From the NCBI RefSeq assembly GCF_034259325.1, contig NZ_JAXIVS010000009.1, positions 124,001-188,000 on the forward strand: a stretch of DNA of 64,000 nt. The letters run 5' to 3'. Shown here one piece after another: positions 1 through 64,000 of this stretch. The position numbers and the translations under genes are program-made. Position 1 is the stretch's first letter. Each line of letters starts with the position of its first letter. The notes under the pieces were generated by a model, which was not told the origin of the DNA, did not search any database, and worked only from the letters and a program-made list of their open reading frames with translations. The DNA is from Hyalangium ruber (GTDB taxonomy: Bacteria > Myxococcota > Myxococcia > Myxococcales > Myxococcaceae).

Positions 1-646
1 CGGCCTCTATCCCTGTCTCTGCAAGAGTGACGGGGATGAGTTCCCCTCTGACGGGGAACTCAAGACGGACGAAAGCCAGGTCGGCCTTGGTGGAGACGAC
101 GTTACCTTGGGCGTCGAGCAGGAGTTTGAAGTCGGGATGGGGCTGAATCCTCCCATTGTAAGTTCTACGGGAGAGGTTCAGCTCGGCTTCCGGAGTGGGC
201 GGCTCGTAGATGACCGTGCTCACGGAAGCGCTGGGGACGCAGGATGAGCCGTCGATCAAGGTCGTATTACCTTGCCCAGATTCATGAATCTCCTGGCTCT
301 TGCAGACACAATGGCCAGCGGTCAACACCAGTCGAGGAGCAACGAGGACACCACTGCACTGCGTGCCGCTTCCGCGCCCATTCGGAACTTGGGTGATGAC
401 GGAGACCGTCGACTGGAAGCGGTTCTCGATGTCGATCTCACCTGCGAGCAGGGCGAGTCCTCCGGCGGGGCGCCGCAGCCCCTGTGCTTCCGCGGACGAA
501 CTGGCCCTACCGTCACCTGGTGAACTGGATTCTGGGAGAGGAGGGGCCGGTTTGGGCTCGTCTCCTCGCTTTGTGCAACTCCCGCTCAGGAGTAGCAGTG
601 CCCACAGTGAGCATGCAGCCAGGGGGGATGTCCGGAGGAAAAGCAT
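1..646 (-). CDS. Trypsin-like serine protease lipoprotein (partial, C-terminus outside window)
   Basis: The reverse strand is open from an ATG at 646 to the window edge, giving about 215 residues. The N-terminus is hydrophobic (LWALLLLSGSC), which reads as a lipoprotein-type or Sec signal, followed by a Ser/Pro-rich linker. Residues 107-113 contain the S1 (chymotrypsin-fold) signature LTAGHC with catalytic His112, and DLAFVRL places the catalytic Asp near 189. The Ser (GDSGG) would lie beyond position 1. The His-Asp spacing of about 77 residues is longer than in trypsin, so there is an insertion between them. The probable role is an exported or surface-anchored endopeptidase. The start has only a distant GGGAGGG upstream, so it is moderately certain. 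Confidence 0.75.
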   Translation of the reverse strand, partial: MLFLRTSPLAACSLWALLLLSGSCTKRGDEPKPAPPLPESSSPGDGRASSSAEAQGLRRPAGGLALLAGEIDIENRFQSTVSVITQVPNGRGSGTQCSGVLVAPRLVLTAGHCVCKSQEIHESGQGNTTLIDGSSCVPSASVSTVIYEPPTPEAELNLSRRTYNGRIQPHPDFKLLLDAQGNVVSTKADLAFVRLEFPVRGELIPVTLAETGIEA

Positions 647-683
647 CCGTCAGGCACGATATGCGTTCTCCCTCCCCTGAGCC

Positions 684-1712
684 TCAGAAGAGGCTGAGCT
701 GGGCAGAGGGCCGTGTCGGCCGCCGGAAGGTGCTCGGCTCGGCCTCGGTCACCGAGGACATGCGCATGCCCACCTTGCGCGCCGCTGTGTCGAAGAGGCG
801 GTGGATGGTCTCCGCGTAAATCCCCTCACCCCGCATGCGGTGCTTGAACCGCGCGTCGGAGAGTTCCCCGCCACGCGTCTCACGGATTCGATGCAGCACC
901 CGCTCCGCACGCAGGGGCAGCTTCGCCCGCAGCCGCTCCTCGAATACCTCCTTTACCGGGCCGGGTAGGCGCAGCAGAGTGTAGTGCGTTCGGGTAGCTC
1001 CCGCCTCCCGCGCCGAGGCCAGCACCTTGGCGATGTCCTCGTCATTGAGTCCTGGGATGATGGGCGCTACTGACACCGCCACGGAGATGCCCGCTGCCGC
1101 CAGCCGCTCGATGGTGAGCAGGCGCCGCTTCGGCGTGGCCACATAGGGCTCCATTGCTCGTGCCAGCTCCGGGTTGTGGAAGGGCAGGCTGATGCTCACC
1201 CAGAGCCGAGCCTCGCGCGCCAGCGTCTGCAGCACATCGATGTCCCGCTCGATTAACGGTGCCTTGGTGATGATGCCCACCGGGTTGCGGTACTCGGCGC
1301 AAACCTCCAGGCACCGGCGAGTGAGCTTCAGTGAGGCCTCCAACGGCTGAAAGCAGTCGGTGACGCCACTGAAGACCAGCGTTTCCCCCTGCCAGCGCGG
1401 GCGTTCGAAGGCTTCGCGCAAGAGTTCCGGGGCGTGGGGCTTCACCACGATGCGCGTCTCGAAGTCCGTGCCCGCCCCCAGGCTCAGGTACTCGTGGGTG
1501 GGGCGCGCGTAGCAGTACGCGCAGGCATGCATGCAGCCTCGGTACGGGTTGATGCTCCAGGAGAAGCACACGTCCGGGCTGCTGTTGCGCGCCAGCACCT
1601 CGCGGCTGTGGTCCTCCAGCACCTCCAGCCGAGAGGGTGGAACCTCGTCGAGGTACTCCACCTCGGTGCTCGCCCAGGGGTTGGGAGGATTGGAGACGGG
1701 ACGCGGCTTCAC
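684..1712 (-). CDS. PA0069-family radical SAM protein
   Basis: The protein has 342 residues with a GTG start. The radical SAM 4Fe-4S motif C-x3-C-x2-C is at C60, C64 and C67 in the context NPYRGCMHACAYCYAR, which is characteristic of the spore-photoproduct-lyase-like PA0069/Rv2578c family. Downstream elements include GVTDCFQPLE, ITKAPLIERDID and SVAPIIPGLND, all typical of that family. The C-terminus ends in SAQLSLF. The family is predicted to cleave S-adenosylmethionine reductively; the substrate is not established, although a DNA-repair-like role is often suspected from the similarity to SplB. It lies directly left of the tRNA-derived repeat at 1771 and looks like backbone chromosome rather than island cargo. 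Confidence 0.85.
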   Translation of the reverse strand: MKPRPVSNPPNPWASTEVEYLDEVPPSRLEVLEDHSREVLARNSSPDVCFSWSINPYRGCMHACAYCYARPTHEYLSLGAGTDFETRIVVKPHAPELLREAFERPRWQGETLVFSGVTDCFQPLEASLKLTRRCLEVCAEYRNPVGIITKAPLIERDIDVLQTLAREARLWVSISLPFHNPELARAMEPYVATPKRRLLTIERLAAAGISVAVSVAPIIPGLNDEDIAKVLASAREAGATRTHYTLLRLPGPVKEVFEERLRAKLPLRAERVLHRIRETRGGELSDARFKHRMRGEGIYAETIHRLFDTAARKVGMRMSSVTEAEPSTFRRPTRPSAQLSLF

Positions 1713-1770
1713 CGGCTCAAGGTGAACCTGAAAGCACGTTCAGTCAAGCGCCGGCCAAGGTCCCGGAACC

Positions 1771-1844
1771 ACGAAGGCCGGTAGCCCCAAGTTTCCCCAC
1801 GAACTACCGGCCTTTGCGACGGAGAGGCGGACGGGATGCGAACC
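1771..1844. repeat. Left att-like copy: tRNA-Gly 3' end and terminator remnant
   Basis: This copy matches 7345-7418 without gaps with five mismatches. It contains the inverted-repeat terminator (GGCCGGTAG...CTACCGGCC) and the 3' acceptor/T-arm part of the tRNA, with mutations in the acceptor and T-loop. To the right, GCTTGGGAAGC, identical to the tRNA-Gly anticodon region, recurs at a shifted spacing, so it may be a decayed larger tRNA copy. It is not a functional tRNA: the acceptor stem no longer pairs. Confidence 0.75.
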
Positions 1845-1893
1845 AGTGCTTGGGAAGCGCACCACTTTCGGAAGCGGGCACTCCACGACGCGC

Positions 1894-3051
1894 TCAGCCC
1901 GTCGTGATGTCGTCCTGGGAGCGCTGACGACGCGGAGGAGAGGCGCAGCCTTCCAGGCCCACCAACTGCTCTCCGACCTCCGTAAGCACCTTGCCGATCT
2001 CAGCTGCAGCCTCCTTGGCTCCGTAGGACCCGAGCCGATCCAGATGAGCCCGAAGATCGGCCTCCAGTTCTTCAGCCGTCTGGTAGCGCTCGGTAGGGTT
2101 GCGCTGGAGCAACTTACGGAGCGGCGCTCTCAAGGGTTCGGAGAGCTTCGCCACCAGTCGCTCCAGATCCTTCGGGGTGTACGTCGCAGCACGGACGATG
2201 AGATCCTCCACGGCTGCGTCATCAAGCCCCGTCTCCTTCGCGTCGAGGATTGCCTGCTCGACCCTGGCGCGCTCGGTTGCGGAAAGCATCTCCTCCGTCT
2301 CTTCCGGCAGCCCCTCAGGCGGATCCAATGGGTGAGAACCCGTCGCGACCTCATAGAGAGCGAGTCCAAGCTGGAAGAGATCCGAACGAGCATCAACAGG
2401 CTTGCCGAGCAGCGCTTCTGGCGAAGAGTAGTAGGCATTGCCGTGTGGGCGCTGAACGGTCGAAGCGATCCGTCCGGGCAGCTTCGAGAGTGCCAAGCCA
2501 AAGTCCGTGAGCTTCACCTGCCCTTCCCAGGTGACCCAGATCCGCTCCAGGTCCACGGCACGATGAACGATGCCCAGCGGCTTCCCGTGCTCGTCTGTGC
2601 GCGTGTGGGCATAGAGAAGCGCTCCCGCGACTTCAGCACCCAAGTACAGAACGAAGGCGTCCGAGAATTTCGTGATGTGCTCGGGCACGACGTTTGACAG
2701 AGTGTTGAGCGAGTTACCATCGACGCATTCGGCGATGAGGTAGAGCGCGCCCTCCATCCGCTTGATGCCGTGGACACGAGCAATCCCGGGATGCCGCAAA
2801 TACGTGGCGAGCCTGACCTCCTCTTCGAGCCGAGTCCGCGTCTTCTCCGCGTCGAGCGCTGGCCGGTCTGGAAGGCCGACGCACTTGAGGATCACATCCG
2901 CGCCGGGTCCCTCAACCGTTCTCTTGCGCGCGAGCAACACGGTCTCGCCGTGGTTGCTCCCCTCCAACGTCATCACGAACTCGTAGGCAGCTTGTCCAGC
3001 GGAGAAGAGGATCTGTCCCTTCTTCACCGGAAACCTCTTTGGTGTGCTCAT
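1894..3051 (-). CDS. Ser/Thr protein kinase-like protein, probable pseudokinase
   Basis: The protein has 385 residues from an ATG at 3051, preceded by GGAGAG; an upstream in-frame start at 3102 is less likely. The kinase fold is clear: VILK with Lys56, an alpha-C Glu region (EEEVRLATYLRHPGI), LTDFG at 181-185, an activation segment ending YYSSPEALLG, and DLFQLGLALYE. The catalytic loop, however, reads IVHRAVDLERIW: the HRD Asp is Ala165 and the conserved Asn is Arg. The glycine loop is also weak (EGSNHGE). Phosphotransfer is therefore probably lost or atypical, and the protein may act as a scaffold or allosteric partner of the intact kinase encoded upstream at 3221-5020. No membrane segment was seen. 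It is the left-most island cargo gene. Confidence 0.85.
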   Translation of the reverse strand: MSTPKRFPVKKGQILFSAGQAAYEFVMTLEGSNHGETVLLARKRTVEGPGADVILKCVGLPDRPALDAEKTRTRLEEEVRLATYLRHPGIARVHGIKRMEGALYLIAECVDGNSLNTLSNVVPEHITKFSDAFVLYLGAEVAGALLYAHTRTDEHGKPLGIVHRAVDLERIWVTWEGQVKLTDFGLALSKLPGRIASTVQRPHGNAYYSSPEALLGKPVDARSDLFQLGLALYEVATGSHPLDPPEGLPEETEEMLSATERARVEQAILDAKETGLDDAAVEDLIVRAATYTPKDLERLVAKLSEPLRAPLRKLLQRNPTERYQTAEELEADLRAHLDRLGSYGAKEAAAEIGKVLTEVGEQLVGLEGCASPPRRQRSQDDITTG

Positions 3052-3220
3052 GTCGTGTCTCTCCGTCGCGCTCGCGGCAGTAGGGAACGCCGCGAGAGAC
3101 AAGAGCAGAGCCTACCCAGCACATGAGGCCGAAGTGAACGACATGGCAGGTTGGAAGGCAGTCGCTCAGTGAGATCTGAAAAGGTGTCTCAAAACGTAAA
3201 GGCGCTTGACACGAGACGAG

Positions 3221-5020
3221 TCACGGCCAGCTGTCGAGGATGACAGTTCCAGTTGGAGCGGGCCCCGTGCGAATAGCGCCGTTGGGTTCTCTCTCCATAA
3301 TAGCTAGGTGTCCGTGGCTACCGGAGACGATGCAGACGGGGAATTCAGGGCCGTTCGGCAGTTGTGCGCGATAGAAGCGCAACCTGGCACTCGCCGGGTC
3401 CTCTTTAAGTATCCAGAGCTCACCGAAGAGCCGCGTGCCCAGGGGGAGGTTGGGGGTACCCATTGAGCCAGATCCACGCTGAACCACGGTAGCTTCAACG
3501 CGCCCACTCTTGAGAGGAGGCGAAAGCATGCCCTTCTTGATGTCACTTCCAAGAGTGAAGACGACCTGATCCCTCCATCTGAGCCCGTGCTCCTCCATCG
3601 CCTTTACGGCGTCTGCCGGGCAGTCTCCTCGTTCCGGTTTTACCTGAGCGCCGGGGCAACCTGCATTCACGGCGAGCACCGTCCCCAATCCGATGGCTTT
3701 GCACCACTTCAGGCGTTCGGCCTCATTGGCGAACTTGGGCGGCTTCTGCGGAGTGAGCGCTCCCTTCTGCATCTTCACGTTGGACTCCTTCTGGATGGAG
3801 ACGGTCACAGTAGCGCCTGGGGCCGTCTCTGTGGCGGGTGCTTTGGCTGGAACGGATGCTGGAGGCGGGCTCTCGGGATTCGTCGAACTGGGGCTATGAG
3901 CGGGTGGAGCAGCAGCTGCGAACTCTTCCGGTCGATCCCAGCCCAACGTGGAGGCTGCAACAGCGGCAAGTGCAGCAGCGCCAACCGCACCACCAACGAC
4001 CAGCCACTTCCGCCAACGCCACCGGAGCTTTGCAGAAGAATCGACGGATGGAAGTGGCCTTGGTGAACCTTCTGCGCGCTCTGATTCTGACACCTGAGCT
4101 GAAGGCGAATGGATTGAAACGCGGTACTCCGCGCCTTGATGCTCCAACAACTCGGCCAGTTCACGGCGAACGGCCTCGAAGTTCTCCGACCTCTTCGCTG
4201 GATCCTTGGCCAGAAGTCGCCGTACCAAGCTCGCCAATGCATCTGGGATCCGTGGGTTACGAGCTTGAGGATCTCGAGGGGCGACAAGGATGCTGTTGAT
4301 CGCACTACGCTGGCGATCCTCGGTCGGGCGCGGATCTGTGAGCGCGTCGTGCAGCATGACGCCGAAGGCGAAGAGTTCGTCGGTCACTCGGAAGTCGTAC
4401 CGCGCCTTTGGCTTCTTCTTGTTCGCGTACCACCAACGGTTTGCCTCGGGCGCGCGATACCGCTCTGTTCCTGGGGGGAGTCCAGCGTCCGTAAGTTCCG
4501 GAGCCTGGGCGAAATCGGCTGCTCCGAAGTCGATGATGACGGGCTCACCGTTTGACTTACGGATCAGAACGTTGGTCAGCTTCAGGTCCCGGTGGAACAC
4601 TCCTCGCGAGTGCATGTATGAGATAGCCGCAGCGGTCTTCACGAAGACTCGGATGATCTCCAGTGCAGTGGGATGGATACGCTCGATCCAGTGTGCGAGA
4701 GTCCAGCCTTCGACGTATTCGAGCACCAAGTACAAGTGCCCGCCTGTCTCGTCGGGCCACCTCCCATGCGCAACTACGCGCACGATGTTCGGGTGGTCCA
4801 TCAGGAGCAAGCAGAGAAGTTCGCGCAATGTTCGTGCATGCGTCTTCTTCTCGTCGGGAGAGCCCTCGGGCAACAGGGCGATCTTGAGCGCATAGAGCCG
4901 ACCGTTCTTCTCCACCTTCTGGACGGCGCCAAAGCCGCCAGAGCCGAGTGACGCGACCACCTTCCAGCTGTCGATCATCGTCCCGGTGGGCAACCCTTGG
5001 GAGCCGAGAAACGCGATCAT
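3221..5020 (-). CDS. Transmembrane Ser/Thr protein kinase
   Basis: This 599-residue Hanks-type kinase carries all the key residues: GSGGFG at 26-31, Lys46, HRDLKLTN at 143-150, DFG at 164-166 and an APE-like RAPEA at 189-193. A basic stretch (RWRWRK) leads into one membrane helix at about 339-359. A Pro/Ala-rich linker and a C-terminal domain of about 180 residues containing several cysteines (CKAIGLG, CPGAQ, CPADAVK) follow, probably outside the cytoplasmic membrane. The architecture suggests a receptor kinase. Its start overlaps the stop of the upstream DUF2381-like gene by ATGA, which indicates translational coupling. Base composition appears lower in GC than flanking genes, consistent with transfer. 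Confidence 0.88.
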   Translation of the reverse strand: MIAFLGSQGLPTGTMIDSWKVVASLGSGGFGAVQKVEKNGRLYALKIALLPEGSPDEKKTHARTLRELLCLLLMDHPNIVRVVAHGRWPDETGGHLYLVLEYVEGWTLAHWIERIHPTALEIIRVFVKTAAAISYMHSRGVFHRDLKLTNVLIRKSNGEPVIIDFGAADFAQAPELTDAGLPPGTERYRAPEANRWWYANKKKPKARYDFRVTDELFAFGVMLHDALTDPRPTEDRQRSAINSILVAPRDPQARNPRIPDALASLVRRLLAKDPAKRSENFEAVRRELAELLEHQGAEYRVSIHSPSAQVSESERAEGSPRPLPSVDSSAKLRWRWRKWLVVGGAVGAAALAAVAASTLGWDRPEEFAAAAPPAHSPSSTNPESPPPASVPAKAPATETAPGATVTVSIQKESNVKMQKGALTPQKPPKFANEAERLKWCKAIGLGTVLAVNAGCPGAQVKPERGDCPADAVKAMEEHGLRWRDQVVFTLGSDIKKGMLSPPLKSGRVEATVVQRGSGSMGTPNLPLGTRLFGELWILKEDPASARLRFYRAQLPNGPEFPVCIVSGSHGHLAIMEREPNGAIRTGPAPTGTVILDSWP

Positions 5021-5892
5021 TGCGTGCTCTCCTTCGCTCTGAATCTCACTTCGGGGATCGAGATGCCGCGCCCCGTTGCATCTCTCAGTTCCATGACGAA
5101 CGGCTCACCAGCGTCAGGGGGCGCAATCTCCACGAACAGACGGCCCACTTCCCCGGACGCAATATGCGCTGCGTCCATTTCCACTGCGCGAACCGTCAAA
5201 GGCACTCCCGATTGCATGCTTTTGATGGTGACTTCGCTTGGAACCCAAGGTGTCTGGTCCGGAGCGTTGCGGATCTGCAGGTCCACGAGTGCCCATCTCT
5301 CGGCGCGGTGGGCTGTACCGTTCTCGCAGACTAGCCCGCTAGCAGTATGGGGCGCACCAATACAGTTGGTGAGCGCACGGGTGATCACGCCTATGGGTGT
5401 CAGCAACCCAGCACGCGCGAAGTTCATAGGACTGAGCTTCGAGCAGCGCGCTTGAGACTCGGCCAAGTCGGCCAGACACGACTCGACGGTCTGTTCGCGC
5501 CGTATCACGTCGATCCGAGTGTCCACCTCGGAGACGTGCGACACGAGAACAAAGACGGCACGTTGCCCATCGGCAAACAGTACGCTGAGAGCCAGGCGCT
5601 CGGCGGAGCCAAGGTCGACCAGTGGCTCAAGAATGATGGAGCTATCGCCTGCGTCGAGCGTGATTCGAGTGCCGTGCCCCTCTACATCGACGGCATCCCG
5701 GTTGATCTGGGACTTGAAGCGGAGCAACGTGGCGACGCCCTTGGCTACGTGGATCTCGTGCGGCGGATCAGCAGGGTTGCCGGTCACGGAGACGTGGCGC
5801 TGCCGTTGCTCTCGGGGTGCTCTCGGTTGAGCCCGCGCCGTCGTTCCCAAGATGAGAACGAGAGCGAGGACCAGTGTAGTAGGTTGGACCAC
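5017..5892 (-). CDS. DUF2381-like (Myxococcus paralogous family) exported protein
   Basis: The protein has 291 residues with a GTG start and GGAGG about 11 nt upstream. The N-terminus (LVLALVLILGTTARA) is a Sec signal peptide. The body resembles the myxobacterial DUF2381 family: a beta-rich N-terminal region (VAKGVATLLRF), the FADGQRAVFVLVSH strand pair, and a second half with QIRNAPDQTPWVPSEV. Function is unknown in the family, but members are commonly found beside Ser/Thr kinase genes in myxobacteria. Here it overlaps the kinase start by four bases, so a periplasmic partner or ligand-binding role for the kinase is a reasonable inference. The family assignment rests on pattern recognition. 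Confidence 0.78.
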   Translation of the reverse strand: MVQPTTLVLALVLILGTTARAQPRAPREQRQRHVSVTGNPADPPHEIHVAKGVATLLRFKSQINRDAVDVEGHGTRITLDAGDSSIILEPLVDLGSAERLALSVLFADGQRAVFVLVSHVSEVDTRIDVIRREQTVESCLADLAESQARCSKLSPMNFARAGLLTPIGVITRALTNCIGAPHTASGLVCENGTAHRAERWALVDLQIRNAPDQTPWVPSEVTIKSMQSGVPLTVRAVEMDAAHIASGEVGRLFVEIAPPDAGEPFVMELRDATGRGISIPEVRFRAKESTQ

Positions 5893-6095
5893 TGCGGGAT
5901 GACCTCCAGGGTCAACCTACCAGATCCCAGTTGCTCGGCGAATCACGGTCGGAGCGACGGTCCCACACGCCTACTCCGCGATGGTGGGTGCTGCGGGATC
6001 AACCAGAAGAGTATTCGTCAGATTGACCGACAGTGCCTCGTCAGCCGAAGGTTCGCCCTACGTATCTTCAGGCCGTTAGATGAGGAGGCATCGAG

Positions 6096-6864
6096 TTGAG
6101 TTCTCTTGAAAGCATTGAACGTCTGCGACAGGTCGTCGCCGGGAATTATCGCATGCTCGGGGATGGGGCGCTTGTGGAGGAGGATGGCCTTTACTGCCCA
6201 CGCTGTACTCGGCAGATGCGCATGCGTATCCAGGAACTCTTCATGCCAGGTCGCGCGCACCAAGCAAAAGGCACTGTTACTCGGGGCTGGGGACCGATCG
6301 AACTCCGTGGTACCGAAGTTCCAACCAACGAGACATACTTGCGTACATTGTCAATCTCGATTCACCCTCGTGGTTTATCACAGAGAGGACAGGGAGAACG
6401 TGGCTGTCTTCCCGAACGTTATGGGCGGACTCTCCACACAGCATACCCCGAAGGCTGTGGCCTATTACCTCGACCAAGCCGCCCGCGCTCAAAGCGCTGG
6501 CGCAAGGAGTGCGGCTATCGCCATGTACCGGTCGGCTCTTGAGCATCTGCTTGAGGATCAAGGGTTCAAGGATGGCATGTGCGGTCAGAAGGTCAGTAAG
6601 TTGGAGAAGGCCATCAAAGACAGCAACGCACCGGCGTGGGCCAAGGATTTGGATCCACAAGTGATGCGTGTCCTCTCGCATCTTGGCAATGGGGTTCTGC
6701 ACACAAATGGCGGCGACATCACGAAGCAGGAGAACGCCACGCCAGAACTCGTCCAGGCCATCATGGTTACCTTTGAAGAGTTGCTTGAGGTGGTCTACGA
6801 GCAACCTGCTGCTCGTGCCGCTCGCCAGAGGATTCTGACGGAGGCTGCGAGCAAGATGAAGTAG
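6096..6864 (+). CDS. DUF4145-type protein with split zinc ribbon; apparently frameshifted
   Basis: A TTG at 6096 preceded by GAGGAGG at good spacing opens a frame whose first 50-odd residues look genuine (SIERLRQVVAGNYRMLGDG, then YCPRC). That frame loses coherence after about residue 55. The conserved remainder lies in the +1 frame, open from 6106: TCVHC, then YLDQAARAQSAGARSAAIAMY and HLGNGVLH, a pattern typical of DUF4145 (HEPN-like helical) proteins. The two CxxC halves of one zinc ribbon are therefore in different frames, with the switch probably between about 6250 and 6330. This means a real frameshift, programmed shift or sequencing error. DUF4145 proteins are often accessory or defence associated; no role can be assigned here. 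Confidence 0.6.
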
Positions 6865-6955
6865 CGAAAGCCCTCGGGCTGGGCCCTGTCGCCCATGGCC
6901 CTCGATCGCGGAAGAGGCCGTGCCGTGCTTCCAGCAGGCCATAGCAGCATCACCG

Positions 6956-7244
6956 TCCGAACTGGTCTTTCCGAGCCCGGAAGGTTGGCAGCGGAGGTGG
7001 GACTTCGGCCCCGGAAGGCTGGCAACGGAGGCGGGGCTTCACCATGCTCCTGTGGCCGAAGGCCCAGCCTCGTAGACTCCGGTTTCACAACCTGCGGGGG
7101 ACCTGTGCCTCGCTTCGTATCCAGTCTTGGGCGAGCCCTGGCGCTGTTGCCGCCGTTCTCCGTCATACGGCCCCGAACCTCACCATGCGGCGGTACTCCC
7201 CCATGGGCCCGGGCTATCTACGCCCAGTAGATCAACTGGCTGTC
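6956..7244 (+). pseudogene. Tyrosine recombinase (integrase) C-terminal relic
   Basis: Read in two frames, the segment matches the C-terminal half of a phage/island integrase. SELVFPSPEG starts at 6956, then from 7044 LLWPKAQPRRLRFHNLR continues with box II HNLR, LRHTAP (the second conserved His), and MRRY followed by GPGYLRPVDQL, where the Tyr is the nucleophile. The N-terminal arm-binding and core domains and the first catalytic Arg are missing, and an internal 34-bp duplication interrupts the two parts. It ends about 150 bp from the tRNA-Gly 3' end, the usual place for an island integrase. It is clearly non-functional. Confidence 0.75.
6977..7041. repeat. Two tandem ~31-bp units with 34-bp period
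   Basis: Unit 1 (6977-7007) and unit 2 (7011-7041) share CCGGAAGG-TGGCA-CGGAGG and differ at six positions. They lie within the integrase relic and shift its frame, so the duplication probably contributed to, or accompanied, decay of the gene. Confidence 0.7.
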
Positions 7245-7344
7245 CTTCGGTGTCGTGCCGGGCAGGCATCCGACCCCCTGCGAGCCGTCGCGGGAGGGGG
7301 GAGCAGGTCGGGTATAGAGGCAAGGTACCCCGGGCCCCGGAAAC

Positions 7345-7418
7345 ACGAAGGCCGGTAGTCCCAAGTTTCCCCAGGAACTACCGGCCTTTGCGACTGAGCG
7401 GCGGACGGGATTCGAACC
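7345..7418. repeat. Right att-like copy overlapping tRNA-Gly 3' end
   Basis: Partner of 1771-1844 (69 of 74 identical, no gaps). It includes the tRNA terminator hairpin and the last 22 nt of the intact tRNA-Gly gene, so insertion here keeps the tRNA functional. Confidence 0.75.
7348..7388 (-). terminator. Terminator hairpin of tRNA-Gly
   Basis: An 11-bp perfect inverted repeat (AAGGCCGGTAG/CTACCGGCCTT) begins 9 bp beyond the tRNA 3' end. On the transcribed strand it is followed by CGTGTTT. It is duplicated in the left att-like copy. Confidence 0.7.
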
Positions 7419-7469
7419 CGCGACCCCGAGCTTGGGAAGCTCGTGCTCTACCAACTGAGCTACCACCGC
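7397..7469 (-). tRNA. tRNA-Gly (anticodon CCC)
   Basis: A 73-nt cloverleaf reads on the reverse strand. The acceptor GCGGTGG/CCGCCGC has one G-U pair and discriminator U73, as usual for tRNA-Gly. The D-arm is TAGCTCAGTTGGTAGAGCA, the anticodon stem-loop CGAGC-TTCCCAA-GCTCG and the T-arm GCGGGTTCGAATCCCGT. CCA is not encoded. It is the apparent integration site of the island to its left. Confidence 0.95.
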
Positions 7470-7484
7470 GACCGAAGCGTTCCC

Positions 7485-7513
7485 AAGGTAGGAGTACCGC
7501 CCCGCCTTGTCAA
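7485..7513 (-). promoter_or_regulatory. Sigma-70-type promoter of tRNA-Gly
   Basis: On the reverse strand a perfect -35 TTGACA (7508-7513) is followed by a 17-bp spacer and -10 TACCTT (7485-7490), placing the start a few bases upstream of the tRNA 5' end at 7469. Confidence 0.75.
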
Positions 7514-7525
7514 CGAGAAGTGCGC

Positions 7526-7837
7526 TCAGGCCTCGGTCTCGGCCAGCGAGTAGTCCGTGGCCAACCCCCGCTGGGCCTCCGTGAGCAGCTCAATGCGGTG
7601 GACGAGCATGGTGCGGCCCGCGGTGTTCACCGTGAAGAGGACACGCGTCTCCTGCATGGTGGTGACGAAGCCCTCCTCCGTCCGGGGCAGTAGCTCCGGC
7701 AGCCGCTCGGGCGGCATCGCCTCGACCAGGAGGGCGAGGTTGGCCAGGTGGGTTTCCAGATGCACGCGCACCTCCACTGGCAGTGTCCGGAGCCGCGACT
7801 TCGCGGACCGCGTGTACATCATCCGTTCATGCCCCAT
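7526..7837 (-). CDS. Small conserved hypothetical protein, possibly ParE/RelE-like fold
   Basis: The protein has 103 residues from an ATG at 7837 preceded by GAGAGG; an in-frame extension to 7921 is Pro-rich and unlikely to be coding. It has no signal peptide. A helical N-terminal half (SAKSRLRTLPVEVRVHLETHL) is followed by a beta-rich segment (EEGFVTTMQETRVLFTVNT, then MLVHRIELL). The helix-then-sheet order resembles RelE/ParE toxins, but I see no diagnostic catalytic residues and no antitoxin gene beside it, so that idea is weak. It is adjacent to the tRNA-Gly promoter and transcribed in the same direction. Confidence 0.6.
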   Translation of the reverse strand: MGHERMMYTRSAKSRLRTLPVEVRVHLETHLANLALLVEAMPPERLPELLPRTEEGFVTTMQETRVLFTVNTAGRTMLVHRIELLTEAQRGLATDYSLAETEA

Positions 7838-7927
7838 GGCCTGACCTCTCGGAGAGAAGGTTAGGCACGGGCCAACGGGCGGGAGGCTCGGTGGAGCGGG
7901 CAGGGGACCGGGCGATGTCACGGTGGC

Positions 7928-9847
7928 TTACTCTCCTTCCTCCACGTTGAGCTGGTACGGGTCCTGGAAGTTGGACTCCCGGTTCTTCGAGTCACGCACC
8001 TCCAGCACGTAGACGCCGGGCTCGGCGCTGTAGCGGATCGTCTCCGGCTGATCCCCCTTGGCCCGGTCCGCGGTCTGCACGAGGGCCAGCTTGCCGTCCT
8101 CTCCCACCCGGTGGAGGTACAGTCCCACGTCCACCTTCAGGATGCCCAGCAGCGTGGCCCGGATCGGCGTGCGCACCGGGCGCTCGCTCAGGTCCAGCCG
8201 GTAGTAGTCCACGTCCTTGGCCGGGTACACGGTGCCGCGCACCGCCTTGCCGAAGATGATGTCCATGCCCCGGTCCGCCGTGTTGTTCGGCTCGCGCTCC
8301 TCGCTGCCGTTGTCCGGCACCGCGGTGATGGTGATGCGGTAGGGCAGGTCCGGGTTCTCGAAGTCCTTCACCCACTTGCCGTCGATCTTCCGCGAGGCCC
8401 CCTCCACCCGGAAGTAGCAGGTGTCCTTGCAGGAGACGTTGTTGAGGCGCTCGGGCTCCTTCACCGCGCCGTCATTGGCCTTCAGCGTCACCGTCGGCTG
8501 GGCCCCGTCACCCGCGGGCGGCTCCACCGCCGACAGGATCAGATCCAGCCGCTCCACCCCCGACAGCTCCACCTTGGCCAGCATCGGCTCGCTCGTGCGC
8601 AGCACGTAGTGGTCCACGTCGCTCTTGGGCGCCAGGAAGCCCTCCTTGAAGCCCGAGAGCGGCAGCGGCGTGGCCTTGTACAGCTCGTCGTTGGGCTCCA
8701 GCTCCGCGTTGGCGCCGGCCTCCTCCAGCGAGACGGTGAGCGTGTACGCCGTGGTGGCGTTGTAGGCGCGCTTGGCCTCCTTGCCCGTGCCCACCCAGCT
8801 GCTCTTCACCACCACGTAGACCACGTTGTCGGTGGCGCGCACGCCGATGTTGCGCAGCGCCAGCGGCTCGCCGTCCTTGCCTCGCAGCGAGAACAGCGGG
8901 GCCTCCGCGGCCGAGAGCACCGCCAGCTCCGGCCGCACGCCCTCGATGGCGGACAGCTCGATCTTCAGGGCCAGGCCCGGAGGCTCCACGGGCGGGGGCG
9001 CCGCCAGTCCGGCGTCCGTCGCCTGGGCCACCGCTCCGCCCGTCTCCGGAGGCGTGCTCGGGGAACCCTCGGGAGGGGGCGCGGGCGGCGTGCCCTCCGA
9101 GGAGGGAGGAGTGCCCTCGGGGGCCGGGTTGGTGCCTTCCGCCGGCGGAGGAGTGCCCTCGGGGGGCGGGGGAGGCGTCTCTCCGGTGGGCGCTGGCGTC
9201 GGAGCCGGGGTGGGAGGCGTCGCCTCCGTCGGGACCGGCGCGGTGCCCGGCTCGGGCGCGGGCAGCTCGACGCGGTACCAGTCCTCGTCCCCCGCGTGGC
9301 CGATGTAGGCCGCCACGGTCTGTCCGAGCGCCAGCGGGTGCGCGTCCACGGCCCGGTCATTGGGCTCGCGCTCCTCGCCGTCATTGGGCCGCCGGTAGCT
9401 CAGCGTGAGGGTGTACGCCCCGCCGCTGCCCTTGCGCGCCGAGGCCACGCGCACGAAGCGCTCGCCCTCGACGAAGAGGTTGGGGAAGCGCTCCGGCTTG
9501 CCCTCTCCCTCGCTGTTCACGCTGCCCAGCCGGTTGCGGTCCCGGTCGTACACCTCGAGCACCACGTCCCCGCCCGGAATGCCCGTGACGCTGATGTCCG
9601 CGGCGCGCGCGCTGCCGGGCGCCAGCCGGTACCAGTCCTCGTCCGCCTTGGCCGGGTCCGCCGAGAGGGCGGCGGTCACCACCGCGTCCCGCGCCAACGC
9701 CAGCGCCTGATCCGGCCGCTCGTTGGGCTCCTTCTCGCTCAGGACGTCCGGGCCCGCATCCACCGGCCCCGCATCGGGCGCTTCCTCCTTGCCCTTGGGG
9801 CAGCCGGCCAGCACGGCGCACATGGCAATCCAGCACAGACGTCGCAT
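7928..9847 (-). CDS. Large lipoprotein with PPC-like repeats
   Basis: The protein has about 639 residues; the ATG at 9847 has GAGGGA at correct spacing, better than the ATG 15 nt upstream. The lipobox VLAGC gives a lipidated mature protein. Four repeats share the pattern EPNE/EPND...A..L...V...I...DEDWYR or DVDYYRL, which is the bacterial pre-peptidase C-terminal-like (PPC) beta-sandwich theme. The first and second repeats are separated from the others by a long Pro/Thr/Glu-rich low-complexity linker (about residues 210-280). There is no catalytic domain. PPC domains usually accompany secreted proteases, so this may be a surface-binding lipoprotein. Function unknown. Confidence 0.8.
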   Translation of the reverse strand: MRRLCWIAMCAVLAGCPKGKEEAPDAGPVDAGPDVLSEKEPNERPDQALALARDAVVTAALSADPAKADEDWYRLAPGSARAADISVTGIPGGDVVLEVYDRDRNRLGSVNSEGEGKPERFPNLFVEGERFVRVASARKGSGGAYTLTLSYRRPNDGEEREPNDRAVDAHPLALGQTVAAYIGHAGDEDWYRVELPAPEPGTAPVPTEATPPTPAPTPAPTGETPPPPPEGTPPPAEGTNPAPEGTPPSSEGTPPAPPPEGSPSTPPETGGAVAQATDAGLAAPPPVEPPGLALKIELSAIEGVRPELAVLSAAEAPLFSLRGKDGEPLALRNIGVRATDNVVYVVVKSSWVGTGKEAKRAYNATTAYTLTVSLEEAGANAELEPNDELYKATPLPLSGFKEGFLAPKSDVDHYVLRTSEPMLAKVELSGVERLDLILSAVEPPAGDGAQPTVTLKANDGAVKEPERLNNVSCKDTCYFRVEGASRKIDGKWVKDFENPDLPYRITITAVPDNGSEEREPNNTADRGMDIIFGKAVRGTVYPAKDVDYYRLDLSERPVRTPIRATLLGILKVDVGLYLHRVGEDGKLALVQTADRAKGDQPETIRYSAEPGVYVLEVRDSKNRESNFQDPYQLNVEEGE

Positions 9848-9975
9848 CGCGTTCCCTCGCATCGGCCGCCTACTCTTGTCCCTGGGGGCAGGGTGTCAAG
9901 CATCGCAAACACGGCAGTGCCCGTTTTCATCCGGACCGGGCGTGGACTGGAGCGCGACTTGGCGTCCGATCCAAG

Positions 9976-10833
9976 ATGCGGGGCATGCGACGCCTCCTGG
10001 TTTTGCTCACCCTGCTCCTGTTCGCTTCCGCGCCTCGGGCCTTCGCGGCGCCTCCCTCCGTCGGCTACGCCCAGGCGGCCGACTACCTCGAGAAGGACTC
10101 CCACCCCGAGCGCTACCACCCCGTGAACGCGCTGGACGGGCGCGACACCACCGTGTGGTGCGCCGCCGAGGGGCAGGGCACCAGCCCGCTCACCATCGGC
10201 TTCAAGGGGGTGGCCACCGTGGACGAGGTGCGCCTCTATACGGGCAATGGCTCGGAGCGCACGGCCTTCAAGGCCTACGCCCGCGCCAAGAAGCTCACCC
10301 TGCAGGGCAAGGACAGCGCTCGCAGCTTCACGGTGGAGGACAAGCGGGGCTCGCAGACGGTGCCGCTCAACCCGCCCATCTCCGGCGGCTGGTTCACCCT
10401 GCAGGTGAACGCGACCTTCCCGGGCTCCGAGGCGAGCGCCCCAGTGTGCCTCACGGACATCGTCTTCTACTCGGAGGGCAAGGCGCTCAACGGCACCAAG
10501 CTGGCGCCCAAGCTGAAGTACGACGCGCGCATCGAGCCGCTGCTGGGCACCTGGTTCGGGGGCCTGGAGAAGGCGCCCGACCGGTTCCTCTCCTTCTATG
10601 TGGACGGCACCTACAGCTTCGTCCACGAGCCGTTGGAGGGAGAGGAGCGCACCTCCTTCACCGGGACGTACACTCTCTCCAGCTCACGGCTGAGCCTGGA
10701 TGTGCCGAAGAAGGGCAAGGTGGCGCTGCGCTACGACCGGCAGGAGGCCGAGGGGGCAGCGGACGGACACACGCTCACCCTGGAGGGCGATCTGCCCGAG
10801 GAGTGGAAAGAGCCCTTCCGGAGCCGTCCCTGA
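9976..10833 (+). CDS. Exported discoidin/NADase-type glycan-binding-like protein
   Basis: The protein has 285 residues with a clear Sec signal peptide (LLVLLTLLLFASAPRAFA). The following 140 residues contain YHPVNALDGRDTTVWCAAE, TIGFKG and VRLYTGNG, the pattern of F5/8 type C (discoidin-like) or NADase-type glycan-binding domains, in which a sugar-binding beta-sandwich starts with A-x-x-x-DG-x-x-x-T-x-W. A second beta-rich domain (about 185-285) with GTWFGGLEK and FTGTYTLSSSRLSLD resembles lipocalin-like stress domains. The probable role is extracellular ligand binding. It is divergent from the PPC lipoprotein, with 128 bp between the two starts. Confidence 0.72.
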   Translation: MRGMRRLLVLLTLLLFASAPRAFAAPPSVGYAQAADYLEKDSHPERYHPVNALDGRDTTVWCAAEGQGTSPLTIGFKGVATVDEVRLYTGNGSERTAFKAYARAKKLTLQGKDSARSFTVEDKRGSQTVPLNPPISGGWFTLQVNATFPGSEASAPVCLTDIVFYSEGKALNGTKLAPKLKYDARIEPLLGTWFGGLEKAPDRFLSFYVDGTYSFVHEPLEGEERTSFTGTYTLSSSRLSLDVPKKGKVALRYDRQEAEGAADGHTLTLEGDLPEEWKEPFRSRP

Positions 10834-10855
10834 GCGGGAGGCCCTGGAGAGGCGG

Positions 10856-10877
10856 GGTGGGGCCCGAGCGCCCCACC
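10856..10877. terminator. Hairpin between convergent genes
   Basis: GGTGGGGC/GCCCCACC with a 6-nt loop lies between the stops of the genes ending at 10833 and 10888. There is no U-tract, so its terminator role is tentative. Confidence 0.4.
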
Positions 10878-10887
10878 AGGGGCCGGA

Positions 10888-11277
10888 CTAGCCCGCGGAG
10901 AGCTTCTTCTTCACGCTGAAGGTCTTGAAGAAGGCGACGATTTCCTCGACGGCCACCTTCACATCGGTCGCGTCCGCGAACTCCGACTCCAGGAAGATGC
11001 CACCGCAGGATTCGCAGGTGTCGTACTGGAGCGGGTGGGCACGGTCTCCCCCCATCACCCGGACCAGGTCCACCTGACACTCGGGACATTGGCCGGTGAG
11101 GGCTTCCGCGTCGACCTTCCCGCCCTGACTCTCCAGCCCGGGGAGGTTGTTGTGGAGCAGGACCCGGTTGAGGTCCGCGACGTCGATCCAGAGGCCGCCG
11201 CAATCTCCACACTTCCGCAACGTCAAATCATCCCCTTCGAGATCGGCCATCTCGACGTTGCACGTGGGGCAATTCAT
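10888..11277 (-). CDS. Zinc-ribbon (zf-TFIIB-like) protein
   Basis: The protein has 129 residues starting at the ATG at 11277, immediately followed by MNCPTC. It contains two zinc-ribbon modules: CPTC...CGDCGG (residues 3-27) and CPEC...CESCGG. Each second half is followed by a hydrophobic acidic segment (LWIDVADLN and IFLESEFAD), the zf-TFIIB arrangement found in small bacterial proteins of unknown function. There is no signal peptide, so it is cytoplasmic. It sits downstream of murA on the same strand with about 115 bp between. Confidence 0.8.
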   Translation of the reverse strand: MNCPTCNVEMADLEGDDLTLRKCGDCGGLWIDVADLNRVLLHNNLPGLESQGGKVDAEALTGQCPECQVDLVRVMGGDRAHPLQYDTCESCGGIFLESEFADATDVKVAVEEIVAFFKTFSVKKKLSAG

Positions 11278-11391
11278 GGGGCGGTTCGTTCTCCTGAAAG
11301 GGGGAGGCTTGCTCCCCGTGGATAGGAGAATGATAGGGCGCCCGAAATTTCGGATGCAACCCACGCCGAGCGTTCTGTTGCCAGCGAACCT

Positions 11392-12657
11392 TCAGGCCTT
11401 CATCCGGCGGATGTCCGCCCCCAGGCTCCGCAGCTTGCGTTCGAGGCGCTCGTAGCCCCGATCCAGGTGGTACACGCGGGCCACCTCGGTCTTCCCCTCG
11501 GCCCTCAGGCCCGCCAGGATGAGGGAGGCGCTGGCTCGCAGGTCCGTGGCCATGACGGGCGCTCCGGACAGCTTTTTCACGCCCTTCACCACCGCCGTGG
11601 GGCCCTGGATGGTGATGTCGGCGCCCATGCGGTGCAGCTCCGCCACGTGCATGAAGCGGTTCTCGAAGATGTTCTCCGAGATGACAGAGGTGCCGCTGGC
11701 CACACACATCAGCACCATGAGCTGGGCCTGCATGTCCGTGGGGAAGCCGGGGTGCTCCGTGGTGGTCACGTTCACCGGCTGGATGGCCTTGGGCGCCTTG
11801 CAGCGGATGCCGCCGTTCTCCGTGGTGAGCGTGCAGCCAGCCTCGCGCAGCTTGAGGACCACGGCCTCCATGTTCTCGGGCTGGGCGTGCTTGACGAGCA
11901 CGTCCCCGCCGCTGATGGCCGCGGCCACCAGCAGGGTGCCCGCCTCGATGCGGTCCGGGAGGATGGTGTGCTCCACCGGACGCAGGCTGTCCACCCCGTC
12001 GATGGTGATGATGGAGGTGCCCGCGCCTTCAATCCGGGCCCCCATCTTGTTGAGCACCCGGGCGAGCTCCTCCACCTCGGGCTCGCGGGCGCAGTTCTCC
12101 AGCACGCTGCGGCCCTTGGCCAGCACCGCCGCCATCATCACGTTCTCCGTCCCGGTGACGGTGATGACGTCGAAGTTGACGGTGCCGCCCTTGAGCTGCT
12201 TGGCGCGGGCCTCCACGTAACCCTCGGTGAGGGTGATCTCCGCTCCCAGTGCCTTCAGGCCCTTGAGGTGCTGGTCGATGGGCCGCGCGCCGATGGCACA
12301 GCCGCCCGGCATGGACACGCGGGCCCGGCCATAGCGGGCCACCAGGGGGCCCAGCACCAGCACCGAGGCGCGCATCGTCTTCACCAGCTCGTACGGGGCC
12401 TCGGGGACGATGTTCGCCCCCACGGTCACCTCGCACACGTCCTTGCGGCGCCCGGTGAGCCGCTCGGCGCCGCAGCCCATGGTGCGCAGCACCTTGAGCA
12501 TGGTCGCCACGTCCACCAGGTCCGGCACGTTGCGGTAGGTGCTCGTCCCGTCGGCCAGCAGCGAGGAGGCGAGGATGGGGAGCGCGGCGTTCTTGGCCCC
12601 CGAAGCCTTCACCTCCCCGTGCAGCGCGGGGCCTCCCTTCACGACGATCTTGTCCAT
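11392..12657 (-). CDS. murA: UDP-N-acetylglucosamine 1-carboxyvinyltransferase MurA
   Basis: This 421-residue enzyme catalyses the first committed step of peptidoglycan synthesis, transferring enolpyruvate from PEP to UDP-GlcNAc in the cytoplasm. Visible family features are the Lys-Asn pair at 22-23 (SGAKNAALP), the fosfomycin-targeted catalytic Cys120 in [38 protein letters not shown] and the C-terminal [13 protein letters not shown]. Length matches the family. The start was set at the MDKIVVKGG Met; the reading frame continues upstream but only as antisense noise against prmC. It is ten bases downstream of the prmC stop, so prfA-prmC-murA look like one operon. Confidence 0.96.
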
Positions 12658-12667
12658 CTGTCCCGTC

Positions 12668-13542
12668 TCACGACTGTGGCCCGTGGGCCGCAGGCTGTGT
12701 CCCAAATGCCAGGCGATCTCGCCGCTCCAGGTCCTTCTCCACGCGCGCGTCCATGAATCCCGCGGCCTGGAGCAGCTCCCGGACGGCCTCTCCCTGGGTC
12801 TCCCCAATCTCCATTGCAAGGAGGCCGCCAGCCTGGAGGCAGCGGCGGGCCCCTTCAATGACGCGGCGGATGAGCGCCAGTCCGTCCGCACCCCCGTCCA
12901 GCGCCAGGTGCGGCTCGCGGCGCACCTCCGCCGACAGCTCCGGAATCTCCCCCGAGGCGATGTAGGGCGGGTTGGAGACCACCAGCGCGAAGCGGGCGTC
13001 GGCGGGCACCGGCTCGAAGAGGTTGCCCTGGAGGATGGAGACGCGGGCGGCCACTCCGAGCGCCTCGGCGTTCTCCCGGGCCAGCGCACAGGCGTCCGGC
13101 GACACGTCCACGGCCAGCACGGAGGCCTGGGGGCGCTCGGCGGCCAGGCTGATGGCGATGCACCCGGAGCCGGTGCACACATCCAGGGCCTGGGAGGGCG
13201 CGTCCTTGGGCAGGGCCCGCAGGGCGGCCTCGACCAGCAACTCCGTCTCGGGGCGGGGGATGAGCACCCGCGCGTCCACCTTGAAGGGGCGGTTGTAGAA
13301 CTCCTTCACGCCCGTCAGGTACTGGGTGGGCTCGCCCGCCATGCGCCGCTCGATGAGGGCGCGGTAGGAGCCCAGCTCCTCCTTGGAGAGCGGTCGGTCC
13401 AGGTCCACGTACAGCCGCACCCGGCTCATCTTCAGCACGTGCGAGAGCAGCACCTCGGCGGTGAGCCGAGGCGCATCCACCTCGCGCTTCTCGAAGTGCT
13501 GGGTCGTCCAGGTGAGGACCTTGCGGATGGTCCAGGTGTCGC

Positions 13543-13546
<4 letters not shown>
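12668..13546 (-). CDS. prmC: Release factor glutamine methyltransferase PrmC
   Basis: The protein has 292 residues. It methylates the Gln of the GGQ motif in release factors using S-adenosylmethionine. The SAM-binding motif I is [15 protein letters not shown] (about 121-135) and the catalytic NPPY is at 192-195. The PrmC N-terminal helical domain is present, with [13 protein letters not shown]. The start overlaps the prfA stop by four bases (ATGA), the classical prfA-prmC coupling of enzyme to substrate. Confidence 0.95.
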
Positions 13547-14640
<1,094 letters not shown>

Positions 14641-14792
14641 CGTCGTTCCAGGGGTATTGCCCCGTTGGCCGGCCGCTGGCAAGGGCGGAGGGCATCAAGA
14701 AATTCCTTGGTGGCACGGGCGGGAGCGTGAAAGAAGGGCGCCCGCTGCCGCTTCTACACTGCGGCTCAACATCTGCACTGGAGTCCTTCTAC

Positions 14793-14918
14793 ATGCCCGC
14801 CCAAAAGGGAAATCGCTCTAAGAAGAAGCTGTCCAACCGCGCCAAGACCAAGAAGGCGGTCCTCAAGCGCCGCCGCGTGCGCGCCAAGCGCGGGCAGAAC
14901 AACAAGCCCCGTCGCTAG
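14793..14918 (+). CDS. 41-residue highly basic protein, unrecognised
   Basis: ATG at 14793, with GGAG about 9 nt upstream, opens a 41-residue product running from MPAQKGNRSKKKLSN to RRVRAKRGQNNKPRR. More than 45 percent of residues are Lys or Arg and there are no acidic residues, so it looks like a ribosome- or nucleic-acid-binding peptide of the kind seen among small ribosomal proteins. I do not recognise the family (it is not bL34, bL35 or bL36). It is divergently placed from prfA, which hints at a translation link. The in-frame upstream extension to 14727 lacks a good initiation site. Confidence 0.65.
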   Translation: MPAQKGNRSKKKLSNRAKTKKAVLKRRRVRAKRGQNNKPRR

Positions 14919-14934
14919 CCATCCCCGGCCGCCT

Positions 14935-14958
14935 CCTCTCCTGTCCGTTCAGGGGAGG
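14935..14958. terminator. Hairpin between convergent genes
   Basis: A 9-bp stem (CCTCTCCTG/CAGGGGAGG, one G-U) with a 6-nt loop spans the stop of the CapA-like gene and follows the small basic gene. There is no U-tract. Confidence 0.4.
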
Positions 14959-16157
14959 GGGCCCGGCGAGCGGTAGGGCTCCAACTCCGGCAGAAGCCGG
15001 GGGAGCTTGGCCGAGCTCTTCACCAGCAGGCGCATCACGTCCTCCGCCTCCGCGCCGGTGACGACGATGGGCTGGAAGGGAAAGTCCGGGTAGCGGTCCG
15101 TTCGCAGCGGGATGATCTCGCTGGAGAGGTAACCCCCCGGGGAGAAGCGCGCCTTGTAGAGCGCGCTGCGCTTGTCCTTCGGGTTCCAGTGGCCCCCGAA
15201 GACGAAGTTGCCCAGCGAGTAGACGGCCGGAGCGCCCTGGTGCAGCTCCATGGCCTGCAGCACGTGCGGGTGGCTGCCGAGCACCCCGCCAGCGCCCGCC
15301 TCGATGGCCGCGCGCGCCAGCCGCACCTGGTACGGCAGCGGCTCGTAGGTGCTCTCGCGGCCCCAGTGGAAGAAGGGCAGCACCACGTCCGCCTGCGCCT
15401 TGGCGGCGAGGATGTCCTCGCGCAGCATGCGCTCCATCACCTCCACGTCCGAGAAGTGGCCCGCCACGCCCGGCGTCGTCTCCGTGGCGTACACCTGGGG
15501 CGGCTCGATGTTGCGGTCTCCGAGGAAGAAGTAGCCCAGGAAGGCGAAGCGCACGCCGCCCACGGTGACGGTGGCGGGCCGGCGCGCCTCGGCCAGGGTG
15601 CGCCCCGCGCCGAAGTAGGGGATGCGCGCCTGCTCCAGCGTCATCAGCGTGTCGATGAGCCCCTGCGCGCCGTAGTCCATCAGGTGGTTGTTGGCCAGGC
15701 TCACCACGTCCACGCCACCGGAGAGCAGGGTGTTCACGAACTCGGGGCGCGCGCGGAAGTTGAAGTTCTTGGGCAGCTTCTCCCCGCGCTCGGTGAAGGG
15801 GCACTCGAGGTTGACGAGGAAGAGGTCCGCGGTGTCCGCCACCGCCTTCACCTCTTTAAAGCCGTGGGCGAACATCTCCTCGCGCGAGCGGCCCTTGCCC
15901 ACCTGCTCGTCGAAGTAGGTCTGGTAGTGCTGGCCCACCGTCACGTCTCCGCCCACCAGCAGGGTGACCGGGCGAGGCGGCTCGCTCACCTGTACGGGGG
16001 GCGGCGGGGGTGTCGGCTGGGTGACAGCGGCCTGCGGCGTAGGTGAGGCGCTCGCGGTGGAGGTGGACGCGCCCTCTACCGGCGAGGGCTCGGAGGAGGG
16101 CACGGGCCTGCGAGCGCAGGCGGCGGCGAGGAGCAGCAAGAGGGCGGCGTGGCGCAT
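14949..16157 (-). CDS. CapA-family (poly-gamma-glutamate synthesis-like) lipoprotein
   Basis: The protein has 402 residues. The signal with AAACA lipobox places the lipidated Cys at 14, followed by a Ser/Pro/Thr linker to about residue 65. The rest is the CapA/PGA_cap metallophosphatase-like domain: LLVGGDVTVG, LFLVNLECPFT, VDVVSLANNHLMDYG, VVLPFFHWGRE, GVLGSHPHVLQ and YSLGNFVFG. These are the family's metal-binding Asp, Asn and His positions. Homologues participate in capsule polymer synthesis or export, but many CapA-domain proteins have no known polymer. No capsule genes are nearby, so the substrate is open. Confidence 0.87.
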   Translation of the reverse strand: MRHAALLLLLAAACARRPVPSSEPSPVEGASTSTASASPTPQAAVTQPTPPPPPVQVSEPPRPVTLLVGGDVTVGQHYQTYFDEQVGKGRSREEMFAHGFKEVKAVADTADLFLVNLECPFTERGEKLPKNFNFRARPEFVNTLLSGGVDVVSLANNHLMDYGAQGLIDTLMTLEQARIPYFGAGRTLAEARRPATVTVGGVRFAFLGYFFLGDRNIEPPQVYATETTPGVAGHFSDVEVMERMLREDILAAKAQADVVLPFFHWGRESTYEPLPYQVRLARAAIEAGAGGVLGSHPHVLQAMELHQGAPAVYSLGNFVFGGHWNPKDKRSALYKARFSPGGYLSSEIIPLRTDRYPDFPFQPIVVTGAEAEDVMRLLVKSSAKLPRLLPELEPYRSPGPLP

Positions 16158-16219
16158 AAGTCTTGGGAAACTCTACCTTGCGCCCTTCAGTTGGCGACGC
16201 GTAGATTGCCCGCGATTTC

Positions 16220-17035
16220 ATGGCCCGCGAAAAGGACAACATCGCGCTCTCCGACGAGCACAACACACGCGGCATCGAGCTGGCGGACCGCGGGTGGTTG
16301 GACGAGGCAATCAAGGAGTTCAAGAAGGCCATCGAGCTGGATCCGAACTCCGCCCACGCCCACGACAACCTGGCCACCGTCTACGCGGAGAAGAAGCTGT
16401 TCCGCGAGGCCCTGGCCGAGTACCTGCTGGCCCTGAAGCTGGAGCCGGAGAGCGCTACCGCCCACTACAACCTCGCTTGCTTCCTCTCCACCCACGCCGC
16501 CGAGATGGCGGTGGAGGAGTACCGGGAGGCCATCGAGCTGGACCCGGAGTACCCGGACGCGCACCTCAACCTGGGTCTCACCTATGCGGACCAGGGGCGG
16601 CTGGAAGAGGCCATGCGCGAGCTTCAGACGGCCATCGAGCTGGATCCGCAGGATCCGTTCCCCCGCCATGAGCTGGCCGCGCTGCAGATGGACGAGGGGG
16701 ACTACCGCTCGGCCATCAACCAGCTGAAGGAAGTGGTGCGGCTGGAGGCGGACAACTTCGAGGCGCAGCTGGACCTGGGCATCTGCTACGCGCAGAAGGG
16801 CTTCTACGCCGAGGCCGAGCGCGCCTACGAGAAGGCCCGGGCGCTCAACGCCGAGGACCTGCTGCTCAACTACAACCTCGCGGCGCTCTACGCGCTGTGG
16901 GGGCGGCCCAAGGATGCCGTCACCTTCCTCCAGAAGGCGCTGGCGGCGGACCGCAACAAGGTGATGGGCTGGCTGTCCACCGACCCCATGTTCGACTCGC
17001 TCAAGGGCGAGGCGGACTTCGAAGCGTTGTTCTAA
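16220..17035 (+). CDS. Tetratricopeptide repeat protein
   Basis: The protein has 271 residues with about seven consecutive TPRs (e.g. AHDNLATVYAEKKLFREAL, AHYNLACFLS, AHLNLGLTYADQGRLEEAM, AQLDLGICYAQKGFYAEAE, LNYNLAALYALWGRPKDAV), starting near residue 10 and continuing almost to the end. There is no signal peptide or membrane segment, so it is a cytoplasmic protein-protein interaction scaffold. The C-terminal tail has DPMFDSLKGEADFEALF, as in many bacterial TPR proteins. The following CorC-like gene starts four bases after its stop, so the pair is probably co-transcribed. Confidence 0.88.
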   Translation: MAREKDNIALSDEHNTRGIELADRGWLDEAIKEFKKAIELDPNSAHAHDNLATVYAEKKLFREALAEYLLALKLEPESATAHYNLACFLSTHAAEMAVEEYREAIELDPEYPDAHLNLGLTYADQGRLEEAMRELQTAIELDPQDPFPRHELAALQMDEGDYRSAINQLKEVVRLEADNFEAQLDLGICYAQKGFYAEAERAYEKARALNAEDLLLNYNLAALYALWGRPKDAVTFLQKALAADRNKVMGWLSTDPMFDSLKGEADFEALF

Positions 17036-17039
17036 CGCG

Positions 17040-18422
17040 ATGGAATGGGTCTTCCTCGGATTGGCGATCCTGCTGGTGTTCGCCAACGGCTTCTTCGTGG
17101 CGACGGAGTTCGCCATCGTGAAGATCCGCGCCACGCGCCTGCAGGCGCTGGCGGACGAGGGGCGCCCCGGCGCGGGCAACGCGCTGAAGATGGTGGAGAA
17201 GCTGGACGCGTACCTCTCCGCCACGCAGTTCGGAATCACGCTGGCTTCGCTGGGGCTGGGCTGGCTGGGTGAGCCGGCGTTCGCGCACCTGCTGGAGCCG
17301 CTGATCGCCCAGGTGGTGCCGGAGGAGGCACGGGCCACGGTGGCGCACAGCGCGTCGGTGGCGGTCGCCTTCGCGATCATCACCTTCCTGCACATCGTCG
17401 TGGGAGAGCTGGCGCCCAAGAGCCTGGCCATCCAGCGCGCGGAGGCCACCACGCTCGCGGTGGCGCTGCCGATGCGCGCCTTCTACGTCGTCTTCTACCC
17501 GGCCATCTGGTTGCTCAACGGCATCGCCCGGCGGCTGCTGCACGCCTTCGGGTTGGAGTCGGCGAGCGAGGCGCACGAGGCGCACAGCGAGGACGAGCTG
17601 CGCGTCATCCTCCACAGCTCCGCGGAGGCGGGTTCCATCACCACCTCTCGGGCGGAGCTGCTCGAGCGGGCGCTGGAGATGGCGCAGAAGACGGCGCGCC
17701 AGGTGATGGTGCCCCGCAACCAGCTGAAGTACCTGGATGTGGAGGAGTCGCTGGAGAAGAACATCCTGGATGCGCGCGCGGCCGGCCACACGTGGCTGCC
17801 GGTGTGCCGAGGGAGCCTGGACGAGGTGGAGGGCGTGGTGAACGCCAAGGACCTGTTCTTCCTGCTGTCGAAAGGGGAGCTGCGGGCCCTGGCGCAGGTG
17901 CAGCGGCCGGTGCTCTTCGTGCCGGAGAACGTGACGCTGGAGCAGCTCCTGGCGGAGTTCCGCCGCCGACGCCGGCAGATGGCGCTGGTGGTGGATGAGC
18001 ACGGCGGCACGTCGGGGCTGGTGAGCATCGCGGACGTGGTGGCCGAGGTGGTGGGCGATGTGGCGGAGCTGGGCCGGCGGATGGACGAGGTGCGCTCGTT
18101 GCCGGGGGGCCGCTTCGAGCTGCCAGGCTCGGCGCAGCTGGACGATCTGGAGGAGCGGCTGGACGTCACCTTCGACCTGAAGGAGGACGAGAAGGGCGAG
18201 GTGACGACGATCGCCGGCTACCTGATGACGAAGCTGGGGCGGGTTCCCGAGAAGGGGGACAACCTCAAGCTCGACATGTGGCGCATCCTCGTGGAGGAGG
18301 TGGATGGGCCCCGGGTGGTGCGGGTGACGGTGGAGCCGCAGAACGCGCCCAAGCCCACGGCGCCGCCGCCCACGGATGGCACCGCGAATGCCTCGGCGCC
18401 GTCGGGACGAGGGACGGGATAG
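17040..18422 (+). CDS. CorC/HlyC (CNNM)-type hemolysin-family membrane protein
   Basis: The protein has 460 residues. Residues 1 to about 190 form a DUF21/CNNM transmembrane domain with three to four helices, including GITLASLGLGWLGEPAF and VVGELAPKSLAIQ, which are conserved in the family. A CBS pair covers about 215-330 (QVMVPRNQLKYLDVEES, then VVDEHGGTSGLVSIADVV). A CorC_HlyC C-terminal domain (about 345-425) contains LPGSAQLDDLEERLDV and TIAGYLMTKLGRVPEKGD. Family members are implicated in Mg/Co efflux; the hemolysin name is historical. It sits in the inner membrane. Confidence 0.93.
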   Translation: MEWVFLGLAILLVFANGFFVATEFAIVKIRATRLQALADEGRPGAGNALKMVEKLDAYLSATQFGITLASLGLGWLGEPAFAHLLEPLIAQVVPEEARATVAHSASVAVAFAIITFLHIVVGELAPKSLAIQRAEATTLAVALPMRAFYVVFYPAIWLLNGIARRLLHAFGLESASEAHEAHSEDELRVILHSSAEAGSITTSRAELLERALEMAQKTARQVMVPRNQLKYLDVEESLEKNILDARAAGHTWLPVCRGSLDEVEGVVNAKDLFFLLSKGELRALAQVQRPVLFVPENVTLEQLLAEFRRRRRQMALVVDEHGGTSGLVSIADVVAEVVGDVAELGRRMDEVRSLPGGRFELPGSAQLDDLEERLDVTFDLKEDEKGEVTTIAGYLMTKLGRVPEKGDNLKLDMWRILVEEVDGPRVVRVTVEPQNAPKPTAPPPTDGTANASAPSGRGTG

Positions 18423-18447
18423 CCCCTCCTGGAGAGACGGGCTCTCC

Positions 18448-19932
18448 CTAGCGCCGGTTGATCTCGTCTTCGATGTCCTGGCGGACCTTCGCGTAGACGC
18501 CGCTGTAGTCGTTGTAGGCCTCCGGAGACGCCTCGTAGAGCGCGGCCTCCCACGGACCCATCAAGGCGCCGCTGGCGGAGAAGTCGGGAGCCTCGGGATC
18601 CTCGATCCAGCGCTGGAGCGCGGCGCTGGCGACCCATTCCACCGACTTACTGGCCACGGCCTTCGCGCCCGGTACCGTGGGCGGGGTGATCGCCTGGGCG
18701 AGCCCACCCAGCAACCCGGCGAACCGCTCCCGGGACTCGCGCGTCGCTTCGAGCTCGTCCTTGTAGGTCCGCAGGGCGATGTCCGCACCCGCGCCCACCG
18801 TGCCTGACAGCGTCGCCAGCAGCGTGAGCGCGGCGGCGCGCTCGTCGCCAGGCGCGGCGTTGGTCACCTGGTCGATGATGGCCGCGCCGATGCGATCGGT
18901 GGACGCCACCACGTGATCAGCGACGGTGCCCCCATTCGGCATCTGGATGTTCGAGGCCTCCGGCGCGAACACCATCTTGGAGAAGAAGTCCGCCAGCGCC
19001 ACCTGCAGGTTTACCTGTGAGCGGTCCGCCTGGGGGACCGAGGCCTCCCGCACGAGCTGCTCGCCGTAGGTGCCGTAGAACCCCGCGAGCGCCTGGTACC
19101 GCTGCGCGTTCAGCCGCTCGGTGAGCTGCGGGTTCACCCCAGCCAACGCCTCGAAGAGCCCGCCGGACTCGAGGAAGTTCGTCATCAGCGTGAACGCCTC
19201 GGCGCGCTTGTCCTCGGGAATGGTGGCGGCGAGCTCCGGGGTCGAGGAGAGCGCGAAGTATGCCGCCGCGCGCATCCCATCTCCTTTCGGGCCGGCGGGC
19301 GCGTTGGCCAGCAGCATCTGCGCTACCCGATCGACCGAGCCGCCAGGGCGGCAGTTGTCCGGATTGAGCGAGAGCTGCTGGATGAAACTGGCCGCCTCTT
19401 CGGGCGACATGGCATCGAGGAACGCCGACATCTGCGCGTCGGTGATGAGGCCCTGCTCGTAGGCGCGCGCGACGCCGTTGGCCATCTCCAGGGATTGCTC
19501 GAGCGGCACAGGGGGCATCTGGCCCCCGGTGAACATCCATGCGTTCCCTGGGTTCGAGGCGACGTGCGCATAGAGGAAGTCGCGCTCCGCCTGGGAGAGG
19601 GTCGGATCGGCCAGGACCTCTGAGTAGAACCAGGGCTTGCCCAGCTCCGCGTCGACCCGATCGCGGAGTTCTTGCTGCCGCGCTTCGGTGAGCAGGGCGC
19701 CGGTGCCTGACGTGTCGGACTGGACCAGCGCGCTTGTGCTGGCCGCACTCGCCGCGACGGGGTTGCCAGTCAGGTTCGCCAGCGCGGCCCGCGGCGCTTC
19801 GAAGCCATCACGGAACTGAACGCCCGACGCGGGACGGGCCGCACCGGTGCCGACACCCGCGGGCGCCTTCGTCTCCAAGGCCTTCGCGATGGACTGCTGC
19901 ACTCCCGACCGCTGGATTCCGCCCGTGCTCAC
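18448..19932 (-). CDS. Hypothetical protein with Ser/Ala-rich DGFE leader
   Basis: The protein has 494 residues from a GTG at 19932 preceded by AGAGAGG. It has no Sec signal. The first 45 residues are Gly/Ala/Ser-rich and end in FRDGFE, then a largely helical body follows (AQMSAFLDAMSPEEAASFIQ, YFALSSTPELAATIPEDKR, then TLLATLSGTVGAGADIALRT). I do not recognise a domain. The leader with DGFE also occurs in the LysM/peptidase protein at 28489-30156, suggesting a shared export or sorting class. It is convergent with the CorC-like gene, with a weak 6-bp hairpin between. Confidence 0.75.
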   Translation of the reverse strand: MSTGGIQRSGVQQSIAKALETKAPAGVGTGAARPASGVQFRDGFEAPRAALANLTGNPVAASAASTSALVQSDTSGTGALLTEARQQELRDRVDAELGKPWFYSEVLADPTLSQAERDFLYAHVASNPGNAWMFTGGQMPPVPLEQSLEMANGVARAYEQGLITDAQMSAFLDAMSPEEAASFIQQLSLNPDNCRPGGSVDRVAQMLLANAPAGPKGDGMRAAAYFALSSTPELAATIPEDKRAEAFTLMTNFLESGGLFEALAGVNPQLTERLNAQRYQALAGFYGTYGEQLVREASVPQADRSQVNLQVALADFFSKMVFAPEASNIQMPNGGTVADHVVASTDRIGAAIIDQVTNAAPGDERAAALTLLATLSGTVGAGADIALRTYKDELEATRESRERFAGLLGGLAQAITPPTVPGAKAVASKSVEWVASAALQRWIEDPEAPDFSASGALMGPWEAALYEASPEAYNDYSGVYAKVRQDIEDEINRR

Positions 19933-20094
19933 GGTGAGTCCTCTCTTAAAATTCTCTTCGATATGGATTATCGGCCCGGCGCGCGTGCGTGTTGCCCCTC
20001 CACGGTGTGAGCCGCGCGGTGGAAGCCCCGGCTTGCTAAAAGCCGCACTGTGGGTGAAACATGCGCTCCCTGGAATTCCAACCCGAGGGTCCGC

Positions 20095-21972
20095 ATGAAG
20101 ATCCGCTGCTTCGATGCACGCATCCCGTTCGTCGTGCTGCCGCTGCTGACCGCTCTGGGTTGCGGCGGCATGTTGGAGGAAGAGGTTCCCGAACCGGGGC
20201 AGGAGGAGCAGGCGCTGAGCGGAAGCCTGCGGGGGAACACCATCTACGGTCGCTGGCTCGGCTCGGGCGGGCGGAACCCCTCCAGCCCGAGCAACCGGGT
20301 GTTCATCCTGGACCATGCGGGCCCGACGGCCACGGTGACGTTCACGCTCACCTCGGCGGCGGACACGTACCTCTACCTCCTGGACGCGAGCGGCAACGTG
20401 CTCGGCCAGGATGACGACAGCGGGGGCGGCTACAACTCGCGGTTGTCCGCCACGCTGGCTCCGGGGACGTACAAACTGGTGGCGGCGACCTACGCGGCGG
20501 GCCAGAGCGCCGAGTTCACGCTGAGCTCGGACAAGGCGCCCCTGCGCTTCTCCCAGCGGCTCACCCTCAAGGCGGCGACGCAGTTCCTCTGGGTCTACGA
20601 CGATCGCGGCACGGGCGCCTCGGACGATGTCTCCATCTGGCGCCCGAACCTCAGCCAGCACCCGGGTTTCTACTCGCTGGGCGACGTGGCCATGCCCGAC
20701 GGCGCGGGAGGGCCCTCCCCAAGGATGACGTTCGTGGTGCAGGGCGAGGGGGATCTGCTCGCCAGGCCCGTGGACTACACCTGGGTGTGGAGCGACTGGG
20801 GCTCGGGCGGGACGTACGATGGCTCCTTCTGGGAGCCAGTCGCGCCCGCGGGCTACACCTGCCTCGGCTCGGTGGGAGTGCTGGGCTACAACAAGCCCTC
20901 GACGGACCTGATCCGTTGCGTGAAGAGCGAGTACGTGCTGCCGGCCAACCCGAACTGGGTGTGGAACGACAGTGGCTCTGGCGCGGACCATGACGTGGCG
21001 CTGTGGCAGGCCGTGCCGGCGGATCATCGCGGCCTGCATGCGTCTACCTTCATCGCCCGGCCCAGCCACTCGGACACGGGCGGCAGCCGCTACTGGGCCC
21101 TCAACAAGAGCGCCACGGCGAACCCGGAGTTGACGGGGCTGCCGGTGGATGCGGCCACGGCGGTGGCCTTTGCCCCGCGTGTGTGGATGCACCCGGACGA
21201 GTCCTACTTCCCCTCATCCACGGAGTTCCACCTGGCCAACGTGCATGAGGCGGGCGGCTTCCTCGTGACGAACCAGTCGTTGGGGTGCGACTCCTGCACG
21301 GATCCCCAGTTCCTGGATGGCCAGCGGCCGGATCAGACGCCAGTGCCGGTGTACGCGGAGCTCATCACCCGAACGCAGGGGGGCGTGCCGACGAACGTCA
21401 CCGACGTGATCTATTGGATGTTCTACCCGTACAACAACGGCAAGCGGGTGTGCATCGGGTGGTACTCGCCCTGGGGGTGCGCGGGGGGCTACTCCACCTT
21501 CGGCAACCACGTGGGTGACTGGGAGCACGCGACGGTGCGCTTCGTGGATGGCCGCCCATCGCAGGTGTACCTGAGTCAGCATGCCAGCGGGCAGACGTTC
21601 AACTTCGGCGACAAGAGCCTGAGCCTGGTGGGGTGGCGCCCGGAGATCTACTCGGCGCAGGGCTCCCACGGCGTGTACCCGGACGCGGCGCGGCACATCT
21701 ACAAGAACCTGCCCAACGGCGACTTCCTGGCGGACGACACCGGACGCGGCATCGCATGGGACACGTGGAACTCCCTGGTTCCCTTCGCCTGGCAGCCGCA
21801 AGGGTCGTTCGGGGGGAGCCTGTCCTGGCTCAACCTCTCCAGCCGTTGGGGCAACCCGAAGTCGGGCTGCGAGTTCTCGGAGCCGGTGGCGGGGGAGTGC
21901 GTGCTCAATGACGGGCCGACAGGACCCATGTCCAAGAGCGCGTCGCAGCCAGACTTCCTGCCCCTGGATTGA
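20095..21972 (+). CDS. Vps62-related lipoprotein with PPC-like N-terminal domain
   Basis: The protein has 625 residues from an ATG at 20095 with GAGGG upstream. It carries a lipoprotein-like N-terminus (LLTALGC). Residues about 45-135 form a PPC-like beta domain (ADTYLYLLDASGNVLGQDDDSGG, LAPGTYKLVAATY). The rest matches the Vps62 family: repeated LWVYDDRGTGASDDVSIW, YTWVWSDWGSGG and WVWNDSGSGADHDVALW units, then VIYWMFYPYNNGKR, GNHVGDWEHATVRF and YSAQGSHGVYP. Vps62 domains occur in fungi and many bacteria, but no biochemical function is established. The protein is probably cell-surface anchored. Confidence 0.82.
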   Translation: MKIRCFDARIPFVVLPLLTALGCGGMLEEEVPEPGQEEQALSGSLRGNTIYGRWLGSGGRNPSSPSNRVFILDHAGPTATVTFTLTSAADTYLYLLDASGNVLGQDDDSGGGYNSRLSATLAPGTYKLVAATYAAGQSAEFTLSSDKAPLRFSQRLTLKAATQFLWVYDDRGTGASDDVSIWRPNLSQHPGFYSLGDVAMPDGAGGPSPRMTFVVQGEGDLLARPVDYTWVWSDWGSGGTYDGSFWEPVAPAGYTCLGSVGVLGYNKPSTDLIRCVKSEYVLPANPNWVWNDSGSGADHDVALWQAVPADHRGLHASTFIARPSHSDTGGSRYWALNKSATANPELTGLPVDAATAVAFAPRVWMHPDESYFPSSTEFHLANVHEAGGFLVTNQSLGCDSCTDPQFLDGQRPDQTPVPVYAELITRTQGGVPTNVTDVIYWMFYPYNNGKRVCIGWYSPWGCAGGYSTFGNHVGDWEHATVRFVDGRPSQVYLSQHASGQTFNFGDKSLSLVGWRPEIYSAQGSHGVYPDAARHIYKNLPNGDFLADDTGRGIAWDTWNSLVPFAWQPQGSFGGSLSWLNLSSRWGNPKSGCEFSEPVAGECVLNDGPTGPMSKSASQPDFLPLD

Positions 21973-22037
21973 CCCCGCTTCGCCTATGCTCCCGCCGGGC
22001 CGTACGCCCCTATTTCCCCTTCAGCCGGAGAACAGAC

Positions 22038-22652
22038 ATGTTCGGAAAACTCGCCGCGGATGCCCTCGGTCTCAGCGACATCGGCTCGGTCATTGCGCCG
22101 GCCGACTACGACAAGGTGGACGCTGACGACTATGTGATGCACGAGGATCAGGAGAAGATTTACTTCCTGATCAAGTCCAAGTCCGATGAGTACTGTTTCA
22201 CCAACAAGGCGCTCGTCCACCTCGACGGCACCAGCGCCGCCAGCAAGAAGCGCATGCTGCGTCGCTACACCTATGGCACCCACCCTGTCTCGAACGTGAT
22301 GCTCGAGACGGCTGGCACCATCGACATGGACGTGGAGATCAAGTTCCGCCTCGGCTCGAAGGACTTCTCGATCGACGTACACAAGAAGCACATCGAGCAG
22401 GTGAAGGACCTCTACAAGGCGCTGTTTCGCATCTCCGAGATGATGTACGAGAACGAGATGGCGCTCGGCCACGCCAAGGCGAGCGTCGAGGTCGCTTCCA
22501 CCACGCTCGGCCGTGGCCAGGCGGGCCAGCAGCCGATCGTGGAGGCCTTCAAGGAGCTCAACCAGGCCGCCTTCTCGTGGCTGGCCGGCGCTCAGCAGAA
22601 GTACTGGGTGAAGGACTTCGGCACCGTGTTCGAGCGGTACATCAAGTTGTAA
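22038..22652 (+). CDS. Bacterial PH domain (YvbH-like) protein
   Basis: The protein has 204 residues from an ATG at 22038 with GGAG at proper spacing. The first about 130 residues form a bacterial pleckstrin-homology-type beta domain (EKIYFLIKSKSDEYCFTNKAL, MLRRYTYGTHPVSNV and FRLGSKDFSIDVH). The C-terminal helix-rich part (VKDLYKALFRISEMMYENEM) fits the YvbH-type extension that mediates oligomerisation. There is no signal peptide. The start of the ADP-ribosylglycohydrolase gene is four bases downstream, so they are very probably co-expressed. Function is unknown. Confidence 0.82.
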   Translation: MFGKLAADALGLSDIGSVIAPADYDKVDADDYVMHEDQEKIYFLIKSKSDEYCFTNKALVHLDGTSAASKKRMLRRYTYGTHPVSNVMLETAGTIDMDVEIKFRLGSKDFSIDVHKKHIEQVKDLYKALFRISEMMYENEMALGHAKASVEVASTTLGRGQAGQQPIVEAFKELNQAAFSWLAGAQQKYWVKDFGTVFERYIKL

Positions 22653-22656
22653 TGCC

Positions 22657-23658
22657 GTGAAGTCCCTCTCTCACATAAAGGGCGCCATCGTCGGCCTCGC
22701 TGTGGGAGACGCGCTCGGCTACCCGGCCGAGTTCCGTACTCGGCGCCAGCTCCAGGAGGAGCTGGCGCCCGAGGGCATCACCGGATTCATCCGCCTGAAG
22801 GATCCCCGCTTCTCGCGCCCCTTCTTCACCGGGCCCGATCATCCGCCGGGCACCTTCACCGACGACACCCAGATGAGCCTCTGCGTGGCCGAGGCCCTGC
22901 TCGCCGCCGGCCGCGCGGACCGTGACACGCTGATGCGGGAGCTGGCGAGCCGCTTCGTCCAGTGGCACCGCTCCGAGGACAACAACCGCGCCCCGGGGGA
23001 GACCACCGGCATCGCCTGCGAGCGGCTGGCCTCCGGCGTGTCCTGGCGAGAGTCGGGCGTCGCCCACTCCAAGGGCTGCGGCGCCAACATGCGCGTGGCC
23101 CCCATTGGCCTCTACTACGAGGACCTGGACACGGTGGCCGAGGTGGCACGCGACGCGTCTCGCCTCACCCATGGCCACCCCGCGGCGCTCGAGGGCAGCG
23201 CCGCCGCCGCGCTGCTCGTGGCGCTCGCGCTCCAGGGCGCCTCGCCCGCGCACATGCACGCCGAGGTCATGCGCCGCTGTGGCGGCAGGAGTCCTGACTT
23301 CGACGCGTGCTTCTCCCGCGTCCCCGCGCTCATCGAGCTTCCTCCGGAGCAGGTCCTCATCGACCGGGAGCGGGGGCCACACGCGCTCGGCGAGGGTTGG
23401 GTGGCGGAGGAGGCCGTGGCCTGCGCGCTCTACTGCTTCTGGCGGCACCCGGACGATTACCGCACGGCGGTGCTCGAGGCCGTCAACACCGACGGGGACT
23501 CCGACAGCCTCGCCACCATCACCGGCTCCCTCTGTGGGGCGCGCGTGGGGCTGGAAGGCATTCCCTCCGAGTGGGTGGAGGGAGTCGAGCAGCGCGCCAG
23601 GTTGCTGCGACTGGGCGAGCTCCTGGCGGACGCCCGCTTGCTGCTCGCGGAGGGGTAG
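22657..23658 (+). CDS. ADP-ribosylglycohydrolase family protein
   Basis: The protein has 333 residues with a GTG start. DraG/ARH-type hydrolases remove ADP-ribose from proteins or nucleic acids using two divalent metal ions. Seen here are the N-terminal GAIVGLAVGDALGYPAE, the metal ligands TDDTQMS at 68-74, and the C-terminal metal cluster DGDSDSLATITG starting near residue 279, all intact. Cytoplasmic. It directly follows a PH-domain gene. No matching ADP-ribosyltransferase was recognised in the window, so the substrate is open. Confidence 0.9.
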   Translation: MKSLSHIKGAIVGLAVGDALGYPAEFRTRRQLQEELAPEGITGFIRLKDPRFSRPFFTGPDHPPGTFTDDTQMSLCVAEALLAAGRADRDTLMRELASRFVQWHRSEDNNRAPGETTGIACERLASGVSWRESGVAHSKGCGANMRVAPIGLYYEDLDTVAEVARDASRLTHGHPAALEGSAAAALLVALALQGASPAHMHAEVMRRCGGRSPDFDACFSRVPALIELPPEQVLIDRERGPHALGEGWVAEEAVACALYCFWRHPDDYRTAVLEAVNTDGDSDSLATITGSLCGARVGLEGIPSEWVEGVEQRARLLRLGELLADARLLLAEG

Positions 23659-23685
23659 GATGCCGTAACGCCTCCAAGGACGGCC

Positions 23686-24306
23686 ATGTACACGCCCCGC
23701 CACTTCAAGGTCGATGATCCGAACGTTCTCTTCGAGCTGATGCGGCGCTACAGCTTCGCGACGCTCGTCACCGTGGAAGAGGGCGTCCCCGTCGCGACAC
23801 ACCTGCCGGTCATCGTCCGGCGGGAACCGGAAGGGGACCGGTTGCTGGGCCATGTGGCTCGGGCCAATCCTCAGTGGAAGGGGCTGAGCACCACGCGTGA
23901 GGTGCTGGTCATCTTCGAGGGCCCGCATGCCTATGTCTCGCCCTCCTGGTACGCGAAGGCACCGAATGTGCCCACTTGGAACTATGCGGTCGTCCATGCC
24001 TACGGGAGCGCTCGCCTGATCGAGGAGCCCGCGGCGGTGGTGGATGTGCTCCGCGAGCTGACGAACCTTCACGAGTCCCGCTTCGAGCAGCCCTGGCGGA
24101 TGGAGTCCGCGGAGGCGTACGTGAAAGGGTTGCAGGGGGGAATCGTCGCCTTCGAGCTGTCGATCACCCGGTTGGAAGGCAAGCTCAAGCTGAGCCAGAA
24201 CAAGAGCAGCGAGGACCGGGCGGGTGTCATCGCGGCACTGCGCCGGAGTGAGGATGCCCTGGACCGGGAACTCGCGGAGCTGATGGCTCGTCACGCTTCT
24301 CCCTAA
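23686..24306 (+). CDS. FMN-binding negative transcriptional regulator (PaiB-like)
   Basis: The protein has 206 residues. The start MYTPRHF, and motifs FATLVTVEEGVPVATHLPV, LLGHVARANPQWK, VLVIFEGPHAYVSPSWYA and VPTWNYAVVHAYG, match the PaiB family of FMN-binding split-barrel proteins. Residues near the C-terminus (GIVAFELSITRLEGKLKLSQN) are also conserved. In Bacillus, PaiB is a negative regulator of sporulation and protease genes; in many bacteria it is only known as an FMN-binding protein, so a regulatory role here is inference. It is 27 bases after the ADP-ribosylglycohydrolase gene. Confidence 0.9.
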   Translation: MYTPRHFKVDDPNVLFELMRRYSFATLVTVEEGVPVATHLPVIVRREPEGDRLLGHVARANPQWKGLSTTREVLVIFEGPHAYVSPSWYAKAPNVPTWNYAVVHAYGSARLIEEPAAVVDVLRELTNLHESRFEQPWRMESAEAYVKGLQGGIVAFELSITRLEGKLKLSQNKSSEDRAGVIAALRRSEDALDRELAELMARHASP

Positions 24307-24352
24307 AACGTGCCTTGCCTGCCCCGGGTGTTACCCTCGGGTGCGGACGGGT

Positions 24353-25618
24353 ATGGCGAAGGATTCGGACGACAGGCTCCGCGACACGCTCAACTACCTC
24401 GAGCAACTCCTGGGGCGCGAGGCACGCACGCACATCGAAGGGCGGATGCCGGCGATCGGCACTGTTCCGGCGGACCAGCTCTCCGCGCAGATCAGCGTCG
24501 GCGGTGATCGCGGCTGGTTCCACAACCCCACGGAGACGTCACGGCGGCGCGCACTGCGCGCCACGGCGCTCGCCGCCATCGTGCTGAACAACGTCAACGC
24601 CGTCACGGTCCAGAACCTGCTGGCCAATGCCGCCGTCCGCGGAACCATTGATGGCGCGCTCCAAGGCCGCTGGCGTGCCTATGACGGGACCGTGGACATC
24701 GACACGCTGCGTCCACGCCTGGCGCAGCTGCGGGACTACTCGCTGAACTTCCTGCGGGCCTGTCCCGTCCTGCCCTGCGATGGGCTGCTGAGGCAGCCCC
24801 ACCACGTCGACTATGGGCTCGTCACCGTGGATGGCGCTGGCGTGGATCCGATGGTGTCACCGATGGTGCTGACTCCCAGCGGGATGCCCTTCTATGCCTT
24901 CAAGCTCACGTACGCTCCCGTCACGAAGCGGGCACAGGGCTTGAACATGTACTTCCTGCCGTGGCGCTCCGCGCGCATCACCGGAATGACACTGCCGGCA
25001 GCGGGGGGCCCGAACCTGTTCTTCACGGCCGGGATCAACGGCTGCTCCGTCTTCGTGGAGGGGCCCACCAACAACCCCATCGTCTATCACGCAGGTATCA
25101 CTCCGCCCTGGCCGGACATGGACGCCGCGCTACCTGGGGCCGTGCGCTTCGCTCGGCTCCGCGATGACGCCGCAGCGGTCTGGCGGTACCTGTTCTTCCT
25201 CCGCTCCCAGTTCACGCGGCGCGCCAGCGACAACTTTGGCGAGGTGAACAAGGCGCACTACATCGCGGATGGGACGCTCGACCCCCAGGGTGCGAAGACG
25301 ACCCGACGCGTCGATCAGTTCCGCCAGCAGATCACCGCTGCCTGGGCCTTGCCACCGCATAACCTCGTCGTCACCAGCTGTGCGGCCTGGGGCTCGGTGT
25401 TCGGAGTCCGCAGCGGACTCGGACACTGGAGCTTCTACTTGCAGGAGAACGCCACCATCAATTTCACGGACGCCCATGGCGTTCGCTACGCCACGTCCCG
25501 GCTGCTGCGGCTCAGCAAGTTCTACCCGCGCCTGCCCGCCTACGAGCATCTGCCCATCCACAGGGCGCAGGTGCCGGATCTGCGAGACCTCGGGGACTCG
25601 GTGATTCGGATCGGTTGA
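24353..25618 (+). CDS. Hypothetical protein, unrecognised
   Basis: The protein has 421 residues from an ATG at 24353; a GTG at 24341 would add four. Neither has a strong ribosome site. A helical N-terminal third (DDRLRDTLNYLEQLLG, RRRALRATALAAIVLNN) is followed by a beta-rich middle (PFYAFKLTYAPVTK, then MYFLPW) and NLFFTAGINGCSVFVEG leading to PIVYHAG. The NGCSV...VYHAG pattern resembles segments seen in some secreted effector-like proteins, but I cannot name the family. There is no signal peptide. Codon use matches neighbours. Confidence 0.7.
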   Translation: MAKDSDDRLRDTLNYLEQLLGREARTHIEGRMPAIGTVPADQLSAQISVGGDRGWFHNPTETSRRRALRATALAAIVLNNVNAVTVQNLLANAAVRGTIDGALQGRWRAYDGTVDIDTLRPRLAQLRDYSLNFLRACPVLPCDGLLRQPHHVDYGLVTVDGAGVDPMVSPMVLTPSGMPFYAFKLTYAPVTKRAQGLNMYFLPWRSARITGMTLPAAGGPNLFFTAGINGCSVFVEGPTNNPIVYHAGITPPWPDMDAALPGAVRFARLRDDAAAVWRYLFFLRSQFTRRASDNFGEVNKAHYIADGTLDPQGAKTTRRVDQFRQQITAAWALPPHNLVVTSCAAWGSVFGVRSGLGHWSFYLQENATINFTDAHGVRYATSRLLRLSKFYPRLPAYEHLPIHRAQVPDLRDLGDSVIRIG

Positions 25619-25680
25619 GTTGTATTCAGGGTTGGCTCGCGCCGGCGTTCCGCCCGTGGGGGGCGTGCTATATCGAGCCC

Positions 25681-26367
25681 ATGAAACGGACCATCGTCGT
25701 GTGTGGCCACGGGCCTGGAATCTCCGATGCGGTGGCGCGCAGGTTTGGCAAGGAAGGGTTCGCGGTCGCGATCGTCGCTCGCAACGCGGAGCGTCTGAAG
25801 GCCTCGGCCGAGGCGCTCTCCGCCGCTGGCATCACCGCGAAGGCTTTCTCCTGCCAGCTGGGTGATCCCCAGGCCGTGCGTGCGCTCATCCGCGATGTCC
25901 GCGCGTCGCTCGGGCCCGTCGCGGTGCTCCACTGGAACGCGTACACCGGCGGGGCCGGCGATCTGACGACCGCGCCCGCCGAGGAGCTGCGCACGCCCCT
26001 CGACGTCGCGGTGACCGGGCTGGTGGCCGGTGTGCAGGAAGCGCTGCCCGATCTCAAGAAAGAGAAGGGCGCGGTGCTCATCACGGGTGGCGGGCTCTCG
26101 TCCTACAACCCGAAGGTGGATGCGCTGGCGGTCTCTTGGGGGGCCATGGGGCTGGCGGTGGCGAAGGCCGCGCAACACAAGACCGCCGGGCTGCTCCATC
26201 AGAAGCTCGCGGGCGACGGTGTCTACGTGGGCGAGATCGTCGTCCTCGGGCAGGTCAAGGGCACCGCGTTCGACTCCGGCCAGGCCACGCTCGAGGCGTC
26301 GGACATCGCCGAGAAGTTCTGGCAGCTGCATCAGGGCCGCACGGAAGCCACCATCAACTTTCCGTAG
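25681..26367 (+). CDS. Atypical short-chain dehydrogenase (SDR) lacking catalytic Tyr/Lys
   Basis: The protein has 228 residues from an ATG at 25681. The N-terminal Rossmann motif GHGPGIS (9-15) is SDR-like, followed by VAIVARNAERLKA and HWNAYTGG in the place of NNAG. The usual catalytic S...YxxxK is not present: after ITGGGLSSYNPKVDALAV the expected YxxxK region reads SWGAMGLAVAK, so Tyr and Lys are missing. It may bind NAD(P) without classical dehydrogenase activity, or belong to the atypical NmrA/sepiapterin-like set. It is 49 bases upstream of the radical SAM gene on the same strand. Confidence 0.82.
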   Translation: MKRTIVVCGHGPGISDAVARRFGKEGFAVAIVARNAERLKASAEALSAAGITAKAFSCQLGDPQAVRALIRDVRASLGPVAVLHWNAYTGGAGDLTTAPAEELRTPLDVAVTGLVAGVQEALPDLKKEKGAVLITGGGLSSYNPKVDALAVSWGAMGLAVAKAAQHKTAGLLHQKLAGDGVYVGEIVVLGQVKGTAFDSGQATLEASDIAEKFWQLHQGRTEATINFP

Positions 26368-26415
26368 CGAACCCGCTCCGAGGGGAGCCACTGCTCCCCC
26401 ACACCGAGGTTCCGC

Positions 26416-28464
26416 ATGCAGCCCTTCCCGGACTGGCGCCCCCACGCCCTCGATGGCGCGCTCCTCTGGTTCCACCGGAAGACGGGCACGAATCTCCGAC
26501 TGGATGGCCCGCACACCCGCCACCTGAAGCGCAGGGCGCCCCGGCTGGTGCTGTTCGGCATCACCAATGCCTGCAATCTCGCCTGCACCTTCTGCTCACG
26601 AGACCGGGAGGCCCGGAGCGAATGGACGGTGGATTCGGCCTTCGAGGTGTTGGAGGGCCTTTCCCGTGCGGGCACCCTCGAAGTTGCCTTCGGTGGAGGT
26701 GAGCCCCTGGCCTTCCGGGGCTTCGATGAGCTGGTTCGCCGGCTCGCAACCGAAACGCCGCTCGCGGTCCATTTCACCACCAACGGGACGCTGCTCTCCG
26801 AAGAGCGCCTGGCGCGGCTGTCTCCGTACCTTGGCGAGGTCCGCGTGTCGCTCTACGAGGACAATGACTGGGAAGGGTGCATCCAGCGCCTCGCCCACGC
26901 GGGGCAGCGGTTTGGCGCGAACCTCCTCGCCACGCCGGACCGGGTGTCCGAACTGCCGGCACAACTCCGGATGCTTCACCAGCGAGGCTGTCGCGATGCC
27001 GCCGTGTTGCGCTACGTCGGGAACGACCCGCGACTGCGGCTGAGCGCGGCGGACGAGGCCCGGCTCACGGCCGTGATCGCCGAGAGTCCCCTCCGCGCGC
27101 GGCTGTCCGTTTGTTTCGGCGATACCCTGGTGGAGGTTCCTCGGCTCTTTGGGGGCGACTGTGGCGCGGGTCTGGACTTCGTCACCCTCACCTCCGACCG
27201 GCGGCTGAAGGCCTGCTCCTTCCATGGCTCGGGCTTTCAGGTCTCTTCCGCGGAGGAGGTGCTCGCGGCGTGGACCGGGCGGCGGGAGCGGCTGTCGGCT
27301 CCTTCGCCACTGCAGGGCTGTGCGCGGGCGAGCACCCCGCGGGCGGAGTCGCTTCCCGAGGGTGTCCGCATCTGGCGCGGCTTCTCGGGAAACAACAGCG
27401 GGGATTGCGTGCTGGTGGGCCGCTTCGAGACCTCCGAGGAGGCCAGCACTTATATCGATGCGCTCCTTCCCGACTGGAAGCCCGGAAGTCTCTACCCGGA
27501 GCGCTGGAAGGAACTGCTGGCCGCGGAGGGCATTTCGGCGGGGGAGGGCGAGTACTCGCCGGAGGTGATGACGTCCATTGGCAGCACCGTCCTGCTCCAT
27601 ACGGACATGACACTGGGGGACGACTTCCCTTCGCTGCGGGCACTGCTGTGGAAGCGAAAGGGGCGCGCGGTCCACTCCGAGATTCACGGACACGACCCGC
27701 TGGCGCTGGCCATCGGGTTCGGCGCGAAAGAGGGGCGCGCGCTCGGCGAGCTGGAGCAGGCGCTGAGCCAGGAGCAGTTCGAGCCCTTCGTTCGTCACGC
27801 GAATCAGCTGTATGGACTCGTCTCTTTCGGGGGGACCCCGCGCGGTGCCGAGTCCCTGGAGGTCCGAGTCGAGAGGCTCAAGGCCATCGCTCGGGAGTGT
27901 GGCGCGGTCGTCTCGGCGGAACTGGTGAGGGTTCCCGAGGAGCAACGGCTCGAGCGGCACCTGGCGTCCCGCGTCCCCAAGGCCGGTCGGGAGCGCATGT
28001 GGGCCCGATTCGAGTCGGCACAGGCCGCCTCCCGCTACGCGCGTGACCTCAGTGGCACGTTCACCGTTGCTGGCCCGCATGTCCTGTTCGAGGAGGACCA
28101 CTTTGGGCCACGGCTGGGATTTCTCGCCCAGCGTCAGGGTGGCACGGCGCAGGTGCTCACCAGCAAGCGTGTCCTCGTGACGGGCAGCTTCTCTGAGACA
28201 CAGGCCGGGCCGCCCGACATCGTTCCGCACCTGCGTCCGTACCTGACGCCAGACGACCGACTCGAGGTCGGCCAGCAGGCGCGGTGGATCTCCGTGGAGG
28301 TCAACACCCTGGAGCCAGGGCGTGTGTTGAAGGCGCTCATCGAGCTGGAGGCGCTCCTGGGAGCGCGGGCCTGGGTCCGGGTGCAGCCGGACAATCCACT
28401 GGCGGAGGCGCTGCACCGTATCCGCAGGGACCTGGCGTCCCGTGCGGGTGGCTCGTCGCCCTGA
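26416..28464 (+). CDS. Radical SAM protein with long repeated C-terminal extension
   Basis: The protein has 682 residues. The radical SAM cluster C53-x3-C57-x2-C60 lies in TNACNLACTFC, followed by AFGGGEPLAF and HFTTNGTLL. The core ends around 285 with GDCGAGLDFVTLTSDRRLKACSFHG, a SPASM-like Cys region that may bind an auxiliary cluster. About 380 further residues are unlike standard radical SAM proteins and contain two related blocks: RFETSEEASTYIDALL at about 336 and RFESAQAASRYARDLS at about 531. No precursor peptide gene was recognised nearby, so a RiPP-maturase role is only a possibility. It follows the atypical SDR closely. Confidence 0.85.
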   Translation: MQPFPDWRPHALDGALLWFHRKTGTNLRLDGPHTRHLKRRAPRLVLFGITNACNLACTFCSRDREARSEWTVDSAFEVLEGLSRAGTLEVAFGGGEPLAFRGFDELVRRLATETPLAVHFTTNGTLLSEERLARLSPYLGEVRVSLYEDNDWEGCIQRLAHAGQRFGANLLATPDRVSELPAQLRMLHQRGCRDAAVLRYVGNDPRLRLSAADEARLTAVIAESPLRARLSVCFGDTLVEVPRLFGGDCGAGLDFVTLTSDRRLKACSFHGSGFQVSSAEEVLAAWTGRRERLSAPSPLQGCARASTPRAESLPEGVRIWRGFSGNNSGDCVLVGRFETSEEASTYIDALLPDWKPGSLYPERWKELLAAEGISAGEGEYSPEVMTSIGSTVLLHTDMTLGDDFPSLRALLWKRKGRAVHSEIHGHDPLALAIGFGAKEGRALGELEQALSQEQFEPFVRHANQLYGLVSFGGTPRGAESLEVRVERLKAIARECGAVVSAELVRVPEEQRLERHLASRVPKAGRERMWARFESAQAASRYARDLSGTFTVAGPHVLFEEDHFGPRLGFLAQRQGGTAQVLTSKRVLVTGSFSETQAGPPDIVPHLRPYLTPDDRLEVGQQARWISVEVNTLEPGRVLKALIELEALLGARAWVRVQPDNPLAEALHRIRRDLASRAGGSSP

Positions 28465-28488
28465 GTCGTACGCGCTTCCGGGCGTACT

Positions 28489-30156
28489 TCAGGCCGCCGC
28501 GGGGCGGGACACCTCGAGGATGCCGAAGCCGTTGCCGCCGTAGAAGGTGGCGAGCTGCTGGGCGCTCACGGTGAGGGTGCCGCCGCGCACCAGCGGATCC
28601 CCGACGAGGTACTGGCCCTCGGGCGTCTTGCCGAGCACGGTGATGAAGTGGCCGCCCGGGTCGCGCCCGTTGAGGTAGTTGCCGACTTCGAGCTGGCTGG
28701 AGCCCCAGGCGCTCCAGGCGCCGTAGCCGCCGAGGATGACCGGGTTGCCGCGCGCGAGCGCCTGATCCACCGCGCTCACCACCGGACCAGACAGCGTCGT
28801 CGTCCGCGCCCCGAGCGCCCGCAGGCCCTGGGCGAGCTGCGAGGTGCCCATGCGCGTGGAGTACGTGCTGTCGTAGCCGAGCACCGCGTCGCGCACTCGG
28901 TCGATGGAGGAGGAGGCCGTCTGCGCCGTGGCCGGAGTCATCAGCCCCAGCGCCGCCAGCGCCATCACCCCGGAGGTCGGGCCACAGTCATTGAATCCGT
29001 AGGGGTTGCCTCCGCTGTTGGAGGCAGTGGGGCCCCACTGGGTGAGGAAGAAGCGGTTGGCCTCCTGGAGCGTGGTGGGCAGGCCCGCGCCTGCGGGGGG
29101 CGAGGTGGGCGTGCTGGGCACGGTCGGAGTCTGGCCGCCCGGGAAGAGCGTCTGCACGTGGCTGCGGATGAGCTGCTCGTACTGCTGGCCGCGCCAGTCG
29201 TTCATGCCTCCCGGGCCTCGGTGCCACGCGCGCGCCGCGGCGTGCGGGCCGCCGTAGGCCCGCGAGAAGTCGGCCAGCTTCTTGGCGGCGAACTCCAGCT
29301 GCCACTCGGGCGGGATGCTCACCGCGTTGGCGCCGCGCCCGGCGTAGAAGTTCTGCTGGCCCGGCTGCGTGGTGCGCACCCACGCCTCGAACTCTCCCAG
29401 CAGGCCGTTGTCGTCGTAGCCCAGCAGGCCATGGCCCGTGCCATCCAGGTGGACGATGTGGTTCTTGAAGCTCGACTCCTGGAAGACCATGCCGGCCAGG
29501 ATCTTCGGATCAAAGCCGTACTGGGTGCCGTAGCGCTCGATCGTCGGCCACAGCTCCTGGAGCGTGAACGTGTGGTTGGGCGCGTTGGAGAGCGGCCCCG
29601 TGCTGGGCGTGCCCGGCGTCGTCGGCGTCGTGGGTGGAGTCGGCGCCGAGGTGCCGCCCGGCAGGGTGAGCGTCTGGCCCACGTAGATGCGGTCGGGGTT
29701 GGACAGCCCGTTGGTGCGCATCAGCGCATCCACCGTGGTGCCGAAGCGCTGGGCGATGCCCGAGAGCGTGTCTCCGGCGCGCACCGTGTACGTGGAAGGC
29801 GTGCTCGGAGGCGGGGTGGGCGTCGTCGGCGTGCCGCTCGGGATGCTGAGCTGCTGGCCCACGTAGATGCGGTCGGGGTTGGTGATGCTGTTGGCCCGAG
29901 AGAGCGCGTCCACCGTGGTGCCGAAGCGCTGGGCAATGCCCGAGAGCGTGTCTCCCGCGCGCACCGTGTAGACCGTGCCCGTGGCCTGGAACGCGTCAAC
30001 GCGTGCCGTGGAACGCGTACCAATTGATTGGGATGCTTCGAAGCCGTCCGCGGGCAGGCTGCTCCGGGAGGCGAGGGGAGCAGTCGCGGCGGCAGTCGAA
30101 ATGGGCGAGTTAACCTTCTGGAAAGACTTGGGAATCTCGTTCGTGGCGATACGCAT
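28489..30156 (-). CDS. LysM-lytic-like-C39-type peptidase multidomain protein
   Basis: The protein has 555 residues. A Ser/Ala-rich leader with DGFE replaces a Sec signal. Two near-identical LysM domains (YTVRAGDTLSGIAQRFGTTVDAL, each ending NPDRIYVGQ) precede a Pro/Thr linker. Next comes a lysozyme/transglycosylase-like domain (about 195-345: FDPKILAGMVFQESSFK, HGLLGYDDNG, then AARAWHRGPGG). The C-terminal 180 residues resemble a C39-type papain-fold peptidase with FNDCGPTSG, GGHFITVLG and VGDPL, giving a Cys-His pair. It probably binds and remodels peptidoglycan or cleaves peptides outside the cell. Confidence 0.85.
   Translation of the reverse strand: MRIATNEIPKSFQKVNSPISTAAATAPLASRSSLPADGFEASQSIGTRSTARVDAFQATGTVYTVRAGDTLSGIAQRFGTTVDALSRANSITNPDRIYVGQQLSIPSGTPTTPTPPPSTPSTYTVRAGDTLSGIAQRFGTTVDALMRTNGLSNPDRIYVGQTLTLPGGTSAPTPPTTPTTPGTPSTGPLSNAPNHTFTLQELWPTIERYGTQYGFDPKILAGMVFQESSFKNHIVHLDGTGHGLLGYDDNGLLGEFEAWVRTTQPGQQNFYAGRGANAVSIPPEWQLEFAAKKLADFSRAYGGPHAAARAWHRGPGGMNDWRGQQYEQLIRSHVQTLFPGGQTPTVPSTPTSPPAGAGLPTTLQEANRFFLTQWGPTASNSGGNPYGFNDCGPTSGVMALAALGLMTPATAQTASSSIDRVRDAVLGYDSTYSTRMGTSQLAQGLRALGARTTTLSGPVVSAVDQALARGNPVILGGYGAWSAWGSSQLEVGNYLNGRDPGGHFITVLGKTPEGQYLVGDPLVRGGTLTVSAQQLATFYGGNGFGILEVSRPAAA
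29674..29791. repeat. Direct repeat, LysM copy 2
   Basis: Partner of 29854-29971 at a 180-bp offset, encoding the second LysM. The two share long identical stretches such as CACGTAGATGCGGTCGGGGT, so the array could expand or contract by recombination. Confidence 0.8.
29854..29971. repeat. Direct repeat, LysM copy 1
   Basis: Partner of 29674-29791; see that entry. This copy encodes the first LysM domain and differs mainly in the SRANSITNPDR segment. Confidence 0.8.
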
Positions 30157-30255
30157 GATGGGCTCTCGGGAGGGCTGTGGAAGCGTGCGGCTTACACAGC
30201 AGTTCTCGGGCCTAATCCGGCGGAGTTTCCGAAAAAGATTTCGCGCTAAATTTTT

Positions 30256-30993
30256 CTAGAGCTTCTTCGTGGCCTTCTTGTTCGCCACCGGCGCCTTCTG
30301 AGCCGCCACGGGCCGGTCCACCTTGAGCAGCTCCAGGTCCGTGGAGTCCCCGGTGGACACCTTGATGATGCCCACCCCGGGCGCGAACCAGATGAAGCTG
30401 TCGATCTGCCGACCCTTCGCCCCCGGGCGGCTGGCCCGCGCCGTGGTCGTGTTCTTCACCTTCACCGCCTTGAAGGTGCCCGCGCCGACCGTCACTTCTT
30501 CCTCCCCGACGACGGTGGCCTCCTTGTCGAAGGTCGTGGCGATCACCATGCCCGGCATCTTCGCCGACTCGGGCGGCTGCATCTTCACCGACAGCGAATT
30601 GCGCCACACCGAGCCCGGCACCATGTTCACCGACGGTGGGACGACCACCCCCTCGGAGGAAACCACCTCCACCTGCATCCCCGAGGCCGACAGCAGCGTG
30701 CCCTCCAGGCCGCCAAGCCCCGTGCGCACGCCCTCCGAGGTACAGAAGGCCTCGGTTTCGCCGCGCTTTCCCTTGAGTTCCACCGCCAGGAGTCCCTTCA
30801 CCCCCTCCGGCACGGCGGTCACTCCCTGGGTCGAAAGCGTCAGCTCCGAAGATCGACCCGCCCGGTAGGTCAGCTTCAGCCCGTTCTCCAGCGGGAAGTA
30901 CGGGTTGGGGCAGGGGGCCTCGGCCACGGCCATGTCAGACCGCTGAGGTAGTGGTTCCGGGCTCGCCCCGAGGAGGAGCGAGAGGGCTAGCAA
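30256..30993 (-). CDS. Exported hypothetical protein (TapB/DUF3108-like)
   Basis: The protein has 245 residues from a TTG at 30993; an in-frame stop lies just upstream and GGAGG is about 15 nt before the start, so the site is slightly weak. The hydrophobic N-terminus (MLALSLLLGASPEP) looks like an export signal. The body is beta-rich with PYFPLENGLKLTYRAGRSSE, YFAPGVGIIKVS and a Lys-rich tail KKATKKL. The PLENG...W/Y start is common to DUF3108/TapB-type outer-membrane-associated proteins. Function unknown. It is divergent from smc across 246 bp in which I see no further gene. Confidence 0.65.
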   Translation of the reverse strand: MLALSLLLGASPEPLPQRSDMAVAEAPCPNPYFPLENGLKLTYRAGRSSELTLSTQGVTAVPEGVKGLLAVELKGKRGETEAFCTSEGVRTGLGGLEGTLLSASGMQVEVVSSEGVVVPPSVNMVPGSVWRNSLSVKMQPPESAKMPGMVIATTFDKEATVVGEEEVTVGAGTFKAVKVKNTTTARASRPGAKGRQIDSFIWFAPGVGIIKVSTGDSTDLELLKVDRPVAAQKAPVANKKATKKL

Positions 30994-31239
30994 GGGCTGG
31001 TACGTAGGACGCCTCCAGAAGGATCACCGGGAAGGTAGGGTGCGTCTCTCACTTTTCAACCCCTTACCGTTCACCGGCGACGGTACAGGGCGTCATCCGA
31101 AATGTAGGGTCACACGTTGCATGGTCACGCTTGATCCCCTCATACTCGGCTGGTACAGCTGACCACACGCGGAGGCCGATTTTTCGGCCCTGGAGCGATT
31201 TCCACACCCGCGCACCACGCCGCACAGGAGCACCGCTGG

Positions 31240-34200
31240 ATGCGTATCAAGCGCCTGGACATCACTGGCTTCAAGTCATTCATGGAGCGCAGCGTCTTCA
31301 GCTTCGGCGAAGGCGTCACCGGCATCGTCGGCCCCAACGGCTGTGGCAAGTCCAACGTGGTGGACGCCATCCGCTGGGCCATGGGCGAGCAGAGCGCCAA
31401 GAACCTGCGCGGCCGCGGCATGGAGGACGTCATCTTCAACGGCTCGGAGTCCAAGCCGCCGCTGTCCATGGCCGAGGTGTCGCTCACCTTCGCCATGGAG
31501 GAGACGGACGGGCTGGCTCCGCAGTACCAGGGCCTGCCGGAGATCACCGTCACCCGCCGCCTGTTCCGTAACGGCGAGTCCGAGTACCTCATCAACAAGA
31601 CGACGTGCCGGCTTCTCGACATCACCGAGCTGCTGCTGGGCACGGGCGTCGGCACCAAGGCCTACTCCATCATCGAGCAGGGCCGCGTGGGTCTGATCGT
31701 CTCCAGCAAGCCGGAGGACCGCCGGTCGATCATCGAAGAGGCGGCCGGCGTCACCAAGTACAAGGCCCGGCGCAAGGCGGCCGAGCGCAAGATGGAGGCC
31801 ACCGAGGCCAACCTGCTGCGCGTCACGGACATCACCAACGAGCTGGAGAAGCGGCTCGACACGCTGTCGCGCCAGGCGAAGAAGGCCGAGAAGTACAAGA
31901 AGCTCAAGGCGCGCATGCGGGACATCGATCTGCACGCCGCCAGCCACCGCTACCTGGAGCTGCAGGCCGAGAAGAAGGTGCTCGGGATGCGGCTGGAGAG
32001 CCTGGGCTCCGAGGAGCGCGAGAACCTGGACCGGGTGCGCGAGCTGGAGGAGGCCATCACCCGGCGCCGCGCGGAGCTGGAGGCGGAGGCCGAGGCCCTG
32101 CAGAAGCTCGCCAGCGAGGTCCACGCGCTGGAGCGCGCGGTGCAGCGCGATGACCAGGACCTGGCCTACTGGCGCAAGGATCTGGAGGAGACGAGCGCCC
32201 GCGTGGCCCAGGCCGAGGGCGAGCTGAGCCCGCTGCTGGCCCGGCAGGCCGAGATGGCCGAGACCATGGCGGCGCGCGAGGCGGAGCTGACGGGCATCGC
32301 CGGGGCGTGGAAGGAGGACGAGGTCGCCATGCAGGTGGCGCAGGAGGAGCTGCGCCGGGTGACGCACCTGCAGACGGAGGTGGCGCTGCGCCTGGAGCAG
32401 GAGCGCGCGGGGCTGGTGGCCGTGGCGGCGCGCCTGGCCAACCACGAGTCCAACCTGGTGAACCTCGCCCGCCAGCGCACGGATCTGGAGGCCCGCCGCG
32501 AGAAGCTGCGCGTGGAGACGGAAGGGCTGCGCGCGCAGGAGCAGGCGCTGGATGGGGCGCGCACCCAGGTGCTCCAGATGGTGGAGGAGAGCCGCCACAA
32601 CGCGATCGAGCTGGCCGCGCGCAAGACGCAGGAGGAGGAGGCGCTGGCGAGCACCCGCGCCGCCTTCGCCGAGAGCGAGATCCAGGTCATCAGCCTTCGC
32701 GAGGAGCTGGCCGACAAGCGCAGCCGGCTATCCTCGCTGGAGGAGCTGCAGAAGAACTACGAGGGCTTCGACCGCGGTGTGCGCGCGGTGATGGTGCGCG
32801 CCGGGCAGCAGTTCCGCGAGCAGGGCATCTTCGGCCTGGTGGCGGATGTGCTCACCGCGCCGCCGCGCTTCGAGCGCGCGGTGGAGGCGGCGCTGGGCGA
32901 GCGGCTGCAGCACGTCATCGTCGAGAGCCGGGAGAAGGGCTTCGAGCTGGTGGACTACCTGAAGTCCGCCTCCGAGGGCCGGGGCAGCTTCCTGCCCGTG
33001 CCCCTGGACGAGGCGCAGGCGCCCCTGGTGGAGCCGGACTACAGCCGGCCCGGGGTGCTCGGCAGCGCCTTCGCGGAGGTGAAGTACGAGGAGGTGCTGC
33101 GGCCGGTGGTTCGGCTGCTGCTCGGGGACGTCGTCATCGTCCAGGACATGGCCTCTGCGCGCGCGTACGCGGCGGCGGGGGGCCCGGTGTGTACCCTCGT
33201 CACGCTGGAGGGCGAGGTGGTGCGGGCGGATGGCACCCTCACCGGCGGTGAGCGCGAGGGCGCGGCAGTGGGCGCGCTGCAGAAGAAGCGCGAGATCGCT
33301 GAGCTGGCCTCCGAGGTGGCCCGGGTGGAGGAGCGCTACAACGAGATCCTCACCCGGCACTACACGCTCCAGAAGCAGATGGGGCAGACGGAGACGGTGC
33401 TCAAGGGGCTGGCGAAGAACCAGCACGCCGAAGAGCTGAACCTCGCCAGCCAGGAGAAGGACCTGCACAAGGCCAGCGAGGACCTGGCACGGGTGCGCGA
33501 GCGGCTGGCCACGTTGGACCAGGAGGAAGGGCAGCTGGCGCACTCCCACGGGGCGCTGGTGCATGAGGAGGAGAACAGCCGAGGCGAGGTGGCCCACGGA
33601 CAGGCGGACCGCGAGGGGCGCGAGGAGCGCGTGCGGCAGCTCTCCGGGGAGATGGAGAACCTCAAGCAGCGGGCGGAGACGGCGTCCTCGGACCTGATGG
33701 GGCTGCGCATCAAGGTGGCCGCGGGCAGCGAGCGCGGCGAGGCGGCTCGCAAGGAGCTGGAGAGCTTGCTCACCCAGAAGCGGGAGATGGAAGACCGCGT
33801 CCACCGCCTGCGGGTGGTGGTGGGGGAGGGCACCGCGCGCACGGACGAGCTCAAGCACCGCATCGAGGAGACGGACGGGGGCCGCTCGAAGCGGGCCGAG
33901 GAGCACCGCCTGGCCGCCGAGACGCTCGAGGGGCGCCGCACCACCCACGCCGCCGTCTCGGCCGAGGTGCGCGAGCAGGACACCCAGTTCCGCGAGCTGC
34001 GCGGCCGGGTGGACGAGCTGATGCAGGGCCTGTCGCAGATCTCCCTCAAGGAGCGGGAGATCGCCCTGGAGGTGGAGCACCTGTCGGCCGGCATCCGCGA
34101 GCGGCACCAGGTGGAGCTGGAGCTGGAGCTGCACCGCTACCACCTGCTGGCGCCGCTGCCTCCCGAGGCCGAGGCCGAGCTGAAGGACCTGCGCTCCCAG

Positions 34201-34839
34201 GTGGAGAAGATGGGGGAGATCAACCTCACCGCCATCGACGAGCACGCGGAGCTGTCCAAGCGCTACGACTTCCTGGCGGCGCAGAAGAAGGACCTGACGG
34301 CCTCGCTGGAGCAGCTCAAGGAGGCCATCACCCGCATCGATGCGACGAGCCGCGAGCGGTTCAAGCAGACCTTCGACGTGGTGAACGAGAAGTTCCAGGC
34401 GGTGTTCCCGCGGCTGTTCGGCGGCGGGCGGGCCAGCCTGGTGCTCACCAACGAGGGGCCGGGCGCCGAGCCGGGCGTGGAGATCGTCGCCCAGCCGCCG
34501 GGCAAGAAGCTGCAGAGCGTGAACCTGCTGTCCGGTGGCGAGAAGGCGCTGACGGCCGTGGCGCTCATCTTCGGCATCTTCCTCATCAAGCCGACGCCCT
34601 TCTGCCTCCTGGACGAGGTCGACGCGCCGCTGGATGAGGGCAACGTGGGCCGCTACAACGACATGGTGAAGGAGATGAGCAGCCAGTCGCAGTTCATCCT
34701 CATCACCCACAACAAGCGGACCATGGAAGTGGCCGACACGCTCTACGGCGTGACCATGGAGGAGCCGGGCATCTCCAAGCTGGTGAGCGTGAAGCTGCGC
34801 GAGGCCAAGGCCGCCAACGACAACATCTCGGCGGCCTGA
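31240..34839 (+). CDS. smc: Chromosome segregation ATPase SMC
   Basis: This 1199-residue condensin subunit has the complete SMC plan: Walker A GPNGCGKSN at 31-39, coiled coil from about 170 to 500, a hinge at about 510-680 (GFDRGVRAVM, FGLVADVL, VRADGTLTGG), and a return coiled coil. The C-terminal head has the signature LLSGGEKALTAVAL near 1095 and Walker B FCLLDEVDAPLDEGN near 1121-1135. Length is as expected. It compacts and orients chromosomes with ScpA/ScpB, neither of which is in the window. Antisense reading frames within it are composition artefacts. Confidence 0.97.
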   Translation: MRIKRLDITGFKSFMERSVFSFGEGVTGIVGPNGCGKSNVVDAIRWAMGEQSAKNLRGRGMEDVIFNGSESKPPLSMAEVSLTFAMEETDGLAPQYQGLPEITVTRRLFRNGESEYLINKTTCRLLDITELLLGTGVGTKAYSIIEQGRVGLIVSSKPEDRRSIIEEAAGVTKYKARRKAAERKMEATEANLLRVTDITNELEKRLDTLSRQAKKAEKYKKLKARMRDIDLHAASHRYLELQAEKKVLGMRLESLGSEERENLDRVRELEEAITRRRAELEAEAEALQKLASEVHALERAVQRDDQDLAYWRKDLEETSARVAQAEGELSPLLARQAEMAETMAAREAELTGIAGAWKEDEVAMQVAQEELRRVTHLQTEVALRLEQERAGLVAVAARLANHESNLVNLARQRTDLEARREKLRVETEGLRAQEQALDGARTQVLQMVEESRHNAIELAARKTQEEEALASTRAAFAESEIQVISLREELADKRSRLSSLEELQKNYEGFDRGVRAVMVRAGQQFREQGIFGLVADVLTAPPRFERAVEAALGERLQHVIVESREKGFELVDYLKSASEGRGSFLPVPLDEAQAPLVEPDYSRPGVLGSAFAEVKYEEVLRPVVRLLLGDVVIVQDMASARAYAAAGGPVCTLVTLEGEVVRADGTLTGGEREGAAVGALQKKREIAELASEVARVEERYNEILTRHYTLQKQMGQTETVLKGLAKNQHAEELNLASQEKDLHKASEDLARVRERLATLDQEEGQLAHSHGALVHEEENSRGEVAHGQADREGREERVRQLSGEMENLKQRAETASSDLMGLRIKVAAGSERGEAARKELESLLTQKREMEDRVHRLRVVVGEGTARTDELKHRIEETDGGRSKRAEEHRLAAETLEGRRTTHAAVSAEVREQDTQFRELRGRVDELMQGLSQISLKEREIALEVEHLSAGIRERHQVELELELHRYHLLAPLPPEAEAELKDLRSQVEKMGEINLTAIDEHAELSKRYDFLAAQKKDLTASLEQLKEAITRIDATSRERFKQTFDVVNEKFQAVFPRLFGGGRASLVLTNEGPGAEPGVEIVAQPPGKKLQSVNLLSGGEKALTAVALIFGIFLIKPTPFCLLDEVDAPLDEGNVGRYNDMVKEMSSQSQFILITHNKRTMEVADTLYGVTMEEPGISKLVSVKLREAKAANDNISAA

Positions 34840-34846
34840 GTCACGG

Positions 34847-35638
34847 CTACACGGAGAGGAGCTCCAGCGCGAGTCGGTGGTAGGCCTCGCGCTGGGCCAG
34901 CCCGTTGAAGCCCCCGTTGATGCGGCGGGTGATTTCCCGGAAGTCGCCCGCGTCCGCGAGCGCGTTGAGCCCCCGGCCCTTCCAGTACCAGCCCGCCACG
35001 CGGAAGCCGATGTCCAGGTCCGCGGCGCGGGTAGGATTGCCCTCCAGGTCGATGCCCAGCGCCCGACCGGCGGTCCGGTAGTTGGATCGGCCCGTGAGCT
35101 GGATCGGGCCCCGGCCCTTGTAGCGAGGGCCATCCCCCGGCTCGGTGTTGCCCAGGTCCTTGCGTCCCTCGTACGCCTCTCCGGAGGCGATCTCCTCGAA
35201 GAAGCGCAGCTCGCCGCTCTCGTGGGCCAGCTGCGCGAGGAAGGCCGCCTGGCGCTGAGGGGTGGTGATGTCCGCCTCGGCCATCGCGGCGTTGAGGTGG
35301 GGCAGGCACGCGGCGGCACGGCTGTCCGACAGCCTGGGCATGAGGTCCTGAAGCTGTTGCAGGGAGATGCCCCCGCCCGTGGCGGCCGTGGGCGGCTCGG
35401 CCTGGACTCCGAGCGCCGCCCAGGTCCGAGGGCCCACCGCGCCGTCCACGGTGAGGCCGTGGGCCCGCTGGAAGTCCCGGACCGCCGCCTCGGTCCTCGC
35501 GCCGAATTGGCCATCCGCCGCGCCGGGAGCGAAGCCCGCCGCCGCGAGCCTGCGTTGGAGCTCGGCGACCTCCGGGCCGCGCGAGTTCAGGCTCAGGGTG
35601 CTGGAGGCGAGCGAAGGGTGGAGCGAGGGCGAGGGCAT
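34847..35638 (-). CDS. GH19-type chitinase/endolysin with peptidoglycan-binding domain
   Basis: The protein has 263 residues from an ATG at 35638 with GGAGG six bases upstream. Residues 19-76 form a PG_binding_1 domain (GPEVAELQRRLAAAGF, GPRTWAALG). The catalytic part (about 91-263) is of the glycoside hydrolase 19 lysozyme-like type: AHESGEL with Glu140, a second acid near Glu148-149, and YKGRGPIQLTGRSNY at 173-187. It would cleave chitin or peptidoglycan glycan strands. There is no Sec signal peptide, so export depends on another route or lysis. It is convergent with smc. Confidence 0.88.
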   Translation of the reverse strand: MPSPSLHPSLASSTLSLNSRGPEVAELQRRLAAAGFAPGAADGQFGARTEAAVRDFQRAHGLTVDGAVGPRTWAALGVQAEPPTAATGGGISLQQLQDLMPRLSDSRAAACLPHLNAAMAEADITTPQRQAAFLAQLAHESGELRFFEEIASGEAYEGRKDLGNTEPGDGPRYKGRGPIQLTGRSNYRTAGRALGIDLEGNPTRAADLDIGFRVAGWYWKGRGLNALADAGDFREITRRINGGFNGLAQREAYHRLALELLSV

Positions 35639-35755
35639 GGAAACCTCCGGGTGCGTACGCCTCAAGGTGGAGCGGGCTCGCCGGACTTGTGAGAAGCCCC
35701 CCGGTGCGAGCGCTCCCTGCTCTCCCGCCTGCCTCTCCTCAGCCCCGCGCGGCGC

Positions 35756-36574
35756 TCAGCACAGGGTCTCCATGGCGCCCAGCTGCTCGAGCAGCTCCTG
35801 GGGGTGCTGGGCCTCGAAGAGGCGATCCGCCAGGCCATGGCTCGCCAGCCGCGCCACATGGGCCAGCCGGACGAGGTGGGAACGCCCCCGCTCGGCGCTC
35901 ACGAGGACCACCAACAACCGCAGTGGCAGCCCATCCGGCGTGTCCACACTCAGCGGGCTGGCCAGGGTCACCAGCGCCGCCGTGGGATGGGTGCCGGCGA
36001 TGAGGGCGTGGGGTACGGCGACGCCATTGCCCACCGCGCTGGAGACCTCGCTCTCGCGCTGCCGCAGCGCCGCCACCAGTTGCGCGGCTCCGACTCCGGG
36101 GCAGGCCGAGGTCAGACGCCCCGCGGCCACATCCAGCGCATCCTCCAGCCTCGCACAGGAGAGCTGGACGACCAGCCGCTCGGGAGCCAGCAGGTTCGCC
36201 AGCGTGGGCACGGGCTCGTCGCGGCGGGCCTCTCGCAGGGGAAACTCCTCGTCGAGGAGCCGCCGCACGCGGGCAAGCTGCGGCCCGGTCAGCCGCCGCC
36301 GCGCGATGTCCAGGAAGAGCTGTCCGGCCCCGGGCTCCTGCTCCAGGTAGCTGGAGACGAAGGGGCTCACCCGGTGCGCCACGTCCATCAGCAGCGTGGG
36401 GGGCACGTCCAGTTCCCGGGCGATGGCGGCGAGCCGCTCGGGCGTGGGCACCGCGTCCAGGCCGTGCTCCACCCGGCTGAGGTACGCGCTGGAGACGCCA
36501 ATGCGGCGGGCCAGGTCTCTCAGAGAGAGGCCCGCATCCACTCGCAACAAACGCAGTGTGGCTCCCAGGTGCAT
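35756..36574 (-). CDS. XRE-type HTH regulator fused to PTS EIIA domain
   Basis: The protein has 272 residues. An N-terminal XRE/Cro-type HTH occupies about 8-62 (LSLRDLARRIGVSSAYLSRVEHG). The C-terminal part from about 125 is a PTS EIIA-2 (fructose/nitrogen type) domain with the phosphorylatable His189 in VGNGVAVPHALI. Such fusions would couple DNA binding to phosphorylation state of a PTS-like chain. It lies 7 bases downstream of the stop of the cation:proton antiporter gene on the same strand, so it likely feeds back on that transporter or senses the same condition. Confidence 0.85.
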   Translation of the reverse strand: MHLGATLRLLRVDAGLSLRDLARRIGVSSAYLSRVEHGLDAVPTPERLAAIARELDVPPTLLMDVAHRVSPFVSSYLEQEPGAGQLFLDIARRRLTGPQLARVRRLLDEEFPLREARRDEPVPTLANLLAPERLVVQLSCARLEDALDVAAGRLTSACPGVGAAQLVAALRQRESEVSSAVGNGVAVPHALIAGTHPTAALVTLASPLSVDTPDGLPLRLLVVLVSAERGRSHLVRLAHVARLASHGLADRLFEAQHPQELLEQLGAMETLC

Positions 36575-36581
36575 CGGGGAT

Positions 36582-38723
36582 TCACCTCGCTACGGGAAGT
36601 GCTTCGACCGAAGAGGACGCCGAGGCCTTCTCGGCCAGCGGCTCCGGCTGGCGGACGATGAGCAGGGAGCAAGAGGACTCTCCGATGAGGCGCTCGCGGT
36701 GCAGACCGAAGAGCCGGTCCTCGAGGCCCCACTCCGCGCCGACACCGATCACGATGAGCTCATAGCCCTGTGTCGCCTCCTGCAGCGCCGCCTCCTCGGG
36801 AGTCGCGTGCGCCACGGCCTTGAAGCGCACCCGGCCGGACTGCTCGGGGAAGAGCTCATCCACCAGGGAGCGACCGACCGTGCTGGCCGTATCCCGCTCG
36901 GGTTGGGTGACGTGCAGCACTGTCACCTCCGCGCCCGTGTGCTGGAGCAGTCGCCGCGCCAGGTCGAGCGCCGCGCGGTCATGCCGGCTGCCGATGAAGG
37001 GCACCAGCACCCGGCGGATCTCGGACAGGCCTCGGTCCACCAGCACGGCCACGTTCGTGCTGGCGTCCTTCATCACCTCGTGGACAGTGCCGCCCAGCAT
37101 GGTCTGGCTGAACAGCGGCTTGTGCCAGCCGAGCAGGACGAGATCCGCGCGCTTGGCCTCGGCGGTGCGGCAGATGTCCAGCGCCGGCTCCATGGAGACG
37201 AAGGAGAGGGGATTCACCGTCAGGCCCAGCTTGCTGGCGCTGCTCATCAGCGGCGACAGGGCGCCTTCCTCGGAGGGCTTCGGACTCTGCCGGGCCGGGA
37301 AGAGCGCCCGCTCCGTCGGAGAGCTGAGGTGGAGGGCGTAGAGCTGGGAGCTGTCCGTGCTTCCTCGCGTGAGCGCCTGTCCCAGCGCCACCATGCCCGG
37401 CCCCGTTTGGCCGTGAGAGACGCACATCAGCACGGTGAAGGGCGGTGCGCCGCTCACCACCGGGGCGATGCCCACGCGGTCTCGCGCCAACTCCGCGGGC
37501 GGGTAGATCCACTTCAAGAGCGGCGTGGTCATGAAGGTCGTCACCAGGGCCATGATGACCATCATCGTGAACAGGGTGGGGGAGATGACGCCCAGGTCGA
37601 GGCCGAGGTTGAGGACGATGAGCTCCATCAGGCCTCGGGTGTTCATGAGGATTCCCACCGCGCCCGCCTCGCGCCAGCGCAGGCCCGTCAGCCGGGCCGC
37701 CACCGCGCTGCCGCCGAACTTGCCCAGGCAGGCCAGGACGATGATGAGCCCGCAGATCGTCCACGCCTCGGGGCTGTTGAGCAGCCCCAGCTGGGTGCGC
37801 AGGCCGCTGTAGGCGAAGAACACGGGCAGTAGCAGCACCACCGCCACGTCCTCCAGCTTCTCCGCCAGCGCCTGAGCCAGCCCGCCCTCCTTGGGGATGA
37901 CGGCGCCCAGCATGAAGGCGCCAAAGAGCGCGTGGATGCCGATGAGCTCCGTGGCCCAGGTCGAGGCCAGCAGCAGCACCAGCGTGGCGGCGACGACGTT
38001 CTGGGTGAGCCCTTCCTTGTTGGCCACGCGTGCGCCCAGCCGATGCAGGAAGGGACGCACCGCCATCAGCATGAAGAAGATGTAGCCGAGCGCCATCACC
38101 GTCGTGATCGCCGCGTGGCTCAGGTCCGTGGCCCGGACGATGGACACCACGAAGGCCAGCAGACACCACGCCGTCACGTCGTCCACCGCGGCGCAGGTGA
38201 TGGCGATGACGCCCACCTTCGATTGCATCAGCCCGCGCTCGGTGAGGATGCGCGCCAGCACCGGGAAGGCGGTGATGCTCATCGCCACGCCCATGAAGAG
38301 CACGAAGGAGCTGAAGGCCACCTCCGGGCTCGACAGCCGCGGGTAGAGCCACAGTGCCGCCACCGAGCCCAGCGCGAAGGGAACGATGATGCTCGTGTGG
38401 CTGATGGCCACCGAGCTGTGGCCGCGCCCCTTGAGCAGCTTCGGATCCAGCTCCAGGCCGATGAGGAACATGAAGAGGATGAGGCCCACGTCGGCCAGCA
38501 TCTTCAGCGTCGGCATGGCGGTGGCGGGGAACAGCGACTGCATGAAGTCAGGCGCCAGCCACCCCAGCAGCGAGGGCCCCAGGACGATGCCCGCCACCAC
38601 CTCGGCGATGACCAGCGGCTGGCCCATCCACCGCGCCACCTTTCCGATGAGGCGCGAGGCGCTGATGATGACGATCAGCTGCACGATGAGCAGGGTGAGC
38701 GGGCTGTGGATGAGGGCGTGCAT
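36582..38723 (-). CDS. Cation:proton antiporter with C-terminal universal stress domains
   Basis: The protein has 713 residues. About 12 hydrophobic helices occupy residues 1-400 in the CPA2 (NapA/KefB-like) manner, with LASTWATELIGIHALFGAF and VAIGA-type features. Residues about 425-713 form one or two Usp-like domains (FTVLMCVSHG, RVLVPFIGSRHDRAAL, ELIVIGVGAEWG). It would exchange Na+ or K+ for H+ across the inner membrane, with the cytoplasmic Usp part as a nucleotide sensor. GGAGAG precedes the ATG. Co-transcribed with the XRE-EIIA gene. Confidence 0.9.
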   Translation of the reverse strand: MHALIHSPLTLLIVQLIVIISASRLIGKVARWMGQPLVIAEVVAGIVLGPSLLGWLAPDFMQSLFPATAMPTLKMLADVGLILFMFLIGLELDPKLLKGRGHSSVAISHTSIIVPFALGSVAALWLYPRLSSPEVAFSSFVLFMGVAMSITAFPVLARILTERGLMQSKVGVIAITCAAVDDVTAWCLLAFVVSIVRATDLSHAAITTVMALGYIFFMLMAVRPFLHRLGARVANKEGLTQNVVAATLVLLLASTWATELIGIHALFGAFMLGAVIPKEGGLAQALAEKLEDVAVVLLLPVFFAYSGLRTQLGLLNSPEAWTICGLIIVLACLGKFGGSAVAARLTGLRWREAGAVGILMNTRGLMELIVLNLGLDLGVISPTLFTMMVIMALVTTFMTTPLLKWIYPPAELARDRVGIAPVVSGAPPFTVLMCVSHGQTGPGMVALGQALTRGSTDSSQLYALHLSSPTERALFPARQSPKPSEEGALSPLMSSASKLGLTVNPLSFVSMEPALDICRTAEAKRADLVLLGWHKPLFSQTMLGGTVHEVMKDASTNVAVLVDRGLSEIRRVLVPFIGSRHDRAALDLARRLLQHTGAEVTVLHVTQPERDTASTVGRSLVDELFPEQSGRVRFKAVAHATPEEAALQEATQGYELIVIGVGAEWGLEDRLFGLHRERLIGESSCSLLIVRQPEPLAEKASASSSVEALPVAR

Positions 38724-38751
38724 GGCTCTCCTTTGCTTGTTAAGTTCTCCC

Positions 38752-38778
38752 TTATCAACGGGCCTTGCAGCGCGTCAA
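38752..38778 (-). promoter_or_regulatory. Candidate promoter of the antiporter operon
   Basis: On the reverse strand TTGACG (38773-38778) and TGATAA (38752-38757) are separated by 15 bp, about 30-55 bp upstream of the antiporter ATG. The spacing is short, so this is tentative. Confidence 0.35.
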
Positions 38779-38865
38779 CCCAGGAGGTTGGCATGAGCGG
38801 CACCCGTCTGCCAACTCCATGGGTAGTCTCGGGCGCTCGTCTCCACGAACTCCGGGCCCTGAATG

Positions 38866-38898
38866 AAAAAAGCGCGGGCTCCGCGTGGGGGCCCGCGC
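38866..38898 (-). terminator. Rho-independent terminator
   Basis: On the reverse strand a perfect 8-bp stem GCGCGGGC/GCCCGCGC is followed by a run of Us. It lies 30 bp beyond the stop of the lipoprotein gene at 38928. Confidence 0.85.
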
Positions 38899-38927
38899 CT
38901 TCATGGGTTCAGCACTTTGAGGTTCGA

Positions 38928-40118
38928 CTACTTGCGCTCCTTGGGGCAGGCGTCCGCGTCGGCCTGGCGGCGCGCGCGGGCTCCCGCCAGGTCCTTCTGG
39001 GTGGTGTCCAGCGAACCCTGGCTCGCCGTCTCCACCTCGCTCCAAGCGGCGTCCTTGGCCTTGAGCTGCTGGACGAGCGCCACGGTCTGCTGCTCCACGG
39101 ACTGCTGTGCCTCGAGGGAGGCGATCCACGCGTCGGAGGTCTGCACCAGCGTGGCGCACTTCTCGCGGAGCTGGGGCACCAGGCCAAAGTTCTTCTTGGG
39201 GTCCTTCTGGTACTCCTTCACCAGCGCGTCATAGACGTCCGCCGCGTTGTCCCGGTTGCCGTAGGCGATGGCGGCCGCGCCCGCGCTCTGATTGCGCACC
39301 AGCTCCAGCTGGTAGAAGAGCAGCTCCGGGGCCAGGTTGGCCGCGGGCTGGGTGGCCAGCGAGTGGAAGTGGACGAAGCGGTAGGGGAACGAGAGCTCGT
39401 CCGAGCTGAGCTTCGCCGGCAGGGCGGCGATCTTCTCCTTCAGGCAGGCGGCCAGCTGGTCGCCCTCGGTGCTGCCGCTGGGCTCGAAGGTGACCTCGGC
39501 CGGGGTGGAGGCGGTCTTCCGCAGGGTGAGCTTCGCGCTGAGAGACGGCGGCGCCTGGGTGGTGTAGGGCGCGTAGCACTCGCACCACTTCGCCTGCGCG
39601 AGCCGCACGGTGCCCGAGAAGTCCGAGCCCTCGTTGGTGCCGAAGGTGACGGAAGGGCTGTTGGCCTTCTCGTGGATGAACTCCGTCTGGGACTCCACCG
39701 GCTGGGCGCCCTGGGCCAGCGGCTGGATCGGCACCAGCGCGTTCACCGCGTCCTGCACGCACTTCTGGCCCTCGGGGGTGAGGTTGTCCCCGGACACCGA
39801 GTGGGTGGCGGCCGCGGCGGTGACGCTCGTCTTCACCGTGACCTTGGTGGTGGCGCCGCCCGCGCGGCTCTTCGGATCCACCAGGCACTCCATCACCTGG
39901 GGGCGGATGGAGACGAGCGCGCCCACCAGGAGGCCCTGGTTGGCGGGCGGGGGCAGGGTGAGCGGGCGCGACTGGCAGGTGGCCACGTCGAAGGCGGGCT
40001 GGTTGGTGATGCGCATCCGCTCTTGAACGGTGGTGGCCTGCGAGCCATCGGTCTTCTGCGGACCCGCGCAGGCGGCGGTGACGAGGAAGGACGCTACGGC
40101 GAGACGGCGCAACGACAT
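38928..40118 (-). CDS. Lipoprotein of unknown function
   Basis: The protein has 396 residues. The lipobox VTAACA gives a lipidated Cys17. The mature part has a Pro-rich start, then an apparent AgmX/PglI-like pattern around NQGLLVGALVSIRPQVMECLVDP and VTVKTSVTAAAATHSVSG, recalling the C-terminal Trp/Tyr repeat part of some myxobacterial motility proteins, but I cannot assign a family. The C-terminal 80 residues are a coiled-coil-like Gln/Ala-rich stretch (SVEQQTVALVQQLKAKD) ending KERK. Periplasmic, probably outer-membrane anchored. It is followed by a strong terminator. Confidence 0.78.
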   Translation of the reverse strand: MSLRRLAVASFLVTAACAGPQKTDGSQATTVQERMRITNQPAFDVATCQSRPLTLPPPANQGLLVGALVSIRPQVMECLVDPKSRAGGATTKVTVKTSVTAAAATHSVSGDNLTPEGQKCVQDAVNALVPIQPLAQGAQPVESQTEFIHEKANSPSVTFGTNEGSDFSGTVRLAQAKWCECYAPYTTQAPPSLSAKLTLRKTASTPAEVTFEPSGSTEGDQLAACLKEKIAALPAKLSSDELSFPYRFVHFHSLATQPAANLAPELLFYQLELVRNQSAGAAAIAYGNRDNAADVYDALVKEYQKDPKKNFGLVPQLREKCATLVQTSDAWIASLEAQQSVEQQTVALVQQLKAKDAAWSEVETASQGSLDTTQKDLAGARARRQADADACPKERK

Positions 40119-40154
40119 GGGTGGGTTCCCCTCCGGACGGCTAGGTGCGAGCGG

Positions 40155-41543
<1,389 letters not shown>

Positions 41544-41643
41544 GGCTGTTCGCCTTCCGCGCCCGGGCCGCGGCTGGAGCCCGGCGCACACTGGATTCGC
41601 CCTCTTTACGGGGATTAGGACGCAGGGAGCAAGACAAACAATC

Positions 41644-42675
41644 TCACGGCAGGAGGATCCGAGAGCTACCGCGCGTTGTACCTGGGCGTTGGACCTGGGC
41701 CTGGACGGGGGCAGGTGCCAGCCGCACTCGGGCCAGAACTTGGGGCAGGGCGGGCTCTCCCTCCACCTGGAGGATGACGTCGCCGGGCGTCAGCGCGCCC
41801 TCCGGGGGTACGGACAGGACGTACAGCCCCGCGGGGAAGCGGATCATCCGGTCCAGCACAGCGGGCTCCAGCGTGGGGTTGGCGAAGCGCAGGCGCTGCT
41901 GGCGCAGGAGCTCGGCATCCAGCGGATCCATCAGGGCCAAGGCGCCCACGTGAGAGGGGCGCGCCTCATCGGTGTACTCGAAGGCTCCCCAGGGCACGAA
42001 CGCCACAGTGGCCAGCGCGGGGGAGGGCTCGCGTGGGGCATGCAGGTGGTCCTCCAGCTTGTGGAGCGCCTCGCGGGTCAGCCCCTCCATGAGGCGGGTG
42101 AGCTCCGGAGCGGGGTCGGCGCCATCATCGGTGCGCTCGGCGAAGGGGTCCGCCTGGGCCTCGCCGGACACCTCCAGCACGCGCTGGCGGGTGGAGGGGT
42201 GGAGCACCTCCACGTGGCCCAGATAGGTCGTCTCCTCCACCGTGCTCTGGCCCACGGTGCGGCCCTGGGCGTCGAGCAGCTCACCCTGGCCGGACTGGGT
42301 GCGGCGCTCGGCCCAGGCGCGCAGCACCAGCGCCTGCTCGGGCCGCACGCCGTAGGGGACGAGCCGGGTGACCGCGTTGCTCGCGGCCCAGGCGTTGTCA
42401 TCCTCCGGCCGGTACACCTTGAACTCGGAGGGGCCGAAGAAGAGGGCGCTCTCCCCAGCCTCGGCGAGCGCTACGTCGATGAGCCGCTGGGACAGCTCGA
42501 AGGAGCGAAAGGCCGGCTCGGGCCAGCGGAAGAGGAAGGGGTAGACCATCACTGCGGAGGCGGACAGCTCCGAGGGGATGTCACCGCGAGTCTGGTACGC
42601 CGTCGACCGGCACGCGGGGCCCGCCAGGGCCAGCAGCAGGACGGCGCCAACGAAGGACAGGCCGGCACGTTTCAC
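41644..42675 (-). CDS. Lipoprotein of unknown function
   Basis: The protein has 343 residues. The N-terminus VLLLALAGPACRS gives a lipidated Cys22. The mature part includes VMVYPFLFRWPEPAFRSFELS, FFGPSEFKVY and RAWAERRTQSGQGEL, then a C-terminal domain with PAGLYVLSV, LTPGDVILQVEGEPALPQVLA, which looks like a PDZ-type beta element, though without a full PDZ. Periplasmic. I do not recognise the family. It is upstream of the FHA regulator, same strand, with 100 bp between. Confidence 0.72.
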   Translation of the reverse strand: MKRAGLSFVGAVLLLALAGPACRSTAYQTRGDIPSELSASAVMVYPFLFRWPEPAFRSFELSQRLIDVALAEAGESALFFGPSEFKVYRPEDDNAWAASNAVTRLVPYGVRPEQALVLRAWAERRTQSGQGELLDAQGRTVGQSTVEETTYLGHVEVLHPSTRQRVLEVSGEAQADPFAERTDDGADPAPELTRLMEGLTREALHKLEDHLHAPREPSPALATVAFVPWGAFEYTDEARPSHVGALALMDPLDAELLRQQRLRFANPTLEPAVLDRMIRFPAGLYVLSVPPEGALTPGDVILQVEGEPALPQVLARVRLAPAPVQAQVQRPGTTRGSSRILLP

Positions 42676-42741
42676 GGCCGGTGAGTCAAGACCATCAGCC
42701 CCGCGGAATCCAGTTGGACGCCGCGGGGCGAGGCACGAGCG

Positions 42742-43146
42742 CTAGTAACGGGCGGGTGAGTCGCTGGCGGGGAAGGACTCCTTGGACTCCTCGTCCACGA
42801 TGTCGTCCTTCGCGTTGCCGCCGGACCTCACGTTGGCGTTGGTGACGTCCTTCATGTCCCGCTTGCCACGAGAGCCCTTGCCGGAGGAGGCCTGCTGGGA
42901 GCGCCCGATGCCCCCCGCGCTCGCGTGGGTGATGCGGCTGCCGAGGAGGTTCTTGGCCCTCTCGGAGAGGTTGCGGTGCTCGTCCTGCAAGTCCTTGAAG
43001 AACTGGACCAGCTCCTGATCGCCTGCCTCCTGGGCGTCGCGGATGTACTGCTCACACGTCGCCGCCCCTTCGAGCAGGTGGTACAGCGAGCTGATCAGGT
43101 TGTAGTGCTCGTCCCGAGTCCCCGTCTGTTGCTCTTCACCGGCCAT
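42742..43146 (-). CDS. Small helical protein with KESFPASDSP C-terminus
   Basis: The protein has 134 residues from an ATG at 43146 with GGAGGG upstream. The first 70 residues are predicted helical: YNLISSLYHLLEGAATCEQYIRDA, then ELVQFFKDLQDEHRNLSERAKNLL, recalling a ferritin-like or hemerythrin-like bundle without obvious metal ligands. The Gly/Ser/Lys-rich middle leads to DEESKESFPASDSPA, a tail seen in small stress-related bacterial proteins. Cytoplasmic. Function unknown; a general-stress role is a guess. Confidence 0.75.
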   Translation of the reverse strand: MAGEEQQTGTRDEHYNLISSLYHLLEGAATCEQYIRDAQEAGDQELVQFFKDLQDEHRNLSERAKNLLGSRITHASAGGIGRSQQASSGKGSRGKRDMKDVTNANVRSGGNAKDDIVDEESKESFPASDSPARY

Positions 43147-43237
43147 ATGGGTGCCCTCCGCTGGTGGGATTCCTGCCAATGCCAGGAAGCTATTCACGCC
43201 AGTGGGGCCCACGGGGAGGCCTGCTCCCCTGCCTGCT

Positions 43238-43495
43238 CTACCCCTGCAGCAGGGGCTGGAGCTTGCCATCCCGGTCGAGCTGAGCCAGGTCGGTGTAGCC
43301 GCCCACGTGCGTGTCGCCGATGAAGATCTGCGGCACGGTGCGCTGCCCGCCGCTCATCTCCACCAACTGCTCGCGCATCTCGTCGTTTCCGCTGACATCC
43401 ACCTCCTCGTAGTCCACGCCCTTGCGCTTGAGCAGATCCTTCGCCCGGACGCAGTAGCCGCAGAACTGGGTGGTGTAGATCTTCACGGGCTTCAC
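43238..43495 (-). CDS. grxC: Glutaredoxin (GrxC-type)
   Basis: The protein has 85 residues from a GTG at 43495 with AGGAGG five bases before. It is a dithiol glutaredoxin with the active site CGYC in YTTQFCGYCVRAKDLL; the classical second residue is Pro (CPYC), so it is a variant. RTVPQIFIGDTHVGGYTDL carries the cis-Pro and glutathione-binding TVP and GG motifs. It reduces protein or glutathione disulfides in the cytoplasm. Confidence 0.92.
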   Translation of the reverse strand: MKPVKIYTTQFCGYCVRAKDLLKRKGVDYEEVDVSGNDEMREQLVEMSGGQRTVPQIFIGDTHVGGYTDLAQLDRDGKLQPLLQG

Positions 43496-43563
43496 AAAAT
43501 CCTCCTGGAGCAACCCCCTCCGTCCAAAACTAAGGGGCAGGGTGGCCGCGCGCCACCTTCCCC

Positions 43564-43606
43564 GAAAAAGACGACGGCCCCCAGTTCCGCGAAGGAACCG
43601 GAGGCC
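43564..43606 (-). terminator. Rho-independent terminator of groESL
   Basis: On the reverse strand a 13-bp stem GGCCTCCGGTTCC/GGAACTGGGGGCC (two G-U pairs), with a 5-nt loop, is followed by CGTCTTTTTC, 41 bp after the groEL stop. Confidence 0.9.
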
Positions 43607-43646
43607 GTGTCCACCTCGGCGCTCAGGGCGCCGGGGAGGCGGGCAA

Positions 43647-45335
<1,689 letters not shown>

Positions 45336-45626
45336 TTACTTCTCGATCACGCCGAGCACATCCTCCTCACGGAGGATCAGGTGCTCCTCACCGTCGATCT
45401 TGATCTCGGTGCCCGCGTACTTGCTGAAGAGGATGGTGTCACCGGCCTTGATGTCCATCGGGCGGACCTTGCCGTCCTCGAGGACCTTGCCGTTGCCGAC
45501 GGCGACCACCTTGCCCTCCAGCGGCTTCTCCTTGGCGGTGTCGGGGATGAACAGACCGCCCTTGGTCTTGTTCTCCTCGGCGACGCGCTTGACGATGAGG
45601 CGATCCTGCAGGGGACGAATCTTCAT
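45336..45626 (-). CDS. groES: Co-chaperonin GroES
   Basis: This 96-residue protein begins [15 protein letters not shown] and carries the mobile loop with [13 protein letters not shown] and [20 protein letters not shown] precedes the ATG. It caps the GroEL ring. It is controlled by a perfect CIRCE and a sigma-70-like promoter just upstream. Confidence 0.98.
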
Positions 45627-45705
45627 GGTGGGTCTCCTTCAGTTACGCGCCCGGCATGGAGCCGTGCGCTCGGGGTGTAGGTTGGGCCTGCCGGCCCGGG
45701 GGGCA

Positions 45706-45732
45706 TTAGCACTCTCGGGTCGGGAGTGCTAA
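45706..45732. promoter_or_regulatory. CIRCE operator of groESL (perfect)
   Basis: TTAGCACTC-N9-GAGTGCTAA matches the HrcA-binding consensus exactly (spacer 45715-45723), 80 bp upstream of groES. HrcA repression relieved by heat is the expected regulation; hrcA itself is not in the window. Confidence 0.97.
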
Positions 45733-45748
45733 CGCCTCAGCGCGGCGG

Positions 45749-45776
45749 ATAATAACCAGGGAAGTCACCCCGTCAA
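45749..45776 (-). promoter_or_regulatory. Promoter of groESL
   Basis: On the reverse strand -35 TTGACG (45771-45776) and -10 TATTAT (45749-45754) are separated by 16 bp, and CIRCE begins 16 bp downstream of the -10, covering the start of transcription. Confidence 0.8.
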
Positions 45777-45889
45777 GCGAGCCGGGTGCAGGTCCTTGTG
45801 TCCCGCTAAACACCCGTGCCGACAGCCCTTTTTTCCGCTGTTGGCCGTCTGTCACACATCTCGCCCCGCGGCACGATCCACATAGGGAA

Positions 45890-45916
45890 TTGGCACTCTC
45901 ATGGCGAGAGTGCCAG
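45890..45916. promoter_or_regulatory. Second CIRCE-like operator facing the gene at 46025
   Basis: TTGGCACTC-N9-GAGTGCCAG has the CIRCE geometry (9-9-9) with one and two mismatches to the consensus halves; the two halves are self-complementary over TGGCACTC/GAGTGCCA. It is about 109 bp upstream of the rightward gene and about 260 bp upstream of groES. Between 45627 and 46024 no gene is seen, only these control elements. Confidence 0.7.
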
Positions 45917-46024
45917 CGTAAGTGCCCGGAAAGACTGGGGTCCGCTTTTGCGACGGTCAGTGTCCGTTGGTACCCTTTTCCTCAGCCCCCCGTGAACGAG
46001 GCTGGGGGTGGGAGGTCGATGCGA

Positions 46025-46621
46025 ATGAGTGAACTGGTGACCAGCTCTTCACTGAAGGAGTTCTTCAAATCGATCCTGGAAGAGGTCATCCGGCGGCAGC
46101 GCGTAGTGATTGCCGAGCTGACGGAGTTCTACCTCGTCAACCTGCTGGCCGACTTCGCCACCACGGACAAGCTGTTCAGCCAGGAGCAGGAAGGCCGCAA
46201 GGACCACGAGCCACTGGCGGTGCTCTACCACCAGGCCCTGCTGCAGGAGCGCGAGGCGCGCATCCGGACGCTCCGCCGCCTGGGGGACGTGTCGCTGTAC
46301 AAGGCGGGCTTCTTCGCCGGCTCGCTGCAGGCCAGCGCGGTGGGCGCGGACTACTACATCCAGATGGGTGGCACGGCCTACGGGCACGTGGCCGACCTCT
46401 CACCCGCCGCGGGCTTCGCGGATGTGTACCGCGAGCTGTGCGCGAAGTTCCGGGCGCTGGTGGAGGTGCTGGAGGAGATCGCCGCGCGCGGCATGGTGCA
46501 GGGCGGGCCCAGCGGCACGCTGAAGGTGTACGAGAGCTGGGCGCGCACCGGCAGCAACAAGCTGGAGCGGGTGCTGGTGGACGCGGGGATGCTCACGCCC
46601 AAGGGGCACATGCCCAACTAG
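46025..46621 (+). CDS. Conserved hypothetical protein, candidate HrcA-regulated
   Basis: The protein has 198 residues from the ATG at 46025, preferred over the ATG at 46019 because GGAGGT lies at better spacing. It is mostly helical (LKEFFKSILEEVIRRQRVVIAEL) with LYKAGFFAGSL and YYIQMGGTAYGHVA in the middle and ESWARTGSNKLERVLVDAG near the end. It has no signal peptide. I do not recognise the family; it looks like a myxobacteria-restricted protein. The CIRCE-like palindrome upstream suggests heat-shock-linked control. The next gene starts 12 bases after its stop. Confidence 0.78.
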   Translation: MSELVTSSSLKEFFKSILEEVIRRQRVVIAELTEFYLVNLLADFATTDKLFSQEQEGRKDHEPLAVLYHQALLQEREARIRTLRRLGDVSLYKAGFFAGSLQASAVGADYYIQMGGTAYGHVADLSPAAGFADVYRELCAKFRALVEVLEEIAARGMVQGGPSGTLKVYESWARTGSNKLERVLVDAGMLTPKGHMPN

Positions 46622-46633
46622 CCGGGAGGCTGC

Positions 46634-47278
46634 ATGATCGGTCGAGTCCAGGATCACCTGGAGGCCATCTATGGCATCACCTGTGAGGCGCGGGCCGAGA
46701 CCTTCGTGGTGGACACGGAGGCCGCGGTCCAGCTGGGCGGTACTGGCCGGACGGAGGAGGAGCTGCTGGTAAGCGAGGCGGAGGGGGAGCTGGAAATGGC
46801 CCTCTACCTGGCGCCCTCGCTGCTCAGCCGGCTCAAGCCGTACGAGGCGGGGCCGGTGGGCCACCTGCTGGACGGGGACCTGGACGGGTACTGCCAGCTG
46901 GCCGAGGGCGTCTCGCACTTCCTCTATGTGGCGCACACCGCGGCGCACGGGCGGGCCCTCTCCCTGCTGGAGCTGGAGGCCCAGGCCGAGGTGGACAAGT
47001 TCGCCGTCTGCCTGCTGCACCGCTGGGGGGAAGGGGTGAAGGCCTGGGCCCAGGAGCTGCTGCGCCGGCTCTTCGACCGGGTCTCCTACCATGCCCGACT
47101 GTCCCCCCAGGAGCGCTGGCGGTACGAGCAGGCCAACCGGCTGTCGCGTAACTTCTGCTCGCGGCTGATGGTCCACGTGGCGGAGCGGCGGCTGGACCGG
47201 CTGCTGTCGGAGCTGCGCTACGCCTACCGGCTGGGGGCGGAGGCCAAACTGGCCCACTTCGCCTACGCGACGACGTAA
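46634..47278 (+). CDS. Conserved hypothetical protein
   Basis: The protein has 214 residues. It has no signal peptide and no membrane helix. Segments such as DHLEAIYGITCEARAETFVVD, LEMALYLAPSLLSRLKPYEA, FLYVAHTAAHGR and RYEQANRLSRNFCSRLMVH indicate a soluble alpha/beta-then-helical protein. Function unknown. It is 12 bases after the previous gene and probably in its transcription unit, so it may share the CIRCE-like control. Confidence 0.78.
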   Translation: MIGRVQDHLEAIYGITCEARAETFVVDTEAAVQLGGTGRTEEELLVSEAEGELEMALYLAPSLLSRLKPYEAGPVGHLLDGDLDGYCQLAEGVSHFLYVAHTAAHGRALSLLELEAQAEVDKFAVCLLHRWGEGVKAWAQELLRRLFDRVSYHARLSPQERWRYEQANRLSRNFCSRLMVHVAERRLDRLLSELRYAYRLGAEAKLAHFAYATT

Positions 47279-47317
47279 GCCCCTCCGGGCCCGCTTTTCA
47301 GGGTAGGGTGGGCCCGT

Positions 47318-47788
47318 ATGCCGCGTGAGGCGTCCGCCGGAGGTGTGGTCATCCGCGAGAACGCGGGGAGCTGGGAGGTGGCGGTGATCCGCCCCCACGG
47401 GCGCAACCTATGGGCGCTGCCCAAGGGGCACGTGGATCCCGGCGAGACTCCCGAGCAGACCGCCACGCGAGAGGTGCGCGAGGAGACGGGGGTGACGGCC
47501 TCGCTCATGGCCTCGCTGGGGGAGATCCGCTACGTCTACCAGTTCCGGGGGCAGCGCATCTTCAAGCGCGTCCACTTCTTCCTCTTGCGCTACGAGGCAG
47601 GAGAGCTGGGAGTGCTCCCACCCGGCCCTCGCGTGGAGGTGGACGAGGTGCGCTGGGTGCCGCTGGCACAGCTCGTCTCGTTGCTGGGGTACAAGGGGGA
47701 GAAGTCCATCGCCGCGCGCGCCACACGCCTGCTTCGCGCGGGGGACTCGACTCCCCCCGGGGTGCTCCCTCAGGGAGCGGGCAGCTAG
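47318..47788 (+). CDS. NUDIX hydrolase
   Basis: The protein has 156 residues. The Nudix box G-x5-E-x7-REVREETG is at about 37-59 ([20 protein letters not shown]). It hydrolyses a nucleoside diphosphate linked to some moiety, with a Mg-dependent mechanism; the start [14 protein letters not shown] and the following [13 protein letters not shown] resemble diadenosine-polyphosphate or ADP-sugar-type members. The stop overlaps the rpoZ stop, tail to tail. Confidence 0.9.
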
Positions 47789-48069
47789 ACGGCCGGAGGC
47801 GTCGGAGCGGGGGCGGCACCGGCGGCGGCGGCGGCCTTGGCCTCGTCGCTGGCGTACTTGCCCGACAGCGCCTCGCGCACGTCGCGGTCGAACTTCACGC
47901 GGCCGGTGGCGATCTCACGCAGGGAGAGCACGGGCGGCTTGTTCTTGGAGATCTCGATGATGGGGCGGGCGCCGGCCATCAGCTGGCGGGCGCGCTTGGC
48001 GCCGAGCAGCACCAGGGCGAACCGGTTGTCCACGAGGGGGAGGCAGTCTTCGACGGTAATGCGGGCCAT
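47785..48069 (-). CDS. rpoZ: RNA polymerase omega subunit
   Basis: The protein has 94 residues. [30 protein letters not shown] and [11 protein letters not shown] match omega (RpoZ), followed by an Ala/Pro-rich tail. It binds beta' and helps assemble RNA polymerase. In many proteobacteria rpoZ neighbours gmk and spoT; here neither is adjacent. Confidence 0.95.
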
Positions 48070-48206
48070 GGAATCCCTTTGGCGACTCTTGAAGAACGTC
48101 GGAACCTAAAGAGCAGGCCGGGCCGAGTCAAGGAAGGACAACGAAGAGGGGCAGGCGAGCGAACGGCGGCCCGACCTGCCCCAGGGTGCTCCCGAAACCT
48201 GACCGA

Positions 48207-48665
48207 CTAGTCCTTCTTGGTCAGGTCGGCGCGGATCTCGCCGTTCGGGTTCATGTTGGTGTGGATGTTGACGTACATCTTGCCGCCCTCGAAGTTCGTC
48301 ACGTCCGTGTCGGTCAGCTTCACGTCGCTGCACTTCGGGGTGACCGAGCCCTCGGCCTCGGCGCCGATGCTGCCGCTGGTGGCCGCGGGGACCTTCAGGT
48401 GGCAGAAGATCGGCCCGGTGCCGTCCGAACCCACGGGGCCGTGGATGTGGGCGCTGGCGGCGTTGCCGCTCAGGCCCGTGAAGTCACCATCGACATCCAG
48501 GCTCTCGCCGTCGACCTTGACGGTGACGCTGCCGCTGGCGCTGGTCGTGACCGCCGTGGGCTTCTGCGCGGCGCCGCTCAGCGTGCCGGTCAGCTCCGTG
48601 CCGCCACCACACGCCACCAGCGCCAACGTCGACACACATGCGATGAAAAGACGATTCGCCTTCAT
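48207..48665 (-). CDS. CHRD-domain lipoprotein
   Basis: The protein has 152 residues from an ATG at 48665. The signal ends in LALVACG with the lipidated Cys19. The mature part is a small CHRD-type (chordin-like) beta domain: LTGTLSGAAQKP, SASAHIHGP and NIHTNMNPNGEIRADL, with the paired HIHGP and IHT positions typical of the family. CHRD proteins are common in Cystobacterineae; function unknown, possibly metal or matrix binding. Confidence 0.85.
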   Translation of the reverse strand: MKANRLFIACVSTLALVACGGGTELTGTLSGAAQKPTAVTTSASGSVTVKVDGESLDVDGDFTGLSGNAASAHIHGPVGSDGTGPIFCHLKVPAATSGSIGAEAEGSVTPKCSDVKLTDTDVTNFEGGKMYVNIHTNMNPNGEIRADLTKKD

Positions 48666-48824
48666 TGTGTAATCCTCCTTGAGTGACCCACGCGGCGCTG
48701 GAGAGTCCGAACGGCAGGGCTCGAGGCCGTGCCGGGGGCTGGAAGTGAGGTACTGGCCGAGTGGGGTTGCCTGCCTAACAAGCGGCCCTGACAACAGCCA
48801 GCTTTTGGCGGGGGAAGCGTCGCG

Positions 48825-49769
48825 TCATGGACCAAAGTCTGGCACTTGGATGCAGTCGCTAAGCCTTCCAATACCGAACAGTTGCCAACTGCCTTTGGCG
48901 TAGAGGATGCGGCCCTGCGCATCCCAGCACTCCTGGAAGCTGGCGCCCAGCAGGTCTCCCACGAGGATGGTGTACATCCCCACGCCGCCACTGCTCGGAG
49001 TCCACCGACTGGTGATCTCCACATCCTCCTTGGCGTTGCCTGGCACCGCGTCGGTGTTCTTCAGCAGGAATCGCATCTCGCCGAAGCCGCCCGTCTGCTC
49101 CCGGTAGGTGTAGCGGATCTCGGAGGAGGTGGTGGAGGGCGCGGCGAAGATCATCTCCACCCGGATGGGCTGTTGCCGGGTCTGGTAGCCGATGTCGAGC
49201 CGCCGCAGTCCGCGCAGCCCCTCGCCCACCTCGAGCCCCTTGGCCACGGCTTCCTCGATGAAGAGGTGCAGCTCGCCCTCGCCCTTGCGGATGCCAGCGT
49301 CCGCCTTGAAGGAGCCCTCCAGGAAGGACCACCACGTCTCATCGCCGGCCTTCGAGCGCTTGTATTGGAGGCGGTAGTCGAAGGAGTCCCCGTCGCGCTC
49401 CATCACGAAGCGTGCGTCGTGGCCCGGCCGCTTCGAGTCCGCGAAGGGGCCCCAGGTCCGGCGGGTCGGCTCGCGCGTGGTGGGCGGCGTGGTGCGGATG
49501 GCTTCGAGCAGGCTCAAAAGCCCGTCCAGCCCCGCGTTGAAGGTCCCCGAGGCCTCCTGGGTGCTCTTGTAGATATCGGAGGGGTCTCCCAGGGCCAGCC
49601 CATCCCGACGCCGCGCCAGCCCCTGGCCCGAGCTCTTGCCGCTGCCGGGAAGCTTGCTGGCCAGCTCCTCGCGCGTCGGCAGCGCGTTGAGGTACTCGAG
49701 GTCATCGTTGGAGAAGTTGCCGCCGCACGCGGCCAGGAGGCAGAGCAGGGCGGGCCCGAGGTGTCGCAT
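48825..49769 (-). CDS. Lipoprotein B of the sigma/caspase module
   Basis: The protein has 314 residues from an ATG at 49769 with AAGGAG seven bases before. LLAACGG gives Cys15. The pattern LPTREELASKLPG, GQGLARR, RTWGPFAD, SRWTPSSGG and a C-terminal CWDAQG parallels lipoprotein A at 52712-53701 (LPSKE, GQGL, WGPYSD, SRWT, CWD), so the two are paralogues. Beta-rich and probably periplasmic. It begins ten bases after the caspase-like gene, so the two are co-expressed. The disposition suggests the two lipoproteins act on the protease or sense its substrate. Confidence 0.82.
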   Translation of the reverse strand: MRHLGPALLCLLAACGGNFSNDDLEYLNALPTREELASKLPGSGKSSGQGLARRRDGLALGDPSDIYKSTQEASGTFNAGLDGLLSLLEAIRTTPPTTREPTRRTWGPFADSKRPGHDARFVMERDGDSFDYRLQYKRSKAGDETWWSFLEGSFKADAGIRKGEGELHLFIEEAVAKGLEVGEGLRGLRRLDIGYQTRQQPIRVEMIFAAPSTTSSEIRYTYREQTGGFGEMRFLLKNTDAVPGNAKEDVEITSRWTPSSGGVGMYTILVGDLLGASFQECWDAQGRILYAKGSWQLFGIGRLSDCIQVPDFGP

Positions 49770-49779
49770 CGCGCGCTCC

Positions 49780-51366
49780 TTAGAGTTCATACGTCACCAG
49801 CGCCGCCAGCTCCCAGTAGCCGAGGGAGCTCTGCGCATCGACGTTGTAGATGAGGTAGTGGACGCGGCCTCTCCCGGTGAGGTGCAGGCTGCGCAGAAGG
49901 CGATAGCGCAGCCCGGCCACCAGTCCGGGAGAGAACGACGCGTAGTACTGATCCGGGAAGGTGCCGCCGTCGAACTTGCGGCCCATATAAAGGTATGTGA
50001 GCCGCGCGCCCGCGAAGGGGCGCAGCTCGCCCAGGCGCCACTCGGTGGCCAGGGTGGTGCCCAGGTTCAGCACCGAGTAGCGGTAGCCAGCGCCCTCCAC
50101 GGTGTCCAGGTCCAGCCTCGCGGCGCGCCCGCCCAGCGTCACGTCGAAGCTCCACACCCAGTCCTCGCGGAAGTAGTCGTGGAGGTTCGCCTCCGCGCCC
50201 ACCAGCGGCACCGAGAGGAACAGCGAGCGGCGGATGGACGGATCGAAGAAGGACTGCATGCCGCCCGTCAGCCCCACCGTCCAGTACGAGCCACTCCCGC
50301 GAGCGCCCTTCACCGGGTCGTCCGAGAAGGGCGCGTCCCGCAGCCGTGCCTCCTCCAGCACCGTCTCCTGGCCGCGCCGCACCACCACCTCGCCGATGCG
50401 CAGCCGGTCTTCCATGCGACGCTTCACCCGGTAGGTGCCGGGCGCGAGCGCCACCCGCCGCTCCGTGTCCTGCACCTTGTCCAGCTCCGCCACCACCAGC
50501 CCCGCCGGATCCACGAAGTAGTAGGCGCCGGCGGGCGCGGCGCGCGGCACCACCAGCCCCTCCGAGGCGCTCAGGTCCGTGAGCACCAGGTCGCCGTTGC
50601 CCGCGAGGTCATAGCTGAACGTGGGGTGCTGGGGCCCCGCGCTGCTGGCCGCCGTGTCCGCCACCGTGCGGGCGTACGCGTGCGAATACGCCTCGAAGAG
50701 CGTCACCCGGCCGTCTCCGGAGCGGTCCGCGTCTCCCAGCAACCCGCTGGTCAGGTGGTGGGAGAAGTAGCTGCCGCCGATCGCGTCCGACTCCTGCGAG
50801 TCCTCGTCCGCCGAGCTGGAGGTGAGGATGACCATGCCGCGCGCGTCCCGGGCGGCCCCCGAGTCGATGGCGAAGGCGGGGGCGCGCCGGGCGCCCTTCG
50901 TTCGCGTGAGCGCGCCGGAGCGGCACGAGTCCAGGATGGCGATGCGGATGTCCGCGGGCGCATTGGCGAGCCGCTGCTTGAGCGCCTCGAAGGGCAGGCG
51001 CGTGTCCCCCAGCCGCAGCGCGCCATCCTTCGCGTGGCCCGAGTAGTAGATGAAGAGCGCGGTGCGCTCGCCCCGGGCCCGGGCCGCCTTCACCTGGGCC
51101 TCCATGCTGGCCAGCGCAGAGAGGACGTCCTGCGCCTCCTCGTTGAGCAGCAGCCGCGCGTCGGAGGGCGCCACCCCGCCCAGCCGCGTGAGCAGGCCGT
51201 GCATCTTGCTCGCGTCCTCACGGGCGTAGCGCAGCGGCCGTGTGTCCGCGCCTCCCTCATCGTTGCCGATCGCCAGGGCGAAGCGGCGCAGGGGCTCGGC
51301 CTGGGCTCCCGTGGTCAGCAGCAGCGCCAGGGTGAGCAGGCCGGTCTGTCGTCCCAGCCCCCTCAT
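49780..51366 (-). CDS. Exported caspase-like (C14) protease with C-terminal beta-barrel-like domain
   Basis: The protein has 528 residues. A signal peptide (LLTLALLLTTGAQA) precedes a caspase/metacaspase domain (about 26-265) with FALAIGNDEGG, FIYYSGHA containing His111, and ILDSCRSGAL containing Cys148, the complete catalytic dyad. A linking domain has PAGAYYFVD and VALAPGTYRVKRR. From about residue 355 the sequence is amphipathic beta (YWTVGLTGGMQSF, LFLSVPLVGAEANL, YRYSVLNLGTTLATEW, YASFSPGLVAGLRYRLL), ending LAALVTYEL, which looks like an outer-membrane barrel. A protease tethered to the outer membrane is inferred. ATGA overlap with the anti-sigma gene. Confidence 0.85.
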   Translation of the reverse strand: MRGLGRQTGLLTLALLLTTGAQAEPLRRFALAIGNDEGGADTRPLRYAREDASKMHGLLTRLGGVAPSDARLLLNEEAQDVLSALASMEAQVKAARARGERTALFIYYSGHAKDGALRLGDTRLPFEALKQRLANAPADIRIAILDSCRSGALTRTKGARRAPAFAIDSGAARDARGMVILTSSSADEDSQESDAIGGSYFSHHLTSGLLGDADRSGDGRVTLFEAYSHAYARTVADTAASSAGPQHPTFSYDLAGNGDLVLTDLSASEGLVVPRAAPAGAYYFVDPAGLVVAELDKVQDTERRVALAPGTYRVKRRMEDRLRIGEVVVRRGQETVLEEARLRDAPFSDDPVKGARGSGSYWTVGLTGGMQSFFDPSIRRSLFLSVPLVGAEANLHDYFREDWVWSFDVTLGGRAARLDLDTVEGAGYRYSVLNLGTTLATEWRLGELRPFAGARLTYLYMGRKFDGGTFPDQYYASFSPGLVAGLRYRLLRSLHLTGRGRVHYLIYNVDAQSSLGYWELAALVTYEL

Positions 51367-52148
51367 AGCTTGAGCAGCACCCAGTGGGTCTGGTCTCCGT
51401 CCACCTCCAGCGGGTCCATCGTCGCCACGGAATTCCCACTCGCCGCGAACGACCAGCGTGCGGCCTCGCTGGCTTGCGCCACCGTCACCGGCGTGTCGCT
51501 CAACAGCACCACCACGCGCTCAGCGCCCAAACCGGTGAACTCGAGGCTGCCCGGTAGCCAGTGCGGTCCCGCACCGGGTTCCACCGGGAGGCTCTGTCCG
51601 GTCTCGGGGTAGAGCGGGGTCACCTCGCCGGACGCGTCCACCGACAGGGCCAGCACGTACTTGCGCTCAGCGGGCGTGTAGCCCAGCCGTACGCGCTCTC
51701 CGCGATTCAGAGTCTCGGGAGCATCGACCTGGGCCACCCGCTGAGGGCCCTCGCCACCTCCGATGCGCAGCTCCGCCGTCGCGCCGCCCTTCGTCCGCAC
51801 TCCAGGCACCGTCCCCGAGTCGAGCAGCGGACGCGCCGCCACCACCACCAGCACCGCGGCCGCGATAGCGACCACCGGCCCCGCCCAGCGCACTACGGCC
51901 GCGCGAGATGATTTCTGCTGCTTTTCGGCCTTCTCCACCGCCCGGTTCACCCCCGCCTCGAAGCGTTCGAAGGGAATGTCCGCCTCGAACTGGCGCTGGG
52001 CTCCTTCCGCGTCGCGGAGCACCGCGCCGCACTGCTCGCATTCGGCCGCGTGGGTCCGGGCTCGGGTCGCCTCGGCGGTGGAGAGCTCGCCCGCGTGCAG
52101 GCGGCGCAGTGTCCACTCCGAGGGGTGTTCTGGCTGCTGCGTGCTCAT
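51363..52148 (-). CDS. Anti-sigma factor (zf-HC2) with DUF4384-like periplasmic domain
   Basis: The protein has 261 residues from an ATG at 52148. The zinc-binding anti-sigma motif H-x3-C-x2-C is at His33, Cys37 and Cys40 (HAAECEQC). One membrane helix lies at about 88-106. The periplasmic part contains GERVRLGYTPAERKYVLALS and LSVDASGEVTPLYPETGQS, which resembles DUF4384-type domains that are often joined to caspase-like proteases. It overlaps the sigma gene by ATGA, the typical ECF pair arrangement, and the caspase gene by ATGA on the other side. It presumably holds the sigma factor until a periplasmic cue. Confidence 0.87.
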   Translation of the reverse strand: MSTQQPEHPSEWTLRRLHAGELSTAEATRARTHAAECEQCGAVLRDAEGAQRQFEADIPFERFEAGVNRAVEKAEKQQKSSRAAVVRWAGPVVAIAAAVLVVVAARPLLDSGTVPGVRTKGGATAELRIGGGEGPQRVAQVDAPETLNRGERVRLGYTPAERKYVLALSVDASGEVTPLYPETGQSLPVEPGAGPHWLPGSLEFTGLGAERVVVLLSDTPVTVAQASEAARWSFAASGNSVATMDPLEVDGDQTHWVLLKL

Positions 52149-52684
52149 CGGACCCTCAACTCTTCTCCACCCAACTCGGCGAACTGATCCAGCCGCTTGC
52201 GCACCGTGGGCACCGAGCGCCCCAGCACCGCGGCCACCTCCTCCAGCGTCATTCCGTCCACGTGGTAGTGGATGACCGCGGCCTGCGTCTCCACGTCCAC
52301 CTTGGACAACAGCTTGCGCACCAGGTCTCGCGTCTCCATCACCTGCGGGCCGCCGTGGCCCTCGGAGCGCGCCGCCTCGTCCCGCTCGAACCAGGAGCGC
52401 CAGCCGGCCCGCTCCGCGCGCAGTTGGTTGAGGCAGTGGTGCGTGGCGATCTTCATCAGCCACGTCAGCGGCGAGGCGTCGGCCCGGAAGTCGCTCATGT
52501 GGGTGAACGCCCGGGCGAACACATCCTGCATTGCATCCTCGGCCTTTGCCGGATCCTTCAACAGGTAGCGGCAGCGCCCCAGCACGCTGCCGCCGTACTT
52601 CGTATACAGCTCGCGCAGCACCGCCCGCCGGTCCTCGGTCGGACCGCCCTGGATGACCCGCAGGACCGGCTGGCTGGTTCCCAT
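52145..52684 (-). CDS. ECF-type sigma factor
   Basis: The protein has 179 residues. Sigma region 2 is at about 28-95 (YGGSVLGRCRYLLKDPAKAED, DVFARAFTHM, LTWLMKIATHHCLNQLR); region 4 has VETQAAVIHYHVDGMTLEEVA and a helix-turn-helix VAAVLGRSVPTVRKRLDQF. The lack of region 1 and 3 marks it as group 4. It is 27 bases downstream of lipoprotein A. I could not identify its own promoter consensus with confidence. Confidence 0.92.
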   Translation of the reverse strand: MGTSQPVLRVIQGGPTEDRRAVLRELYTKYGGSVLGRCRYLLKDPAKAEDAMQDVFARAFTHMSDFRADASPLTWLMKIATHHCLNQLRAERAGWRSWFERDEAARSEGHGGPQVMETRDLVRKLLSKVDVETQAAVIHYHVDGMTLEEVAAVLGRSVPTVRKRLDQFAELGGEELRVR

Positions 52685-52711
52685 GGTGCGCGCGGCAGTC
52701 TAGTGCGCGGA

Positions 52712-53701
52712 CTACAGCAAGGAATAGACGGGGGTGGAGAAGCTGCCGCACGCGTCCACGGTGCCGTAGCCCAGGGTGATGCCGAGGTGCAGCGTCAGGT
52801 ACTGGCTGTTGAAGTTCGAGTCCCAGCAGTCGCTGACGGTGCCCGCGTTGGAGCCCATGTCTCCGCCGGTCACCTTCACGTCCGAGCGGCCCATGCCGTT
52901 CTGCGTCCAGCGGCTCTTGACGGTGATGTGCTCGATGCCTGGGCGGTTGGTCCCCGGCTTGTCCAGGTTCTTGTCCAGGGCGAAGTCGAACTCACCACCG
53001 GCGCCCGGCGTCTCCTTGTAGCGGTAGTCGGCGTTCACGCGAGTGCCCGGCCGCTCGTCATCCTTCACGTTTCGGAAGTCGGCCTCGACTGTCGCCACCG
53101 TCGCGGCGCTCTCCCGCGTGTAGCGGATGGTCGCCACGCCAAGGTCCTTGCCATGCTCGGGCAGCGTCTGCTCCGCGTCCCAGTCGATCTTCAAGGAGCC
53201 GGAGCCGTAGTTGCGCAGCCGGTTGCCCTGCGCGTCCAGGGCGATCGCGTGCGTGCCGGAGAGGATGACCTTGAAGGCCGAGTCGTCCGCCTCCTTGGCC
53301 TTGCCCGCCAGCTCGTAGGTGTACTCATGCTCGGCCTTCTGCGTGACGGTGAGCTTCCAGGCGTTGCGCTTCAGCGCATCCGAGTACGGGCCCCACACGG
53401 CGACCTCCCCGGTGATCGAGGTGGGCGGGTACTCGGTGATCTCCTCGATGAGGGTGAGCACCGCCGCCGTGCCGCCGTTGACCACCTCCGTGGCTCCGCG
53501 CGTCAGGGCGTAATACTCGCTCGTGTCGCCCTGGCCGAAGGCGCTCACCTCGCCGCTCTTCAGCCCCTGGCCTCGGGTGCCACCCGGTGACTTCAACTCC
53601 ACCGTCTCCTTCGAGGGCAGGCCGTCGCGGAACGCGGTGTCCTCGACCTGGCCACAGCCGACGAACAGCAGGGAGGCGCACAGCAAGCTCTTGCGGAACA
53701 T
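52712..53701 (-). CDS. Lipoprotein A of the sigma/caspase module
   Basis: The protein has 329 residues. It has a lipoprotein-type N-terminus (LLFVGCG, Cys16) and AAGGAAG before the ATG. It contains LPSKETVELKSPGG, GQGLKSG, AVWGPYSDAL, a run of beta strands with many Tyr and Thr, VKSRWTQNG and SDCWDSN near the end. It is a paralogue of lipoprotein B at 48825-49769. It leads the operon that continues with the sigma, anti-sigma and caspase-like genes. A GC-rich hairpin (GCGGCCC/GGGCCGC, about 53720-53740) lies in its 5' leader. Confidence 0.82.
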   Translation of the reverse strand: MFRKSLLCASLLFVGCGQVEDTAFRDGLPSKETVELKSPGGTRGQGLKSGEVSAFGQGDTSEYYALTRGATEVVNGGTAAVLTLIEEITEYPPTSITGEVAVWGPYSDALKRNAWKLTVTQKAEHEYTYELAGKAKEADDSAFKVILSGTHAIALDAQGNRLRNYGSGSLKIDWDAEQTLPEHGKDLGVATIRYTRESAATVATVEADFRNVKDDERPGTRVNADYRYKETPGAGGEFDFALDKNLDKPGTNRPGIEHITVKSRWTQNGMGRSDVKVTGGDMGSNAGTVSDCWDSNFNSQYLTLHLGITLGYGTVDACGSFSTPVYSLL

Positions 53702-53908
53702 GGGTTCTTCCTTTCAGGGGCGGCCCTCACGGGGCCGCGTCGCGTGTGTTCGCCTCCATGGACACAGCCGCCCCGAAAAAGAGAAAAGCCTCTTTTCCAA
53801 GTCAGAAAAGGCCAGCAAAGACGCGGGGTTGTCGCTCGCCTGGCTGCTCAGCGGGCGATCTTGTCCCGGGGTACGACATGGAATTTCCCCCGTCCCTAGC
53901 TTCACCCC

Positions 53909-54769
53909 ATGGAAAAGCGACACCCGAACCATCCCGGGGAGCTGGGAGTCGACGCCTCGCTGGCCGAGCGCGACCGGGCTCCTGATGAGATCAACGCGCG
54001 GGCCCGTGCCGTGGGGCTGCTGCTCGACGCCGGAGTGCCCTTCGTCGTCGGCGGCGCCTATGCCTATGCCACCTATACGGGCATCTACCGCGACACGAAG
54101 GACCTGGACCTGTTCCCCCGAAAACGGGACGCGGGTCGGGCGCTCGAGGTGCTGGAGCTGGATGGGTGGCGCACCGAGCGCACCGATGAGGTGTGGCTCT
54201 ACAAGGCCTTCAAGGGGGAGTACTTCGTCGACTTCATCTTCTCGTCCGGCAACGGCGTGGCGGTGGTGGACGACGAGTGGTTCGAGCACGCGAAGACGGC
54301 CACCGTGTTCGGCCATCGGTGCCTGGTGGCGCCCGCCGAGGAGATCATCTGGTCCAAGTCCTTCGTCAACGAGCGCGAGCGCTATGATGGGGCGGACGTG
54401 AACCACCTGATCCTCAAGGCCGGTCGGCAGATGGACTGGGAGCGGCTGATGCGTCGCTTCGACCGGTACTGGGAGGTGCTCTTCAGCCACCTGATGATGT
54501 TCCGGTTCGCCTACCCGTCCGAGCGCGACATCATCCCCGACTGGGTGATGGCGGAGATGATGTCGCGCACGCTGGACTCGGTGCGCGAGGGCAACTGGGA
54601 GGAGAACTTCTGCCGCGGCAATCTGATCTCGCGGGTGAACTACCACGTGGACATCCACCACTGGGGTTTCCGCGATGGCCGGGCCTGGGACGAGAACGAT
54701 CGAAAGAATGGAGGAGGCGAGCGTGGCGCGCGACCCGAGCTCGAAGATACGGCTAGCAGCGGTCGGTGA
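53909..54769 (+). CDS. Nucleotidyltransferase-fold protein
   Basis: The protein has 286 residues. GG at 48-49 (FVVGGAYAYATYT) and D-x-D at 65-67 (KDLDLF) form the active-site signature of the Pol-beta-like nucleotidyltransferase superfamily (MenT/AbiEii-like or MNT type). The C-terminal region is helical with EIIWSKSFVNERERYDGADV, then a long tail. Overlap of 47 bases with the metallophosphoesterase gene suggests that they work together, for example in adding and removing a nucleotide. Substrate unknown. Confidence 0.82.
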   Translation: MEKRHPNHPGELGVDASLAERDRAPDEINARARAVGLLLDAGVPFVVGGAYAYATYTGIYRDTKDLDLFPRKRDAGRALEVLELDGWRTERTDEVWLYKAFKGEYFVDFIFSSGNGVAVVDDEWFEHAKTATVFGHRCLVAPAEEIIWSKSFVNERERYDGADVNHLILKAGRQMDWERLMRRFDRYWEVLFSHLMMFRFAYPSERDIIPDWVMAEMMSRTLDSVREGNWEENFCRGNLISRVNYHVDIHHWGFRDGRAWDENDRKNGGGERGARPELEDTASSGR

Positions 54770-55457
54770 TCTTCACTGTCGAGACGACCAGCACGGCCGG
54801 TTCCGGCAGCTCGTCAAACAGGTCAACGCCTCAGCCGATGTGCTGGTGCTGTGCGGAGACCTGACGGACCGGGGGATGGCCGAAGAGGGCAAGGTGCTGG
54901 CCGAGGAGCTGTCGGCCCTGCGAGTGCCGTGTGCCGCGGTGCTGGGCAATCACGACTACGAGCATGGGCAGGTGAAGGAGATCTGCGGTGAGCTGTCCAA
55001 GGTGGGCATCCACATCCTGGACGGAGATCACTTCATCTTCGAGAAGGTGCTCGGCATCGCCGGGGTGAAGGGCTTCGGCGGCGGCTTCGGCAACGCCACG
55101 TTGCAGGCGTTCGGCGAGGGACAGACCAAGTCCTTCGTGCAGGAGGCGGTGACCGAATCGCTCAAGCTGGAGGCGGCCCTGAGCCACCTCGACACGCCCA
55201 AGCGGGTGGTCATCATGCACTACTCGCCCATTCCGGAGACGCTGGAGGGGGAGAACATCGAGATCCGCCCCTTCCTGGGCACCAGCCGCCTGGCCATGCC
55301 CATCGACCACTACAAGGCGGAGGCGGTGTTCCACGGGCACGCGCACCACGGCACGCGCGAGGGCAAGACGCGGGGCGGAATCCCCGTCTACAACGTGGCG
55401 ATGCCGCTGATGGCCAAGCACACCCCGGATCAGCGCTTCGCGATCCTGGAGCTCTGA
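54723..55457 (+). CDS. Metallophosphoesterase
   Basis: The protein has 244 residues from a GTG at 54723 with GGAGGAGG five bases before; an ATG at 54708 is a possible alternative. Dimetal-binding motifs are GDLH (15-18), GDLTD (45-49), GNHDYE (75-80), HYSPIPE and GHAHHG. The order matches calcineurin-like phosphoesterases. Cytoplasmic. It overlaps the nucleotidyltransferase gene and ends just before a strong bidirectional hairpin. Confidence 0.92.
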   Translation: MARDPSSKIRLAAVGDLHCRDDQHGRFRQLVKQVNASADVLVLCGDLTDRGMAEEGKVLAEELSALRVPCAAVLGNHDYEHGQVKEICGELSKVGIHILDGDHFIFEKVLGIAGVKGFGGGFGNATLQAFGEGQTKSFVQEAVTESLKLEAALSHLDTPKRVVIMHYSPIPETLEGENIEIRPFLGTSRLAMPIDHYKAEAVFHGHAHHGTREGKTRGGIPVYNVAMPLMAKHTPDQRFAILEL

Positions 55458-55473
55458 GAGGCGGGAGAGGGCA

Positions 55474-55505
55474 GGGGAGGCCGTCGCTTCGGCGGCGACC
55501 TCCCC
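55474..55505. terminator. Bidirectional hairpin with UUCG loop
   Basis: A 14-bp stem (one mismatch, one G-U) with a TTCG tetraloop lies between convergent stops at 55457 and 55522. There is no U-tract in either direction, but the stem is very stable. Confidence 0.65.
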
Positions 55506-55521
55506 GTGCCGTTGCGGGGCG

Positions 55522-57351
55522 CTACGGGGTGATGCCGCCGGCCCACACGTGCCGGGGCTCGACCTGGATGCTGGCGGAGCTGCCGTTCGGAGAGCTCAAC
55601 CCCACGGTGCCCTGGGACAGCGCCTCCGCGGTGACGATGGAGTCCACCAGGATGTCCGCGTCGTGCGGGTCCATGTCCCAGACGATGACGCGCAGCTGCT
55701 CGCCGGGATGCACGAAGAGGTTGATGTTCGAGGCGTTCCAGTGGCCCTCATAGAGGTTGTCCAGCTGGGGGCTGCGGTAGACCACGCGCCCGGCCTGGTG
55801 GATCTCCACCACCAGCTCGCCGGCGCCCTCGTCCGGCTCCATCGCCAGCGCCTGGGCGGGGATCGCCACCCGGATGGACCTCAGCCGGTAGCCGATGGAG
55901 TTGGGGGTGGGCACCGAGTAGTCCTGCGCCACGTTGGTCCCGTCGTACAGCGGGAACATGTTGGCGAACATGCCGTCGGTCTTGCCCATGGCGGGGGTGA
56001 TGGCGAGATCCAGCCCCGCGATGGACTGCGCGCTGAGGTTGGCCTCCCGGCGCTGGACGATCTCTCCCAGGGGGAACTCCACCATGCCGACGTCGTCGTA
56101 GAACTGGCCGTTGCCGTGCGTGACGTTCAGGCGCAGCCGGCGCTCGTCGAAGGCGTTGGTCATCACGACGAACTCCGAGTCGTAGACCACGTAGAGGCCG
56201 TTCTGGACGGGAGTCGCCAGCCGCGTCCCATCCGGCAGGGTGACCCGGACGGAGAGCGAGGGGCGGTTCTCCGGGGGAAGGCTCAGCGCCGCGTCGATGG
56301 CCCGCCGGCTGGTGCTGCCACGGCGGGGGCCCGCGTGCTCCAGCATCGAGAGCATGCGGGACAGGGCCGGGTTCATGCGGCCGACCCAGGGCTGGCCATC
56401 CGGACGGACCGGCCGCGCGAGGACCGAGTGGATCCGCACGGTGTAGGGCCGCACCTCCACGAGCGCGAGCTGCTGGGCGGCGTGCCCGCTGGTGTCCTGC
56501 CCCGAGTCGACAGCCTGGCGGTAGCCCGCGGCCGCGGCGGCGAAGTCACGCCGGGACATTCCCGACTCGGCCAGCCCCATGCCGCTCGCGTAGCGCGCCA
56601 GCGGTTCGGCCCGTCCACCGGGGCGCATCTTCAGCGCGGCCACGTAGCGCTCCTCGGCGCCGCCCCAGTTGCGCTGGGCCAGGGCCTGGTCGCCCTCGAG
56701 GGCGAGCCGCTCGTACTCGGCGGCGCGCCAGGCCTCGTACTCGCGATTCAGGGCGTCGAGCTTGCCCTGCTTGGAGGAGTCGATCGACGCGGCCACGGAG
56801 AGGGCCTCCACGGCCTCCGGGTAGGCCTTGCGCTGGCGCAGGCGCTCCGCCTCGGCGTCCGCCATCGTGGCGAGGCCCGGGCGGGCCTGCTCCACGGCCT
56901 GCGTCACACTGGGATCATTGGAGAGGCCCCGGGCGCGCTCGATGAGCTCGAGAGAGAAGCGGAACTTGCCCCGCTCGGCCTCGTCCCGCGCCTGGGAGAC
57001 ATGCGCCAGGGCGAGGTTCTTGGCGGCGTTGGCGCGGAAGGAGGAGATCTCCATGTTCCCGCCGTCCAACTGGAGCGCGAAGTCGGACTCGCCCACCGCG
57101 CAGCTCCAGTTGTTGGAGGCCGCGCAGGCCTGGGCCTTCCGGTAGGCGTCGTCGATGGCCTGCCGCTTGGCGTTGTTGAACTTCTCCTTCAGGACCGCGG
57201 AGTCCGGCTCGTTGGCGAGCGCCGCGCTGTACTGCTGATAAGCCGCCCGCCAGTCTCCCAGGGCCGCGGCCTTATCGCCTGCCTTCTCGTGCGCGACACA
57301 CGCTGTGAGCAGCAGCGCGACGATCCAGGCTCCTACGAATTGCTTCCTCAT
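55522..57351 (-). CDS. TPR-like lipoprotein with C2-like C-terminal domain
   Basis: The protein has 609 residues. The lipobox LLTAC gives Cys18. Residues about 25-305 are helical TPR-like repeats (WRAAYQQYSAALANEPDSAVL, YPEAVEALSVAASI, WGGAEERYVAALKMRP). After a beta segment with LPDGTRLATPVQNGLYVVY, a C-terminal domain (about 480-590) includes GELVVEIHQAGRVVYRSP, LRVIVWDMDPHDADILVDS, in the style of calcium-binding C2 domains. Periplasmic anchor, probably a scaffold. Unrecognised as a family. Confidence 0.75.
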   Translation of the reverse strand: MRKQFVGAWIVALLLTACVAHEKAGDKAAALGDWRAAYQQYSAALANEPDSAVLKEKFNNAKRQAIDDAYRKAQACAASNNWSCAVGESDFALQLDGGNMEISSFRANAAKNLALAHVSQARDEAERGKFRFSLELIERARGLSNDPSVTQAVEQARPGLATMADAEAERLRQRKAYPEAVEALSVAASIDSSKQGKLDALNREYEAWRAAEYERLALEGDQALAQRNWGGAEERYVAALKMRPGGRAEPLARYASGMGLAESGMSRRDFAAAAAGYRQAVDSGQDTSGHAAQQLALVEVRPYTVRIHSVLARPVRPDGQPWVGRMNPALSRMLSMLEHAGPRRGSTSRRAIDAALSLPPENRPSLSVRVTLPDGTRLATPVQNGLYVVYDSEFVVMTNAFDERRLRLNVTHGNGQFYDDVGMVEFPLGEIVQRREANLSAQSIAGLDLAITPAMGKTDGMFANMFPLYDGTNVAQDYSVPTPNSIGYRLRSIRVAIPAQALAMEPDEGAGELVVEIHQAGRVVYRSPQLDNLYEGHWNASNINLFVHPGEQLRVIVWDMDPHDADILVDSIVTAEALSQGTVGLSSPNGSSASIQVEPRHVWAGGITP

Positions 57352-57482
57352 CCCACCTCCGAAGTGCCGCGGCAGTGTAGTCGACTCCCGGACTTTTCGC
57401 GTATTCGGAGCCAGGGGCGTGGGGGCCAGGAGGGCAAGCGGGCAAGCGCATGACGCGGGTCGTCCAGGGTAGAACGCGCGGC

Positions 57483-58250
57483 ATGGACCTGGAACTCAAG
57501 GGCAAGGCGGCGCTGATCACGGGCAGCAGTCGTGGCATCGGGCGCGCCATCGCCGCGGCGTTGGTGCGCGAGGGTGCGCGGGTATGTCTGAGCGCCCGGG
57601 GCGTTGAGGCGCTGGATCAGGCGGCCGAGGAGCTGCGCGCGGCGGGCGCCGAGGTGGCCACGGTGGTGGGAGATGTCGCCACCCCCGAGGGCGCGGCGGC
57701 CGCGGTGGAGGCGGCGGCGCGGGCTTTTGGCGCGCTGGACATCCTCGTGAACAACGTCGGGGGGAGCGGGGGGGCGGGCTCGTTCGAGCAGGCCACCGCC
57801 GTCCAGTGGAAGGACGTGCTGGACCGCAACCTCATGGCGGCCGTCTGGTGCAGCCAGCACGCCGTGGCGCGGATGCGCGAGCGGGGCGGCTGCATCGTCC
57901 ACATCAACTCCATCTACGGCCGCGAGTATGCCTCCAGCGCTCCCTACACCGCCGCGAAGTCCGGGCTCACGGCGCTCACCAAGGAGATGGCCGTCGACCT
58001 GGCCCGCTACCGCATCCGCGTCAATGGTGTTGCCCCCGGCTCCATCTTCTTTCCTGGCGGGAGCTGGGACCGGCGCCAGAAGGCCCAGCCCGAGAAGGTG
58101 GAGAAGATGCTGCGCGAGGAGATTCCCTGGGGCCGCTTCGGCGCTCCCGAGGAGGTGGCGGACGTGGTCGCCTTCCTCTGCTCGGAGAGAGCACGCTGGG
58201 TGACGGGAGCCACGCTCCCCGTGGATGGTGGACAGGGGCGCGCGTTCTGA
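57483..58250 (+). CDS. Short-chain dehydrogenase/reductase
   Basis: The protein has 255 residues from ATG at 57483. Complete classical SDR: TGSSRGIG at 13-20, NNVG at 90-93, Ser143 and the catalytic Tyr155-x3-Lys159 in PYTAAKSG, PG motif and the C-terminal GATLPVDGG. NAD(P)H-dependent oxidoreductase of the 3-oxoacyl-ACP-reductase-like type; the substrate cannot be read from sequence. Confidence 0.92.
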   Translation: MDLELKGKAALITGSSRGIGRAIAAALVREGARVCLSARGVEALDQAAEELRAAGAEVATVVGDVATPEGAAAAVEAAARAFGALDILVNNVGGSGGAGSFEQATAVQWKDVLDRNLMAAVWCSQHAVARMRERGGCIVHINSIYGREYASSAPYTAAKSGLTALTKEMAVDLARYRIRVNGVAPGSIFFPGGSWDRRQKAQPEKVEKMLREEIPWGRFGAPEEVADVVAFLCSERARWVTGATLPVDGGQGRAF

Positions 58251-58272
58251 AGCCGCGCCCTGTGTGCCTGGC

Positions 58273-59799
58273 TCAGGGCTGGGCGACCGGTGAGCCCGCA
58301 TCCGTTGCGGAAGCGGCCGGTGCGGCCTCCATCACATCCTCGGGACGGGAGGGCAGCTCGGACAGCCGGGCCGAATCGACCTCCATGACCTCGGTGCCGG
58401 CGCCACGGACATAGACCGTCCCCATCTTGTCCAGCACCTCGCTGCCGATCCACAGCCGCGCCAGCTCCTTGCCGCTCGCATCCAGCAGCGAGACCCCGCG
58501 TGAGGACTCGGTGATGCCGTAGGTCTCCCACTTCTTCGGCTTGGCCTCGCCGTAGGCGGACGCCTTGAGCGTGTGCAGGGTCTTGAGCAGCGAGGCCACT
58601 TTCAACACCTGGGCCATGCCGGCCTGGGGCGCCTGCACCCGCCAGCCATCCAGCGTCCCGGCATCGGGGTTCATGTGAGCCAGGACGATGGGCGCCGCAC
58701 TGCCGCCCGGGTGGATGACGAGGCGCTTCACGTCCTCGATGCGGAAGGCGAGCACCGTCTTGTCGCGCAGCTCCGCCAGGTTGACATCCAGCAGGTGGAG
58801 CACGGCTTCCGGCATCTCCGCGAGCAACACATTCGAGCCCTGCTCGCGCAACGCGTACACCTTCGTGCCCGTCGCGTCCTGCTTCAGGGAGAAGCGCACG
58901 CGCACCGGCTCTCCCGAGGTCAGGGTGAAACGAGCATCCACCAGGGGGGTGTCCAGCCCCAGCTTCGTCCGCTCCTCGGCCGAGTCCGTGGGAAAGGCGA
59001 GGGCCCGCTGGTCCTTCAGCGACTGGATCAGCCGCTTGACCCGGTCCGCATCCGCGCGCTGGGCCGAGGGCTTCGTCAGCCGCCAGGAACCAGTCGCCTC
59101 TCGCTCCAGCGCATAGGCGCCTGTCTTCGCCGTCACGTCGAGGGCCTGCACGTGGGTTGGGTCCAGCCCCAGGAACTCCTTGTCGCGCAGGGCATAGATG
59201 TCCTTCTCCAGCGCGTAGCGCACCGAGCCTTCCGCGGCGTACACGCGCGCGTCCCCCTCGCGGCGCACGTACACCGAGCCGTCGAAGGTGTTCTCGATGC
59301 CGCCGTACAGCGTCACCGTGCGCTGGCGCGCGGGATCCTCCTTCCCACCGCCGGAGGCATCCGGGGCGTAGGCCTTCGCCGTCACCATGAAGACGGGCGG
59401 TTTCAGGCCGTACTTCTCCAGGTCCGCGTCGGTGGGGGCCTCATCCACGGTGGTCTTGAACTTCGCGGACTGGAGCTGGCTGGTGATGGCGTCCACCACC
59501 CACTTCTCCGCCTTGGCCGACACCGGAGAGGTGAGGCGCCAGGTCTCCCCCTGCCGCTCCAGCGTCGCGGTGACGCCCTTGGCCTGCACGCTGAGCTGCG
59601 TGAAGACGAGCGCCGCGGTGCCGCCATCCTTCGTGGCCTCGTCAGGCTCGGGCGTGGCGAAGATCTTCTCGTGCTGCTCCATGCGCTCGAGCTCGGCGGT
59701 CTCCGGCTTCATCACGCCGAAGTACGCATAGAGGGCGAGTCCCCCGCTGATGACGGTGAGGGCGAGCAGGATGACCAGGTTCTTCTCGGTCTGTTTCAC
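58273..59799 (-). CDS. DUF4340 domain protein (Gld-type ABC accessory)
   Basis: The protein has 508 residues. One N-terminal membrane helix (LVILLALTVISGGLALYAYFG) anchors a long beta-rich periplasmic part containing GETWRLTSPVSAKAEKWVVDAITSQL and ALRDKEFLGLDPTHV, LVIHPGG and TYGITESSRGVSLLD; the last about 60 residues have LGSEVLDKMGT-like ending. DUF4340 proteins accompany GldG-like genes. The start overlaps the GldG-like gene stop by ATGA, so it is the last gene in a four-gene operon. Confidence 0.87.
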   Translation of the reverse strand: MKQTEKNLVILLALTVISGGLALYAYFGVMKPETAELERMEQHEKIFATPEPDEATKDGGTAALVFTQLSVQAKGVTATLERQGETWRLTSPVSAKAEKWVVDAITSQLQSAKFKTTVDEAPTDADLEKYGLKPPVFMVTAKAYAPDASGGGKEDPARQRTVTLYGGIENTFDGSVYVRREGDARVYAAEGSVRYALEKDIYALRDKEFLGLDPTHVQALDVTAKTGAYALEREATGSWRLTKPSAQRADADRVKRLIQSLKDQRALAFPTDSAEERTKLGLDTPLVDARFTLTSGEPVRVRFSLKQDATGTKVYALREQGSNVLLAEMPEAVLHLLDVNLAELRDKTVLAFRIEDVKRLVIHPGGSAAPIVLAHMNPDAGTLDGWRVQAPQAGMAQVLKVASLLKTLHTLKASAYGEAKPKKWETYGITESSRGVSLLDASGKELARLWIGSEVLDKMGTVYVRGAGTEVMEVDSARLSELPSRPEDVMEAAPAASATDAGSPVAQP

Positions 59800-61367
59800 T
59801 TGTTGCGCCTCGTCAGCCAGATGGCCAGCCCCAGGCCCATCAGGGACAGGGGCAGCAGGTCGGTGGACACGAAGCGGATGCGCTCCAGCATGACGCGGTC
59901 CATCTGCAGCGTGGACACCTCACGGTCCGGCGGGCGGATGGTGATCTTCTCCACCTGCTTCGTCGCCCAGGCCAGGGCGTTCATCACCAGGTTGCGGTTG
60001 GCCTCGTGGCCCCAGTTCGGGTCCAGGAGGATCTCCGAGTCACCCACCACCACCATGCGCGCCTCATCGAAGCGCTTGTCCTGTGCGTCCCGGGTGTCCC
60101 GGGTGACGGCGGCCACCAGGGTGAGCTGGCCGGACTTCTCGCCGTCGGTGAAGGAGGCGTCCGCCTCTGGAGTAGTCTCCACCCAGGCATAGGGGGAGGT
60201 GAGCACCACGGCCTCGGCGCGGACTCCGGGAGCCATGCCCTGGCGCAGCACCGTGAGGCTGCGCGCGACGGGGAACTCGATGTTGAGCTTGCGCTGCTGC
60301 AGCGGCGCCGTCAGCTCGTGCTTGCCGTAGAACAGGGAGACGATGACGAAGGGGTTGCCGCTGTTGAACTGCGGATCGGCGACGATGCCCTTGTCCACCT
60401 CCACGCCGTGCTCGGACAGCAGCGCGTCCAGGCCGGCCTCCACGCCCGCCTCCGCGAAGTAGAGCATTCGTCCTCCCGACGCGAGGTACGTGCCCAGGGC
60501 CTCGGCCTCCGGCGCCGTGTAGGGCGTCTTCGCGCCGGCGAGGATGAGCAGCGCGGCGTCCCGTGGGACCTCCTTCTTTCCGGCGAGGTTGAGCTCCTCG
60601 GAGGTGTAGCCCTCCTGGAGCAGCTGCTTGCGGAACTCGGAGAGGCTGGCGCCCGGGTCTTTCGGCGTGCCGGCCTCCTGCTCCAGCGGCCACTCCCCGT
60701 GGCCAGAGAGGAAGTACACCTTCTGCGAGCCCACCGAGCTGAGCTTGATGAGGGCGTTGGTCAGCTCCTGCTCGGAGATGATGCCCAGGGTGGTGTGCGC
60801 CTCGTTGGCGCCCTCGCCGCGCACCAGCACTACCGTCGCCTGTCCCTCCTTGAGCTGGTACTTCGCCGCGAGGTCCGGGTTGCGGCGCGGATCCTTGAAG
60901 CTGTACTCGAACTTCTCGGGCGCCTCGGCGGCGTAGCGCTGGAAGAGCTGCTCCAGCGTGTCGTAGCCGGGGTGGCTGGCGGGCAGGAAGCCAATGGCGC
61001 GGACCTTGTCCTTGAGCCCGGTGAGCGTGGCGCTCGTCTGGGGCGCCAGCGTGAAGATCTTCTGCTTCGTCAGGTCCCAGCTCTTGTTCTTCTTGAAGGC
61101 GATGTAGTTGACGGTCAGCAGCCCGCACAGCGTCACCACCGCCAGCAGCACCGTGGTACCGAAGAAGAAGCTGGAGCGGCGCGAGGCGAACTGTCCGAAC
61201 TGCTTGAAGTTGGTGGCGAAGTACGCGGCCAGCAGCGCCAGGCCCAGGACGGCCTTGGTGGCGGTGAGCACCAGCGAGCCCGAGGTGAAGAAGAGCGTGG
61301 CAGGGCTCGACAGCAGCAGCAGCAGTCCGAACGCACCGAGGATCTTGCCGAGATGGGAGGTCTTCAT
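59796..61367 (-). CDS. GldG-family ABC auxiliary protein
   Basis: The protein has 523 residues. Hydrophobic helices are at the N-terminus (SSPATLFFTSGSLVL, TVLLAVVTLCGLL) and one at the C-terminus (LLPLSLMGLGLAIWL). In between, a periplasmic-type domain has FLSGHGEWPLEQE, DAALLILAGAKTPYTAPEAEALGTYL and DSEILLDPNWG, the pattern of ABC_transp_aux (GldG) proteins. In Bacteroidetes such proteins are linked to gliding; in myxobacteria the role is not fixed. It directly follows the permease gene (3-base gap). Confidence 0.9.
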   Translation of the reverse strand: MKTSHLGKILGAFGLLLLLSSPATLFFTSGSLVLTATKAVLGLALLAAYFATNFKQFGQFASRRSSFFFGTTVLLAVVTLCGLLTVNYIAFKKNKSWDLTKQKIFTLAPQTSATLTGLKDKVRAIGFLPASHPGYDTLEQLFQRYAAEAPEKFEYSFKDPRRNPDLAAKYQLKEGQATVVLVRGEGANEAHTTLGIISEQELTNALIKLSSVGSQKVYFLSGHGEWPLEQEAGTPKDPGASLSEFRKQLLQEGYTSEELNLAGKKEVPRDAALLILAGAKTPYTAPEAEALGTYLASGGRMLYFAEAGVEAGLDALLSEHGVEVDKGIVADPQFNSGNPFVIVSLFYGKHELTAPLQQRKLNIEFPVARSLTVLRQGMAPGVRAEAVVLTSPYAWVETTPEADASFTDGEKSGQLTLVAAVTRDTRDAQDKRFDEARMVVVGDSEILLDPNWGHEANRNLVMNALAWATKQVEKITIRPPDREVSTLQMDRVMLERIRFVSTDLLPLSLMGLGLAIWLTRRNK

Positions 61368-61370
61368 GCC

Positions 61371-62174
61371 TTACGCCCAGCGCTGCGCTTCCACGGTGCG
61401 GTGGGTGAGCAGCAGCGAGAAGAAGATGACGGAGAGGAAGAACACCAGCGCCTTCAGGTCCAGCACGCCCTGGAGCAGGTTCTGGAGCTGGGAGTCGAAG
61501 GCCAGGTAGCCGATGAAGGAGCGCATCGGCTCCTCGGTGCCCTGGGCCAGGGTGCGCAGCAGCATCCACGGCAGCAGCACCACGAAGGTGAGCAGCGCGG
61601 CCACCATCTGGCTCTCGGTGAGCGAGGAGATGAACATGCCCACCGCCATGCAGGTGGCGCCCCACAGCAGCACCCCGCCGTAGCCCAGCAGCACGGTGGG
61701 CCACTCCAGCACCACGCCCGACTCGCTCGCCCCGAAGGCCGACAGGGTGAGCGGGAAGACGATGGTCAGCCCCAGCGCCGTGGAGATGATGCCCAGCCCG
61801 CCCAGGTACTTGCCCAGCACCAGCTCGATGGGGCGCACCGGCGTGGTCATCAGCAGCTCGAACGTCTTGTTGCGCTTCTCCTCGGCGAACAGCCGCATGG
61901 AGAGGAAGGGCGCCACGAAGAGGGTGATGATGAGGATGCTGCCCCAGAGCTGGACGACGACGCCGTCGGTGAGGTTGCGGTAGGCGCTCAACTCCGGGGG
62001 GAGCTGGTTCCAGCCGACCGACTGCGCCCACTCCTGGGCTTGCTGGAAGCTCTGCAGCAGGCCCATGAAGAAGAACGAGGTGATGGCCACGATCGCCGTG
62101 AACACCGCGTAGGCCCACGGGGTGGTGAAGTAGATGGACAGCTCCTTGCGAGCAATCGCCAAGGCGGTACGCAT
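61371..62174 (-). CDS. ABC-2/GldF-type permease
   Basis: The protein has 267 residues with about six membrane helices, starting MRTALAIARKELSIYFTTP and including FLSMRLFAEEKRNKTFELLMT, typical of ABC-2-type (GldF/NosY) permeases. It forms the membrane channel of the operon's ABC transporter. The C-terminus is FSLLLTHRTVEAQRWA. Confidence 0.92.
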   Translation of the reverse strand: MRTALAIARKELSIYFTTPWAYAVFTAIVAITSFFFMGLLQSFQQAQEWAQSVGWNQLPPELSAYRNLTDGVVVQLWGSILIITLFVAPFLSMRLFAEEKRNKTFELLMTTPVRPIELVLGKYLGGLGIISTALGLTIVFPLTLSAFGASESGVVLEWPTVLLGYGGVLLWGATCMAVGMFISSLTESQMVAALLTFVVLLPWMLLRTLAQGTEEPMRSFIGYLAFDSQLQNLLQGVLDLKALVFFLSVIFFSLLLTHRTVEAQRWA

Positions 62175-62208
62175 GGGGAAATCCTCTCGACAGTCGCGGG
62201 GGCGCCGC

Positions 62209-62937
62209 TCAGGCGGCGGTCAGCTTGATGAAGATCTCCTCGAGCGAGACGTTCTCGGCCTGGCCGTGTACCGAGGCCAGCTTCCGGATCTCGTCGTAGG
62301 CGACCATCTTCCCCTGGTTGATGATGAGCACCTTCTCACACGTCATCGTCACCTCCGGCAGGATGTGCGTGGAGAGGATGAGGGTGTGCTTGCCGGCCAG
62401 GCCCTTGATGAGGGCGCGGACCTCGGCGCGCTGGGCGGGGTCGAGGCCCTCGGTGGGCTCGTCCAGGATGAGCACCGGCGGCGAGCCCAGGAGCGCCTGG
62501 GCGATGCCGACGCGCTGCTTGTAGCCCTTGGAGAGGTTCTGGATGATGCGCCCCAGCACATCCGTCACCCCGGTGAGGCCCGCCACCCGCTCCACCTCGG
62601 CCTTCACCGCGTGGCCCGGCAGCCGCTTCAGCGAGGCCACGAACTTCAGGTACCCGTGGACGGTCATCTCCGGGTAGAGCGGCGGAGTCTCCGGCAGGTA
62701 GCCGATGCGCCGCTTCACCTCCAGGGGCTGCTCGAAGACGTCGAAGCCCGCCACCCGGGCCATGCCCGCCGACGGCGGCAGGAACCCGGTGAGGATCTTC
62801 ATCGTCGTGGACTTGCCTGCTCCGTTGGGCCCCAGGAAGCCGAGGATCTCCCCTTCATTCACGGTGAAGGAGAGGCCATCGATGGCAACCCGGTCTCGGT
62901 AGCGCTTCGTGAGGTTCTGGACCTCAATCATCGGCAT
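62209..62937 (-). CDS. ABC transporter ATPase (GldA-type)
   Basis: The protein has 242 residues from an ATG at 62937 with AAGGAG upstream. Walker [10 protein letters not shown] at 36-44, signature LSKGYKQ, Walker [14 protein letters not shown] and the switch HILPEV are intact. It energises the permease/GldG/DUF4340 complex. First gene of the operon (62937 to 58273). Confidence 0.94.
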
Positions 62938-63098
62938 GGGGAAGGCTCCTTCGCGGAAGTCTTCGACCAAAGGCTACAGGCCGTGTCAAGAAGTCGGCCG
63001 CTCGGGCGGCAGGCGTGTTCCCGGGGTTGGCCAGCGTCCTGCATGAGAGCTTCTCGGTGTGGTTCTCCGGCCACGCCCAACAGGGTAGCGAGGCGGTT

Positions 63099-64000
63099 AT
63101 GCCAATCGTGGTGCAGAAGTACGGCGGCTCCTCGGTCGCCGATGTGGAGAAGATTCGCAAGGTGGCCCAGCGCGTGAAGGCGAAGCGCGAGTCGGGCTAC
63201 CAGGTGGTGGTGGTGGTCTCCGCCATGGGAGACACCACGGACGAGCTGCTGGCGCTGGCCAAGCAGGTGTCGCCGGACCCGCCCCGGCGCGAGCTGGACA
63301 TGCTGCTCACCTGTGGCGAGCGCATCTCCATGGCGCTCTTGTCCATGGCGCTGCAGGAGCAGGGGGTGTCGGCCATCAGCTTCACCGGCAGCCAGAGCGG
63401 CATCATCACCAACGACACGCACTCGCAGGCGCGCATCGTCGAGGTGCGCCCCTACCGCCTCTTCGAGGAGCTGGAGCGGGGCAAGGTGGTCATCGTCGCC
63501 GGCTACCAGGGCGTCTCCTATAAGAAGGAGGTGACGACGCTGGGGCGTGGCGGCTCGGACACCACGGCGGTGGCGCTGGCGGCGGCGCTCGAGGCGGAGG
63601 CGTGTGAGATTTACTCCGACGTGGACGGCATCTTCAGCGCGGACCCTCGGGTGGTGCCGGACGCGCGCAAGCTGGAGTCGCTCTCGTATGACGAGATGCA
63701 GGAGCTGGCCAGCGCGGGCGCCAAGGTGCTCAACGCCCAGGCGGTGGAGTTCGCCAAGGCCAAGGGCATCGTCATCATGGCCCGCACGGCCCACGCACAG
63801 GGCACGGGCACGGCCATCCAGGAGCTGTCGGTGGGCTCCGACACCCGCGTCAAAGGCGTGACGGCGGAGCAGGAGATGGCGGTGCTGTCGGCGGCCTCGG
63901 AGCGGGTGCGGCTGCCGGAGCTGCTCGAGTTCCTCGACGCGCGGGGCGTGCGCGGGCGGGCGCTGAGCTGCGATGGACTGCTGGGCCGGGAGCCAAGGGT
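63099..64000 (+). CDS. lysC: Aspartate kinase (partial, C-terminus outside window)
   Basis: About 300 residues are seen from an ATG at 63099 with GAGG upstream. [23 protein letters not shown] and [36 protein letters not shown] match aspartate kinase (first step of Lys/Thr/Met synthesis). The regulatory ACT region begins near [18 protein letters not shown] and is cut off by the window end. Confidence 0.95.

Follow-up and report, generated by a model that had tools for sequence, protein, structure and literature searches.

Bacterial caspase homologs are usually framed as agents of cell death. A 64,000-nucleotide stretch of the Hyalangium ruber genome (contig NZ_JAXIVS010000009.1, positions 124,001 to 188,000; hereafter the window) carries one in an operon with an ECF sigma factor, an anti-sigma factor and two lipoproteins, which raises the question of whether this protease is a product of the sigma pathway, its trigger, or both.

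A five-gene sigma factor and caspase operon recurs across the Myxococcota

A first-pass annotation of the window described five genes on one strand, separated by 27, -4, -4 and 10 bp, as a module and a candidate undescribed envelope system. All five open reading frames were recovered with these gaps on the minus strand, in the order LipoA, ECF sigma, anti-sigma, caspase and LipoB (Table 1). Gene order in relatives strongly favoured the module, as the order LipoA-Sig-Anti-Casp-LipoB was read in 26 other Myxococcota genomes from families f1, f2, f3, f5, f7 and f27, including Archangium lansinium and A. violaceum, with one lipoprotein cut by a contig end in two of the 26. The anti-sigma and caspase genes of one copy (L048) lie 839 bp apart with the order otherwise kept, family f11 has the order Sig-Anti-Casp-LipoB-LipoA, in which LipoA has moved but is retained with the set, and five copies have no adjacent LipoA. 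Most genomes of the family, and some beyond it, encode a full-length ortholog of the caspase. One genome (G015) keeps the caspase and LipoB without the sigma factor, and the second copy in another (G007) encodes an anti-sigma that has neither the transmembrane (TM) segment nor the R-x-K-G site discussed below. The five-gene set is a real module rather than a chance arrangement, its order recurring across the phylum.

Table 1. Features of the H. ruber operon, in window coordinates
Feature	Position	Strand	Description or basis
Predicted ECF-type promoter TTTCTCTTTTTCGGGGCGGCTGTGTCC, TTTC-N17-GTGTCC	53760..53786	-	58 bp upstream of LipoA start; motif conservation
LipoA, exported lipoprotein, 329 aa	52712..53701	-	Novel family; conserved C-terminal CWD and Cys; one-to-one clade across families
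ECF sigma, 179 aa, regions 2 and 4	52145..52684	-	Pfam Sigma70_r2 5e-15, r4_2 6e-9
Anti-sigma, 261 aa	51363..52148	-	HxxxCxxC domain in the cytoplasm, single TM, DUF4384-like domain in the periplasm
Anti-sigma zinc-binding motif HAAECEQC, residues 33-40	52029..52052	-	
Anti-sigma TM segment, residues 91-109	51822..51878	-	Hydropathy
Juxtamembrane R118-T-K120-G121 of the anti-sigma; site-1 cut by the caspase proposed after K120	51786..51797	-	K-G pairing counts
Exported caspase (Peptidase_C14), 528 aa	49780..51366	-	C14 domain, all-beta linker, C-terminal barrel-like domain
Catalytic His111 (SGHA)	51031..51042	-	25/25 orthologs
D146-S-C148, with catalytic C148 and the acidic S1-pocket residue D146	50923..50931	-	25/25 orthologs
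Caspase R155-T-K157-G158, proposed self-processing site	50893..50904	-	No variation at K157 or G158 among 25 orthologs
EF-hand loop DRSGDGRVTLFE, residues 214-225, predicted Ca2+ site	50692..50727	-	Sequence
Predicted outer-membrane beta-barrel, caspase residues 355-528	49783..50304	-	Strand alternation; not confirmed by model
LipoB, exported lipoprotein, 314 aa	48825..49769	-	LipoA paralog

The two lipoproteins are paralogous, as first annotated (26% identity, E 2e-14). Both have lipoboxes and conserved C-terminal cysteines, and neither matched a family in Pfam. In a tree across families LipoA and LipoB each formed one clade (support 100/99), placing the duplication before the origin of these families. 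The LipoB-family profile had matches in 135 of 195 Myxococcota genomes, frequently a pair of them about 4 kb apart. A structure model of LipoB was all-beta (pLDDT 64) and gave no credible match when compared with the PDB. The LipoB start was set at 49769, directly preceded by AGGAG; a start at the other ATG, 49790, would make LipoB overlap the caspase gene.

The caspase is predicted to be exported and has an acidic pocket

A Pfam scan of nine window proteins assigned the caspase to Peptidase_C14 (E 1e-11), and its N-terminus is a Sec-type signal peptide that predicts export. H111, C148, D51 and D146 are invariant in all 25 orthologs, and the His-Cys dyad in a caspase fold places the protein with the Peptidase C14 family and orthocaspases. 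D51 and D146 match by position the residues that give metacaspases and orthocaspases, such as TbMC2, their preference for a basic P1 residue (PMC6426788), the match of this acidic S1 pocket being one of sequence position. Following the catalytic cysteine the protein reads C148RSGALT-RTKG, with K157 nine residues after the cysteine. An EF-hand loop was found in 31 of 31 module caspases (29 canonical, two near-canonical), and the caspase is probably Ca2+-dependent through this loop. Metacaspases are Ca2+-dependent (PMC8283722).

The H. ruber genome encodes nine caspase homologs, most of them within sigma/anti-sigma/caspase sets. Sequence searches of the PDB with the caspase returned no match, the NCBIfam model caspase_w_EACC1 scored 67.4 bits against a cut-off of 140, and no death-adaptor domain was found in the caspase by Pfam. 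A search of a defence library gave a weak match only.

The barrel proposed in the first-pass annotation was partly upheld. In 25 orthologs the C-terminal 174 residues alternated strongly between inward- and outward-facing positions (z 4.1 relative to shuffles), with no such alternation in the other domains, and several of the paralogous caspases terminate in a GxGYRF-like tail rich in aromatic residues. Outer-membrane barrels carry such tails. The structure model was poor (pLDDT 45) and failed over the barrel (about 25), leaving strand alternation as the evidence for this domain; the caspase half of the model matched caspases and metacaspases.

The sigma factor combines regions 2 and 4 in a short protein, as expected of the ECF group. 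Its neighbour had been annotated as a zf-HC2 anti-sigma, and here the Pfam matches to zf-HC2 (E 0.026, 15 bits against a cut-off of 22) and DUF4384 (E 1.3e-3) were both below cut-off, while HxxxCxxC, the single TM segment and the DUF4384-like region were kept in orthologs. HxxxCxxC plus a single TM segment place it with class I (ZAS) anti-sigmas, zf-HC2 itself being sub-threshold. Eight residues beyond the TM segment, outside the inner membrane, the protein reads PGV-RTKG-G. Cyanobacterial orthocaspases carry DUF4384 as an accessory domain, and in 40 genomes 56 of 68 DUF4384 matches lay immediately 5' of a caspase gene of the same strand.

A conserved promoter suggests a probably autoregulated sigma factor

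Orthologous operons have TTTC-N16-18-GTGTC in common upstream of LipoA. Within 300 bp of the first gene, this motif was present in 35 of 36 module operons, compared with 0.07 expected from shuffles, and in 12 of the 13 operons left out of the motif definition; it was present in none of 11 paralogous sigma-caspase operons. Where LipoA is absent or has moved the motif precedes Sig instead, and three of six separate LipoA genes also have it. The strict form of the promoter occurred at 13 sites in 24 genomes (4 in the control), nine of them at module operons. Two strict sites in genome G024 lie ahead of Ser/Thr-rich lipoprotein-like ORFs (L206, L208). A loose search of the H. ruber genome gave 25 sites, many within genes, against 5 in the control, and turned up no convincing further member of the regulon. 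Since the promoter tracks the module in silico and is nearly confined to it, the sigma factor is probably autoregulated with a very narrow regulon, of which the caspase and lipoproteins are probably the main products. The conserved promoter also supports the prediction that the operon is a single transcript under its own sigma factor.

A residue nine positions after the catalytic cysteine matches a site in the anti-sigma

R-T-K-G occurs in both the caspase and the anti-sigma, and we compared these positions across related operons. Caspases were grouped as type I (the window type, Lys), type II (Arg) and type III (AxC in place of DxC), and presence or absence of the motif after the TM segment was counted in 94 sigma/anti-sigma/caspase triples of types I and II. 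The residue nine positions after the catalytic cysteine was Lys in 53 of these and Arg in 41. Anti-sigmas of Lys-type caspases had K-G after the TM segment in 52/53 cases, the remaining one having K-S, whereas those of Arg-type caspases had K-G in 5/41 and R-G or R-S in 39/41, typically as TARGG or QARS. All nine type III anti-sigmas had K-G. Among 14 control anti-sigmas from the H. ruber genome, K-G occurred once, RxKG never and R[GS] six times. In a relaxed set the caspase position likewise read as Lys or Arg by eye, and some caspase-linked anti-sigmas are without the Arg of R-x-K-G.

The association of K-G with caspase type (Fisher p 2e-19) is uncorrected for relatedness and comes for the most part from two or three deep clades. 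Mapped on a 65-caspase tree, the K and R states require 2 to 3 changes; one locus (L291) is concordant, pairing a Lys caspase with an REKG anti-sigma inside the Arg clade (support 87/80), and another (L234) is discordant. Given so few independent switches, the Lys/Arg match in our view argues well, though not decisively, for the anti-sigma as the substrate of the caspase. K-G was also present in two DUF4384 anti-sigmas near which no caspase was found (L082, L143) and in one whose nearby caspase is in reversed order (L120), so K-G may be structural. Two caspases without a linked sigma factor (L067, L072) likewise have K/R-G near the cysteine. We considered R-x-K-G as a feature unique to caspase-linked anti-sigmas in H. 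ruber and rejected this, as the wider set contained K-G without a nearby caspase.

The first-pass annotation left open whether the caspase and lipoproteins are the output or the sensor of the pathway. The promoter suggests that they are products, and the R-x-K-G match suggests that the caspase is also the trigger.

A model for self-amplifying envelope signalling, and its alternatives

From the module, its promoter, the catalytic and pocket residues and the matching motifs, we infer, with slightly better than even confidence, a self-amplifying envelope-signalling operon in which the caspase would be the site-1 protease of its own anti-sigma, creating positive feedback. The anti-sigma would keep the ECF sigma at the inner membrane, and the exported caspase would act in the periplasm with LipoA and LipoB, its C-terminal barrel probably anchoring it to the outer membrane. 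The barrel and lipoproteins suggest the outer membrane as the thing sensed, and the simplest signal would be an outer-membrane disturbance, or a barrel or lipoproteins that fail to arrive at that membrane, either of which would free or activate the caspase. The caspase would then process itself after K157 and be the first to cleave the anti-sigma, after K120 and close to the outer face of the inner membrane, whereupon housekeeping site-2 and cytoplasmic proteases would free the sigma factor. Transcription of the whole operon from TTTC-N17-GTGTCC would yield more caspase and lipoproteins. The model names a substrate, a bond and a reporter promoter, and the operon is conserved across a phylum to which the tractable Myxococcus belongs.

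We hold more tentatively, at somewhat under even confidence, a broader proposal in which caspase-family proteins would be site-1 proteases of ECF anti-sigmas in at least three parallel Myxococcota circuits, the cut residue (Lys or Arg before Gly or Ser) having co-evolved with the caspase. In the five-gene form the protease would be fused to an outer-membrane barrel, and failed outer-membrane assembly would itself deliver it to its target.

Several points stand against a site-1 role. A caspase tethered to the outer membrane might not reach a site beside the inner membrane, a difficulty that would disappear if the unassembled protease were delivered to the inner membrane. K-G occurs in unlinked anti-sigmas and K/R-G in unlinked caspases, L234 is discordant, and R[GS] is common in control anti-sigmas (the 6/14 above). 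The G015 caspase persists without a sigma factor, and the second G007 anti-sigma has no TM segment or site. Some of these observations fit an alternative that we regard as unlikely though still substantial, in which another signal and another site-1 protease operate the switch, the caspase and lipoproteins are outputs acting on envelope or foreign proteins, and R-x-K-G is incidental. The promoter places the caspase and lipoproteins under the sigma factor, some relocated LipoA genes retain their own promoter copy, and G015 retains caspase and LipoB, all as this alternative would have it; it leaves unexplained both the Lys/Arg match and the linkage of DUF4384 to caspases.

That linkage, together with DUF4384 fusions, could instead mean that DUF4384 holds the caspase, or that the K/R-G loop binds in trans, release shifting the conformation of an uncut anti-sigma. 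K-G would then be a structural element of DUF4384, as its presence in L082 and L143 would allow. We consider this improbable, since Arg replaces Lys in concert with caspase type and the catalytic dyad is invariant. Least probable, and in our judgement by now a slim prospect, is that the sigma factor induces the caspase chiefly for developmental cell lysis. Such lysis occurs in myxobacteria, and programmed death was proposed in general terms for M. xanthus metacaspases in PMC3501461. However, the module is spread across Myxococcota, small genomes included, the caspase is predicted to be exported, Pfam gave no death-adaptor domain for it, and the defence library match was weak.

Comparison with known systems

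Protease-controlled ECF sigma factors are classic. In the DegS/RseP-RseA-sigmaE system a single-pass anti-sigma receives a periplasmic site-1 cut, as is proposed here for the caspase-linked anti-sigma. DegS is a PDZ serine protease, whereas the Pfam scan of the operon found Peptidase_C14 only and no PDZ serine site-1 protease; the module instead has a caspase with a possible barrel, encoded with its sigma factor and probably induced by it. Unlike FecI/FecR cell-surface signalling, no TonB-dependent receptor domain was present among the nine proteins scanned.

As to novelty, a 2012 paper (Asplund-Samuelsson, PMC3501461) pointed out operons of sigma-70 factors and metacaspases in Myxococcus, Anaeromyxobacter, Haliangium, Sorangium, Ralstonia and Fibrobacter, so the claim of an undescribed system stands only in part. 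Like these operons of Myxococcus and its relatives, the window module joins a sigma factor to a caspase homolog, and it very likely belongs to the same group. A lipoprotein pair, a barrel, a DUF4384 anti-sigma, a promoter and a motif match are not mentioned in the text of that account that was read, nor is a mechanism. In the titles and abstract openings searched, no caspase-like site-1 cleavage of an anti-sigma was described; the literature searched also contained no text combining 'orthocaspase' and 'sigma factor', and no report of the lipoprotein pair, promoter or motif match.

The EACC1/EACC2 caspase conflict systems (PMC8195603) share the caspase domain, and EACC2 systems adjoin an ECF sigma; unlike them, the module has no EACC or effector domain that we could find, and caspase_w_EACC1 is below cut-off. 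The closest functional parallel is the type III-E CRISPR Craspase (Csx29 protease, Csx30 inhibitor, CASP-sigma; PMC10028731), in which a caspase-like CHAT protease cuts an ECF sigma inhibitor, as we propose here. Craspase is cytoplasmic, RNA-activated and CRISPR-associated, whereas in the module an exported caspase is paired with a ZAS anti-sigma bound to the membrane, and the window proteins scanned included no CRISPR effector or other CRISPR protein. If the model is true, caspases would serve ordinary trans-envelope gene regulation, beside the analogous but unrelated Craspase route.

Genomic surroundings and variant forms of the module

The five-gene operon is followed by a CHRD-domain gene, and divergent from it lie nucleotidyltransferase-like and metallophosphoesterase genes, a pair kept at the operon only in close relatives. 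Three caspase/sigma systems that differ in type are found inside ~90 kb of this contig of Hyalangium ruber (G000), and in G008, G016, G007 and G022 the type I (window-type) and type III (AxC instead of DxC) copies are spaced 37-67 kb apart.

Coordinates of flanking genes, clustered systems and variant loci
Feature	Position	Strand	Remark
CHRD-domain protein	48207-48665	-	lipobox-like signal; Pfam 5e-20
Nucleotidyltransferase-like gene and metallophosphoesterase	53909-55457	+	
G000 cluster, caspase/sigma system	G000:C9:86534		
G000 cluster, caspase/sigma system	G000:C9:118802		
G000 cluster, caspase/sigma system	G000:C9:173783		window 49783-51366
Second module copy, G007	L046:5145-7590		
Orphan caspase (L067)	G000:C16:121992		
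Orphan sigma/anti-sigma pair (L112)	G000:C2:910980		

The second module copy of G007 has an intact promoter, sigma and caspase, together with an anti-sigma of 99 aa from which the TM, the DUF4384 part and the R-x-K-G site, the proposed caspase cut site, have been lost in frame. In G015 one locus (L061) retains the caspase and LipoB with sigma, anti-sigma and LipoA absent nearby, whereas the congeneric G097 retains sigma and anti-sigma. G000 itself encodes an orphan caspase with K-G past its Cys and an orphan sigma with a DUF4384 anti-sigma, in which V-K-G lies past the TM; these are possibly partners in trans. Strict promoter motifs in G024 stand 40 bp (L206) and 18 bp (L208) upstream of ORFs for Ser/Thr-rich, lipoprotein-like proteins, which are possible additional members of the regulon in that genome.
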